In this document: positions 1 to 64,000 of the stretch, piece by piece | Layout: every line of letters begins with the position of its first letter | Numbering within the stretch: the first letter of the stretch is position 1 | NCBI GenBank assembly: GCA_947172415.1 | Contig: OX359194.1 | Span: 1,364,001-1,428,000, forward strand | Reading direction: 5' to 3' | DNA: 64,000 bases | Source of the DNA: Chondrosia reniformis | Lineage: Eukaryota; Porifera; Demospongiae; Chondrillida; Chondrillidae | Notes under the pieces: generated by a model | The model's database searches: none | What the model was told of the DNA's origin: nothing | The model's input: only the letters and a program-made list of their open reading frames with translations | Translations under genes and position numbers: made by a program

Positions 1-87
1 TCGTCATGAATGTTTCCGAACTAGGGAATAGGCTACCCTAGATTTCAACGCGCTCCAACCAAAGCGTGTTACTTTTGAAAGTGCCAA

Positions 88-345
88 ATTTAGGGCCTCT
101 TTGAACGCCATTTTTTAATTAAGTTTCAAATTCTCTCTATATAAAATAAGTAACTCGAGTTAGAAATATTTGTGGTACTGCCTCCACCCGCGATCGAATT
201 TCTTAGTCACTTTGCAGGGCCTATATACAGTCGTATTCTTAACGATTATGGACCCTTTAATATCCTAAACTGAATGTTAAAGAACGGTAGAAAACATCTT
301 ATCAAATTTGGGATCTTTTCGGACGCCATTTTTTAATTTAGAGCT
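88..345 (+). repeat. Diverged direct repeat, period about 217 bp
   Basis: Two segments (about 88-130 and 305-345) share a CAAATTT..GG core followed by ACGCCATTTTTTAATT. They look like two old copies of one tandem unit. No coding frame or terminal structure is visible around them. Confidence 0.4.
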
Positions 346-478
346 CTCTTATTATATCGTCTATTCTGCTACTTTATTTCGCGTTTTCGCCAAGAAAACT
401 TTCAAAACAAATATTAACAAGAAAAAAGGAGCAATACAAGTTAAATAAAAACATTCAAAAATGAAGTTAAAAGTAGGG

Positions 479-770
479 ATGGCACTATAACAGTGATTGG
501 CACATCTAGAAAAAGTAACGAAACAAGAAAGTGATCATATGGTAAGGCTAACATTGCAGAAGTGGCATACTGAAACTTAACTATACACATCACTTCTATG
601 TTTGGGCGCATCGATCCCTACTTCTAGTATATCCATGATGCGCCCAAACATAGAAGTGATGTGTATAGTTAAGTTTCAGTATGCCACTTCTGCAATGTTA
701 GCCTTACCATATGATCACTTTCTTGTTTCGTTACTTTTTCTAGATGTGCCAATCACTGTTATAGTGCCAT
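479..770. repeat. Perfect 134-bp inverted repeat with 24-nt loop
   Basis: The left arm (479-612) and right arm (637-770) are exact reverse complements by eye, with a 24-nt spacer. Transcribed from either strand this would form one long hairpin. The ends lack a recognisable transposon terminus or a clear target-site duplication. It could be a foldback/MITE, a hairpin-RNA locus, a recent template-switch palindrome, or an assembly chimera. The 60-codon frame read across the right arm is not a gene. Confidence 0.9.
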
Positions 771-1562
771 TTAACTTATTATAATAGATTTATAGATACC
801 TTTTTAGATGAAGCATCTTTGCACTAATTTTATAACACCACCCTCTATAACTCTAAACTAGCAGAACCTATAAGCGTTATTGATATTTTGATTGAAAAAG
901 ATCTTAGGATTATTTCACTTAAGGCAGTTAACAATTTGGAGCCACATAAGTGGGTATTTGGGTTTAAACTTATGTATACCCAAAATTCCCAGCTTACCAA
1001 TTTGTTTTTAGATATAATTGAATAAACAATTTTCACCTTGCTATATGACTGTGCCAGAAAAATAGATAAGGCCAGATGAAATAAATTATTAGCTTCTCGT
1101 TACATTGAGGTCCAGAACTTGGGGCAGGATGAGGCATTTTTCCTTTTTATTCTTTATTTATGAAACACATGCAGCTAACAGCAACAGGGACAATTTATGT
1201 AGTGCCGCAACAATTGAATATGCACGCAATTTGGCCATTTGTAAGGTCATCTTAATATTTTTGAGCATTTTTAAATATAAAATGCACCAATGGTCATCAT
1301 TGTATATATACAAAGCTAAATTTTACAAAAGGAACAGTTTGTGCTTACATATATACAGAACCATCACTATAGTTGCATACGTATACTGTATGCATGCATT
1401 GCTTGACCAGAAAGGAACAGATTGGTTTATCACAGGATGCACTTCCTCTGATGTCACATGTTGAAGGCTATATTTAGAACAAAGGTCATGACACATGCAT
1501 AAAAGAAGAAATTTGCTGTAAAAGACATTCACTCTGCAATTGCAAGTCGAGATTAAAGCAAA
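771..1562. other. Intergenic region upstream of the protease gene
   Basis: No convincing gene. A TATA-like stretch (ATGCATAAAAG, about 1494-1504) followed by an initiator-like TTCACTC near 1528 lies 35-60 bp before the protease start codon and may be its core promoter. That is inference from spacing only. Confidence 0.35.
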
Positions 1563-2633
1563 ATGATTTCAAAGATGGCAATTTTGTTTGCAGTTGTCCT
1601 CTTTACTGCAGCCTATGCCGCGCCAAAAGCTACCGAAAAGCTTGAAGAATTCCGCTTGGTAGGTAAAAATGTGGATGGGTCCATCCATGTTGCTACAGAT
1701 GAAGAAGCTGGGAATATATTGCAATTCTCTGAAGAACAAACGAGTTCAAATGAAAAATTTCATTTCTCTGAACCACAATTTGGATCAGATTTATTTGATG
1801 AAGACTCATCACTGAATGCAGAGAGACGGAAGAGAACAGTCATTGGAGATGAAGATCGTACTTGCATACTATTTCCTACCTCCTGTCCCTACTCTGCAAT
1901 GGGAATCGTTCAGAGTGAATTTAATGATGATGACATTACTATTACTTGTAGTGGATTTCTGGTTGCTCCTAATATGGTAATCACAAGTGCTCATTGTATC
2001 TACAACTTGACAAGTAGTGAATTTGCAGATGAAGTGACCTTCTACAGAGGTCAGTCTTGTTACACTAGAGGCACAGCGATGACTGCTTCCAGATGGTTTG
2101 CCCTCAATAATTACACCATCCACCGGGATATAGGACAAGATATTGGTTTCATAATTCTGAGTGACAGCTACAACAACTGCTACTTTGGAGTAGCATGTTC
2201 CGAAACACTTAAAACTTTTTTCAATGTCTACCTCATTGGTTATCCATTGGGTTACCCCTCAACCAGGTATCCTTATAATTGTTTGTGTGAAAGCAATTGT
2301 ACAGCTACAGAATCCTGTGTGCCCTTCGACCTTCTTTATCAAGCTGCAAAAGGAGACTTTTCAAACAAGTGGTGCCACATGTGTGATACTTCTGCAGCAA
2401 TGAGTGGAGGACCCATCACTGCACTAGGCAACCAGATCAACTTTGACAGCCAGTACTACACTCGAGAATTGTACAGAGTCCTGATAAGGTACCGCAATAT
2501 TTTTGCAATTGGAGTTCATAATTCTGGTGACGCTGACGGACCTGGCCTTGGAGTAGACTGCAATTGGGCTACACAGATTACTTGTCCCATCTATAATATA
2601 ATCCAGTACTTGAGAATCACCTACAGACCTTGA
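1563..2633 (+). CDS. Secreted trypsin-fold serine protease precursor (S1/V8-like)
   Basis: Single-exon gene of 356 residues. Residues 1-20 form a signal peptide (hydrophobic ILFAVVLFTAAYAA). A propeptide of about 70 residues ends at a furin-type site RRKR (88-91), after which the mature chain would begin TVIGDEDRT. This start resembles the VIG-x-DDR mature start of bacterial glutamyl endopeptidases (family knowledge). The triad is visible: His144 in ITSAHC, Asp193 in GQDIGFI, Ser281 in AAMSGGP. Many cysteines (101, 108, 129, 145, 166 and others) suggest a disulfide-bonded extracellular enzyme. The ATG is preceded by AGCAAA, an acceptable animal context. The nearest clear AATAAA is far downstream, at 3091. 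Secretion and zymogen activation by a proprotein convertase are inferred; substrate specificity cannot be told. Confidence 0.85.
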   Translation: MISKMAILFAVVLFTAAYAAPKATEKLEEFRLVGKNVDGSIHVATDEEAGNILQFSEEQTSSNEKFHFSEPQFGSDLFDEDSSLNAERRKRTVIGDEDRTCILFPTSCPYSAMGIVQSEFNDDDITITCSGFLVAPNMVITSAHCIYNLTSSEFADEVTFYRGQSCYTRGTAMTASRWFALNNYTIHRDIGQDIGFIILSDSYNNCYFGVACSETLKTFFNVYLIGYPLGYPSTRYPYNCLCESNCTATESCVPFDLLYQAAKGDFSNKWCHMCDTSAAMSGGPITALGNQINFDSQYYTRELYRVLIRYRNIFAIGVHNSGDADGPGLGVDCNWATQITCPIYNIIQYLRITYRP

Positions 2634-3239
2634 TGAAGCAGAATATTCTTGTAAACCGGGTACCCTCAGGCATTCAAAATCATTAACTCTTCTCAGCTGG
2701 CGCAGTTTAACAGTAGTTTAGTAAACAATTTACATGCAAACAGTTACAATTTACTAGTTTCAAACTCATACCATTTAAAGTTGTAAGCTCAACCAATCAT
2801 TGCTGAAAATGTTTTGATATAGACGCAGCTTTCAATGAATCAGATTATGCAAGGTTTAAAAATGGCCATATAAATTAAACATGTGTATGTTGCTATATAA
2901 AATATAAAATCTATTCTGTATATATTATGTATATGTACGTATCGCACATGAGTTCAAGATATTATACATGCTTTAAAATCAGTTTTCATGACATCAATTT
3001 TCTGTTCACATGAATGATAAATACATTTTATTCTTTTTTCACTATCACCTTTAATTATACACATAAACTGTAAAACACTTTGCACTATTAAATAAATACA
3101 CCACCCCTATATCACAGTACTCCCCGGGATATGGCAATTAATTCGTTGGCTTGACATGTGCTTTGGTTCCGAAGGTGCCCTGTATACATATATCGGTGTT
3201 GGTGCTCACAAAATATCGATTTATCGATATAAGTAACCG
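2634..3239. other. 3' flank of the protease gene
   Basis: AT-rich, no gene seen. It contains an AATAAA at 3091-3096 that could be a distant polyadenylation signal. Confidence 0.3.
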
Positions 3240-3345
3240 GGGACGGATAAAGGCAAGAAGTCGAAACTGCACCAGTTAGTCGTTACCAATGATTCCAGCC
3301 CCAGACGACCAGCGATGGAAGGTTCGCCCGCACTGTAGATGGTAA
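3240..3345 (-). repeat. Possible SINE-like fragment with a self-complementary core
   Basis: A GC-richer island. GTTACCA near 3282 can pair with TGGTAAC near 3339. Read on the minus strand, the stretch GGCTGGAATCATTGGTAACG resembles GGCCGGGATCGGTGGTAACG found in the 1.2-kb blocks of the right-hand array (for example minus strand of about 36395-36415). It may be a distantly related Pol III-type repeat head, but no B box is seen. Confidence 0.25.
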
Positions 3346-3654
3346 CGCAAAATCTCTGTGTAAGCAATATCACTGTTGCTCGACAATCTCTGCTGCAAAT
3401 GTGACTGCTTTTCTCTTTTTTCCCCTTTTTCGATACATACATGTGATGCTTTTTTAATATATACACTTTATTGCGATGGTGCATCCTCGCAGTAAAGAAA
3501 ATACAAAATCCTGCATGAGGTAATTTAAGAGAGACTACACTAATCAACTGCATAAGCATGCATAACTGATTTAGCTACTTTGTCATTGAAATGGTGACTT
3601 TGATAGTAATCTCAATTAATGGTCTCCTAATATTCAATCACATTTATTTCCGTA

Positions 3655-3864
3655 TGCATGAAAAATCTAAGATACCATTTTCCTACATGTTGTGCCTAAT
3701 TCTGTAAAAAAGCCTATAGGGGAACTAAACCTGAAGAGAGCTTTGGATGAAAATACAGGAGTCTTTTCTTCCTTCTTTTCCTTTCTTTCATCTTCCTCTC
3801 CACTGGGTCAGACAGCCGTTTCTGGGAATTCCACCCTTCATCAGTGATCCTGGGAGTCTTTGTT
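3655..3864 (+). repeat. Dispersed repeat, copy 1 (plus)
   Basis: Best-preserved plus-strand copy of a family found across the window. Diagnostic parts in order: AATCTAAGATACCATTTTCC, CCTATAGGGGAACTAAACC, GAGAGCTTTGGATGA, CTGGGTCAGACAGCCGTTTC, GATCCTGGGAGTCTTTGT. The matching minus-strand copy is at 28205-28447. No coding potential and no clear terminal inverted repeats. Confidence 0.8.
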
Positions 3865-3869
3865 GCATG

Positions 3870-5049
3870 ATTTCCTAGAAGAGAATATAATTTGCACTGT
3901 ATATACAGTACATGTCTTTGCATTGGAGTAAGCTCATCCCTGAAGTTTGTGCAAGATACAATTAGCATCTCCAAAAGGTTGTGTGCCTATTGTCATACAA
4001 GAGGAAGGACGGCCATCAGGGCATTGAAAATAGTTAGTGTGTTGTGTTGTATTTCTAAAACTTATAAACATGATGATGCCTTATAATTTATCACCTTGTA
4101 ATTTTTCAGTTACGTGGGCATTTTAGTACCATTAAAATAAACACTGTTTGTTTAACAAAACATTATCAAAACAAACAATATACTTGCGAAAGGCCCGTAA
4201 TCGTAAGGTATACTATCCACGAACGTATATGCGGTGATTACCGATACTCAGCCGAATCCTCCTACGGAACGTTCCGCGGCTACCCTAAGTCAATTCGCAG
4301 ACTCTCAAACCTTGCTGCTCGAATAAGTACGGAATTCCGTATCGGCTAATCTGCGGAATTCCGTAAGGAACTTTGCTTATATCCACTTATTTTTTCCCCA
4401 CCAAACATTAAAATAGATTGTTTTCCTGTATAATTATTTAGAAACTGAAGGTGGCATTATGATTCCTATATATAATGATATCCAAGATGAAGCAGTTTAT
4501 TATGATGTGTAATATGCTATATATCTCACACCTTTATAAGGCTTCCTCTGTGGTATAAAAGTAAAAGTAGACAGACCTATGTCACTCTTGATCTTGAGAA
4601 CTATTAAAAAGCTGTAGCTTACTTTCAGATATTGATCTTCCATTCAAGGTATACTATACTTCTAAAGGAAGTGAGTTTGCACACATGCATGTTTATTTAG
4701 CATTTATTAGTTCTATATATTTCTCTATATAAATGCAAGAAATTACTATAAAATAGGGGTTTAGTTATATCAATAGCTGTATAAACCTTTAACATAAATT
4801 AGGGAAAGTATGCATGTGCAGTGTAGATATTCAAGCAGAACATTTTGGCTTATATATATAAGCCTAGCTTCTTATCAACTATAAATTTTATATGCTTTTG
4901 TTAATGTTCAATCAAATAGCTGTCTTATTACAACTATATATGACTATACATTCCATGTGGCTTTATATAGTTATGTAGGGACTTGCTTTACATGCATGAT
5001 AAAGATTATATTATTTAGATTCTTTTCATTTAAATTTAGAATTACTGAC
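3870..5049. other. Intergenic region upstream of the NIDO/FN3 gene
   Basis: No gene seen. The only structured part is the palindrome cluster at 4265-4365, annotated separately. The rest is AT-rich with scattered TATATA runs. Confidence 0.4.
4265..4365. promoter_or_regulatory. Cluster of three CGGAA-TTCCG palindromes
   Basis: Perfect palindromes CGGAACGTTCCG (4265-4276) and TACGGAATTCCGTA (4328-4341), plus CGGAATTCCG (4354-4363), lie within 100 bp in an island richer in GC than its surroundings. The first contains GAANNTTC (heat-shock-element-like); all contain back-to-back GGAA cores (ETS-like). It lies about 700 bp upstream of the NIDO/FN3 gene. The regulatory role is inference. Confidence 0.35.
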
Positions 5050-8000
5050 ATGGAATATCTTGACACAACATTTTGTTTACTAACAACCTTGTTTACCACT
5101 GCTCTGGCCACACCAGTGGAGATTACACCTGTGTGCGTTCCCTTTGGAGACGCAACTGGACAGACTTCCTTTCAACTACAGCAACTGCGAGGCATTCCCT
5201 TCTTTGGACAGAGAATTAAGGCATATATGGTTAGAATTAAATAAGGATCACATTGCATTCACTACACCCAATCAATTGATAAGATTACTGAATAGGTTAT
5301 TTATCTAATTAATTATAAAGTTCAAAATATTCACACCTATATCATGCATATGACCATAGAATTAATGGAAATATTGTGGTGATATCAGGGACAGAATATA
5401 CTAGTTTAAGATGGCTAAGTTACATTTAGTAATTAACACTTCAATTGTTAGATTCACTTCAGATCTTCAAAAACCCTTTTTGTTGTTTTTGATATATTAA
5501 GTATAAATATAAACCCTTAAAATCTTAATTAGCAGCTATTCAGAATTTATAGCTGTTTCTTGTACAAGTGTATACAGATTTATATTTCAAATTTGTACAC
5601 TTTGTATAAGAAACAGCTGAAAATGACCCAAATTCTGAATAGCTTTTAATATGTAAGATTTTAAGGGTTTATACCAGATTGTGTTTATAATTTTTCATCA
5701 TGATTCAAATTCTATTCCCTACAGCAATATGATGAAGGTGGGGTTGTTCTGCAAGATTGGGACCATCCTAGTGATATAAACGAACTCTTTGCCTACAAGC
5801 AAAACTATACTACTTCTCAGAGGTACTTTAGAGAGCTAAGTATAAGTGAATCTGAAGATATACAAGAGATTGCTGGGATATCTGCAAAGATACAATCATC
5901 AGAAGTGTCCCGATCAGTACTCACAAATGTGAAATTTTCAGCGACATATGCAGCTATTTGGTCATGGAGAATGAATATTGATAATCAAGTAAGTTCCTTC
6001 ACCATCATAGTGAATGATATATGCCTGTCTGTTATACACTTGTTATATGCTGAAGTGACTATGCTGTACGTATATATAAGTATAGCTTTAATTACAAAGT
6101 AAGAAACATATACATGTGTATATATCTGCTGCTAATACGTATTTTAATAAGATTATTATTATAATATTATTGGTGATGAAGACCTACAGGTCGAAATGTT
6201 CAATCTATATAGCTCGATTTTCGTTGTAGATAGCTCCAATAAACTTATCTATCGTATCTACAATTAAGGATGTGTATGTACATGAATATATATATTTGTA
6301 TAGATGAGCATAAGGTATGTATATATGGAATATGCTGTATGTAACATGCTTGAGTCAATATATGTAAATCAATAGGTCATTCCTGTAAATCTAGTACTCT
6401 GAAATTCTGTTCCAAGGAACCAGTTTCCATGCATTAGTGTTTATCTAGTGTAGCTATATATAGTTACAGACACAATAGATTGGGTCAGTCAGTCTATCGT
6501 AGGGGGCAAACAAAAAGTGGATTATATACTTGATTAAGTGTGAATTCCAATGTCATATAAATGAATTAATTGGTTGAGGAGACCGTTAAATTTAATAGGT
6601 CACCTGTCAGTTAGTTCAAGATATACATATATGTCATGCATGAAATTCATGAGGGAATTGGGCAACTGTATATTTATAGGTTTTGAATTTAATAGTGCTC
6701 ACGATCAATGTACATATGTACCCAAAGTGAATTACTAGCTTACGTATGTACATACGTATGTGTACACGAGGGGACATGTAGGCAGTGTACTCAGTATAAT
6801 ATATAATATTATTGACTCAAAGATTCTGTACATTGAGTACGTATATACATGTTATACCTACGTATGATAATGTATATATACACAGTACATACATATAGAT
6901 AGATAGATAGATAAATAGAGAAGGAAGTGTGAACTGTATACCATTTCCATCAAGTGTTAGTAATTATTGTAGCTGAATGTATGCTATCTATGCTATCTAT
7001 GGCAAACTATCATAGTGTCAGTATTTTGGTTTTATTAATGAATAAGTATCACTATTTTGTCATGAGAGCTTTCCTTCTGGATAATTATAGCATTGTTATG
7101 GTTAAACCAAAAGTTAATTCAATTAGTAAAGGTTAACATTTCAAGGATTACAATATAATTATACACCCAGATTGTAATATATATATATACCCACCTAGCC
7201 ATCTTGACCACTGTCATCATAAATGAAGTGTAAAATTGATAGCCAAGGATCTATTATATCCTAACTTTCACAATTAGCATGCAGCCATTATTGTTATAAT
7301 ATTAATACTGTAGTCTGGCTAAATGTGAGGCTATATATATATATATGGGTAAGGTTTCTATACGTATAGCAGAATAGAGTGTACGTGTTGAGAATGTCAA
7401 TATCAAGTGTATATACGTATACATGTATATTTACCTATATATACCTATATATATTTACCTATATATACCTATATTTACCTATATATGTGTATTACAGGGT
7501 CACACTTTAAACCATACATATTAAATTGACAGACCTTCTAGTCTTTTGCATTGCTATTAAATGCCACACTTGTTTGACTAAAGTGTTTACATTATTGAAA
7601 GAATTGTATCTCATTATACGGCTGCCAAGTGTCTGGCTTGTAATATGATGACACAGCCATGGAGGCTCTAGCGTTTACTTTGTAATCGTGGCACTTGTCC
7701 TTTGATTGTAATATGGTTAGCAGGTTATCTTAACTGGTGTCTGAGCTAAGAAGTTATATACATTAGGAATATAATATTTATCAAATTAATATATTGTATT
7801 GTGGCGTATTGTGACAGAGTGTTTAAGTTACTGTATATACGTAGTTAGGTTTTGATTTTAGACCAAATAACTTCTTTGATATATAACATTACATTTTGTT
7901 TGTTCACAGCCAAGCAACCCTTGAACTTCCTTGTAAATTACCAGCCAACACACAGAAACATATATGTGTACATTGTGTGGTATATAACCACTTCCTACTG

Positions 8001-11000
8001 AAATAGTGATATAATCACTTTGTAATTAATCAAGATAATTTATTGCATTTACAATATTTGATAAAACATCTGCCACAGATTGGATCATTCATTGCCAATA
8101 TTAGTAAATTAAGCAAAACTTAAATTGTTTTGCAGATTCTTTACTTAGTGTAAACATTTTACACACAATTTGTGTCTAATATAACTTGTATACAAGCCAT
8201 ATTAGTGCATGTCATATATACGTAATTTCTATGTATAATATATATGTAGTTCATATATACTCAAGTTGGTTTTTATATAATATCCTGCAGATTGTCAAAT
8301 ATTTGTATGTATACCTACGTACGTATAAAATTGTCATCAACATGATAAAAGAGGTTGCAACAGATGGTCTTAATCAGCTGAAGCTAATTTTTCTCTGTTT
8401 TATATAGTGTACATAGTGTAAGACCGAAATTATATACTAAATATAGTACAGACTAATATTTAGAATATCAAAGTAGCAGTTGTTAAAAGTATAATTTTAT
8501 TATTATAGTCTTTTTGTAAAGTGAACTTAGCCTTAATTTAATAAATATGTACGTATACAACAGGTAATTTATAAAGCAAAAAGTAAATTGATTCCTATAT
8601 TTTAAAAGGTTGTACATGTTATAATGTGTTTCCCATAGAAAAATGTAAAATACAGGTAGACAAGTCAGTATTTACATCTAGATTTTTTTGATAAAATGGG
8701 GGCATACGTACAGTATGTACATAATATAACAGAGGTACATACATACAGACAGAGGTATATGTACAAACCTTAGCTCATTATAAACTTTTGTATAATTACA
8801 ATTAGCAGCATTCAATTGATGTATACATGTGATGACATGAAGATCATATACTTTTGCTCATAGACGTTTTGGTCATTATATCAATGTCATATGATAATGA
8901 AATTATTCACAGTACGTTTATCACTTGGTACTTGATAGTCAATCCTTTGATCTCTTGATCCATATCAAAATGACCTCATAATATATATGTTACTTTAAAA
9001 TTTGAAATCATAGAGATGACAGTTTTCTCTAGTGAAAAGCATAGGTGCTAAAAATATGCTCTTTCATAAGGTTATTTGATCTAGTGCTTAGCATGGATGT
9101 ATACATGATATTATTATGGTGTTTTCATTGCAAGGTGCTAAAATCATGTACCTATATATATATAGGTCCAATCTAACTTTCATGTTCTCCTTAATTTAAT
9201 GTCAAGTATATCCTTGTGTATGTTACAGATTAATGTCATTTTAATTTTAAACTGACACCAAAAATCATATTACATTTCTTTAAAATAATAAGCAATCTAA
9301 ATCAAAGGCAGGGAGGGGATTCATTGATATATAAGTCGTATATTACATTTGACTAGTGCATATATTATATATCAATGAAAACATAGAGAAGAAGGATTTT
9401 AACACTTAATTTGTTGCAATTTATGTACGTATAATTGTACATTTATTTATTTCTGAACCAAGGACCATGTATGTAATATAAACGTATATGATGAAATCAT
9501 ATAGCACTATAGCACTTATATATATTGGTATTGTTATAAATTCAATTTTTTTAGTTTTAGAAGACATGATTACATTAATTAGTATAGATAATATATTATA
9601 TCACTACCTTAATATTAGTGCAGACATACCTTATGACTTCACACTTTAATATTTAATGTCCCCTATATTCAGTACATATTCCACACTGTACATATACGTA
9701 CACTGGAGTCTTATCCCTGCTGCCTAATATTATAAGATGGATGATAACCCGTAATGCATTGAATGGGGAGTGGGCATTTTTTCATGCCATCTGTACAGAG
9801 TACTAATGAGCTCTCTGATTTAGCTATGGTTATTATGCCTATGAAGTTAAAGAAACATAAAGAAGATAGACTAAAACACAATATTTTTATTTAGATTAGT
9901 GACCTAGGGGTAAACATATAATAGACATTTTTAACACAAATGTATAATTATGAATTTTACTAGATAATGTCATATAATAGATGTAAATTAAAATTGTTTA
10001 TTTACATGGATGGGACTGCTAACAAATATTATATTATGAGATATTATCTTATTTAGGTGAGAGAATTTCAAGTAATATTAACAACAGATGGTAGCTTGTC
10101 TTTTATTCTCTACAACTACTGTAACGGATCGTACATTCACAGTTCTCAGACTACAGCTCTGATATTGAGTAACAAGCCAATGGTGATATTCAAGAGGTTC
10201 ATCGGTGAAGCACCTCAGAGACAATACATCTTTCGGGTTGATCAGATTGCATGTCATCAACACAACGACTACTACTGCATTAAAGGTAGTTAAGATTCAG
10301 CCATTAACATCCTAGCTCATAGAAAGATTAGTATATTAATTACATAACATCAACAGTTTTTAATTTACAGGTGTTAAGATATTTACGTAAATGTATGTGC
10401 TATATATTTGTCATGTCATGTACGTACATAAACTTACTTGTTTCTATATACAATATTATTTAATGATTCAATTAGTAAACTTACGTATATACGCATGTCT
10501 ATTTCATTTAGACATATTATATATATATTTATGATAGCCAAAGCCATAATGTACATCTACCATTCTAATTTACATTAATTAATTAATTAATTGTGTTGTA
10601 CCCTTTTATAGATAAAGTCCGTAAATTCAATGTCTCGTCTATAAAGAATAGAGCAGCCATTTTTACTTTTGAGGATCTGACAACTCTGAAAGATGAACCA
10701 TTCTATTCATCCTTCAATGTGCAATACAGAGTCACATGCCAAAGTGAATTTGGTAAGAAAATAGATGGATGCATACTCATTTTATGTAAAAATACAAAGA
10801 TAGTTTGTATATTAAAAACAAATCATCTAGCTACTTAATCGTGATGCTATATATTCTATATATAAATTCAGTATATATTCTTTGGATTATACTACTTATA
10901 TCTACATTGTTATTGGGTCTACCTTTCTTGCTGGACTGTAATAGCTTTCCATGAAGTGTCTGTATCCTAATCACTGGGAAGTCCAATATTTTACTACTGC

Positions 11001-13383
11001 ACTAGCATTAGTACAATTCTTTGAATTCAACAAAACTTAATCTAAACTTGCCTTGATCAATCTTCTTGATGTTAGACTATATATATTAAACAAAGATGAA
11101 GCTTCTAATCATATTGGAATGCATATAATGACATCATTGTTGTTCTTTCTAAATGTAGATGATTCAGTGGTGAATGGTGTTACCTATGGCACAGATGAAT
11201 ATAATTATGTAGTAGTTGAAGGATTGTCTCCTTATACACAATACAAGTGTACCTTGAATAAAGAGATACCTTCGCTAAACTTCACTGGAGAAAATATGGA
11301 TACGATAGCTATAAAGACTCATGCAGACAGTAAGTGTAATAGTGTAAATTTTTAAATTTTTAAAAACAGTCTCCTTATAATCTTACATAAAAGCTATTCA
11401 GCATTTGGATCATTTTCAGCTGTTCCTTGTACAAGTGTACAAATTTTTAATATAAAACTGTATTCACTTGTTCAAGAAACAGCTGCAAATTCTGAATAGC
11501 TGCTGCTTTAAATATTAGGTTGACAGCCAACTTTTTATATATCCCACAACCATTGTATTACTGCAATAAGAGGCACTTTGGCCTCTTATTGTAGTTATAT
11601 ACAATGTGATAGCATAGTTATACAATGTGATTTCCCGTCAATAACTCAGTAAATGCCGAGACTACAGGCAAAGTTCACACCCTTGTGTCTCATACATGTA
11701 TATAATTGATACACCGCAAAGTGACATTGTATAACTATAGCATACATTTCTTATATATTATGTATATATATGTACTTTATAATAAGCATTATTATTATTA
11801 TTCAGCTCCAGATAGCTCACCAACAAATTTAAAACTAGTGGAAATTTCTAATGACAGTGCTGTTATTAGTTTTGATGAAGTTCCTCTAAAACTAGCTAAC
11901 GGAGAAATAGCCTACTCAGCAAATTTAACAGCTGTCACTTCACCAGTGTATTCACAGGTAATTGTTAAAGCTATATGTTCATCTATTAAATGAGTAATTG
12001 TGTATCTTCCTATATATTATAGAAGTTTTATGTAACAGTTTTATCTTTCTGGTTTAGAGCTACATTTTCAGTGGTTCTCCCATCAAATTGACAGGACTGA
12101 AGGCAAATACACTGCATCTGGTGTATGTGACTGCATTCACAAGTGTTGGAATGGGTCCAAAGAGTGCCATCTTCAGATTCACAACACATGCCAATCCAGC
12201 ATGTACGTAAGCATTCCAACTAAATAAATATTAAATTTAAGAAGATACTTATCTTATAACAAAATGTCCAATCTCATTCTAATTCTACATATGGTTTTAA
12301 GGTGGACAGATGTGGCTTATAGTAGTGGAATATGTTTAACTGCAATTAAAAGGCCTAATATTTTATAGAGGATATATTCATATATAAAATGTTAAGACGT
12401 AAGAAGTGCAAGCTCTTTGTATATATAAGTTTTAAACAATGCCATGTGCTGTACGTAAGGAGACATGGTTCTTAAGTCATTATGTCTAATTAAATATAAT
12501 CCCTTTTAAGTTAAACGTATTGTTTAATATTTGTGTTAACAATAGGATGAAAATTGAAATTACATTATGGGCGGTTGCCCTATTAATCCCTTAATCTGTA
12601 CTATTAATGCAATATTTATATGCTCGTATGCTGTTATAAGTAGATTATATTACAAATTTCAATTTGTCATCTAAATGCAATTAATGCATCAAAAGCGACT
12701 AAAAGCCTTATTGTGGAATAAAATTATATTAGTTTAATATATTATTCATGTTTGTATCATTGAAATGTATAATGCATACATATCCTATTTTATATGGTAA
12801 TAAATTATATATACACATTATTATGTTTCTGCACAATGTAATAGATATTCCTGTTACTGGCAAGTCTACTTCAGTTCCGCCAAACACCAGCTCCTCAAGA
12901 TCAAGCCTCAATCCTCAAGCAACCAGCACCTATGCAACAACAGAATCAGCTACTACTACACCTGAGACAAGCACGTCCACATGGAGAATAATTCAAGAAA
13001 CATCTGTCTCAACTCAAATATCCCCAACTGAGTCTACCAAAGGTACTACAAATGGAATATCCTCCAGAAGCACTCCCACTGAAGAGGTTCCCGTAACATC
13101 AACAACTACTGAGAAACCTACAAAGACAGAAGCTAGCAAAGACAAATCTTCCAAACCTCTTATAGAGTCAACTCCTGGTGATGACAAATATATGGAATCA
13201 GGAAATTTGATGGAAATAACAGACTATTTGACTATTTCTATTGGATTCATATATCTTTTGACTATCATAGTTTTGGTTATTGTCGTCCTAATATTTTGTA
13301 TCCATAGATACAAAAGTAGACACGGCCAGTATGACACGGAGAAAGCCAGAGAGAAATACCTTAAGAACCAACGACTGAACTAA
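5050..13383 (+). CDS. NIDO-FN3-FN3-mucin-stalk single-pass membrane protein
   Basis: Eight exons: 5050-5229, 5725-5988, 10057-10285, 10612-10752, 11159-11329, 11806-11957, 12058-12202, 12845-13383. Every junction is GT-AG and the phases (0,0,1,1,1,0,1) agree, giving 606 residues. Residues 1-20 are a signal peptide. Exons 1-3 (about 25-225) match the nidogen-type NIDO domain: VCVPFGDATGQ, IPFFGQ, AAIWSW, then FQVILTTDGSLSFILYNY. Exons 4-5 (about 228-328) and 6-7 (about 330-426) each give one FN3 fold, the second with a typical LTGLKANTLHLVYVTAF strand. A Ser/Thr/Pro-rich stalk (about 433-545) and one transmembrane helix (about 557-579) precede a 27-residue basic tail. Likely a cell-surface adhesion or recognition protein. 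An upstream in-frame ATG at 4957 was rejected because the signal peptide starts at 5050. No polyadenylation signal was pinned down. Confidence 0.8.
5511..5670. repeat. Imperfect inverted repeat (MITE-like) in intron 1 of the NIDO/FN3 gene
   Basis: AAACCCTTAAAATCTTA (5511-5527) is matched by its reverse complement at 5654-5670. Inner arms AGCTATTCAGAATT and AGCTGTTTCTTGTAC are mirrored by GTATAAGAAACAGCT and AATTCTGAATAGCT. A related copy lies at 11392-11500. Confidence 0.8.
5989..10056 (+). other. Intron 2 of the NIDO/FN3 gene (4.07 kb)
   Basis: Unusually long for this locus. Donor GTAAGT at 5989, acceptor ATTTAG at 10056. AT-rich with many TACGTA/TATATA runs, a GATA microsatellite at 6898-6920 and a small hairpin near 9319-9378. 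No convincing additional exon was found. Confidence 0.6.
6898..6920 (+). repeat. (GATA)n microsatellite
   Basis: About five GATA units followed by one GATAAATA variant, inside intron 2 of the NIDO/FN3 gene. Confidence 0.8.
11392..11500. repeat. Second copy of the intron-1 inverted repeat, in intron 5
   Basis: Left arm GCTATTCAGCATTTGG...CAGCTGTTCCTTGTAC and right arm CAAGAAACAGCTGCAAATTC...GAATAGC mirror each other and match the element at 5511-5670 of the same gene. This is the same MITE-like family. Confidence 0.75.
11564..11743. repeat. Hairpin plus inverted repeat in intron 5
   Basis: CAATAAGAGGC / GCCTCTTATTG (11564-11592) form an 11-bp stem. About 20 bp further, GCATAGTTATACAATGTGA (11612-11630) is mirrored by TGACATTGTATAACTATAGC (11722-11741). 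Probably a degraded MITE. Confidence 0.55.
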
Positions 13384-13621
13384 TGTCTGTATTATAATAT
13401 ATTTAGGAATATTATCAACCCAGTCTTCAAAATTATTATAATTAATATATTATTGTGTCAAAATAGTTGTTGCTTATATATATTCTGAACAATGTGTGTA
13501 TTTTGCTTTGTTTTTCTACTTATTTTATTATTGTTAACTTTTGACATTCTTCGAACCACTTTTCTAAATACTTGACCGCGATCAATGTTGGGCTTACGCA
13601 ATCCTAACGCTAAAGAATAAA
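13384..13621. other. Short intergenic region between two plus-strand genes
   Basis: 238 bp holding the 3' flank of the NIDO/FN3 gene and presumably the promoter of the next gene. No distinct motif is seen apart from AT-rich DNA. Confidence 0.4.
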
Positions 13622-14317
13622 ATGGCATCAGAGATAATTGAGGCGGACTTGAGCAACATAACGACCAACGCCCATACGCAGGCAAAGACTACTGACAAGG
13701 AAGCGACTAAACAATCACGTTCCAAGTCTAAGCAGAAACGAAACAAAGGTACAGCCTTCAAACCAGAAGTTGAGTCTCGGCGCTCCTCCTCTGATGACTA
13801 CCTCGTGATGTATATTGAACTTACTCTCCAAGAAGCTTGGCAGGAGTACCACAATGAGATAAGATCCATTCTTACAGCCTACCCATCACTGGAGAGGAAA
13901 TTAAGGCATTCAAAAAAGATATTAGATCAGACTATTTTGTTTGTACTTGACTTAGAAGAGCCGAAACGTTTCTGGGAATTTCACCCAAAAAAGGACATTG
14001 AGGCATACCTTGACGAACTGGAAACAATTTGTTTGCAGATAATTAATGTCGTGACATACTTGTTAAGACAGACACCCCAGATAGTCAGTAGAGATTTGAA
14101 TTCAGGCCCTGCTCCATCTCATAGTAAGACTGACATTTTAATTGGCGAGAATGAGGACTTCAAAATGCTGACATATCTCTGTAATCCAAAGTATTATCAG
14201 AATGCTTTTGAGCATGGAGATGATCCTGGGGAAATAAGACCCAACGGATCAAGAGTGTCTTACAACCACAACCCCTGCTGCAACATATCAAGTTTGGAAA
14301 GATTTGTTGCATATTGA
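13622..14317 (+). CDS. Unrecognised basic/helical protein gene with damaged 3' end
   Basis: 231 codons, single exon as read. Residues 1-50 are low-complexity and basic (KQSRSKSKQKRNKG, nuclear-localisation-like). Residues about 60-160 are predicted helical (EAWQEYHNEIRSILTAYP, DIEAYLDELETICLQIINVV). I recognise no family. Compared with the 3' fragments at 16755, 21502 and 24190, this copy lacks one base in the run near 14270 and 43 bases after CAACAT near 14288. The ending is therefore out of frame: it finishes SSLERFVAY instead of the fragments' ending that closes with LHIDGDC. This is the only copy in the window with a 5' half. An AATAAA in CTGTAATAAATTAAA (near 14672-14680) is a plausible poly(A) signal. 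A functional truncated protein or a recent pseudogene are both possible. Confidence 0.6.
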   Translation: MASEIIEADLSNITTNAHTQAKTTDKEATKQSRSKSKQKRNKGTAFKPEVESRRSSSDDYLVMYIELTLQEAWQEYHNEIRSILTAYPSLERKLRHSKKILDQTILFVLDLEEPKRFWEFHPKKDIEAYLDELETICLQIINVVTYLLRQTPQIVSRDLNSGPAPSHSKTDILIGENEDFKMLTYLCNPKYYQNAFEHGDDPGEIRPNGSRVSYNHNPCCNISSLERFVAY

Positions 14318-14629
14318 TGGAGATTGTTGACTATGTTAGTCCAGTAGAGACTTAAATTAGACTACCAAACTGTTGGATTGTGCAGATATTTAGGAGTGTT
14401 GCGGATATAATGTTGTAATGTTGCATAAGGAAGAGTCTGGTGTTACTGATGGAGGTAGGTTATCACTGAAATGGTCAAGTATTTATTGGCTAAGAGGCAA
14501 CTGGAAATACAAGGGAACCAACTTGTTTCTGATTTTGGTGAAGAATAGCGATTTGCTGACAAGTTTTGTTTACTCTATAGAATTGACTCTTTTTGTCCAT
14601 TAATGTTGTCATGACAACTCCTTATATAC

Positions 14630-14750
14630 TCATGAATAATCTAATACACTCTTTTCCTACATGTTCTACTCTGTAATAAATTAAATTAAAAGCCTATTGG
14701 GAACTAAATCTGGTGAGAGCTTTGGATGAGGTTATAGGAGTGTGGAGCTA
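14630..14750 (+). repeat. Dispersed repeat, partial copy within unit 1
   Basis: Shares ATGAATAATCTA, TTTTCCTACATG, CCTATTGGGAACTAAAT and GAGAGCTTTGGATGAGG with the family copy at 3655-3864. Equivalent partial copies recur in the other units (from about 17340, 19385, 22080 and 24770). A second short copy (GGGAACTAAACTGAGCTTTAGATGAGGATA) occurs near 16410, 21150 and 23838, slightly altered near 19090 and 26490. Confidence 0.75.
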
Positions 14751-14822
14751 TATACTGAAGTAGATATATGTACGTATATAGTTAAAGAAGTAGAGTTTAG
14801 TATATAATAGTTATGGTATTCC

Positions 14823-15731
14823 TTAATTTTCTAAAATGATTGCGTTAACGGAGTAATCAAAGACAAAGCCACTCTCTGGAGTCTTCCTGCAGCAAGCATG
14901 GAGGTATTTGACACAAAGGTCGCTCATTTCTTGAGGATAGTTCTTTAGAGCAGCTTGGCAAATGAAATTTAGTACATTCTTTGAAAATTGTGAAGAAAAA
15001 TCTTCCTTAAAGCATCTATCCAAATGCCACACCCCCTTGTTTGGTAAATCTTCACTGGAATACCTCACACCTATTTCATCCAGTACCTGCAATAGATCTT
15101 GCGCATATCTGCATGGAAATTTCCATTCCTTCTCAAAGAATACCCCCCCTATTTTTTGGTTTGCTGTGAGGTTCTGAGATATAATAACAACCTTGGCATT
15201 TTCTTTAACCACCTTTTGCAGTCTCCCAAACATTGTCTTCAGATCCTTAATGTAGTAGTGGACATGAACCATAAGTACCAAATCAAACTGGGAAAGGCTG
15301 TCGAGGTCCATCTGCATGAAATCCTCATTGATAATAGTCACTTGGGTCAGCGGGAGGTCCTTAAGTGTAGCCTTGGCCATGTGACTAGATTTCTCATTAA
15401 TTTCAATACCCACGTAATTTACAGGGACTGATACATTCTGTAACATATTTCGGTCGGCCTCTCCTGCTCCACAGCCTATGCTGCATATATTGAATGGTGT
15501 TGCATCAGAATATTTAGCAATATGAGATTCTAGAGCTTTGTCAAGTATGTTGCTGACATAGCTATCCTTTTCAGCGATTTCTTCCCTGGCTATTTTGCAA
15601 AATGCAGCAAATTTTTCAGTATAATCATATTCATCACATTGGGGCAAACCTCCTTCAAGGCTCTTTCTGGGTGTCACTTCTTTAAGAATATTCTCAAGAG
15701 TTAACAGAATAGATTCCAATTCGTACTCCAT
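14823..15731 (-). CDS. HNMT-like methyltransferase, copy 1
   Basis: 302 residues, one coding exon. Class I SAM-dependent methyltransferase most like histamine N-methyltransferase: glycine-rich motif I SIGCGAGEADR (84-94), acidic YVGIEIN at strand 2 (107-112), QFDLVLMVHVHYYIKDL at motif IV (148-164) and DLLQVLDEIGVRY (212-224), in the order and spacing of human HNMT (292 aa). The human substrate is histamine; the substrate here is not known. The ATG at 15731 lies 6 nt inside the exon: acceptor TTTAG ends at 15738 and the exon opens GTGACC. A 189-nt intron joins it to a 5' UTR exon ending at a GTAAGT donor (15926). TATATAA at 16076-16082 is the likely core promoter, just past the stop of the neighbouring terminal exon. 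Intact. Confidence 0.85.
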   Translation of the reverse strand: MEYELESILLTLENILKEVTPRKSLEGGLPQCDEYDYTEKFAAFCKIAREEIAEKDSYVSNILDKALESHIAKYSDATPFNICSIGCGAGEADRNMLQNVSVPVNYVGIEINEKSSHMAKATLKDLPLTQVTIINEDFMQMDLDSLSQFDLVLMVHVHYYIKDLKTMFGRLQKVVKENAKVVIISQNLTANQKIGGVFFEKEWKFPCRYAQDLLQVLDEIGVRYSSEDLPNKGVWHLDRCFKEDFSSQFSKNVLNFICQAALKNYPQEMSDLCVKYLHACCRKTPESGFVFDYSVNAIILEN

Positions 15732-15737
15732 GGTCAC

Positions 15738-16082
15738 CTAAATATACATATATAATCCACTATGTTCTGATTATGGGGTGGTCTATATATAGCCATTGCA
15801 GGTAAGCCGCATATTGCAGGTAATTTCCTTCAAGTATTAAAAGGGAAGTGAAGCCTGGTACAATCACCAAGGCTGAGAGATGACACACTGCCACAAACTG
15901 TAGGTAGATTTTGTAATAGTACTTACTTTATCTTCAACTATTAATAATCCACTATTAAAATATAATGTAAACATACGTATATGTAGTATATAACACAATA
16001 AAACAAACAAGTTTCTCAAATATTTGTGTACATATAAAATATGAAAAGCTGGTTGCAGTTAAATGTGTATTTAGCTTATATA
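15738..16082 (-). promoter_or_regulatory. Promoter, 5' UTR exon and intron of HNMT-like copy 1
   Basis: Read leftwards: TATATAAG (16082-16075), an untranslated exon starting about 25-35 nt later, donor AAA/GTAAGT at 15926, a 189-nt intron, and acceptor TATATTTAG ending at 15738. The same arrangement exists in all five units. The donor is GTAAGT in units 1, 2 and 5 but GTCAGT in units 3 and 4. The transcription start is inferred from TATA spacing. Confidence 0.55.
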
Positions 16083-16151
16083 CAATTGTAACAATTATCT
16101 ATTCTACAAAATTCATTTCATTTTCCCTCCTCGGCTGTGACTAAAGATAAG

Positions 16152-16318
16152 CTATTCTGGGGGAAACCCTGAAGCTAGCTTGCACGGCGTCAGTCTCAGC
16201 CATCTTGCTGCCTGCTGATGAGGCGATTCGATAACATTCCTCCACAGCTCCTTCCCCTCCTCCATGGCACCCTCCCCCACCTGCACCATACCCAGGGGCA
16301 GACCAGTCCTCTCTGTGA
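16152..16318 (-). CDS. Duplicate terminal exon of the synaptotagmin-like gene, unit 1
   Basis: 167-nt exon-like segment with a strong acceptor (TTGCTCTGCAG) and in-frame TAG. It encodes the end of a C2B domain: MVQVGEGAMEEGKELWRNVI then SPHQQAARWLRL. This matches the synaptotagmin pattern of G-x-V-x-VG, W, two-residue gap, then SP and WH-L. Differences from the other copies are mostly synonymous in this frame (CTG/CTA, CTA/TTA, CCC/CCG), but here the codon ACG of other units is ATG. It is 10-14 kb downstream of the rest of the gene, so use as an alternative last exon is possible but unproven. Confidence 0.65.
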
Positions 16319-16754
16319 CTGCAGAGCAATAACAAGGACAAATCTAACACCATTTCCTACATACTATATACGTATGTCTATTCTATATACAGTCCCATAT
16401 AGGCCCATAGGGAACTAAACTGAGCTTTAGATGAGGATACAAGTGTCTGGTCTTTTTTCTTCAGAATCTGCTCCATTGAGTTAAATGAATGTGTATAGCA
16501 ACATTTACAATATTAATGCAAATGGTTAGTTTCTTGCTGTATGTATATATATGAACACCGTGAAATTAACAAGATCGTGAATGACTTTCAATGTCACTAA
16601 TAAAGGGGAGGCCAGCAATAACTCTTCTCCTGCCTTTGTCACATCTCATTATGTATATATCTGCCTTATAGGACCAAATTTTATTATACAGTAAAGATTT
16701 AATGTATACTACCAGAATTAGAGTTTTAAGGGATTCTATTAATGTTCTGATACC

Positions 16755-17030
16755 AATTCAGGACCTGCTCTATCTCATAGTAAGACTGACATTTTAATTG
16801 GCGAGAATGAGGACTTCAAAATACTGACATATCTCTGTAATCCAAAGTATTATCAGAATGCTTTTGAGCATGGAGATGATCCTGAGGAAATAAGACCCAA
16901 CGGATCAAGAGTGTCTTACAACCACAAACCCCTGCTGCAACATGGCGAGTTTTTAGCTGATAGAATTAAAGAAAGTGACTATCTTTATCAAGTTTGGAAA
17001 GATTTGTTGCATATTGATGGAGATTGTTGA
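16755..17030 (+). pseudogene. 3' fragment of the unrecognised gene, unit 2
   Basis: Corresponds to the last third of the gene at 13622-14317, starting at the AATTCAGG breakpoint. Unlike that gene it keeps the 43-nt segment and ends in frame with VWKDLLHIDGDC then TGA. No start codon or 5' half precedes it. Confidence 0.8.
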
Positions 17031-17529
17031 CTATGTTAGTCCAGTAGAGGCTGAGACTAACAAGCTATTGGATTGTGCAGATTTTATTATACAGTAAAGA
17101 TTTATAGGAGTGTTGTGGATATAATGTTGTAATGTTGCATAAGGAAGAGTCTGGTGTTACTGATGGAGGAAGGTTATCACTGAAATGGTCAAGTATTTAT
17201 TGGCTAAGAGGCAACTGGAAATACAAGGGAACCAACTTGTTTCTGATTTTGGTAAAGAATAGCGATTTGCTGACAAGTTTTGTTTACTCTATAGAATTGA
17301 TTCTTTTTGTCCGTTAATGTTGTCATGACAACTCCTTATATACTCATGAATAATCTACTACACTCTTTTCCTACATGTAGTACTCTGTAATAAATTAAAT
17401 TAAAAGCCTATTGGGAACTAAATCTGGTGAGAGCTTTGGATGAGGTTATAGGAGTATGAAGCTAGACTGAAGTAGATATATGTACGTATATAGTTAAAGA
17501 AGTAGAGTTTAGTTTAGTTATGGTATTCC

Positions 17530-18438
17530 TTAATTTTCTAAAATGATTGCGTTAATGGAGTAATCAAAGACAAGGTCACTCTCCGGAGTCTTCCTGCAGC
17601 AGGCATGGAGGTATTTGACACAAAGGTTGATCACTTCTTGAGGATAGTTCTTTAGAGCAGTTTGGTAAATGAAATCTAGTACATTCTTTGAAAATTGTGA
17701 AGAAAAATCTTCCTTAAAGCATCTATCCAAATGCCACACCCCCTTGTTTGGTAAATCTTCACTGGAATACCTCACACCTATTTCATCCAGTACCTGCAAT
17801 AGATCTTGCGCATATCTGCATGGAAATTTCCATTCCTTCTCAAAGAATACCCCCCATATTTTTTGTTTTGCTGTGAGGTTCAGAGATATAATAACAATCT
17901 TGGCATTTTCTTTAGCCACCTTTTGCAGTCTCCCAAACATTATCTTCAGATCCTTAATGTAGTAATGGACATGAACCATAAGTACCAAATCAAACTGGGA
18001 AAGGCTGTCGAGGTCCATCTGCATGAAATCCTCATTGATAATAGTCACTTGGGTCAGCGGGAGGTCCTTAAGTGTAGCCTTGGCCATGTGACTAGATTTC
18101 TCATTAATTTCAATACCCACGTAATTTACAGGGACTGATACATTCTGTAACATAATTCGGTCGGCCTCTCCTGCTCCACAGCCTATGCTGCATATATTGA
18201 ATGGTGTTGCATCAGAATATTTAGCAATATGAGATTCTAGAGCTTTGTCAAGTATGTTGCTGACATAGCTATCCTTTTCAGCAATTTCTTCCCTGGCTAT
18301 TTTGCAATATGCAGCGTAATTTTCAGTATAATCATATTCATCACATTGGGGCAAACCTTCTTCAAGGTTCTTCCTGGGTTTCACCTCTTTAAGAATATTC
18401 TCAAGAGTTAACAGAATAGATTCCAATTCGTACTCCAT
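17530..18438 (-). CDS. HNMT-like methyltransferase, copy 2
   Basis: 302 residues, intact, same organisation as copy 1. Motif I is SIGCGAGEADR. It differs from copy 1 at scattered positions: EEGLPQC for EGGLPQC, ENYAAYC for EKFAAFC, IMLQN for NMLQN, and a changed SLNLTAKQKIWG segment. The 5' donor is consensus GTAAGT. Confidence 0.85.
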   Translation of the reverse strand: MEYELESILLTLENILKEVKPRKNLEEGLPQCDEYDYTENYAAYCKIAREEIAEKDSYVSNILDKALESHIAKYSDATPFNICSIGCGAGEADRIMLQNVSVPVNYVGIEINEKSSHMAKATLKDLPLTQVTIINEDFMQMDLDSLSQFDLVLMVHVHYYIKDLKIMFGRLQKVAKENAKIVIISLNLTAKQKIWGVFFEKEWKFPCRYAQDLLQVLDEIGVRYSSEDLPNKGVWHLDRCFKEDFSSQFSKNVLDFIYQTALKNYPQEVINLCVKYLHACCRKTPESDLVFDYSINAIILEN

Positions 18439-18846
18439 GGTCACCTAAATATACATAACCCACTATGTTCTGATCATGGGGTGGTCTATATATAGCCATT
18501 GCAGGTAAGCCACATATTGCAGGTAATTTCCTTCAAGTATTAAAAGGGAAGTGAAGCCTGGTACAATCACCAAGGCTGAGAGATGACACACTGCCACAAA
18601 CTGTAGGTAGTTTTGTAATAGTACTTACTTTATCTTCAACTAATCCACTATTAAAACATAATGTAGACGTACGTATATGTAGTATATAACACAATAAAAC
18701 AAACAAGTTTCTCAAATATTTGTGTACATATAAAATATGAAAAGATGGTTACAGTTAAGTGTGTATTTAGCTTATATACAATTGTAACATTATCTATTCT
18801 ACAAAATTCATTTCATTTTCCCTCCTCGGCTGTGACTAAAGATAAG

Positions 18847-19013
18847 CTATTCTGGCGGAAACCCTGAAGCTAACTTGCACGGCGTCAGTCTTAGCCATCT
18901 TGCTGCCTGCTGATGAGGCGATTCGATAACATTCCTCCACAGCTCCTTCCCCTCCTCCGTGGCACCCTCCCCCACCTGCACCATACCCAGGGGCAGACCA
19001 GTCCTCTCTGTGA
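18847..19013 (-). CDS. Duplicate terminal exon of the synaptotagmin-like gene, unit 2
   Basis: Same 167-nt exon as in the other units, acceptor and TAG intact, with the ATEEGKELWRNVIESP form. Reads in the phase needed by exon 7. Confidence 0.65.
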
Positions 19014-19289
19014 CTGCAGAGCAATAACAAGGACAAATCTAACACCATTTCCTACATACTATGTCTATTCTATACAGTAAAAGACCCATAGGGAAATAAA
19101 CTGAGCTTTAGATGAGGATAAAAGAGTCTATTCTTTTTTCTTCTGCTCCATTGAGTAAAATGAATGTGTATAGCAACATTTACAATGCAAATGGTTAGTT
19201 TCTTGCTATATGTACGTATGTACTATATAGCAACACAGTGAAATTCACAAGACCGTGAATGACTTTCAAAGTGTCACTAATAAAGAGGA

Positions 19290-19300
19290 GGCCAGTGAAG
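19290..19300. other. Deletion junction between units 2 and 3
   Basis: GAGGCCA-GTGA-AGAATAGCG joins the sequence normally followed by TAACTC (as at 26700) to the sequence normally preceded by TTTTG (as at 17250). The shared GTGA suggests microhomology-mediated loss of about 640 bp, including the plus-strand gene fragment of unit 3. Confidence 0.75.
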
Positions 19301-19574
19301 AATAGCGATTTGCTGACAAGTTTTGTTTACTCTATAGAATTGATTCTTTTTGTCCGTTAATGTTGTCATGACAACTCCTTATATACTCATGAATAATCTA
19401 CTACACTCTTTTCCTACATGTAGTACTCTGTAATAAATTAAATTAAAAGCCTATTGGGAACTAAATCTGGTGAGAGCTTTGGATGAGGTTATAGGAGTGT
19501 GGAGCCATAGACTGAAGTAGATATATGTACATATATAGTTAAAGAAGTAGAGTTTAGTTTAGTTATGGTATTCC

Positions 19575-20483
19575 TTAATTTTCTAAAATGATTGCGTTAA
19601 TGGAGTAATCAAAGACAAGGTCACTCTCCGGAGTCTTCCTGCAGCAGGCATGGAGGTATTTGACACAAAGGTTGCTCACTTCTTGAGGATAGTTCTTTAG
19701 AGCAGTTTGGTAAATGAAATCTAGTACATTCTTTGAAAATTGTGAAGAAAAATCTTCCTTAAAGCATCTATCCAAATGCCACACCCCCTTGTTTGGTAAA
19801 TCTTCACTGGAATACCTCACACCCATTTCATCCAGTACCTGCAATAGATCTTGCGCATATCTGCATGGAAATTTCCATTCCTTCTCAAAGAATACCCCCC
19901 ATATTTTTTGTTTTGCTGTGAGGTTCAGAGATATAATAACAATATTGGCATTTTCTTTAGCCACCTTTTGCAGTCTCCCAAACATTATCTTCAGATCCTT
20001 AATGTAGTAATGGACATGAACCATAAGTACCAAATCAAACTGGGAAAGGCTGTCGAGGTCCATCTGCATGAAATCCTCATTGATAATAGTCACTTGGGTC
20101 AGCGGGAGGTCCTTAAGTGTAGCCTTGGCCATGTGACTAGATTTCTCATTAATTTCAATACCCACGTAATTTACAGGGACTGATACATTCTGTAACATAA
20201 TTCGGTCGGCCTCTCCTGCTCCACAGCCTATGCTGCATATATTGAATGGTGTTGCATCAGAATATTTAGCAATATGAGATTCTAGAGCTTTGTCAAGTAT
20301 GTTGCTGACATAGCTATCCTTTTCAGCAATTTCTTCCCTGGCTATTTTGCAAAATGCAGCGTAATTTTCAGTATAATCATATTCATCACATTGGGGCAAA
20401 CCTCCTTCAAGGTTCTTCCTGGGTTTCACCTCTTTAAGAATATTCTCAAGAGTTAACAGAATAGATTCCAATTCGTACTCCAT
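19575..20483 (-). CDS. HNMT-like methyltransferase, copy 3
   Basis: 302 residues, intact and nearly identical to copies 2 and 4 (ENANIVIIS, LDEMGVRY). Its 5' UTR intron has a GTCAGT donor instead of GTAAGT, so splicing of the leader may differ. Confidence 0.85.
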   Translation of the reverse strand: MEYELESILLTLENILKEVKPRKNLEGGLPQCDEYDYTENYAAFCKIAREEIAEKDSYVSNILDKALESHIAKYSDATPFNICSIGCGAGEADRIMLQNVSVPVNYVGIEINEKSSHMAKATLKDLPLTQVTIINEDFMQMDLDSLSQFDLVLMVHVHYYIKDLKIMFGRLQKVAKENANIVIISLNLTAKQKIWGVFFEKEWKFPCRYAQDLLQVLDEMGVRYSSEDLPNKGVWHLDRCFKEDFSSQFSKNVLDFIYQTALKNYPQEVSNLCVKYLHACCRKTPESDLVFDYSINAIILEN

Positions 20484-20892
20484 GGTCACCTAAATATACA
20501 TAACCCACTATGTTCTGATCATGGGGTGGTCTATATATAGCCATTGCAGGTAAGCCACATATTGCAGGTAATTTCCTTCAAGTATTAAAAGGGAAGTGAA
20601 GCCTGGTACAATCACCAAGGCTGAGAGATGACACACTGCCACAAACTGTAGGTAGTTTTGTAATAGTACTGACTTTATCTTCAACTAATCCACTATTAAA
20701 ACATAATGTAGACGTACGTATATGTAGTATATAACACAATAAAACAAACAAGTTTCTCAAATATTTGTGTACATATAAAATATGAAAAGATGGTTACAGT
20801 TAAGTGTGTATTTAGCTTATATACAATTGTAACAATTATCTATTCTACAAAATTCATTTCATTTTCCCTCCTCGGCTGTGACTAAAGATAAG

Positions 20893-21059
20893 CTATTCTG
20901 GCAGAAACCCTGAAGCTAGCTTGCACGGCGTCAGTCTTAGCCATCTTGCTGCCTGCTGATGAGGCGATTCGATAACATTCCTCCACAGCTCCTTCCCCTC
21001 CTCCGTGGCACCCTCCCCCACCTGCACCATACCCAGGGGCAGACCAGTCCTCTCTGTGA
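20893..21059 (-). CDS. Duplicate terminal exon of the synaptotagmin-like gene, unit 3
   Basis: Intact 167-nt exon. One codon near the stop is CTG where other units have CCG or CCC, giving SGFLPE instead of SGFPPE. Confidence 0.6.
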
Positions 21060-21501
21060 CTGCAGAGCAATAACAAGGACAAATCTAACACCATTTCCTA
21101 CATACTATGTACGTATGTCTATTCTATATACAGTCCCATATAGGCCCATAGGGAACTAAACTGAGCTTTAGATGAGGATACAAGTGTCTGGTCTTTTTTC
21201 TTCAGAATCTGCTCCATTGAGTTAAATGAATGTGTATAGCAACATTTACAATATTAATGCAAATGGTTAGTTTCTTGCTGTATGTATATATATATATATG
21301 AACACAGTGAAATTAACAAGATCGTGAATGACTTTCAATGTCACTAATAAAGGGGAGGCCAGCAATAACTCTTCTCCTGCCTTTGTCACATCTCATTATG
21401 TATATATCTGCCTTATAGGACCAAATTTTATTATACAGTAAAGATTTAATGTATACTACCAGAATTAGAGTTTTAAGGGATTCTATTAATGTTCTGATAC
21501 C

Positions 21502-21777
21502 AATTCAGGACCTGCTCTATCTCATAGTAAGACTGACATTTTAATTGGCGAGAATGAGGACTTCAAAATACTGACATATCTCTGTAATCCAAAGTATTAT
21601 CAGAATGCTTTTGAGCATGGAGATGATCCTGGGGAAATAAGACCCAACGGATCAAGAGTGTCTTACAATCACAAACCCCTGCTGCAACATGGCAAGTTTT
21701 TAGCTGATAGAATTAAAGAAAGTGACTATCTTTATCAAGTTTGGAAAGATATGTTGCATATTGATGGAGATTGTTGA
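21502..21777 (+). pseudogene. 3' fragment of the unrecognised gene, unit 4
   Basis: As the unit 2 fragment; ends in frame VWKDMLHIDGDC then TGA. No 5' half. Confidence 0.8.
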
Positions 21778-22262
21778 CTATGTTAGTCCAGTAGAGACTT
21801 AAATTAGACTACCAAACTGTTGGATTGTGCAGATATATAGGAGTGTTGCGGATATAATGTTGTAATGTTGCATAAGGAAGAGTCTGGTGTTACTGATGGA
21901 GGAAGGTTATCACTGAAATGGTCAAGTATTTATTGGCTAAGAGGCAACTGGAAATACAAGGGAACCAACTTGTTTCTGATTTTGGTGAAGAATAGCGATT
22001 TGCTGACAAGTTTTGTTTACTCTATAGAATTGATTCTTTTTGTCCGTTAATGTTGTCATGACAACTCCTTATATACTCATGAATAATCTACTACACTCTT
22101 TTCCTACATGTAGTACTCTGTAATAAATTAAATTAAAAGCCTATTGGGAACTAAATCTGGTGAGAGCTTTGGATGAGGTTATAGGAGTATGAAGCTAGAC
22201 TGAAGTAGATATATGTACGTATATAGTTAAAGAAGTAGAGTTTAGTTTAGTTATGGTATTCC

Positions 22263-23171
22263 TTAATTTTCTAAAATGATTGCGTTAATGGAGTAATCAA
22301 AGACAAAGCCACTCTCTGGAGTCTTCCTGCAGCAGGCATGGAGGTATTTGACACAAAGGTCGCTCACTTCTTGAGGATAGTTCTTTAGAGCAGTGTGGTA
22401 AATGAAATCTAGTACATTCTTTGAAAATTGTGAAGAAAAATCTTCCTTAAAGCATCTATCCAAATGCCACACCCCCTTGTTTGGTAAATCTTCACTGGAA
22501 TACCTCACACCCATTTCATCCAGTACCTGCAATAGATCTTGCGCATATCTGCATGGAAATTTCCATTCCTTCTCAAAGAATACCCCCCATATTTTTTGTT
22601 TTGCTGTGAGGTTCAGAGATATAATAACAATATTGGCATTTTCTTTAGCCACCTTTTGCAGTCTCCCAAACATTATCTTCAGATCCTTAATGTAGTAATG
22701 GACATGAACCATAAGTACCAAATCAAACTGGGAAAGGCTGTCGAGGTCCATCTGCATGAAATCCTCATTGATAATAGTCACTTGGGTCAGCGGGAGGTCC
22801 TTAAGTGTAGCCTTGGCCATGTGACTAGATTTCTCATTAATTTCAATACCCACGTAATTTACAGGGACTGATACATTCTGTAACATAATTCGGTCGGCCT
22901 CTCCTGCTCCACAGCCTATGCTGCATATATTGAATGGTGTTGCATCAGAATATTTAGCAATATGAGATTCTAGAGCTTTGTCAAGTATGTTGCTGACATA
23001 GCTATCCTTTTCAGCAATTTCTTCCCTGGCTATTTTGCAAAATGCAGCGTAATTTTCAGTATAATCATATTCATCACATTGGGGCAAACCTCCTTCAAGG
23101 TTCTTTCTGGGTTTCACCTCTTTAAGAATATTCTCAAGAGTTAACAGAATAGATTCCAATTCGTACTCCAT
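22263..23171 (-). CDS. HNMT-like methyltransferase, copy 4
   Basis: 302 residues, intact. Near-identical to copy 3, with a C-terminal part (SDLCVKYLHACC, PESGFVFDYS) partly shared with copy 1, a mosaic pattern that suggests gene conversion. GTCAGT donor in the leader intron. Confidence 0.85.
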   Translation of the reverse strand: MEYELESILLTLENILKEVKPRKNLEGGLPQCDEYDYTENYAAFCKIAREEIAEKDSYVSNILDKALESHIAKYSDATPFNICSIGCGAGEADRIMLQNVSVPVNYVGIEINEKSSHMAKATLKDLPLTQVTIINEDFMQMDLDSLSQFDLVLMVHVHYYIKDLKIMFGRLQKVAKENANIVIISLNLTAKQKIWGVFFEKEWKFPCRYAQDLLQVLDEMGVRYSSEDLPNKGVWHLDRCFKEDFSSQFSKNVLDFIYHTALKNYPQEVSDLCVKYLHACCRKTPESGFVFDYSINAIILEN

Positions 23172-23580
23172 GGTCACCTAAATATACATAACCCACTATG
23201 TTCTGATCATGGGGTGGTCTATATATAGCCATTGCAGGTAAGCCACATATTGCAGGTAATTTCCTTCAAGTATTAAAAGGGAAGTGAAGCCTGGTACAAT
23301 CACCAAGGCTGAGAGATGACACACTGCCACAAACTGTAGGTAGTTTTGTAATAGTACTGACTTTATCTTCAACTAATCCACTATTAAAACATAATGTAGA
23401 CGTACGTATATGTAGTATATAACACAATAAAACAAACAAGTTTCTCAAATATTTGTGTACATATAAAATATGAAAAGATGGTTACAGTTAAGTGTGTATT
23501 TAGCTTATATACAATTGTAACAATTATCTATTCTACAAAATTCATTTCATTTTCCCTCCTCGGCTGTGACTAAAGATAAG

Positions 23581-23747
23581 CTATTCTGGCGGAAACCCTG
23601 AAGCTAGCTTGCACGGCGTCAGTCTTAGCCATCTTGCTGCCTGCTGATGAGGCGATTCGATAACATTCCTCCACAGCTCCTTCCCCTCCTCCGTGGCACC
23701 CTCCCCCACCTGCACCATACCCAGGGGCAGACCAGTCCTCTCTGTGA
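23581..23747 (-). CDS. Duplicate terminal exon of the synaptotagmin-like gene, unit 4
   Basis: Intact 167-nt exon with acceptor and TAG, same reading frame as the other copies. Confidence 0.65.
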
Positions 23748-24189
23748 CTGCAGAGCAATAACAAGGACAAATCTAACACCATTTCCTACATACTATGTAC
23801 GTATGTCTATTCTATATACAGTCCCATATAGGCCCATAGGGAACTAAACTGAGCTTTAGATGAGGATACAAGTGTCTGGTCTTTTTTCTTCAGAATCTGC
23901 TCCATTGAGTTAAATGAATGTGTATAGCAACATTTACAATATTAATGCAAATGGTTAGTTTCTTGCTGTATGTATATATATATATATGAACACAGTGAAA
24001 TTAACAAGATCGTGAATGACTTTCAATGTCACTAATAAAGGGGAGGCCAGCAATAACTCTTCTCCTGCCTTTGTCACATCTCATTATGTATATATCTGCC
24101 TTATAGGACCAAATTTTATTATACAGTAAAGATTTAATGTATACTACCAGAATTAGAGTTTTAAGGGATTCTATTAATGTTCTGATACC

Positions 24190-24465
24190 AATTCAGGACC
24201 TGCTCTATCTCATAGTAAGACTGACATTTTAATTGGCGAGAATGAGGACTTCAAAATACTGACATATCTCTGTAATCCAAAGTATTATCAGAATGCTTTT
24301 GAGCATGGAGATGATCCTGGGGAAATAAGACCCAACGGATCAAGAGTGTCTTACAACCACAACCCCTTGCTGCAACATGGCAAGTTTTTAGCTGATAGAA
24401 TTAAAGAAAGTGACTATCTTTATCAAGTTTGGAAAGATATGTTGCATATTGATGGAGATTGTTGA
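24190..24465 (+). pseudogene. 3' fragment of the unrecognised gene, unit 5
   Basis: As the other fragments. Here the CAACCCCTTG run keeps the frame, ending VWKDMLHIDGDC then TGA. No 5' half. Confidence 0.8.
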
Positions 24466-24949
24466 CTATGTTAGTCCAGTAGAGACTTAAATTAGACTAC
24501 CAAACTGTTGGATTGTGCAGATATATAGGAGTGTTGCGGATATAATGTTGTAATGTTGCATAAGGAAGAGTCTGGTGTTACTGATGGAAGAAGGTTATCA
24601 CTGAAATGGTCAAGTATTTATTGGCTAAGAGGCAACTGGAAATACAAGGGAACCAACTTGTTTCTGATTTTGGTGAAGAATAGCGATTTGCTGACAAGTT
24701 TTGTTTACTCTATAGAATTGATTCTTTTTGTCCGTTAATGTTGTCATGACAACTCCTTATATACTCATGAATAATCTACTACACTCTTTTCCTACATGTA
24801 ATAAATTAAATTAAAAAGCCTATTGGGAACTAAATCTGGTGAGAGTTTTGGATGAGGTTATAGGAGTGTGGAGCTAGATAGAAGTAGATATATGTACGTA
24901 TATAGTTAAAGAAGTAGAGTTTAGTATAGTTATGGTATTCCTTAATTTT

Positions 24950-25849
24950 CTAAAATGATTGCGTTAACGGAGTAATCAAAGACAGGTCACTCTCCGGAGT
25001 CTTCCTGCAGCAGGCATGGAGGTATTTGACACAAAGGTTGCTCACTTCTTGAGGATAGTTCTTTAGAGCAGTTTGGTAAATGAAATCTAGTACATTCTTT
25101 GAAAATTGTGAAGAAAAATCTTCCTTAAAGCATTTATCCAAATGCCACACCCCTTTGTTTGGTAAATCTTCACTGGAATACCTCACACCCATTTCATCCA
25201 GTACCTGCAATAGATCTTGCGCATATCTGCATGGAAATTTCCATTCCTTCTCAAAGAATACCCCCCATATTTTTTGTTTTGCTGTGAGGTTCAGAGATAT
25301 AATAACAATATTGGCATTTTCTTTAGCCACCTTTTGCAGTCTCCCAAACATTATCTTCAGATCCTTAATGTAGTAATGGACATGAACCATAAGTACCAAA
25401 TCAAACTGGGAAAGGCTGTCGAGGTCCATCTGCATGAAATCCTCATTGATAATAGTCACTTGGGTCAGCGGGAGGTCCTTAAGTGTAGCCTTGGCCATGT
25501 GACTAGATTTCTCATTAATTTCAATACCCACGTAATTTACAGGGACTGATACATTCTCTAACATAATTCGGTCGGCCTCTCCTGCTCCACAGCCTATGCT
25601 GCATATATTGAATGGTGTTGCATCAGAAAATTTAGCAATATGAGATTCTAGAGCTTTGTCAAGTATGTTGCTGACATAGCTATCCTTTTCAGCAATTTCT
25701 TCCCTGGCTATTTTGCAATATGCAGCGTAATTTTCAGTATAATCATATTCATCACATTCAGGCAAACCTCCTTCAAGGTTCTTTCTGGGTGTCACCTCCT
25801 TAAGAATATTCTCAAGAGTTAACAGAATAGATTCCAATTCGTACTCCAT
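24950..25849 (-). CDS. HNMT-like methyltransferase, copy 5, altered C-terminus
   Basis: 299 residues. One A is missing near 24983 (GACAGG where copy 3 has GACAAGG), so after PESDL the chain reads SLITPLTQSF and stops, replacing about 13 C-terminal residues. The SAM-binding motif and the rest are intact. The leader exon opens GCGACC rather than GTGACC, which shows that the ATG at 25849, not an upstream GTG, is the start. The GTAAGT donor is intact. The lost segment corresponds to the last strand of the HNMT fold, so activity is doubtful. Confidence 0.75.
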   Translation of the reverse strand: MEYELESILLTLENILKEVTPRKNLEGGLPECDEYDYTENYAAYCKIAREEIAEKDSYVSNILDKALESHIAKFSDATPFNICSIGCGAGEADRIMLENVSVPVNYVGIEINEKSSHMAKATLKDLPLTQVTIINEDFMQMDLDSLSQFDLVLMVHVHYYIKDLKIMFGRLQKVAKENANIVIISLNLTAKQKIWGVFFEKEWKFPCRYAQDLLQVLDEMGVRYSSEDLPNKGVWHLDKCFKEDFSSQFSKNVLDFIYQTALKNYPQEVSNLCVKYLHACCRKTPESDLSLITPLTQSF

Positions 25850-26251
25850 GGTCGCCTAAATATACATATATAATCCACTACGTTCTGATCATGGGGTAGC
25901 CTATATATAGCCATTGCAGGTAAGCCACACATTGCAGGTAATTTCCTTCAAGGGAAGTGAAACCTGGTACAATTACCAAGGCTGAGAGATGACACACTGC
26001 CACAAACTGTAGGTAGTTTTGTAATAGTACTTACTTTATCTTCAACTAATCCACTATTAAAACATAATGCAGACATACGTATATGTAGTATATAACACAA
26101 TGAAACAAAAAGCTTCTCAAATATTTGTGTACATATAAAATATGAAAAGATGGTTGCAGTTAAATGTGTATTTAGCTTATATACAATTGTAACATTATCT
26201 ATTCTACAAAATTCATTTCATTTTCCCTCCTCGGCTGTGACTAAAGATAAG

Positions 26252-29200
26252 CTATTCTGGCGGAAACCCTGAAGCTAACTTGCACGGCGTCAGTCTTAGC
26301 CATCTTGCTGCCTGCTGATGAGGCGATTCGATAACATTCCTCCACAGCTCCTTCCCCTCCTCCGTGGCACCCTCCCCCACCTGCACCATACCCAGGGGCA
26401 GACCAGTCCTCTCTGTGACTGCAGAGCAATAACAAGGACAAATCTAACACCATTTCCTACATACTATGTCTATTCTATACAGTAAAAGACCCATAGGGAA
26501 ATAAACTGAGCTTTAGATGAGGATAAAAGAGTCTATTCTTTTTTCTTCTGCTCCATTGAGTAAAATGAATGTGTATAGCAACATTTACAATGCAAATGGT
26601 TAGTTTCTTGCTATATGTACGTATGTACTATATAGCAACACAGTGAAATTCACAAGACCGTGAATGACTTTCAATGTGTCACTAATAAAGAGGAGGCCAG
26701 TGATAACTCTTCTCCTGCCTTTGTCACATCTCATTATGTAGCTATCTGCCTTAGGACCAAAATTTATTTTACAGTAAAGATTTAATCTACCACCAGAATT
26801 AGAGTCATAAGGGATTCTATTAATATTCTGATACCAGAGTCTGTTAATTCATGAATAACTTCCAGTGTCACTAATAAAGGAGAATCCGAGAAACAGCTGT
26901 CTGACCCAGTTGAAAAGAAGAGGTAAAAAGAGAAGATGACTTTATTCTCATCCAAAGCTCTAAAATTGGTGAGTTTATCCTAGCCATAGGAATGTTTGTG
27001 GTATTTCTTGAATAACTGGTGATATTGGTATTAAGCATGTGGCACAGTTTTAACTACGTAACTTTCTTCTCTTATAAACTTATATACCTCAGCAGTATAG
27101 AAGATGTTGCACACAAGCAACAGAAACAGGCCCTTTTGTACTTCCAATGTTACATACACAGTCCGACATTTTACATAGGTGAATATATGAGAACTTACCT
27201 TCAGGAGACTTTGCCAGTACTACTATATTCAAAGTGATATTTTCCAAGCTAGCATCTTGAGAAACTTGAAATTGGAATTTCTGATTAAAAGTTGGATTCG
27301 GAGGAGCATGTTTTCCAGAGGAGTTCCATTTCTTGCTACCTTTCTTCTGACCTTCAGCTAAATAGGCCTTCACTTGGACGTCTACAAAACAGACACGTCA
27401 CATAATGTGAACTGTTTGTCACATACGGTACGTACGGAAATGGCGTTTCCATTCGAAGTTTAGAACTTCGCAAGTGAACTTCGATAAAACTTCGCTGAGG
27501 TTCGGTTAATCTTCGCTCGAACATCCTTAGTAACAGGAATTTGTTTGTAACTTCGGTCGAACTTCGATCACATGTCGGTCAAACTTCAGCTAAACTTCGG
27601 ACAAACTTCACGAAGTTTTCCGTTTCCGTACGTACCGTATGTAAAGTATTGTTCCATTTGCAACCACCTAAACAACAAATCTACACATGTACCAATGTTA
27701 ACATCATATCTATGAGAATCTATTTGATTTCTCCACCAAAGTCAACTGGTCCAACAAGTATACATAGCAGCATATGTAATATCTTCCGGTGGAAATTCAA
27801 TTTTCATCATAATCTTTGAACAGGTTTAGTAACAGGTAACCCTTTAATCATTTAATCAAGTACGTGCATATATCCATTATTACCTTAATTGTGTACATAC
27901 ATATATGTATATACGTATGGACCTATGTATGTACGTGTTGAACACACATACGTTCACTTACCTACTGGACCAGAAAGACTGGGAAGTTGCAAGTTTTTAG
28001 CTTTCAGTATAATTCCGTGCAGCCTTTTCTCCTGTTCATAGTAGCCTAGCGACACTAGGATCTCTGGGCTCTCTTTGGGCTATATAGGAGATAGAGAGTT
28101 GCACAGTATTGAACACACTACATTGACACCTCTGAACTACGTCCCAAGGAAGTCCTATGTACATATATTGAGTTGGTATACAACTGTATGTATGTACACA
28201 TAGGATTCAAGCCAAGGATTCACAGAAGATCAAGATAAAGACAAAGACTCCCAGGATCACTGATGAAGGGTGGAATTCCCAGAAACGGCTGTCTGACCCA
28301 GTGGAGAAGAAGATGAAAGAAGGGTTAAGAAGGAAGAAAAGACTCGTGTATCTTCATTCAAAGCTCTCTTCAGGTTTAGTTCACCTATAGGCTCTTTTAC
28401 ATAATAGGCATATAGCATGTAGGAAAATGGTATCTTAGATTTTTCATACGTAGGTAATATTACTTACCCCAATCTGTTTCTGTGCATCAAATGAAATTGG
28501 TAGAAGTGTCTGAGTACCTGATAAGTCAGCATCTGATAGAGCATGCTTGACTTCACCAATATACTCCTGTTGACCTATTAATATAAGTGAGTGGGTTTGA
28601 AGATTCAAATATTCACACATTGCCATGAAATAGACCTATGTACAGTGTGCAATCATTAAATAGTTACTAACCTGTATTTAACTGGTTGAAAATTTGAATA
28701 ACTATTGTTTTAAACTTAATCTCCATGGCTGATATATTTGAAAATGTAAAAACCTCTTCGAGAAGATTTCTAGTGGACGTACCACTTCTAGTCTTAGACC
28801 TGTAACTCTGAGAAATATTCGGAAGTAGTTGAACTACTAAAAAGGTATCCAGAACTGAGGTAGTCTCCTTTTCGATTTTGCTTCCAACACCGTGAATTTG
28901 GTATGAGATTGAGTGTACACATAACTGCTGTTGTTCGGGATAGTAGGACATACCAAACTGAACTGAGGGTTCCTTCACTTTGAACATGTCCAAACTTGGT
29001 TGCTATGGAAATGGAAGAAACTATGTACAGTTGATGTAATCCTACCAGTTGTCATGTAGTAGACATGCTTGTACATATGTGATTATAGTAAAGATGACAG
29101 TCAACAAGTTTGGGTAATGAAATGGAGAATTCAAAATGGCTGTAAGGTACAAACTTGTGAATAAGATGAGGAAGAAAGTACACTGGAGGTCTCGGCACTG

Positions 29201-30708
29201 GAGCTGACATTAGAGGAGGTTTTGGGAAGTGAACCTACAGTAGAGTAAATAAATAAATAAATAAGTAAAGCTACAAATAGGTACATACTTAGCTTAAAAA
29301 TCAATGTGCTAGACTATGATCTTCTGAAGTATTCTCACATGTACATACATATATACTATACATGCATTATTTACAACACTCCATACGTATATGGTGCAAA
29401 AGCAATACCTGGTTGTTTCAGTGTCCTAGGCTGCCGGGGACGTGGCACTGCCTTGGGCTGTTGTTTAATAATAGACACGTCTGAACCCTTGTAGAGAAAT
29501 AGTTGATACATAGACCAACTGGTAGAAATAGTTGATACATAGACCGACTGGTAGAAACAGTGATACATAGACCGACTGGTAAAAACAGTGATATATAGAC
29601 CGACTGGTAGAAACAGTGATACATAGACCGACTGGTAGAAACAGTGATACATAGACCGACTGGTAAAAACAGTGATATATAGACCGACTGGTAGAAATAG
29701 TTGATACATAGACCGACTGGTAGAAACAGTGATACATAGACCGACTGGTAGAAATAGTTGATACATAGACCGACTGGTAGAAATAGTTGATACATAGACC
29801 AACTGGTAGAAACAGTGATACATAGACCGACTGGTAGAAACAGTGATACATAGACCGACTGGTAAAAACAGTGATATATAGACCGACTGGTAGAAATAGT
29901 TGATACATAGACCGACTGGTAGAAACAGTGATACATAGACCGACTGGTAAAAACAGTGATATATAGACCGACTGGTAGAAATAGTTGATACATAGACCGA
30001 CTGGTAGAAACAGTGATACATAGACCGACTGGTAGAAATAGTTGATACATAGACCGACTGGTAGAAACAGTGATACATAGACCGACTGGTAGAAACAGTG
30101 ATACATAGACCGACTGGTAGAAATAGTTGATACATAGACCGACTGGTAGAAATAGTTGATACATAGACCGACTGGTAGAAATAGTTGATACATAGACCGA
30201 CTGGTAGAAATAGTTGATACATAGACCGACTGGTAGAAACAGTGATACATAGACCGACTGGTAGAAATAGTTGATACATAGACCAACTGGTAGAAACAGT
30301 GATACATAGACCGACTGGTAAAAACAGTGATATATAGACCGACTGGTAAAAACAGTGATATATAGACCAACTGGTAGAAACAGTGATACATAGACCGACT
30401 GGTAGAAACAGTGATACATAGACCGACTGGTAAAAACAGTGATATATAGACCGACTGGTACTACATCTTACTTCTACATATAAATTCATATATGTATTTG
30501 TGTGTACATACGTACGTACCTCTTTAGCGGAAGACTGAATAGAACTGGGTGGCTGTTGCATCTTTACTGTTTTGGTCATTGGACCAGTGGGCGGGGTGTC
30601 CGGGGTGATTACAGCCGCATAGGCATCCCTAGGATTCTTGTAAGGAACTTCATCTTTATTGTAGCAACACGGACAGCAGCAAGCACAGAACCGCGAACAA
30701 CAGTCCAT
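26252..30708 (-). CDS. Synaptotagmin-like double C2 protein without transmembrane helix
   Basis: Eight exons read leftwards: 30708-30520, 29487-29409, 29234-29155, 29002-28672, 28574-28468, 28079-27962, 27381-27199, 26418-26252. Junctions are GT-AG and phases (0,1,0,1,0,1,1) agree, giving 417 residues. The N-terminus MDCCSRFCACCCPCCYNK is a cysteine cluster suited to palmitoylation, with no transmembrane helix in this model; SYT17 (B/K) is built this way. A Pro/Ser-rich linker follows. C2A is about 130-262 (VQFGMSYYPEQQQ, VLDTFLVVQLLPN, IGEVKHALS), C2B about 263-405 (ILVSLGYYEQEKRLHGIILK, VDVQVKAYLAEGQKKG, NPTFNQKF, ELWRNVIESP). The Asp ligands in Ca2+-binding loops 1 and 3 of classical synaptotagmins are mostly absent, so calcium-independent membrane or partner binding is likely. 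A further upstream 5' exon is possible: acceptor-like TTTGCTGTAG near 30770. The last exon lies in duplicated unit 5, with four more copies beyond. Confidence 0.75.
26880..26975 (-). repeat. Dispersed repeat, partial copy (minus)
   Basis: GAGAAACAGCTGTCTGACCC and TCATCCAAAGCTCTA are reverse complements of the family core at 3655-3864. It lies within intron 7 of the synaptotagmin-like gene, just outside the tandem array. Confidence 0.65.
27421..27642. mobile_element. 222-bp MITE with 20-bp terminal inverted repeats
   Basis: Perfect termini ACATACGGTACGTACGGAAA at 27421-27440 and its complement at 27623-27642. The interior is packed with AACTTCG/GAACTTCG motifs roughly every 11-12 bp, many in opposite orientation in the two halves. 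No coding capacity. It sits in intron 6 of the synaptotagmin-like gene. Superfamily not recognised. Confidence 0.75.
28205..28447 (-). repeat. Dispersed repeat, long copy (minus)
   Basis: Most complete copy of the family: reverse complement of 3655-3864 extended to GATCTTCTGTGAATCCTTGGC, an extension also seen in diverged form at 31865-31895. It lies in intron 5 of the synaptotagmin-like gene. Confidence 0.8.
29498..30461 (-). repeat. Minisatellite of 28/29-bp units, about 34 copies
   Basis: Unit TAGACCGACTGGTAGAAACAGTGATACA with variants: the 29-bp form has AAATAGTT; another form has GGTAAAAACAGTGATATATA. It fills nearly all of intron 1 (29488-30519) of the synaptotagmin-like gene. The minus strand has no stop codon in any frame, which creates three overlapping long frames. 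The intron is 1032 nt (344 codons), so retention would keep the frame. Confidence 0.95.
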
Positions 30709-32541
30709 TTGGAGATCTGCCAAGCAGTGAAGGAACTGTATCGATGATTTGCTGGCAGAAACTCTACAGCAAACATAAAAGAAGTTGGTAAACCAAATGA
30801 TGATAATTATAGACAAAGATATTTATGATATAACATGGAATGGCAATACGTACGTACATACAATAAACAGATTTAATTCAATTCAATTCAATAGGCATTA
30901 TTAAGATGGAGACAATTTTAGCCATTAGCTAGTGGACCCAGATGTTGAATAAACTATAAACTCTTCTATTTCAGTGAACTTATACATAATTACATATATG
31001 TTAACAGTAATTGAATATACTATCTTTTGATATGGTATGTAAGTACACTACAATTAACAGCTACAAATCCTGTCACTTAAGTATCTATTAATATCTAAAG
31101 GAAAGTACATAAATTTGTTTTACTAAATTATCTAGGTGTCACAACTTCACAAAGCTATGGTACATGACTTGCTAAACTATTCTCAAATCACCAAATTCCA
31201 CAGACAACCAGTGCTAGGCTCAGGCTTACACTTAGGAAATTGCAACAACGTACTACAATTTGGGAAGCTATCAATTAGTATTGTCACACTAGAACTTGGA
31301 CAGCGGTACTAGAAACAGAAATTTGAGGTAAAGACATTCTTTACATATGTATATGTACTTATCTTTGATCATCTTTAATCTTTTGAGCATCTAGAGATGC
31401 AGATCAGTCGCTGAAAAAGACCCCAGGATCAAAATGTCTGATTTCAAAAGTGTCTCTAGAAGCTCAAAAGACTTTCAATCCTAAAAGAAATTACTGTTGC
31501 TGTAGCTGAATAATTATCAACTAATTATGTTTGCGACAACTACGTACGTACTTCGTATCATTGCATGTGTTACTTTGTATGTTGAATGGAATCGAATAGA
31601 GGGAGTATACACTCACATAAAATCGGACTAAAGTACTGTACGTATACATATACATATACGTACATATGATTAATCCAACACACCTTATTAGCATAATACA
31701 CCTATTTAGAATAACTATGGGAAGATATAGGAACTAAACCTAGTGAGAGCTTTGGATGAGGATACAAGAGATTTGTCCTCCTTCTCCACTGGGCTAGACA
31801 GCTGTTTCTGGGAATTCTACTCTTTGTCAGTGACCCTGGGAATCTTTGTCTTCTTGTTGATCTTTTGTGAGCCCATGGCTCTCTTTACTAAGAATTGGGG
31901 TCTTATATAAGTACCGTAATTTGCTTATTAGTAAATGAAAACCCATTGTTGTTAAACATGGACTAAACCAAGGAGAGGAGGAACATAAATCAAATAAGGT
32001 ATTTAGTGAAAGCGAAGCTGTCAACAATGCCTCAACCTAATTAAACATCTAATGCTATTAGTATTCAACTGGTGTAAATAGAATTTAAAAGAAAGCTTCA
32101 ATGGAAAAATTCTGCTAATTTAACAATTCCTGCACCTGTGTTTTGGGAACTGTTGATAGCACAGGTGCTTCAAACAACAAGTCTGTAGTCAGAGCAGGAC
32201 AACCTGACAACACACTGACATTTACTACACTACAAGAGTACACATATAAAGTGCTACAATATGTCGTTTAGCGGAACAAATTGGTACCAAGTACATTTAT
32301 GTCAGATTCTGTACAAAGTCCTATTAAAAGTCTCCCAACCAAAATATCAGACTTTGGTCGCTTGGCTGGTAATATCTCACAGGGACAATTTATTTCTATC
32401 ACATCATAGCTTTGCACTAGCTTAGTGATCCCCTTTCAGGTACACACTAAGTAAGTGCTTAACTCAGTGTATCATAGGTGTGCATGTATGTACGTACCTA
32501 TATATATTAATGCAGAAATATACTCAGTGAATCATATATAT
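30709..32541. other. Upstream region of the synaptotagmin-like gene
   Basis: Acceptor-like TTTGCTGTAG (minus, near 30770) hints at an upstream untranslated exon that I could not locate. One dispersed repeat at 31700-31895. No further gene seen. Confidence 0.35.
31700..31895 (+). repeat. Dispersed repeat, copy (plus)
   Basis: GGAACTAAACCTAGTGAGAG, CTTTGGATGAGGATACAAG, CTGGGCTAGACAGCTGTTTC and GACCCTGGGAATCTTTGT match the family core. Confidence 0.75.
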
Positions 32542-32713
32542 CAGGGCTGCATAGAGGGGGGGGCATTCACCCCCCTAGGATTGATTTTGCTCCCCCCTAG
32601 ACCTTTGGGAACCCCCTAAACTACTTCGACACCCTCATACCATTCCCCCCCTTCCTAAATTTTAAAAATTTTCATTTTGCCCCCTCTGGTCCCAAGCTCT
32701 GCATACAGCCCTG
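32542..32713. mobile_element. 172-bp MITE with CAGGGCTG termini (hAT-like)
   Basis: Starts CAGGGCTGCATAGAGG and ends CTCTGCATACAGCCCTG. Unusual interior with runs of G (left) and C (right) that could form G-quadruplex or long stems. CAGGG ends are typical of hAT-type elements, but the flanking 8-mers do not form a clear target duplication. Confidence 0.6.
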
Positions 32714-32844
32714 TATACGTATGTTAATAGAATTTCTTCTATATATTATATTCTACATACATACGTATTATGTTCCTATATATAGACTACTGCACCATAA
32801 GGTCCATTCAGCCAGTCAAAAGAAATGGCCTTAAAAGGCACTTA

Positions 32845-33005
32845 CCCAATCTAATTGGACATACGTAGTACAGTATAGATAGTAAGTATAGATTTACCAC
32901 AATCTAATTGGACATACGTAGTACAGTATAGATAGGAAGTATAGATTTACCCAATCTAATTGGACATATGTAGTATAGTATACGTAGATAGTAAGTATAG
33001 ATTTG
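32845..33005 (+). repeat. Three-copy tandem repeat, period 52-54 bp
   Basis: CAATCTAATTGGACATACGT recurs at 32848, 32899 and 32952 (approximate), each followed by AGTATAGATAG and AGTATAGATTT. The third copy carries a small insertion. Confidence 0.85.
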
Positions 33006-34149
33006 ATATTTAAATTTTCGTTGGACAAATTGAATAATATGTGAATACGTTCTATACATAGCCTGTTTACGTATATGTTGAAACAGAATGAAATTACTGT
33101 TTCAAACCAACAATGGTGCTTGTAGTATGTATGGTAATAACTCAATACAAAATGGAAGGTGAAAATGGCTTCCATCAGCATTCACACCTCCATCGCATCA
33201 AAGGCAGAAATATTTCTAGATTAACATCTCTCCTTTGTGTAGTCTGTAGAACAACACAACACAACACCTGACAAATACTGCTAGCAAATTGAGGACAGAA
33301 TTCTTAAAACTTGAGAATCAGACGTACCGGAAACTGTTTAAGGAGGACACAATGGAGTTAAGTAATGTACGTACATACATGTGTATGTATAAAAGTATAT
33401 ACATAACTCCTTCAAATATACCATAAAACACTGGTCAAGCACTCACTACTACCATGTATGTGCCATGACATTGAAATGCAGCCACCACTTTACCAACTCT
33501 ATTATAAACCCATTTCATCAAGGAGTTCACACATACAGGAAGAAGAAAAGGAGAATGAGAAAACTCTTGTATCCTCATCCAAAGCTCTCACTAGGTTTAG
33601 TTCCCTATAGGCCTTTTACTATAAAGTAGATGTAGCATGTTGAAAAATGGTGTGTTAGATTATTCATACACTTCTACCACTCAAGTTTAGAAATGACCAG
33701 AATCTTAACAACTTGGCCAAAGCTTTGCAGAATTGCTCTGGACAAGCTACCTTCTCACTTGATGAACATAAAATGTCTATCTGATCTAGTAACTCGCTGA
33801 ACTTGATGGTCTTGATAGAGCTCATGAACAGTGGAGTAATTCATGATTACTTTACTGGATATGTACATAGTTCAGTACGACTCTCTTACACTTTGTGGCA
33901 ACTTAAATTGTGGAGACACATGTTACAAAATTAATATAGCGCTAGCTTTGAAAAATTGTGCGTAGAGAAATCTTTACATACGTACGTAAGTACGTACATA
34001 AGTGACGTTAAAAGTAAAAAGTAGGATACTTGTACCAAATAAACATCTATACAAAATAACAACACTTTAGCGCGTTCGATAATACATCCTTCTGATATTG
34101 TACGCTAGTTAGACGTAACTGACTTGCTGACGTGGAGTCTATCGACTTA
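33006..34149. other. Intergenic region between repeats and the CHCH gene
   Basis: One dispersed-repeat copy at 33535-33668 (minus). The remainder is AT-rich with TACGTA runs near 33980. No gene seen. Confidence 0.4.
33535..33668 (-). repeat. Dispersed repeat, partial copy (minus)
   Basis: TCATCCAAAGCTCTCACTAG, GTTTAGTTCCCTATAGG and TGTTAGATTATTCAT are reverse complements of the family core. Confidence 0.75.
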
Positions 34150-34401
34150 CTACTTGTTTTGAAATGTATCTTTCCAATGTCCTTCTGGTACAGCAGACTT
34201 TTCAAAGTATAGCTTTCCCCTTTCTTCTTCAAAACAGTTCCAAAAGATTTCTCTTTCTTTTGAGCACCATCCAAGCCAAGAGTTCTTGAAACACTTTATC
34301 AATCTTAAATGTTCTTCTGTACAGGTTGATAAGGCTGAAGCTTTTATGTACTCCCTTTCCTTCTTTTCGCTTTCCTTTTCACCAAATAGACGTTTTTCCA
34401 T
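34150..34401 (-). CDS. Twin CX9C (CHCH) protein, CMC1-like
   Basis: 83 residues, single coding exon. Cys27-x9-Cys37 and Cys46-x9-Cys56 form the twin CX9C helical hairpin of small proteins imported into the mitochondrial intermembrane space by the Mia40 relay, many of which assist cytochrome c oxidase assembly. A charged N-terminal helix (EKESEKKEREYIK) precedes it and a tail (EKSAVPEGHWKDTF) follows, as in CMC-type proteins. The exact subfamily is not certain. TTATATTAG just before the ATG could be an acceptor for an untranslated first exon. CACGTG (minus and plus, near 34460) is an E-box-like site upstream. The gene is about 280 bp from the first satellite monomer. Confidence 0.65.
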   Translation of the reverse strand: MEKRLFGEKESEKKEREYIKASALSTCTEEHLRLIKCFKNSWLGWCSKEREIFWNCFEEERGKLYFEKSAVPEGHWKDTFQNK

Positions 34402-34684
34402 TAGCTAATATAATAATAATATACAAGAAATCTTAGGAAAGCAAAAAGGTGTTTTTGTCACGTGTTGTTCATTAGACCGCAAGGAAAATGGCGCTACTTT
34501 ATTATTCAAGGCAGCAATGTATAATGCAAATGCGTAGATGCTTGTACATTTGTCACTTATATAGCGAAGGCAAAGATTTGTATTGTGGTCATAATATATA
34601 AATGAAAGGTGGAGCTTGTTATGCAATAATTTACTAAATGTAATATAAATGGATGCATTTAACTTTGTATTGTACGTAGATTTT
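34402..34684. other. Region between the CHCH gene and the satellite array
   Basis: Holds the presumed promoter of the CHCH gene (E-box TCACGTG near 34458) and the transition into satellite DNA. No gene. Confidence 0.4.
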
Positions 34685-35523
34685 AATGTACATTAAGGGG
34701 CGTTAACTCCATCAAACAGCAAAATGTCAAGCTAATACGTATACTTGATGTCAGCATTCACAGACATGTATGAAACATTTCCAAAGAGTTTTAGAAGTTT
34801 CAATTTTTGTTCATATTAAAATTTGTCCTATCTCTCACTATACATTAACTTTGTATACCAGATGTAAATGTACATTGAGGGTTGTAACTCAATCAAAGGG
34901 AGAGATATGAAGCTAACACTTTGTGTCAGCATTCACAGACATCTATAGAGCATGTCCAATGTGATTTTGAAATTTTGATGGAACTTTAAATTTGCCATAT
35001 CTCTCACCATACATTAACTTTGTATACCAGAATTAAATGTACATTGAGGATTTTAACTGTATCAAACGGAAAGATATGAAGCTAACACTTTGTTTCAGCA
35101 TTCACAGACACCTATGGAGTATGTTCAATGAGTTTTTGAAATTTTGATGGAACTTAAAATTTGCCATATCTCTCACCATACATTAACTTTGTATATCAGA
35201 ATTAAATGTACATTGAGGGTTGTAACTCAATGAAATGGAGAGATATGAAGCTAACACTTTGTGTCAGCATTCACAGACACCTATGGAGTATGTTCAATGA
35301 GTTTTTGAAATTGTGATGGAACTTAAAATTTGTCTCACCATATGAATGTACGTATGGTGAGAGATAGGGAAATTTATAGGTATCCATCAAAATTTCAAAA
35401 ACTCATTGAACATAATTTATGGAGGTCTGTGAATGCTGAGACCAAGTATTAGCTTCATATCTTTCAATTTTATAGAGTTACAGCCCTAAATGTACATAAA
35501 ATTCTTATAAACGAAGTTAATGG
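34685..35523 (+). repeat. Satellite array A1 (edge), about 5 monomers including one inverted
   Basis: Monomer about 169 bp with landmarks CTCTCACCATACATTAACTT, AATGTACATTGAGGG, GATATGAAGCTAACACTTTG, GTCAGCATTCACAGACA and TTTTGAAATTTTGATGGAAC. The first monomer (34685-34850) is the most diverged, as expected at an array edge. The last one (about 35351-35523) is inverted, with a palindromic switch at 35335-35365. Confidence 0.95.
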
Positions 35524-36720
35524 ACCGACCGTAGCTAATTACATATAGACAGAATATATTTAAAAACATTTTTGGAGCTACAGTTTCTTTAAAAAAAAAA
35601 CATTATTTAGCATATATATAGAAATTTGAATCTGTACATTACGCTAAAACTTAAGTTTGGAATTAGACTTAGAGTAATTCATACAGCCGTGTCAGTTGAA
35701 ATATCGATCATAAACATTAATATCGTTAAGGCGATAAATATTGGACCTCGCACTATCTCTAGTTTTCTGTATCATGAAAAGTCGCTCTCCTCCCTCCACC
35801 AACACACATACAGGCGTTTATCCATTTGCCACAGTTTTGAGATGTATTGGAAATACTGCGTATGTGTGTAAAATTGCTTGGAACGATTCACTGGTCTGGA
35901 ATTAGAGTGGAAAAAATTGACGATTTCTCGAAAATAATTGGGATCAGAAAAGTCGTTCTCCTCGGCCCATCAAGACACTTACAGGATTATTTCCGCTTTC
36001 CCTAGTTTTCAGATGAACCACAAATACTGCCTATGTCTTTAAACTTGTTTGGAACGATTCACCGATCTGGAAATAACGAGAAATATATAAAAAAAGCTCC
36101 AACCACAACCGTTTTCTTTGGACAAAACTTCATATAAATAGAAGCGAAAAACCTTATATAGTAGGCCTACCTGGACACATCTCTATGGTGGTTGCGGTTC
36201 CCATAGGGGTTGGTAGCGCTTAGACTCTGAAGCTGTCTCCTAATCGGTTGGTGCCATAGAGACGTGCTCACCAATAATCCGGATTTCGGGGGGGTTCCAC
36301 GTAATGTGGGATTGGCATCTGATATCTTAGGATTCATATGAGTCGGCCATATCGAGAAGAACTGGTTCTTCTCACGCAAGTGACACCCAAAGCTCAACTC
36401 GGCAGAGCGTTACCACCGATCCCGGCCTCTGAGCGTCGTGGATGGTAGCGTTCGGTATGGTCCAACTTTTTTTCTTTGGAGTTTCGTTGGCTGTCGATTG
36501 ACGAAATTTCACTTTAACGAAGTCCATATATTATAAATGGATAGATAGTACTTCAATAACAATCAAGTACTGCACATTGCATTTCCCAATGTATAAAAAA
36601 ATTAGAAAGTCTTCTAGATTTTCGGATATACTATCGAATTTATCTTTGAATACACCTTCTAACGGTCGGCCATATATAGTATTACGCAATTTTCTCTAAT
36701 ACAGTACATTTTAACTGTAG
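35524..36720 (+). repeat. 1.2-kb inter-satellite block B1
   Basis: Begins ACCGACCGTAGCTAATTAC right after an inverted monomer and ends TTTTAACTGTAG before direct monomers resume. It contains two diverged tandem halves (35776-35915 and 35947-36085) and a GC-richer structured segment (36160-36475). Small frames (81, 96 and 76 codons) are conserved only because the copies are nearly identical; I recognise no protein in them. TTAA at 35717-35720 is the empty site of the piggyBac-like insertion in B4. Confidence 0.9.
36160..36475. ncRNA. Candidate structured RNA segment in the block (six copies)
   Basis: GC-richer than its surroundings, with several possible stems: CACATCTCTATGG with CCATAGAGACGTG (one mismatch), GAGAAGAAC-tg-GTTCTTCTC, and AGCGTTACCACC with GGATGGTAGCGTT (two G-U pairs). 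It follows a TATATAG box (about 36154) and is closed on the plus strand by TTTTTTT (36467-36473), a Pol III-type terminator. Equivalent segments start near 43751, 47463, 51112, 60690 and 63562. No known RNA family recognised. Could be just part of a transposon. Confidence 0.3.
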
Positions 36721-39700
36721 TTATGTAACTCTATCAAATGGAAAGATATGAAGCTGTGACTTTGTGTCAGCATTCACAAACTTCTATAGAGCTTGTCCAA
36801 TGTGTTTTTGAAATTTTGATGGAACTTAAAATTTGCCCTATCTCTCACCATACATTAACTTTGTATACCAGAATTAAATGTACATTGAGGGTTGTAACTC
36901 AATCAAAGGGAGAGATATGAAGCTAACACTTTGTGTCAGCATTCACAGACACCTATAGAGCATGTCCAAAGTGATTTTGAAATTTTGATGGAACTTAAAA
37001 TTTGCCATATCTCTCACCATACATTAATTTTGTATATCAGAATTAAATGTACATTGAGGGCTGTCACTCTATCAAATGGAGAGACATGAAGCTAACACTT
37101 TGTGTCAGCATTCACAGACATCTATAGAGCATGTCCAATGTGATTTTGAAATTTTGATGGAACTTAAAATTTGCCATATCTCTCACCATACATTAACTTT
37201 GTATATCAGAATTAAATGTACATTGAGGGCTGTAACACGTTCAAATGGAGAGATATAAAGATGTGACTTTGTGTCAGCATTCACAGACATCTATAGTGCA
37301 CGTCGAATGTGTTTTTGAAATTTTGATGGAACTTAAAATTTGCCATATCTCTCACCATACATTAACTTTGTATATCAGAATTAAATGTACATTGAGGGCT
37401 GTAACTCAATGAAATGGAGAAATATGAAGCTAACACTTTGTGTCAGCATTCACAGACATCTATAGAGCATGTCCAATGTGATTTTGAAATTTTAATGGAA
37501 CTTAAAATTTGCCATATCTCTCACCATACATTAACTTTGTATACAGAAGTAAATGTACATTGAGGATTTTAACTCTATCAAACGGAAATATATGAAGCTG
37601 TGACTTTGTGTCAGCATTTACAGACACCTATGGAGTATGTTCAATGAGTTTTTGAAATTTTGATGGAACTTTAAATTTGCCATATCTCTCACCATACATT
37701 AACTTTGTATACCAGAATCGAGGGTTGTAACTCAATGAAATGGAGAGATATGAAGCTAACACTTTGTGTCAGCATTCACAGACATCTATAGAGCATGTCC
37801 AATGTGATTTTGAAATTTTGATGGAACTTAAAATTTGCCCTATATATCTCTCACCATACATTAACTTTGTATAGCAGCATTTAATGTACATTGAGGGTTG
37901 TAATTCAATGAAATGGAGAAATATGAAGCTAACACTTTGTGTCAGCATTCACAGACATCTATAGAGCATGTCCAATGTGATTTTGAAATTTTGATGGAAC
38001 TTAAAATTTGCCCTATCTCTCACCATACATTAACTTTGTATAGCAGAATTAAATTTACATTCAGGGCTGTAACACTTTCAAATGGAGAGATATGAAGATG
38101 TGACTTTGTGTTAGCATTCACAGACATCTATAGTGCATGTCGAATGTGTTTTTGAAATTTTGATGGAACTTAAAATTTGCCATATCTCTCACCATACATT
38201 AACTTTGTATATCAGAATTAAATGTACATTGAGGGCTGTAACACGTTCAAATGGAGAGATATAAAGATGTGACTTTGTGTCAGCATTCACAGACATCTAT
38301 AGTGCACGTCGAATGTGTTTTTGAAATTTTGATGGAACTTAAAATTTGCCATATCTCTCACCATACATTAACTTTGTATATCAGAATTAAATGTACATTG
38401 AGGGCTGTAACTCAATGAAATGGAGAAATATGAAGCTAACACTTTGTGTCAGCATTCACAGACATCTATAGAGCATGTCCAATGTGATTTTGAAATTTTA
38501 ATGGAACTTAAAATTTGCCCTATCTCTCACCATACATTAACTTTGTATACAGAAGTAAATGTACATTGAGGATTTTAACTCTATCAAACGGAAATATATG
38601 AAGCTGTGACTTTGTGTCAGCATTTACAGACACCTATGGAGTATGTTCAATGAGTTTTTGAAATTTTGATGGAACTTTAAATTTGCCATATCTCTCACCA
38701 TACATTAACTTTGTATACCAGAATCGAGGGTTGTAACTCAATGAAATGGAGAGATATGAAGCTAACACTTTGTGTCAGCATTCACAGACATCTATAGAGC
38801 ATGTCCAATGTGATTTTGAAATTTTGATGGAACTTAAAATTTGCCCTATATATCTCTCACCATACATTAACTTTGTATAGCAGCATTTAATGTACATTGA
38901 GGGTTGTAATTCAATGAAATGGAGAAATATGAAGCTAACACTTTGTGTCAGCATTCACAGACATCTATAGAGCATGTCCAATGTGATTTTGAAATTTTGA
39001 TGGAACTTAAAATTTGCCCTATCTCTCACCATACATTAACTTTGTATAGCAGAATTAAATTTACATTCAGGGCTGTAACACTTTCAAATGGAGAGATATG
39101 AAGATGTGACTTTGTGTTAGCATTCACAGACATCTATAGTGCATGTCGAATGTGTTTTTGAAATTTTGATGGAACTTAAAATTTGCCATATCTCTCACCA
39201 TACATTAACTTTGTATATCAGAATTAAATTTACATTCAGGGCTGTAACTCAATCAAATGGAGAGACATGAAGCTCACACTTTGTGTCAGCATTCACAGAC
39301 ACCTATGGAGTATGTTCAATGAGTTTTTGAAATTTTGATGGAACTTAAAATTTGCCCTATCTCTCACCATACATTAACTTTGTATAGCAGCATTTAATGT
39401 ACATTGAGGGCAGTAATTATAATACTCTCAAATGGAGAGCTATAAAGCTGAAACTTTGTGTCATCATTCACAGACATCTATAGAGCATGTCCAATGTGAT
39501 TTTGAAATTTTGATGGAACTTTAAATTTGCCATATCTCTCACCATACATTAACTTTGTATACCAGAATTAAATGTACATTGAGGGTTGTAACTCAATCAA
39601 AGGGAGAGATATGAAGCTAACACTTTGTGTCAGCATTCACAGACACCTATAGAGCATGTCCAATGTGATTTTGAAATTTTGATGGAACTTAAAATTTGCC

Positions 39701-42700
39701 ATATCTCTCACCATACATTAACTTTGTATACCAGATGTAAATGTACATTGAGGATTTTAACTCTATCAAACGGAAATATATGAAGCTGTGACTTTGTGTC
39801 CGCATTTACAGACACCTATGGAGTATGTTCAATGAGTTTTTGAAATTTTGATGGAACTTTAAATTTGCCATATCTCTCACCATACATTAACTTTGTATAC
39901 CAGAATCGAGGGTTGTAACTCAATGAAATGGAGAGATATGAAGCTAACACTTTGTGTCAGCATTCACAGACATCTATAGAGCATGTCCAATGTGATTTTG
40001 AAATTTTGATGGAACTTAAAATTTGCCCTATATATCTCTCACCATACATTAACTTTGTATAGCAGCATTTAATGTACATTGAGGGTTGTAATTCAATGAA
40101 ATGGAGAAATATGAAGCTAACACTTTGTGTCAGCATTCACAGACATCTATAGAGCATGTCCAATGTGATTTTGAAATTTTGATGGAACTTAAAATTTGCC
40201 CTATCTCTCACCATACATTAACTTTGTATATCAGAATTAAATTTACATTCAGGGCTGTAACACTTTCAAATGGAGAGACATGAAGATGTGACTTTGTGTT
40301 AGCATTCACAGACATCTATAGTGCATGTCGAATGTGTTTTTGAAATTTTGATGGAACTTAAAATTTGCCCTATCTCTCACCATACATTAACTTTGTATAT
40401 CAGAATTAAATTTACATTCAGGGCTGTAACTCAATCAAATGGAGAGACATGAAGCTCACACTTTGTGTCAGCATTCACAGACACCTATGGAGTATGTTCA
40501 ATGAGTTTTTGAAATTTTGATGGAACTTAAAATTTGCCCTATCTCTCACGATACATTAACTTTGTATATATAGCAGCATTTAATGTACATTGAGGGCTGT
40601 AATTATAATACTCTCAAATGGAGAGCTATAAAGCTGAAACTTTGTGTCATCATTCACAGACATCTATAGAGCATGTCCAATGTGATTTTGAAATTTTGAT
40701 GGAACTTAAAATTTGCCCTATCTCTCACCATACATTAACTTTGTATACCAGATGTAAATGTACATTGAGGGTTGTAACTCAATCAAAGGGAGAGATATGA
40801 AGCTAACACTTTGTGTCAGCATTCACAGACTTCTATAGAGCATGTCCAAAGTGATTTTAAAATTTTGATGGAACTTAAAATTTGTCCTATCTCTCACCAT
40901 ACATTAACTTTGTATACCAGATGTAAATGTACATTGAGGGCTGTAATACTTTCAAATGGAGAGCTATAAAGCTGTGACTTTGTGTCATCATTCACAGACA
41001 CCTATGGAGTATATTCAATGAGTTTTTGAAATTTTGATGGAACTTAAAATTTGCCATATCTCTCACCATACATTAACTTTGTATAGCAGAATTTAATGTA
41101 CATTGAGGGCTGTAATTATAATAATTTCAAATGGAGAGCTATAAAGCTGAAACTTTGTGTCATCATTCACAGACATCTATAGAGCATGTCCAATGTGATT
41201 TTGAAATTTTGATGGAACCTAAAATTTGCCATATCTCTTAACAACCATTAACTGTGTATAGCAGCATTTAATGTACATTGAGGGTTGTAACTCAATGAAA
41301 TGGAGAAATATGAAGCTAACACTTTGTGTCAGCATTCACAGACATCTATAGAGCATGTCCAATGTGATTTTGAAATTTTGATGGAACTTTAAATTTGCCA
41401 TATCTCTCACCATACATTAACTTTGTATACCAGATGTAAATGTACATTGAGGGTTGTAACTCAATCAAAGGGAGAGATATGAAGCTAACACTTTGTGTCA
41501 GCAATCACAGACTTCTATAGAGCATGTCCAAAGTGATTTTGAAATTTTGATGGAACTTAAAATTTGCCATATCTCTCACCATACATTACCTTTGTATAGC
41601 AGCATTTAATGTACATTGAGGGCTGTAATACTTTCAAAAGGAGAGCTATATATAAAGCTGAAACTTTGTGTCATCATTCACAGACATCTATAGAGCATGT
41701 TCAATGTGATTTTGAAATTTTGATGGAACTTAAAATTTGCCATATCTCTTAACAACCATTAACTGTGTATAGCAGCATTTAATGTACATTGAGGGTTGTA
41801 ACTCAATGAAATAGAGAAATATGAAGCTAACACTTTGTGTCAGCATTCACAGACATCTATAGAGCATGTCCAATGTGATTTTGAAATTTTGATGGAACTT
41901 AAAATTTGCCCTATATCTCACCATACATTAACTTTGTATACCAGATGTAAATGTACATTGAGGATTTTAACTCTATCAAACGGAAATATATGAAGCTAAC
42001 ACTTTGTGTCAGCATTCACAGACACCTATGGGGTAGGTTCAATGAGTTTTTGAAATTTTGATGAAACTTTAAATTTGCCATATCTCTCACCATACATTAA
42101 CTTTGTATACCAGATGTAAATGTACATTGAGGGTTGTAACTCAATCAAAGGGAGAGATAAGAAGCTAACACTTTGTGTCAGCATTCACAGACTTCTATAG
42201 AGCATGTCCAAAGTGATTTTGAAATTTTGATGGAACTTAAAATTTGCCCTATCTCTCACCATACATTAACTTTGTATACCAGAATTTAATGTACATTGAG
42301 GATTTTAACTCTATCAAACGGAAAGATATGAAGCTAACACTTTGTGTCAGCATTCACAGACACCTATGGAGTATGTTCAATGAGTTTTTGAAATTTTGAT
42401 GGAACTTAAAATTTGCCCTATATATCTCTCACCATACATTAACTTTGTATACCAGAATTTAATGTACATTGAGGATTTTAACTGTATCAAATGGAGAGAC
42501 ATGAAGCTCACATTTTGTGTCAGCATTCACAGACATCTATAGAGCATGTCCAATGTGATTTTGAAATTTTGATGGAACTTTAAATTTGCCCTATATCTCA
42601 CCATACATTAACTTTGTATACCAGAAGTAAATGTACATTGAGGATTTTAACTGTATCAAACGGAAATATATGAAGCTGTGACTTTGTGTCAGCATTCACA

Positions 42701-43116
42701 GACACCTATGGAGTATGTTCAATGAGTTTTTGAAATTTTGATGGAACTTAAAATTTGCCATATCTCTCACCATACTTTAACTTTGTATATCAGAATTAAA
42801 TGTACATTGAGGGTTGTAACTCAATGAAATGGAGAGATATGAAGCTAACACTTTGTGTCAGCATTCACAGACACCTATGGAGTATGTTCAATGAGTTTTT
42901 GAAATTTTGATGGAACTTAAAATTTGTCTCACCATATGTATGTACGTATGGTGAGAGATAGGGAAATTTATAGGTATCCATAAAATTTCAAAAACTCATT
43001 GAACATAATTTATGGAGGTCTGTGAATGCTGAGACCAAGTATTAGCTTCATATCTTTCAATTTTATAGAGTTACAGCCCTAAATGTACATAACATTCTTA
43101 TAAACGAAGTTAATGG
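36721..43116 (+). repeat. Satellite array A2, about 38 monomers
   Basis: Direct ~169-bp monomers with nested higher-order repeats. For example the segment around 37209-38214 recurs at 38215-39220 (period 1006 bp, six monomers), and 38919 recurs at 40101 (1182 bp, seven monomers). It ends in one inverted monomer (about 42944-43116). The repeated 60-codon frames are by-products of the repeat. Confidence 0.95.
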
Positions 43117-44312
43117 ACCGACCGTAGCTAATTACATATAGACAGAATATATTTAAAAACATTTTTGGAGCTACAGTTTCTTTAAAAAAAACATTATTTA
43201 GCATATATATAGAAATTTGAATCTGTACATTACGCTAAAACTTAAGTTTGGAATTAGACTTAGAGTAATTCATACAGCCGTGTCAGTTGAAATATCGATC
43301 ATAAACATTAATATCGTTAAGGCGATAAATATTGGACCTCGCACTATCTCTAGTTTTCTGTATCATGAAAAGTCGCTCTCCTCCCTCCACCAACACACAT
43401 ACAGGCGTTTATCCATTTGCCACAGTTTTGAGATGTATTGGAAATACTGCGTATGTGTGTAAAATTGCTTGGAACGATTCACTGGTCTGGAATTAGAGTG
43501 GAAAAAATTGACGATTTCTCGAAAATAATTGGGATCAGAAAAGTCGTTCTCCTCGGCCCATCAAGACACTTACAGGATTATTTCCGCTTTCCCTAGTTTT
43601 CAGATGAACCACAAATACTGCCTATGTCTTTAAACTTGTTTGGAACGATTCACCGATCTGGAAATAACGAGAAATATATAAAAAAAGCTCCAACCACAAC
43701 CGTTTTCTTTGGACAAAACTTCATATAAATAGAAGCGAAAAACCTTATATAGTAGGCCTACCTGGACACATCTCTATGGTGGTTGCGGTTCCCATAGGGG
43801 TTGGTAGCGCTTAGACTCTGAAGCTGTCTCCTAATCGGTTGGTGCCATAGAGACGTGCTCACCAATAATCCGGATTTCGGGGGGGTTCCACGTAATGTGG
43901 GATTGGCATCTGATATCTTAGGATTCATATGAGTCGGCCATATCGAGAAGAACTGGTTCTTCTCACGCAAGTGACACCCAAAGCTCAACTCGGCAGAGCG
44001 TTACCACCGATCCCGGCCTCTGAGCGTCGTGGATGGTAGCGTTCGGTATGGTCCAACTTTTTTTCTTTGGAGTTTCGTTGGCTGTCGATTGACGAAATTT
44101 CACTTTAACGAAGTCCATATATTGTAAATGGATAGATAGTACTTCAATAACAATCAAGTACTGCACATTGCATTTCCCAATGTATAAAAAAATTAGAAAG
44201 TCTTCTAGATTTTCGGATATACTATCGAATTTTATCTTTGAATACACCTTCTAACGGTCGGCCATATATAGTATTACGCAATTTTCTCTAATACAGTACA
44301 TTTTAACTGTAG
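43117..44312 (+). repeat. 1.2-kb inter-satellite block B2
   Basis: Near-identical to B1. It belongs to a 3712-bp higher-order unit (40797-44508) repeated at 44509-48220. Confidence 0.9.
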
Positions 44313-46828
44313 TTATGTAACTCTATCAAATGGAAAGATATGAAGCTGTGACTTTGTGTCAGCATTCACAGACTTCTATAGAGCTTGTCCAATGTGTTTT
44401 TGAAATTTTGATGGAACTTAAAATTTGCCATATCTCTCACCATACATTAACTTTGTATACCAGAATTAAATGTACATTGAGGGTTGTAACTCAATCAAAG
44501 GGAGAGATATGAAGCTAACACTTTGTGTCAGCATTCACAGACTTCTATAGAGCATGTCCAAAGTGATTTTAAAATTTTGATGGAACTTAAAATTTGTCCT
44601 ATCTCTCACCATACATTAACTTTGTATACCAGATGTAAATGTACATTGAGGGCTGTAATACTTTCAAATGGAGAGCTATAAAGCTGTGACTTTGTGTCAT
44701 CATTCACAGACACCTATGGAGTATATTCAATGAGTTTTTGAAATTTTGATGGAACTTAAAATTTGCCATATCTCTCACCATACATTAACTTTGTATAGCA
44801 GAATTTAATGTACATTGAGGGCTGTAATTATAATAATTTCAAATGGAGAGCTATAAAGCTGAAACTTTGTGTCATCATTCACAGACATCTATAGAGCATG
44901 TCCAATGTGATTTTGAAATTTTGATGGAACCTAAAATTTGCCATATCTCTTAACAACCATTAACTGTGTATAGCAGCATTTAATGTACATTGAGGGTTGT
45001 AACTCAATGAAATGGAGAAATATGAAGCTAACACTTTGTGTCAGCATTCACAGACATCTATAGAGCATGTCCAATGTGATTTTGAAATTTTGATGGAACT
45101 TTAAATTTGCCATATCTCTCACCATACATTAACTTTGTATACCAGATGTAAATGTACATTGAGGGTTGTAACTCAATCAAAGGGAGAGATATGAAGCTAA
45201 CACTTTGTGTCAGCAATCACAGACTTCTATAGAGCATGTCCAAAGTGATTTTGAAATTTTGATGGAACTTAAAATTTGCCATATCTCTCACCATACATTA
45301 CCTTTGTATAGCAGCATTTAATGTACATTGAGGGCTGTAATACTTTCAAAAGGAGAGCTATATATAAAGCTGAAACTTTGTGTCATCATTCACAGACATC
45401 TATAGAGCATGTTCAATGTGATTTTGAAATTTTGATGGAACTTAAAATTTGCCATATCTCTTAACAACCATTAACTGTGTATAGCAGTATTTAATGTACA
45501 TTGAGGGTTGTAACTCAATGAAATAGAGAAATATGAAGCTAACACTTTGTGTCAGCATTCACAGACATCTATAGAGCATGTCCAATGTGATTTTGAAATT
45601 TTGATGGAACTTAAAATTTGCCCTATATCTCACCATACATTAACTTTGTATACCAGATGTAAATGTACATTGAGGATTTTAACTCTATCAAACGGAAATA
45701 TATGAAGCTAACACTTTGTGTCAGCATTCACAGACACCTATGGGGTAGGTTCAATGAGTTTTTGAAATTTTGATGAAACTTTAAATTTGCCATATCTCTC
45801 ACCATACATTAACTTTGTATACCAGATGTAAATGTACATTGAGGGTTGTAACTCAATCAAAGGGAGAGATAAGAAGCTAACACTTTGTGTCAGCATTCAC
45901 AGACTTCTATAGAGCATGTCCAAAGTGATTTTGAAATTTTGATGGAACTTAAAATTTGCCCTATCTCTCACCATACATTAACTTTGTATACCAGAATTTA
46001 ATGTACATTGAGGATTTTAACTCTATCAAACGGAAAGATATGAAGCTAACACTTTGTGTCAGCATTCACAGACACCTATGGAGTATGTTCAATGAGTTTT
46101 TGAAATTTTGATGGAACTTAAAATTTGCCCTATATATCTCTCACCATACATTAACTTTGTATACCAGAATTTAATGTACATTGAGGATTTTAACTGTATC
46201 AAATGGAGAGACATGAAGCTCACATTTTGTGTCAGCATTCACAGACATCTATAGAGCATGTCCAATGTGATTTTGAAATTTTGATGGAACTTTAAATTTG
46301 CCCTATATCTCACCATACATTAACTTTGTATACCAGAAGTAAATGTACATTGAGGATTTTAACTGTATCAAACGGAAATATATGAAGCTGTGACTTTGTG
46401 TCAGCATTCACAGACACCTATGGAGTATGTTCAATGAGTTTTTGAAATTTTGATGGAACTTAAAATTTGCCATATCTCTCACCATACTTTAACTTTGTAT
46501 ATCAGAATTAAATGTACATTGAGGGTTGTAACTCAATGAAATGGAGAGATATGAAGCTAACACTTTGTGTCAGCATTCACAGACACCTATGGAGTATGTT
46601 CAATGAGTTTTTGAAATTTTGATGGAACTTAAAATTTGTCTCACCATATGTATGTACGTATGGTGAGAGATAGGGAAATTTATAGGTATCCATAAAATTT
46701 CAAAAACTCATTGAACATAATTTATGGAGGTCTGTGAATGCTGAGACCAAGTATTAGCTTCATATCTTTCAATTTTATAGAGTTACAGCCCTAAATGTAC
46801 ATAACATTCTTATAAACGAAGTTAATGG
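44313..46828 (+). repeat. Satellite array A3, about 15 monomers
   Basis: From 44509 on it copies the end of A2 with a constant offset of 3712 bp (for example GAGAGCTATATATAAAGCTG at 41641 and 45353). Ends in an inverted monomer. Confidence 0.95.
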
Positions 46829-48024
46829 ACCGACCGTAGCTAATTACATATAGACAGAATATATTTAAAAACATTTTTGGAGCTACAGTTTCTTTAAAAA
46901 AAACATTATTTAGCATATATATAGAAATTTGAATCTGTACATTACGCTAAAACTTAAGTTTGGAATTAGACTTAGAGTAATTCATACAGCCGTGTCAGTT
47001 GAAATATCGATCATAAACATTAATATCGTTAAGGCGATAAATATTGGACCTCGCACTATCTCTAGTTTTCTGTATCATGAAAAGTCGCTCTCCTCCCTCC
47101 ACCAACACACATACAGGCGTTTATCCATTTGCCACAGTTTTGAGATGTATTGGAAATACTGCGTATGTGTGTAAAATTGCTTGGAACGATTCACTGGTCT
47201 GGAATTAGAGTGGAAAAAATTGACGATTTCTCGAAAATAATTGGGATCAGAAAAGTCGTTCTCCTCGGCCCATCAAGACACTTACAGGATTATTTCCGCT
47301 TTCCCTAGTTTTCAGATGAACCACAAATACTGCCTATGTCTTTAAACTTGTTTGGAACGATTCACCGATCTGGAAATAACGAGAAATATATAAAAAAAGC
47401 TCCAACCACAACCGTTTTCTTTGGACAAAACTTCATATAAATAGAAGCGAAAAACCTTATATAGTAGGCCTACCTGGACACATCTCTATGGTGGTTGCGG
47501 TTCCCATAGGGGTTGGTAGCGCTTAGACTCTGAAGCTGTCTCCTAATCGGTTGGTGCCATAGAGACGTGCTCACCAATAATCCGGATTTCGGGGGGGTTC
47601 CACGTAATGTGGGATTGGCATCTGATATCTTAGGATTCATATGAGTCGGCCATATCGAGAAGAACTGGTTCTTCTCACGCAAGTGACACCCAAAGCTCAA
47701 CTCGGCAGAGCGTTACCACCGATCCCGGCCTCTGAGCGTCGTGGATGGTAGCGTTCGGTATGGTCCAACTTTTTTTCTTTGGAGTTTCGTTGGCTGTCGA
47801 TTGACGAAATTTCACTTTAACGAAGTCCATATATTGTAAATGGATAGATAGTACTTCAATAACAATCAAGTACTGCACATTGCATTTCCCAATGTATAAA
47901 AAAATTAGAAAGTCTTCTAGATTTTCGGATATACTATCGAATTTTATCTTTGAATACACCTTCTAACGGTCGGCCATATATAGTATTACGCAATTTTCTC
48001 TAATACAGTACATTTTAACTGTAG
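46829..48024 (+). repeat. 1.2-kb inter-satellite block B3
   Basis: Offset of exactly 3712 bp from B2, nearly identical over its length. Confidence 0.9.
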
Positions 48025-49856
48025 TTATGTAACTCTATCAAATGGAAAGATATGAAGCTGTGACTTTGTGTCAGCATTCACAGACTTCTATAGAGCTTGT
48101 CCAATGTGTTTTTGAAATTTTGATGGAACTTAAAATTTGCCATATCTCTCACCATACATTAACTTTGTATACCAGAATTAAATGTACATTGAGGGTTGTA
48201 ACTCAATCAAAGGGAGAGATATGAAGCTAACACTTTGTGTCAGCATTCACAGACTTCTATAGAGCATGTCCAAAGTGATTTTAAAATTTTGATGGAACTT
48301 AAAATTTGTCCTATCTCTCACCATACATTAACTTTGTATACCAGATGTAAATGTACATTGAGGGCTGTAATACTTTCAAATGGAGAGCTATAAAGCTGTG
48401 ACTTTGTGTCATCATTCACAGACACCTATGGAGTATATTCAATGAGTTTTTGAAATTTTGATGGAACTTAAAATTTGCCATATCTCTCACCATACATTAA
48501 CTTTGTATAGCAGAATTTAATGTACATTGAGGGCTGTAATTATAATAATTTCAAATGGAGAGCTATAAAGCTGAAACTTTGTGTCATCATTCACAGACAT
48601 CTATAGAGCATGTCCAATGTGATTTTGAAATTTTGATGGAACCTAAAATTTGCCATATCTCTTAACAACCATTAACTGTGTATAGCAGCATTTAATGTAC
48701 ATTGAGGGTTGTAACTCAATGAAATGGAGAAATATGAAGCTAACACTTTGTGTCAGCATTCACAGACATCTATAGAGCATGTCCAATGTGATTTTGAAAT
48801 TTTGATGGAACTTTAAATTTGCCATATCTCTCACCATACATTAACTTTGTATACCAGATGTAAATGTACATTGAGGGTTGTAACTCAATCAAAGGGAGAG
48901 ATATGAAGCTAACACTTTGTGTCAGCAATCACAGACTTCTATAGAGCATGTCCAAAGTGATTTTGAAATTTTGATGGAACTTAAAATTTGCCGTATCTCT
49001 CACCATACATTACCTTTGCATAGCAGCATTTAATGTACATTGAGGGCTGTAATACTTTCAAATGGAGAGATATAAAGCTGAAACTTTGTGTCATCATTCA
49101 CAGACATCTATAGAGCATGTCCAATGTGATTTTGAAATTTTGATGGAACTTAAAATTTGCCCTATCTCTCACCATACATTAACTTTGTATACCAGAATTT
49201 AATGTACATTGAGGATTTTAACTGTATCAAACGGAAAGATATGAAGCTAACACTTTGTGTCAGCATTCACAGACACCTATGGAGTATGTTCAATGAGTTT
49301 TTGAAATTTTGATGGAACTTAAAATTTGCCATATCTCTCACCATACATTAACTTTGTATACCAGAATTTAATGTACATTGAGGATTTTAACTGTATCAAA
49401 TGGAGAGACATGAAGCTCACATTTTGTGTCAGCATTCACAGACATCTATAGAGCATGTCCAATGTGATTTTGAAATTTTGATGGAACTTAAAATTTGCCC
49501 TATATCTCACCATACTTTAACTTTGTATACCAGAAGTAAATGTACATTGAGGATTTTAACTGTATCAAACGGAAATATATGAAGCTGTGACTTTGTGTCA
49601 GCATTCACAGACACCTATGGAGTATGTTCAATGAGTTTTTGAAATTTTGATGGAACTTAAAATTTGTCTCACCATATGTATGTACGTATGGTGTGAGATA
49701 GGGAAATTTATAGGTATCCATAAAATTTCAAAAACTCATTGAACATAATTTATGGAGGTCTGTGAATGCTGAGACCAAGTATTAGCTTCATATCTTTCAA
49801 TTTTATAGAGTTACAGCCCTAAATGTACATAAAATTCTTATAAACGAAGTTAATGG
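48025..49856 (+). repeat. Satellite array A4, about 11 monomers
   Basis: Follows the A3 order up to about 49000, then lacks about four monomers relative to it (block spacing 3028 instead of 3712 bp). The inverted monomer at the end has the variant GGTGTGAGATAGG. Confidence 0.95.
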
Positions 49857-51676
49857 ACCGACCGTAGCTAATTACATATAGACAGAATATATTTAAAAAC
49901 ATTTTTGGAGCTACAGTTTCTTTAAAAAAAACATTATTTAGCATATATATAGAAATTTGAATCTGTACATTACGCTAAAACTTAAGTTTGGAATTAGACT
50001 TAGAGTAATTCATACAGCCGTGTCAGTTGAAATATCGATCATAAATATTAACCCTTTATGCGCGAGTGACGCATATTTGCGTCTAATAATTAGGTATGGT
50101 CAATAGCGAGTGACGCATATTTGCGTTCAAGGTAACAGCGGCTTATTTGTAGCGCAATCTACAGAGGTACGCGCAAGTACTGCAGCCGAAACGTTGGCGA
50201 TACCAAGACTAAAGACGGAGGTTTATTTGTGTGCCTTATTCTGCTTACCACGCTTCACTTGACGGTTTGGTAAACAATTTGTTTGAGGCTACGACGCTTC
50301 TCCAATGTTCTAGGGCTTTGAAAAGACTACATAAAGATATACCGTTACAAAAGGATAACCAGGGCTCTTCCTGACCGAATTTGCTTCCGTAGATAGTCAG
50401 AGAAAGCTTCTTATCCGAAGGAACTTAGAAAACATAGCCGTGCTTACTTTCTTCACTAAAAGAGGTAATATCTCGAAAATTAGAGCATCTTAGAAGCCAA
50501 TAGAGCAATAAAATATGGCTAAAAATCGGCATCAAAGTTTTACCGTCATAAAGAGTTGCCACATTCCTATGGAGGTGACGAATTTTAATTCCTGCCTCAT
50601 GGTGTCCTCGTGACAATTAAATATCGCTTCTGGTGATTATTACGCCCACGTAATTATCTCGCGCATAAAGGGTTAATATCGTTAAGGCGATAAATATTGG
50701 ACCTCGCACTATCTCTAGTTTTCTGTATCATGAAAAGTCGCTCTCCTCCCTCCACCAACACACATACAGGCGTTTATCCATTTGCCACAGTTTTGAGATG
50801 TATTGGAAATACTGCGTATGTGTGTAAAATTGCTTGGAACGATTCACTGGTCAGGAATTAGAGTGGAAAAAATTGACGATTTCTCGAAAATAATTGGGAT
50901 CAGAAAAGTCGTTCTCCTCGGCCCATCAAGACACTTACAGGATTATCTCCGCTTTCCCTAGTTTTCAGATGAACCACAAATACTGCCTATGTCTTTAAAC
51001 TTGCTTGGAACGATTCACCGATCTGGAAATAACGAGAAATATATAAAAAAAGCTCCAACCACAACCGTTTTCTTTGGACAAAACTTCATATAAATAGAAG
51101 CGAAAAACCTTATATAGTAGGCCTACCTGGACACATCTCTATGGTGGTTGCGGTTCCCATAGGGGTTGGTAGCGCTTAGACTCTGAAGCTGTCTCCTAAT
51201 CGGTTGGTGCCATAGAGACGTGCTCACCAATAATCCGGATTTCGGGGGGTTCCACGTAATGTGGGATTGGCATCTGATATCTTAGGATTCATATGAGTCG
51301 GCCATATCGAGAAGAACTGGTTCTTCTCACGCAAGTGACACCCAAAGCTCAACTCGGCAGAGCGTTACCACCGATCCCGGCCTCTGAGCGTCGTGGATGG
51401 TAGCGTTCGGTATGGTCCAACTTTTTTTCTTTGGAGTTTCGTTGGCTGTCGATTGACGAAATTTCACTTTAACGAAGTCCATATATTATAAATGGATAGA
51501 TCGTACTTCAATAACAATCAAGTACTGCACATTGCATTTCCCAATGTATAAAAAAATTAGAAAGTCTTCTAGATTTTCGGATATACTATCGAATTTTATC
51601 TTTGAATACACCTTCTAACGGTCGGCCATATATAGTATTACGCAATTTTCTCTAATACAGTACATTTTAACTGTAG
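49857..51676 (+). repeat. 1.2-kb inter-satellite block B4 with insertion
   Basis: Same block as B1, lengthened by the 621-bp piggyBac-like element at 50052-50672 plus the duplicated TTAA. Confidence 0.9.
50052..50672. mobile_element. piggyBac-like non-autonomous element (621 bp)
   Basis: Perfect 15-bp terminal inverted repeats CCCTTTATGCGCGAG (50052-50066) and CTCGCGCATAAAGGG (50658-50672), flanked by TTAA on both sides (50048-50051 and 50673-50676). The five other blocks carry a single uninterrupted TTAA there. Internal direct repeats CGAGTGACGCATATTTGCGT lie near 50063 and 50107. There is no transposase frame. TTAA targets and CCC.. ends are the hallmark of the piggyBac superfamily. Confidence 0.92.
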
Positions 51677-54600
51677 TTATGTAACTCTATCAAATGGAAA
51701 GATATGAAGCTGTGACTTTGTGTCAGCATTCACAGACTTCTATAGAGCTTGTCCAATGTGTTTTTGAAATTTTGATGGCACTTAAAATTTGCCCTATCTC
51801 TCACCATACATTAACTTTGTATACCAGAATTAAATGTACATTGAGGGTTGTAACTCAATCAAAGGGAGAGATATGAAGCTAACACTTTGTGTCAGCATTC
51901 ACAGACACCTATAGAGCATGTCCAAAGTGATTTTGAAATTTTGATGGAACTTAAAATTTGCCATATCTCTCACCATACATTAATTTTGTATATCAGAATT
52001 AAATGTACATTGAGGGCTGTCACTCTATCAAATGGAGAGACATGAAGCTAACACTTTGTGTCAGCATTCACAGACATCTATAGAGCATGTCCAATGTGAT
52101 TTTGAAATTTTGATGGAACTTAAAATTTGCCCTATATCTCACCATACATTAACTTTGTATATCAGAATTAAATGTACATTGAGGGCTGTAACACTTTCAA
52201 ATGGAGAGATATAAAGATGTGACTTTGTGTCAGCATTCACAGACATCTATAGTGCACGTCGAATGTGTTTTTGAAATTTTGATGGAACTTAAAATTTGCC
52301 ATATCTCTCACCATACATTAACTTTGTATATCAGAATTAAATGTACATTGAGGGCTGTAACTCAATGAAATGGAGAAATATGAAGCTAACACTTTGTGTC
52401 AGCATTCACAGACATCTATAGAGCATGTCCAATGTGATTTTGAAATTTTGATGGAACTTAAAATTTGCCATATCTCTCACCATACATTAACGTTGTATAC
52501 AGAAGTAAATGTACATTGAGGATTTTAACTCTATCAAACGGAAATATATGAAGCTGTGACTTTGTGTCAGCATTTACAGACACCTATGGAGTATGTTCAA
52601 TGAGTTTTTGAAATTTTGATGGAACTTTAAATTTGCCATATCTCTCACCATACATTAACTTTGTATACCAGAATCGAGGGTTGTAACTCAATGAAATGGA
52701 GAGATATGAAGCTAACACTTTGTGTCAGCATTCACAGACATCTATAGAGCATGTCCAATGTGATTTTGAAATTTTGATGGAACTTTAAATTTGCCATACC
52801 TCTTAACAACCATTAGCAGCATTTAATGTACATTGAGAGTTGTAACTCAATGAAATGGAGAATTATGAAGCTAACACTTTGTGTCAGCATTTACAGACAT
52901 CTATAGAGCATGTCCAATGTGATTTTGAAATTTTGATGGAACTTTAAATTTGCCATATCTCTCACCATACATTAACTTTGTATATCAGAATTAAATGTAC
53001 ATTGAGGGCTGTAACTCAATGAAATGGAGAAATATGAAGCTAACACTTTGTGTCAGCATTCACAGACATCTATAGAGCATGTCCAATGTGATTTTGAAAT
53101 TTTGATGGAACTTAAAATTTGCCATATCTCTCACCATACATTAACGTTGTATACAGAAGTAAATGTACATTGAGGATTTTAACTCTATCAAACGGAAATA
53201 TATGAAGCTGTGACTTTGTGTCAGCATTTACAGACACCTATGGAGTATGTTCAATGAGTTTTTGAAATTTTGATGGAACTTTAAATTTGCCATATCTCTC
53301 ACCATACATTAACTTTGTATACCAGAATCGAGGGTTGTAACTCAATGAAATGGAGAGATATGAAGCTAACACTTTGTGTCAGCATTCACAGACATCTATA
53401 GAGCATGTCCAATGTGATTTTGAAATTTTGATGGAACTTTAAATTTGCCATACCTCTTAACAACCATTAGCAGCATTTAATGTACATTGAGAGTTGTAAC
53501 TCAATGAAATGGAGAATTATGAAGCTAACACTTTGTGTCAGCATTTACAGACATCTATAGAGCATGTCCAATGTGATTTTGAAATTTTGATGGAACTTTA
53601 AATTTGCCATATCTCTCACCATACATTAACTTTCTATATCAGAATTAAATGTACATTGAGGGCTGTAACACTTTCAAATGGAGAGATATAAAGATGTGAC
53701 TTTGTGTCAGCATTCACAGACATGTATAGTGCACGTCGAATGTGTTTTTGAAATTTTGATGGAACTTAAAATTTGCCATATCTCTCACCATACATTAACT
53801 TTGTATATCAGAATTAAATGTACATTGAGGGCTGTAACTCAATGAAATGGAGAAATATGAAGCTAACACTTTGTGTCAGCATTCACAGACATCTATAGAG
53901 CATGTCCAATGTGATTTTAAAATTTTGATGGAACTTAAAATTTGCCCTATCTCTCACCATACATTAACTTTGTATATCAGAATTAAATTTACATTCAGGG
54001 CTGTAACACTTTCAAATGGAGAGATATGAAGATGTGACTTTGTGTTAGCATTCACAGACATCTATATATAGTGCATGTCGAATGTGTTTTTGAAATTTTG
54101 ATGGAACTTAAAATTTGCCATATCTCTCACCATACATTAACTTTCTATATCAGAATTAAATGTACATTGAGGGCTGTAACACTTTCAAATGGAGAGATAT
54201 AAAGATGTGACTTTGTGTCAGCATTCACAGACATGTATAGTGCACGTCGAATGTGTTTTTGAAATTTTGATGGAACTTAAAATTTGCCATATCTCTCACC
54301 ATACATTAACTTTGTATATCAGAATTAAATGTACATTGAGGGCTGTAACTCAATGAAATGGAGAAATATGAAGCTAACACTTTGTGTCAGCATTCACAGA
54401 CATCTATAGAGCATGTCCAATGTGATTTTAAAATTTTGATGGAACTTAAAATTTGCCCTATCTCTCACCATACATTAACTTTGTATATCAGAATTAAATT
54501 TACATTCAGGGCTGTAACACTTTCAAATGGAGAGATATGAAGATGTGACTTTGTGTTAGCATTCACAGACATCTATATATAGTGCATGTCGAATGTGTTT

Positions 54601-57600
54601 TTGAAATTTTGATGGAACTTAAAATTTGCCCTATCTCTCACCATACATTAACTTTGTATATCAGAATTAAATTTACATTCAGGGCTGTAACTCAATCAAA
54701 TGGAGAGACATGAAGCTCACACTTTGTGTCAGCATTCACAGACACCTATGGAGTATGTTCAATGAGTTTTTGAAATTTTAATGGAACTTAAAATTTGCCC
54801 TATCTCTCACCATACATTAACTTTGTATAGCAGCATTTAATGTACATTGAGGGCTGTAATTATAATACTCTCAAATGGAGAGCTATAAAGCTGAAACTTT
54901 GTGTCATCATTCACAGACATCTATAGAGCATGTCCAATGTGATTTTGAAATTTTGATGGAACTTTAAATTTGCCATATCTCTCACCATACATTAACTTTG
55001 TATACCAGATGTAAATGTACATTGAGGGCTGTAATACTTTCAAATGGAGAGCTATAAAGCTGTGACTTTGTGTCATCATTCACAGACACCTATGGAGTAT
55101 ATTCAATGAGTTTTTGAAATTTTGATGGAACTTAAAATTTGCCCTATCTCTCACCATACATTAACTTTGTATAGCAGCATTTAATGTACATTGAGGGCTG
55201 TAATTATAATAATTTCAAATGGAGAGCTATAAAGCTGAAACTTTGTGTCATCATTCACAGACATCTATAGAGCATGTTCAATGTGATTTTGAAATTTTGA
55301 TGGGACTTAAAATTTGCCCTATCTCTCACCATACATTAACTTTGTATACCAGAATTAAATGTACATTGAGGGTTGTAACTCAATCAAAGGGAGAGATATG
55401 AAGCTAACACTTTGTGTCAGCATTCACAGACACCTATAGAGCATGTCCAAAGTGATTTTGAAATTTTGATGGAACTTAAAATTTGCCATATCTCTCACCA
55501 TACATTAATTTTGTATATCAGAATTAAATGTACATTGAGGGCTGTCACTCTATCAAATGGAGAGACATGAAGCTAACACTTTGTGTCAGCATTCACAGAC
55601 ATCTATAGAGCATGTCCAATGTGATTTTGAAATTTTGATGGAACTTAAAATTTGCCCTATCTCTCACCATACATTAACTTTGTATATCAGAATTAAATGT
55701 ACATTGAGGGCTGTAACACTTTCAAATGGAGAGATATAAAGATGTGACTTTGTGTCAGCATTCACAGACATCTATAGTGCACGTCGAATGTGTTTTTGAA
55801 ATTTTGATGGAACTTAAAATTTGCCCTATATCTCACCATACATTAACTTTGTATACAGAAGTAAATGTACATTGAGGATTTTAACTCTATCAAACGGAAA
55901 TATATGAAGCTGTGACTTTGTGTCAGCATTTACAGACACCTATGGAGTATGTTCAATGAGTTTTTGAAATTTTGATGGAACTTTAAATTTGCCATATCTC
56001 TCACCATACATTAACTTTGTATACCAGAATCGAGGGTTGTAACTCAATGAAATGGAGAGATATGAAGCTAACACTTTGTGTCAGCATTCACAGACATCTA
56101 TAGAGCATGTCCAATGTGATTTTGAAATTTTGATGGAACTTAAAATTTGCCCTATCTCTCACCATACATTAACTTTGTATATCAGAATTAAATTTACATT
56201 CAGGGCTGTAACACTTTCAAATGGAGAGATATGAAGATGTGACTTTGTGTTAGCATTCACAGACATCTATATATAGTGCATGTCGAATGTGTTTTTGAAA
56301 TTTTGATGGAACTTAAAATTTGCCCTATCTCTCACCATACATTAACTTTGTATATCAGAATTAAATTTACATTCAGGGCTGTAACTCAATCAAATGGAGA
56401 GACATGAAGCTCACACTTTGTGTCAGCATTCACAGACACCTATGGAGTATGTTCAATGAGTTTTTGAAATTTTGATGGAACTTAAAATTTGCCATATCTC
56501 TCACCATACATTAACTTTGTATAGCAGCATTTAATGTACATTGAGGGCTGTAATTATAATACTCTCAAATGGAGAGCTATAAAGCTGAAACTTTGTGTCA
56601 TCATTCACAGACATCTATAGAGCATATGTGATTTTGAAATTTTGATGGAACTTAAAATTTGCCATATCTCTTAACAACCATTAGCAGCATTTAATGTACA
56701 TTGAGAGTTGTAACTCAATGAAATGGAGAACTATGAAGCTAACACTTTGTGTCAGCATTTACAGACATCTATAGAGCATGTCCAATGTGATTTTGAAATT
56801 TTGATAGAACTTTAAATTTGCCATATCTCTCACCATACATTAACTTTGTATACAGAAGTAAATGTACATTGAGGATTTTAACTCTATCAAACGGAAATAT
56901 ATGAAGCTGTGACTTTGTGTCAGCATTTACAGACACCTATGGAGTATGTTCAATGAGTTTTTGAAATTTTGATGGAACTTTAAATTTGCCATATCTCTCA
57001 CCATACATTAACTTTGTATACCAGAATCGAGGGTTGTAACTCAATGAAATGGAGAGATATGAAGCTAACACTTTGTGTCAGCATTCACAGACATCTATAG
57101 AGCATGTCCAATGTGATTTTGAAATTTTGATGGAACTTTAAATTTGCCCTATATATCTCTCACCATACATTAACTTTGTATAGCAGCATTTAATGTACAT
57201 TGAGGATTGTAACTCAATGAAATGGAGAAATATGAAGCTAACACTTTGTGTCAGCATTCACAGACATCTATAGAGCATGTCCAATGTGATTTTGAAATTT
57301 TGATGGAACTTAAAATTTGCCCTATCTCTCACCATACATTAACTTTGTATATCAGAATTAAATTTACATTCAGGGCTGTAACACTTTCAAATGGAGAGAT
57401 ATGAAGATGTGACTTTGTGTTAGCATTCACAGACATCTATATATAGTGCATGTCGAATGTGTTTTTGAAATTTTGATGGAACTTAAAATTTGCCCTATCT
57501 CTCACCATACATTAACTTTGTATATCAGAATTAAATTTACATTCAGGGCTGTAACTCAATCAAATGGAGAGACATGAAGCTCACACTTTGTGTCAGCATT

Positions 57601-60055
57601 CACAGACACCTATGGAGTATGTTCAATGAGTTTTTGAAATTTTGATGGAACTTAAAATTTGCCATATCTCTCACCATACATTAACTTTGTATAGCAGCAT
57701 TTAATGTACATTGAGGGCTGTAATTATAATACTCTCAAATGGAGAGCTATAAAGCTGAAACTTTGTGTCATCATTCACAGACATCTATAGAGCATGTCCA
57801 ATGTGATTTTGAAATTTTGATGGAACTTAAAATTTGCCATATCTCTTAACAACCATTAGCAGCATTTAATGTACATTGAGAGTTGTAACTCAATGAAATG
57901 GAGAACTATGAAGCTAACACTTTGTGTCAGCATTTACAGACATCTATAGAGCATGTCCAATGTGATTTTGAAATTTTGATGGAACTTTAAATTTGCCCTA
58001 TCTCTCACCATACATTAACTTTGTATAGCAGCATTTAATGTACATTGAGGGCTGTAATTATAATACTCTCAAATGGAGAGCTATAAAGCTGAAACTTTGT
58101 GTCATCATTCACAGACATCTATAGAGCATGTCCAATGTGATTTTGAAATTTTGATGGAACTTAAAATTTGCCATATCTCTTAACAACCATTAGCAGCATT
58201 TAATGTACATTGAGAGTTGTAACTCAATGAAATGGAGAACTATGAAGCTAACACTTTGTGTCAGCATTTACAGACATCTATAGAGCATGTCCAATGTGAT
58301 TTTGAAATTTTGATAGAACTTTAAATTTGCCATATCTCTCACCATACATTAACTTTGTATACCAGATGTAAATGTACATTGAGGGTTGTAACTCAATCAA
58401 AGGGAGAGATATATGAAGCTAACACTTTGTGTCAGCATTCACAGACTTCTATAGAGCATGTCCAAAGTGATTTTGAAATTTTGATGGAACTTAAAATTTG
58501 TCCTATCTCTCACCATACATTAACTTTGTATACCAGATGTAAATGTACATTGAGGGCTGTAATACTTTCAAATGGAGAGCTATAAAGCTGTGACTTTGTG
58601 TCATCATTCACAGACACCTATGGAGTATATTCAATGAGTTTTTGAAATTTTGATGGAACTTAAAATTTGCCATATCTCTCACCATACATTAACTTTGTAT
58701 AGCAGCATTTAATGTACATTGAGGGCTGTAATTATAATAATTTCAAATGGAGAGCTATAAAGCTGAAACTTTGTGTCATCATTCACAGACATCTATAGAG
58801 CATGTCCAATGTGATTTTGAAATTTTGATGGAACTTAAAATTTGCCATATCTCTTAACAACCATTAACTGTGTATAGCAGCATTTAATGTACATTGAGGG
58901 TTGTAACTCATGCGATCAATGAAATGGAGAAATATGAAGCTAACACTTTGTGTCAGCATTCACAGACATCTATAAAGCATGTCCAATGTGATTTTGAAAT
59001 TTTGACGGAACTTTAAATTTGCCATATCTCTCACCATACATTAACTTTGTATACCAGATGTAAATGTACATTGAGGGTTGTAACTCAATCAAAGGGAGAG
59101 ATAAGAAGCTAACACTTTGTGTCAGCATTCACAGACTTCTATAGAGTATGTCCAAAGTGATTTTGAAATTTTGATGGAACTTAAAATTTGCCCTATCTCT
59201 CACCATACATTAACTTTGTAAACCAGAATTTAATGTACATTGAGGATTTTAACTGTATCAAACGGAAAGATATGAAGCTAACACTTTGTGTCAGCATTCA
59301 CAGACACCTATGGAGTATGTTCAATGAGTTTTTGAAATTTTGATGGAACTTAAAATTTGCCATATCTCTCACCATACATTAACTTTGTATACCAGAATTT
59401 AATGTACATTGAGGATTTTAACTGTATCAAATGGAGAGACATGAAGCTCACATTTTGTGTCAGCATTCACAGACATCTATAGAGCATGTCCAATGTGATT
59501 TTGAAATTTTGATGGAACTTAAAATTTGCCCTATATCTCACCATACATTAACTTTGTATACCAGAAGTAAATGTACATTGAGGATTTTAACTGTATCAAA
59601 CGGAAATATATGAAGCTGTGACTTTGTGTCAGCATTCACAGACACCTATGGAGTATGTTCAATGAGTTTTGAAATTTTGATGGAACTTAAAATTTGCCAT
59701 ATCTCTCACCATACTTTAACTTTGTATATCAGAATTAAATGTACATTGAGGGTTGTAACTCAATGAAATGGAGAGATATGAAGCTAACACTTTGTGTCAG
59801 CATTCACAGACACCTATGGAGTATGTTCAATGAGTTTTTGAAATTTTGATGGAACTTAAAATTTGTCTCACCATATGTATGTACGTATGGTGTGAGATAG
59901 GGAAATTTATAGGTATCCATAAAATTTCAAAAACTCATTGAACATAATTTATGGAGGTCTGTGAATGCTGAGACCAAGTATTAGCTTCATATCTTTCAAT
60001 TTTATAGAGTTACAGCCCTAAATGTACATAAAATTCTTATAAACGAAGTTAATGG
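51677..60055 (+). repeat. Satellite array A5, about 49 monomers
   Basis: Longest run, with nested duplications of 3 monomers (511 bp, 53847 to 54358) and about 4 monomers (about 657 bp, near 52354 and 53011). Shortened monomers missing ACTTTGTATA are also repeated (near 52800, 53460, 56680, 57850 and 58190). Ends in an inverted monomer. Confidence 0.95.
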
Positions 60056-61251
60056 ACCGACCGTAGCTAATTACATATAGACAGAATATATTTAAAAACA
60101 TTTTTGGAGCTACAGTTTCTTTAAAAAAAACATTATTTAGCATATATATAGAAATTTGAATCTGTACATTACGCTAAAACTTAAGTTTGGAATTAGACTT
60201 AGAGTAATTCATACAGCCGTGTCAGTTGAAATATCGATCATAAACATTAATATCGTTAAGGCGATAAATATTGGACCTCGCACTATCTCTAGTTTTCTGT
60301 ATCATGAAAAGTCGCTCTCCTCCCTCCACCAACACACATACAGGCGTTTATCCATTTGCCACAGTTTTGAGATGTATTGGAAATACTGCGTATGTGTGTA
60401 AAATTGCTTGGAACGATTCACTGGTCAGGAATTAGAGTGGAAAAAATTGACGATTTCTCGAAAATAATTGGGATCAGAAAAGTCGTTCTCCTCGGCCCAT
60501 CAAGACACTTACAGGATTATTTCCGCTTTCCCCAGTTTTCAGATGAACTACTAATACTGCCTATGTCTTTAAACTTGCTTGGAACGATTCACCGATCTGG
60601 AAATAACGAGAAATATATAAAAAAAGCTCCAACCACAACCGTTTTCTTTGGACAAAACTTCATATAAATAGAAGCGAAAAACCTTATATAGTAGGCCTAC
60701 CTGGACACATCTCTATGGTGGTTGCGGTTCCCATAGGGGTTGGTAGCGCTTAGACTCTGAAGCTGTCTCCTAATCGGTTGGTGCCATAGAGACGTGCTCA
60801 CCAATAATCCGGATTTCGGGGGGGTTCCACGTAATGTGGGATTGGCATCTGATATCTTAGGATTCATATGAGTCGGCCATATCGAGAAGAACTGGTTCTT
60901 CTCACGCAAGTGACACCCAAAGCTCAACTCGGCAGAGCGTTACCACCGATCCCGGCCTCTGAGCGTCGTGGATGGTAGCGTTCGGTATGGTCCAACTTTT
61001 TTTCTTTGGAGTTTCGTTGGCTGTCGATTGACGAAATTTCACTTTAACGAAGTCCATATATTATAAATGGATAGATCGTACTTCAATAACAATCAAGTAC
61101 TGCACATTGCATTTCCCAATGTATAAAAAAATTAGAAAGTCTTCTAGATTTTCGGATATACTATCGAATTTTATCTTTGAATACACCTTCTAACGGTCGG
61201 CCATATATAGTATTACGCAATTTTCTCTAATACAGTACATTTTAACTGTAG
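60056..61251 (+). repeat. 1.2-kb inter-satellite block B5
   Basis: Same block. It shares CTGGTCAGGAATTAG with B4 and B6, against CTGGTCTGGAATTAG in B1-B3; ATGAACTACTAATACTG is shared with B6 only. Confidence 0.9.
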
Positions 61252-62927
61252 TTATGTAACTCTATCAAATGGAAAGATATGAAGCTGTGACTTTGTGTCA
61301 GCATTCACAGACTTCTATAGAGCTTGTCCAATGTGTTTTTGAAATTTTGATGGCACTTAAAATTTGCCCTATCTCTCACCATACATTAACTTTGTATACC
61401 AGAATTAAATGTACATTGATCATGAGGGTTGTAACTCAATCAAAGGGAGAGATATGAAGCTAACACTTTGTGTCAGCATTCACAGACACCTATGGAGTAT
61501 GTCCAATGTGTTTTTGAAATTTTGATGGTACTTAAAATTTGCCATATCTCTCACCATACATTAACTTTGTATAGCAGCATTTAATGTACATTGAGGGCTG
61601 TAATTATAATAATTTCAAATGGAGAGCTATAAAGCTGAAACTTTGTGTCATCATTCACAGACATCTATAGAGCATGTCCAATGTGATTTTGAAATTTTGA
61701 TGGAACTTAAAATTTGCCATATCTCTTAACAACCATTAACTGTGTATAGCAGCATTTAATGTACATTGAGGGTTGTAACTCATGCGATCAATGAAATGGA
61801 GAAATATGAAGCTAACACTTTGTGTCAGCATTCACAGACATCTATAAAGCATGTCCAATGTGATTTTGAAATTTTGACGGAACTTTAAATTTGCCATATC
61901 TCTCACCATACATTAACTTTGTATACCAGATGTAAATGTACATTGAGGGTTGTAACTCAATCAAAGGGAGAGATAAGAAGCTAACACTTTGTGTCAGCAT
62001 TCACAGACTTCTATAGAGTATGTCCAAAGTGATTTTGAAATTTTGATGGAACTTAAAATTTGCCCTATCTCTCACCATACATTAACTTTGTAAACCAGAA
62101 TTTAATGTACATTGAGGATTTTAACTGTATCAAACGGAAAGATATGAAGCTAACACTTTGTGTCAGCATTCACAGACACCTATGGAGTATGTTCAATGAG
62201 TTTTTGAAATTTTGATGGAACTTAAAATTTGCCATATCTCTCACCATACATTAACTTTGTATACCAGAATTTAATGTACATTGAGGATTTTAACTGTATC
62301 AAATGGAGAGACATGAAGCTCACATTTTGTGTCAGCATTCACAGACATCTATAGAGCATGTCCAATGTGATTTTGAAATTTTGATGGAACTTAAAATTTG
62401 CCCTATATCTCACCATACATTAACTTTGTATACCAGAAGTAAATGTACATTGAGGATTTTAACTGTATCAAACGGAAATATATGAAGCTGTGACTTTGTG
62501 TCAGCATTCACAGACACCTATGGAGTATGTTCAATGAGTTTTGAAATTTTGATGGAACTTAAAATTTGCCATATCTCTCACCATACTTTAACTTTGTATA
62601 TCAGAATTAAATGTACATTGAGGGTTGTAACTCAATGAAATGGAGAGATATGAAGCTAACACTTTGTGTCAGCATTCACAGACACCTATGGAGTATGTTC
62701 AATGAGTTTTTGAAATTTTGATGGAACTTAAAATTTGTCTCACCATATGTATGTACGTATGGTGTGAGATAGGGAAATTTATAGGTATCCATAAAATTTC
62801 AAAAACTCATTGAACATAATTTATGGAGGTCTGTGAATGCTGAGACCAAGTATTAGCTTCATATCTTTCAATTTTATAGAGTTACAGCCCTAAATGTACA
62901 TAAAATTCTTATAAACGAAGTTAATGG
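61252..62927 (+). repeat. Satellite array A6, about 10 monomers
   Basis: Repeats the end of A5 with an offset of 2872 bp (for example ACTCATGCGATCAATG at about 58906 and 61778). Ends in an inverted monomer. Confidence 0.95.
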
Positions 62928-64000
62928 ACCGACCGTAGCTAATTACATATAGACAGAATATATTTAAAAACATTTTTGGAGCTACAGTTTCTTTAAAAAA
63001 AACATTATTTAGCATATATATAGAAATTTGAATCTGTACATTACGCTAAAACTTAAGTTTGGAATTAGACTTAGAGTAATTCATACAGCCGTGTCAGTTG
63101 AAATATCGATCATAAACATTAATATCGTTAAGGCGATAAATATTGGACCTCGCACTATCTCTAGTTTTCTGTATCATGAAAAGTCGCTCTCCTCCCTCCA
63201 CCAACACACATACAGGCGTTTATCCATTTGCCACAGTTTTGAGATGTATTGGAAATACTGCGTATGTGTGTAAAATTGCTTGGAACGATTCACTGGTCAG
63301 GAATTAGAGTGGAAAAAATTGACGATTTCTCGAAAATAATTGGGATCAGAAAAGTCGTTCTCCTCGGCCCATCAAGACACTTACAGGATTATTTCCGCTT
63401 TCCCCAGTTTTCAGATGAACTACTAATACTGCCTATGTCTTTAAACTTGCTTGGAACGATTCACCGATCTGGAAATAACGAGAAATATATAAAAAAAGCT
63501 CCAACCACAACCGTTTTCTTTGGACAAAACTTCATATAAATAGAAGCGAAAAACCTTATATAGTAGGCCTACCTGGACACATCTCTATGGTGGTTGCGGT
63601 TCCCATAGGGGTTGGTAGCGCTTAGACTCTGAAGCTGTCTCCTAATCGGTTGGTGCCATAGAGACGTGCTCACCAATAATCCGGATTTCGGGGGGGTTCC
63701 ACGTAATGTGGGATTGGCATCTGATATCTTAGGATTCATATGAGTCGGCCATATCGAGAAGAACTGGTTCTTCTCACGCAAGTGACACCCAAAGCTCAAC
63801 TCGGCAGAGCGTTACCACCGATCCCGGCCTCTGCATGAGCGTCGTGGATGGTAGCGTTCGGTATGGTCCAACTTTTTTTCTTTGGAGTTTCGTTGGCTGT
63901 CGATTGACGAAATTTCACTTTAACGAAGTCCATATATTATAAATGGATAGATCGTACTTCAATAACAATCAAGTACTGCACATTGCATTTCCCAATGTAT
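62928..64000 (+). repeat. 1.2-kb inter-satellite block B6, cut by the window end
   Basis: Offset of 2872 bp from B5. It carries a 4-nt insertion (CTCTG-CATG-AGCG) near 63834 that is absent from the other copies. Confidence 0.9.

Follow-up and report, generated by a model that had tools for sequence, protein, structure and literature searches.

A tandem array beside a synaptotagmin-like gene

We analyzed a window of 64,000 nucleotides from Chondrosia reniformis (assembly GCA_947172415.1, contig OX359194.1, positions 1,364,001 to 1,428,000). A BLAST comparison of the window with itself, together with an alignment of the repeated units, revealed five head-to-tail units (U1 to U5) at 14099-26836 (Table 1). 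On its minus strand, every unit contains a single HNMT-like open reading frame (ORF). Each unit also includes one copy of exon 8, which is the terminal exon of a synaptotagmin-like gene and has an identical AG acceptor throughout. Four of the five units, all but U3, additionally contain a plus-strand ORF tail. U5 continues unbroken into the remainder of the synaptotagmin-like gene, whose single-copy portion (26837-30708) lies outside the array. Identity between units is 95.91-99.55% across the 10 pairs when gap-free aligned columns are compared, and approximately 93-97% where BLAST segments count gaps. By either measure, the similarity far exceeds chance.

A preliminary description of this DNA had proposed a tandem array that multiplies a methyltransferase gene together with the last synaptotagmin-like exon, and the five units found by self-BLAST and unit alignment bear this out. 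It had placed the array at 14099-30708; the start is correct, but the array proper stops at 26836. It had also described units of ~2.69 kb, each joining parts of three genes. The three-gene composition is found in four of the five units and not in U3, which lacks the plus-ORF tail. The lengths are not uniform but range from 2207 to 2688 bp, with U3 and U2 shortened at opposite ends; U2 lacks the last 141 alignment columns. The methyltransferase is the only complete gene of the duplicated unit.

Table 1. Coordinates of the array units, genes and exon copies within the window
Feature	Position	Strand	Description	Basis
U1	14099-16754		2656 bp; adjoins 5' part of plus-strand ORF	self-BLAST, unit alignment
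U2	16755-19294		2540 bp; 3' end truncated at U2/U3 junction	unit alignment
U3	19295-21501		2207 bp; lacks first 502 alignment columns, including entire plus-ORF tail	
U4	21502-24189		2688 bp; longest unit	
U5	24190-26836		2647 bp; runs on into single-copy part of synaptotagmin-like intron 7	
HNMT-like ORF, copy 1 (U1)	14823-15731	-	302 aa, intronless	
HNMT-like ORF, copy 2 (U2)	17530-18438	-	302 aa	
HNMT-like ORF, copy 3 (U3)	19575-20483	-	302 aa	
HNMT-like ORF, copy 4 (U4)	22263-23171	-	302 aa	
HNMT-like ORF, copy 5 (U5)	24950-25849	-	299 aa, 1-bp deletion near 3' end	
Plus-strand ORF	13622-14317	+	3' part forms left end of unit	
Plus-ORF tail (U2)	16755-17030	+	without 5' part	
Plus-ORF tail (U4)	21502-21777	+	without 5' part	
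Plus-ORF tail (U5)	24190-24465	+	without 5' part	
Synaptotagmin-like exons 1-7	27199-30708	-	single-copy	inferred from open frame and GT-AG
Exons 1-4 as joined	30708-30520, 29487-29409, 29234-29155, 28999-28672	-		
Exons 5-7 as joined	28574-28468, 28079-27962, 27381-27199	-		
Exon 8 copy (U1)	16152-16318	-	peptide differs, T>M	
Exon 8 copy (U2)	18847-19013	-	same peptide as U5	
Exon 8 copy (U3)	20893-21059	-	peptide differs, P>L	
Exon 8 copy (U4)	23581-23747	-	same peptide as U5	
Exon 8 (U5)	26252-26418	-	closest to exon 7; part of synaptotagmin-like gene	

The repeated gene encodes a predicted HNMT-like methyltransferase

All five methyltransferase frames are open. The only alteration lies in the final residues of the U5 copy, where the 1-bp deletion replaces the last 13 residues with 10 others. 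Five general methyltransferase models of Pfam, as well as NodS, match the ORF above cutoff. When PDB chains were searched with phmmer (E up to 0.01), only human HNMT was found (two sequences, E = 5e-9), and a profile built from the five copies (E up to 0.001) again found only human HNMT (E = 3e-10). The residues GCGAGE at positions 86-91, invariant in all five copies, align to GGGAGE of the human enzyme; we take this to be the AdoMet-binding motif.

Comparison at the substrate site is more mixed. In the phmmer alignment, with positions counted by hand, Tyr147 and Cys196 of human HNMT are retained as Y160 and C207, and Gln143 is replaced by H156. Glu28 aligns to E50 in a low-confidence stretch that the profile alignment leaves out, and Asn283 falls outside both alignments. 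These five residues are described as substrate contacts of human HNMT (PMC9867436, PMC3660329). An AlphaFold2 model of the methyltransferase was of low confidence (mean pLDDT 38). Taken together, the matches lead us to predict that the product is an HNMT-like enzyme.

We also looked for relatives in two contig collections. Pattern matches numbered 2 in viral_contigs and 29 in genome_contigs, none of them confirmed, and as viral or prokaryotic collections these have little bearing on animals. The plus-strand ORF gave no match in Pfam or PDB, each searched at E up to 1.

The synaptotagmin-like gene faces five copies of its last exon

The synaptotagmin-like gene comprises eight exons with inferred borders. 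The preliminary description had placed its start at 30708, the end of exon 7 at 27199 and exon 8 at 26252-26418, and these coordinates match the joined gene model. Exon 4 as joined starts three bases past its AG; a start at 29002 would be more regular, adding one codon and leaving the frame unchanged. Intron 1 holds a 28-bp minisatellite of 34 copies (29495-30460).

The joined protein matches the Pfam C2 domain in two stretches (E = 5e-15). Among PDB chains, it matches Syt7 over residues 159-404 (E = 1.5e-14) and Syt1 over residues 165-404 (E = 1.6e-14), in each case covering both C2 domains. When we looked for the Ca2+-loop aspartates of C2B, the aspartate segment of Syt1, presumably its last C2B Ca2+ loop, aligned to an aspartate-free stretch where exons 7 and 8 meet. 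Cysteines are abundant in the predicted N terminus.

In all five exon 8 copies the acceptor, frame and stop are intact, and all five are in phase with exon 7, confirming the earlier count of five in-phase candidate last exons. The distance to the exon 7 donor is 780 bp for the U5 copy and 3.5-10.9 kb for the other four. We detected no gap runs in exon 8, compared with 20 in the noncoding DNA of the units (P = 0.095), and its five changes comprise two replacement and three silent changes (P = 0.15). Neither test is significant for selection on exon 8.

The methyltransferase frame is retained among the copies

With unit truncations excluded, the 909 bp of the methyltransferase frame contain 1 gap run, whereas noncoding unit DNA contains 20 over 1336 bp (one-sided P = 0.0003). 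Substitutions tell a different story. The first 867 nt carry 39 changes among copies, 28 replacement and 11 silent; codon 290 was left out because the 1-bp deletion shifts it in U5 and gives artefact changes. Neutrally, 29.3 of the 39 would be expected to be replacement changes, and the observed 28 show no deficit (P = 0.38). The absence of nonsense changes is likewise unremarkable (P = 0.19). Pairwise dN/dS, computed on 870 nt and therefore including the codon shifted in U5, was 0.33-1.14 in nine of ten pairs and undefined in one.

The changes are not spread evenly. Codons 99-157, a stretch of 59 codons, show no change in any copy (P = 0.006), containing none of the 28 replacement changes (P = 0.002) and none of the 11 silent ones (P = 0.08). 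Conservation of the AdoMet core would fit this observation, but so would a tract of gene conversion, as silent changes are also lacking in this stretch. The case for selection on the copies thus rests on frame retention and the unchanged 59 codons. Codons 166-289 carry 18 replacement versus 4 silent changes. Two further replacement changes fall where the alignment to human HNMT, weak here, places Phe19 and Phe22, residues near the substrate pocket; for Phe19 this location is described in PMC9867436.

Shared junctions point to a single founding event

Three of the four internal junctions (U1/U2, U3/U4 and U4/U5) are identical in sequence. At this shared junction, synaptotagmin-like intron 7 meets the 3' part of the plus-strand ORF, and the two sides have no more than 1 bp in common. 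Three identical junctions imply one founding breakpoint, and their structure points to a single founding event by non-homologous joining. The U2/U3 junction differs. Here U2 lacks its end and U3 its start, and GTGA is common to both sides when U5 and U4 sequence is used as a stand-in for the missing parts. This junction probably arose by a separate deletion.

Tandem arrays can undergo concerted evolution by unequal exchange, and inner units that are alike between divergent outer units are expected if units exchange sequence. In the columns shared by all five units, the array resembles this pattern, with 34 private changes in U1 and 24 in U5, compared with 3 in U2, 2 in U3 and 1 in U4. However, the array departs from it in having five units only, in its first 502 columns and at its 3' ends. 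In the first 502 columns, from which U3 is absent, U2 carries the most private changes (8, versus 5 in U1, 3 in U5 and 1 in U4), and the divergence of this inner unit does not fit simple homogenisation. Sites grouping U2 and U5 against the other units number 21, of which 19 lie beyond column 2350. The units accordingly fall into two 3'-end types, U1, U3 and U4 versus U2 and U5, which differ by 5-10% in the alignment windows of the unit's final part. These two types of intron end may perhaps derive from two haplotypes.

Two haplotypes raise the question of whether the array, or its unit number, is an artefact of haplotype joining or of misassembly of a shorter array. The long satellite arrays in the same window, which are hard to assemble, lend this some weight, as do the two 3'-end types. 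However, if a single-copy locus were represented by both haplotypes, neighboring genes would be repeated whole, and not one internal junction three times. In addition, every unit has changes of its own, down to the single one in U4. We therefore consider an assembly artefact very unlikely.

We favor a tandem segmental duplication with the HNMT-like methyltransferase as its sole complete gene, and hold this best explanation of the locus to be likely. The ancestral order would have been the plus-strand gene, the methyltransferase on the minus strand and the synaptotagmin-like gene, also on the minus strand. Breaks in the 3' part of the plus-strand gene and in synaptotagmin-like intron 7 would then have been joined to give a dimer; the junctions are observed directly, and the event is our reconstruction. 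Exchange between homologous units probably enlarged the dimer to five units, and may have kept the inner units similar to one another along most of their extent. A subsequent deletion, leaving GTGA where the ends were joined, would have fused U2 to U3. U1 is the unit that adjoins the body of the plus-strand gene, and U5 supplies the nearest exon 8. One feature is not predicted by the duplication model. The plus-ORF tail of U1 (14270-14317), the only copy attached to the ORF body, is frameshifted, with 1-bp and 43-bp gaps relative to U2, U4 and U5. These are the only two gap runs in the 276 bp of the tail.

The likeliest meaning of the array is probably methyltransferase dosage or early divergence. 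Each unit carries a complete methyltransferase copy, and the internal plus-ORF tails and exon 8 copies, fragments of the neighbors, would be passengers. Of the three outcomes raised in the preliminary description, this corresponds to the modest one, the expansion of a small-molecule methyltransferase family, which our analysis supports.

Transcript signals and alternative products

The other two proposed outcomes, alternative C2B ends and read-through chimeras, depend on where transcripts begin, splice and end. TATATA occurs 54-60 bp upstream of the methyltransferase ATG in all five copies, although it is a weak signal that recurs in the same AT-rich spacer. AATAAA is found approximately 330 bp past the methyltransferase stop in four of the five copies; in U3, the 280 bp examined past the stop contained none. 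Four signals were searched for in the spacer that separates exon 8 from the methyltransferase ATG: AATAAA, ATTAAA and TATAAA are absent from all five copies, and only AATACA was found. A spacer with AATACA only leaves room for read-through, and separate ends for the two genes are at most suggested by these motifs.

If exon 7 can be spliced to any of the five exon 8 copies, the synaptotagmin-like gene would have alternative terminal exons, and its transcripts would differ in their 3' UTR and cross methyltransferase genes. The five intact acceptors and frames, all in phase with exon 7, would permit this. The lack of gap runs in exon 8, the silent nature of three of its five changes and spacers in which AATACA was the only signal found point in the same direction. 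However, the constraint tests fell short of significance, and four of the copies are separated from the exon 7 donor by kilobases, the U5 exon being by far the nearest. Furthermore, the peptides of U2, U4 and U5 are identical and those of U1 and U3 each differ by one residue, so the copies would not diversify the C2B end. These data argue against alternative C2B ends as a source of diversity, and we regard alternative terminal exons as highly improbable.

A more ambitious reading would make the array a young engine for methyltransferase specificities, in which the AdoMet core is frozen, the outer parts change and the neighboring gene, spliced in frame from exon 1, 3 or 5, provides exons or its promoter for some of the copies. 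We give this very little credence.

For read-through chimeras, we examined the 22-23 AG sites in the spacer from exon 8 to the methyltransferase ATG. In none of the five copies does any of them keep an exon 7 fusion in frame through the ATG, so further exons must be skipped. From exons 1, 3 and 5, whose donors are phase 0, an in-frame join to an AG located six bases upstream of the ATG is formally possible in all five copies. Such fusions could supply a methyltransferase copy with the cysteine-rich N terminus or the promoter of the synaptotagmin-like gene. No canonical AATAAA lies between the genes. A lizard HNMT-like protein has an N terminus nearly identical to that of another protein (PMC3660329). 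However, the AG before the ATG may be due to chance, and the upstream TATATA could be the methyltransferase's own promoter. As judged from these splice sites and motifs, the proposal of chimeric synaptotagmin-methyltransferase transcripts is weakened, and we consider them the least probable of the alternatives.

Relation to known duplications

Genes of the hnmt-like type are known in tandem from chordates, hemichordates and echinoderms, including four neighboring hnmt-like genes in the acorn worm, and the available text reports no protostome orthologues (PMC3660329). Among the literature matches listed, only this study bears on tandem hnmt-like genes, and others may be in print. Like these deuterostome hnmt/hnmt-like tandems, the array consists of neighboring copies of the HNMT family. 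In contrast to them, its copies are intronless and nearly identical and are accompanied by fragments of both neighbors, an arrangement that the available text of PMC3660329 does not describe.

The formation of partial genes and chimeras through duplication is a studied class (PMC5460883; reviewed in PMC3449122). In the partial-gene tandem duplications of Drosophila yakuba, breakpoints within genes give partial copies and possible chimeric structures, as they do here (PMC5460883). What sets this locus apart from the cases in the portions available of PMC5460883 and PMC3449122 is that it contains five copies of such a unit. The locus therefore looks like tandem gene duplication of the ordinary sort, and not like a novel type of gene system. 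It illustrates how, when breakpoints fall inside two neighboring genes, the resulting repeat unit multiplies the gene that those two flank. The array would be of greater importance if its copies had different substrates; the chicken hnmt-like duplicate, for example, is carnosine N-methyltransferase (PMC3660329).

Other features of the window

Most of the right half of the window (34659-64000) is filled by a 169-bp satellite, which is broken by six copies of a spacer. Four spacers are 1389-1391 bp long, one is 2013 bp as cut and one is cut by the window end. Near the start of every spacer is an inverted monomer-like stretch. The spacers are 99.3-100% identical over aligned columns, and the satellite arrays are 85-91% identical to the consensus monomer; such uniform spacers amid diverged monomers are odd.

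A dispersed repeat of ~220 bp occurs at 28241-28460 and, on the opposite strand, at 3645-3863, the two copies being 91% identical. Shorter pieces of it are found near 31.8 kb, near 33.6 kb and in every unit of the array. At the left end of the window, a plus-strand ORF of 358 aa (1557-2633) encodes a trypsin-like domain (Trypsin_2, E = 1.7e-7).
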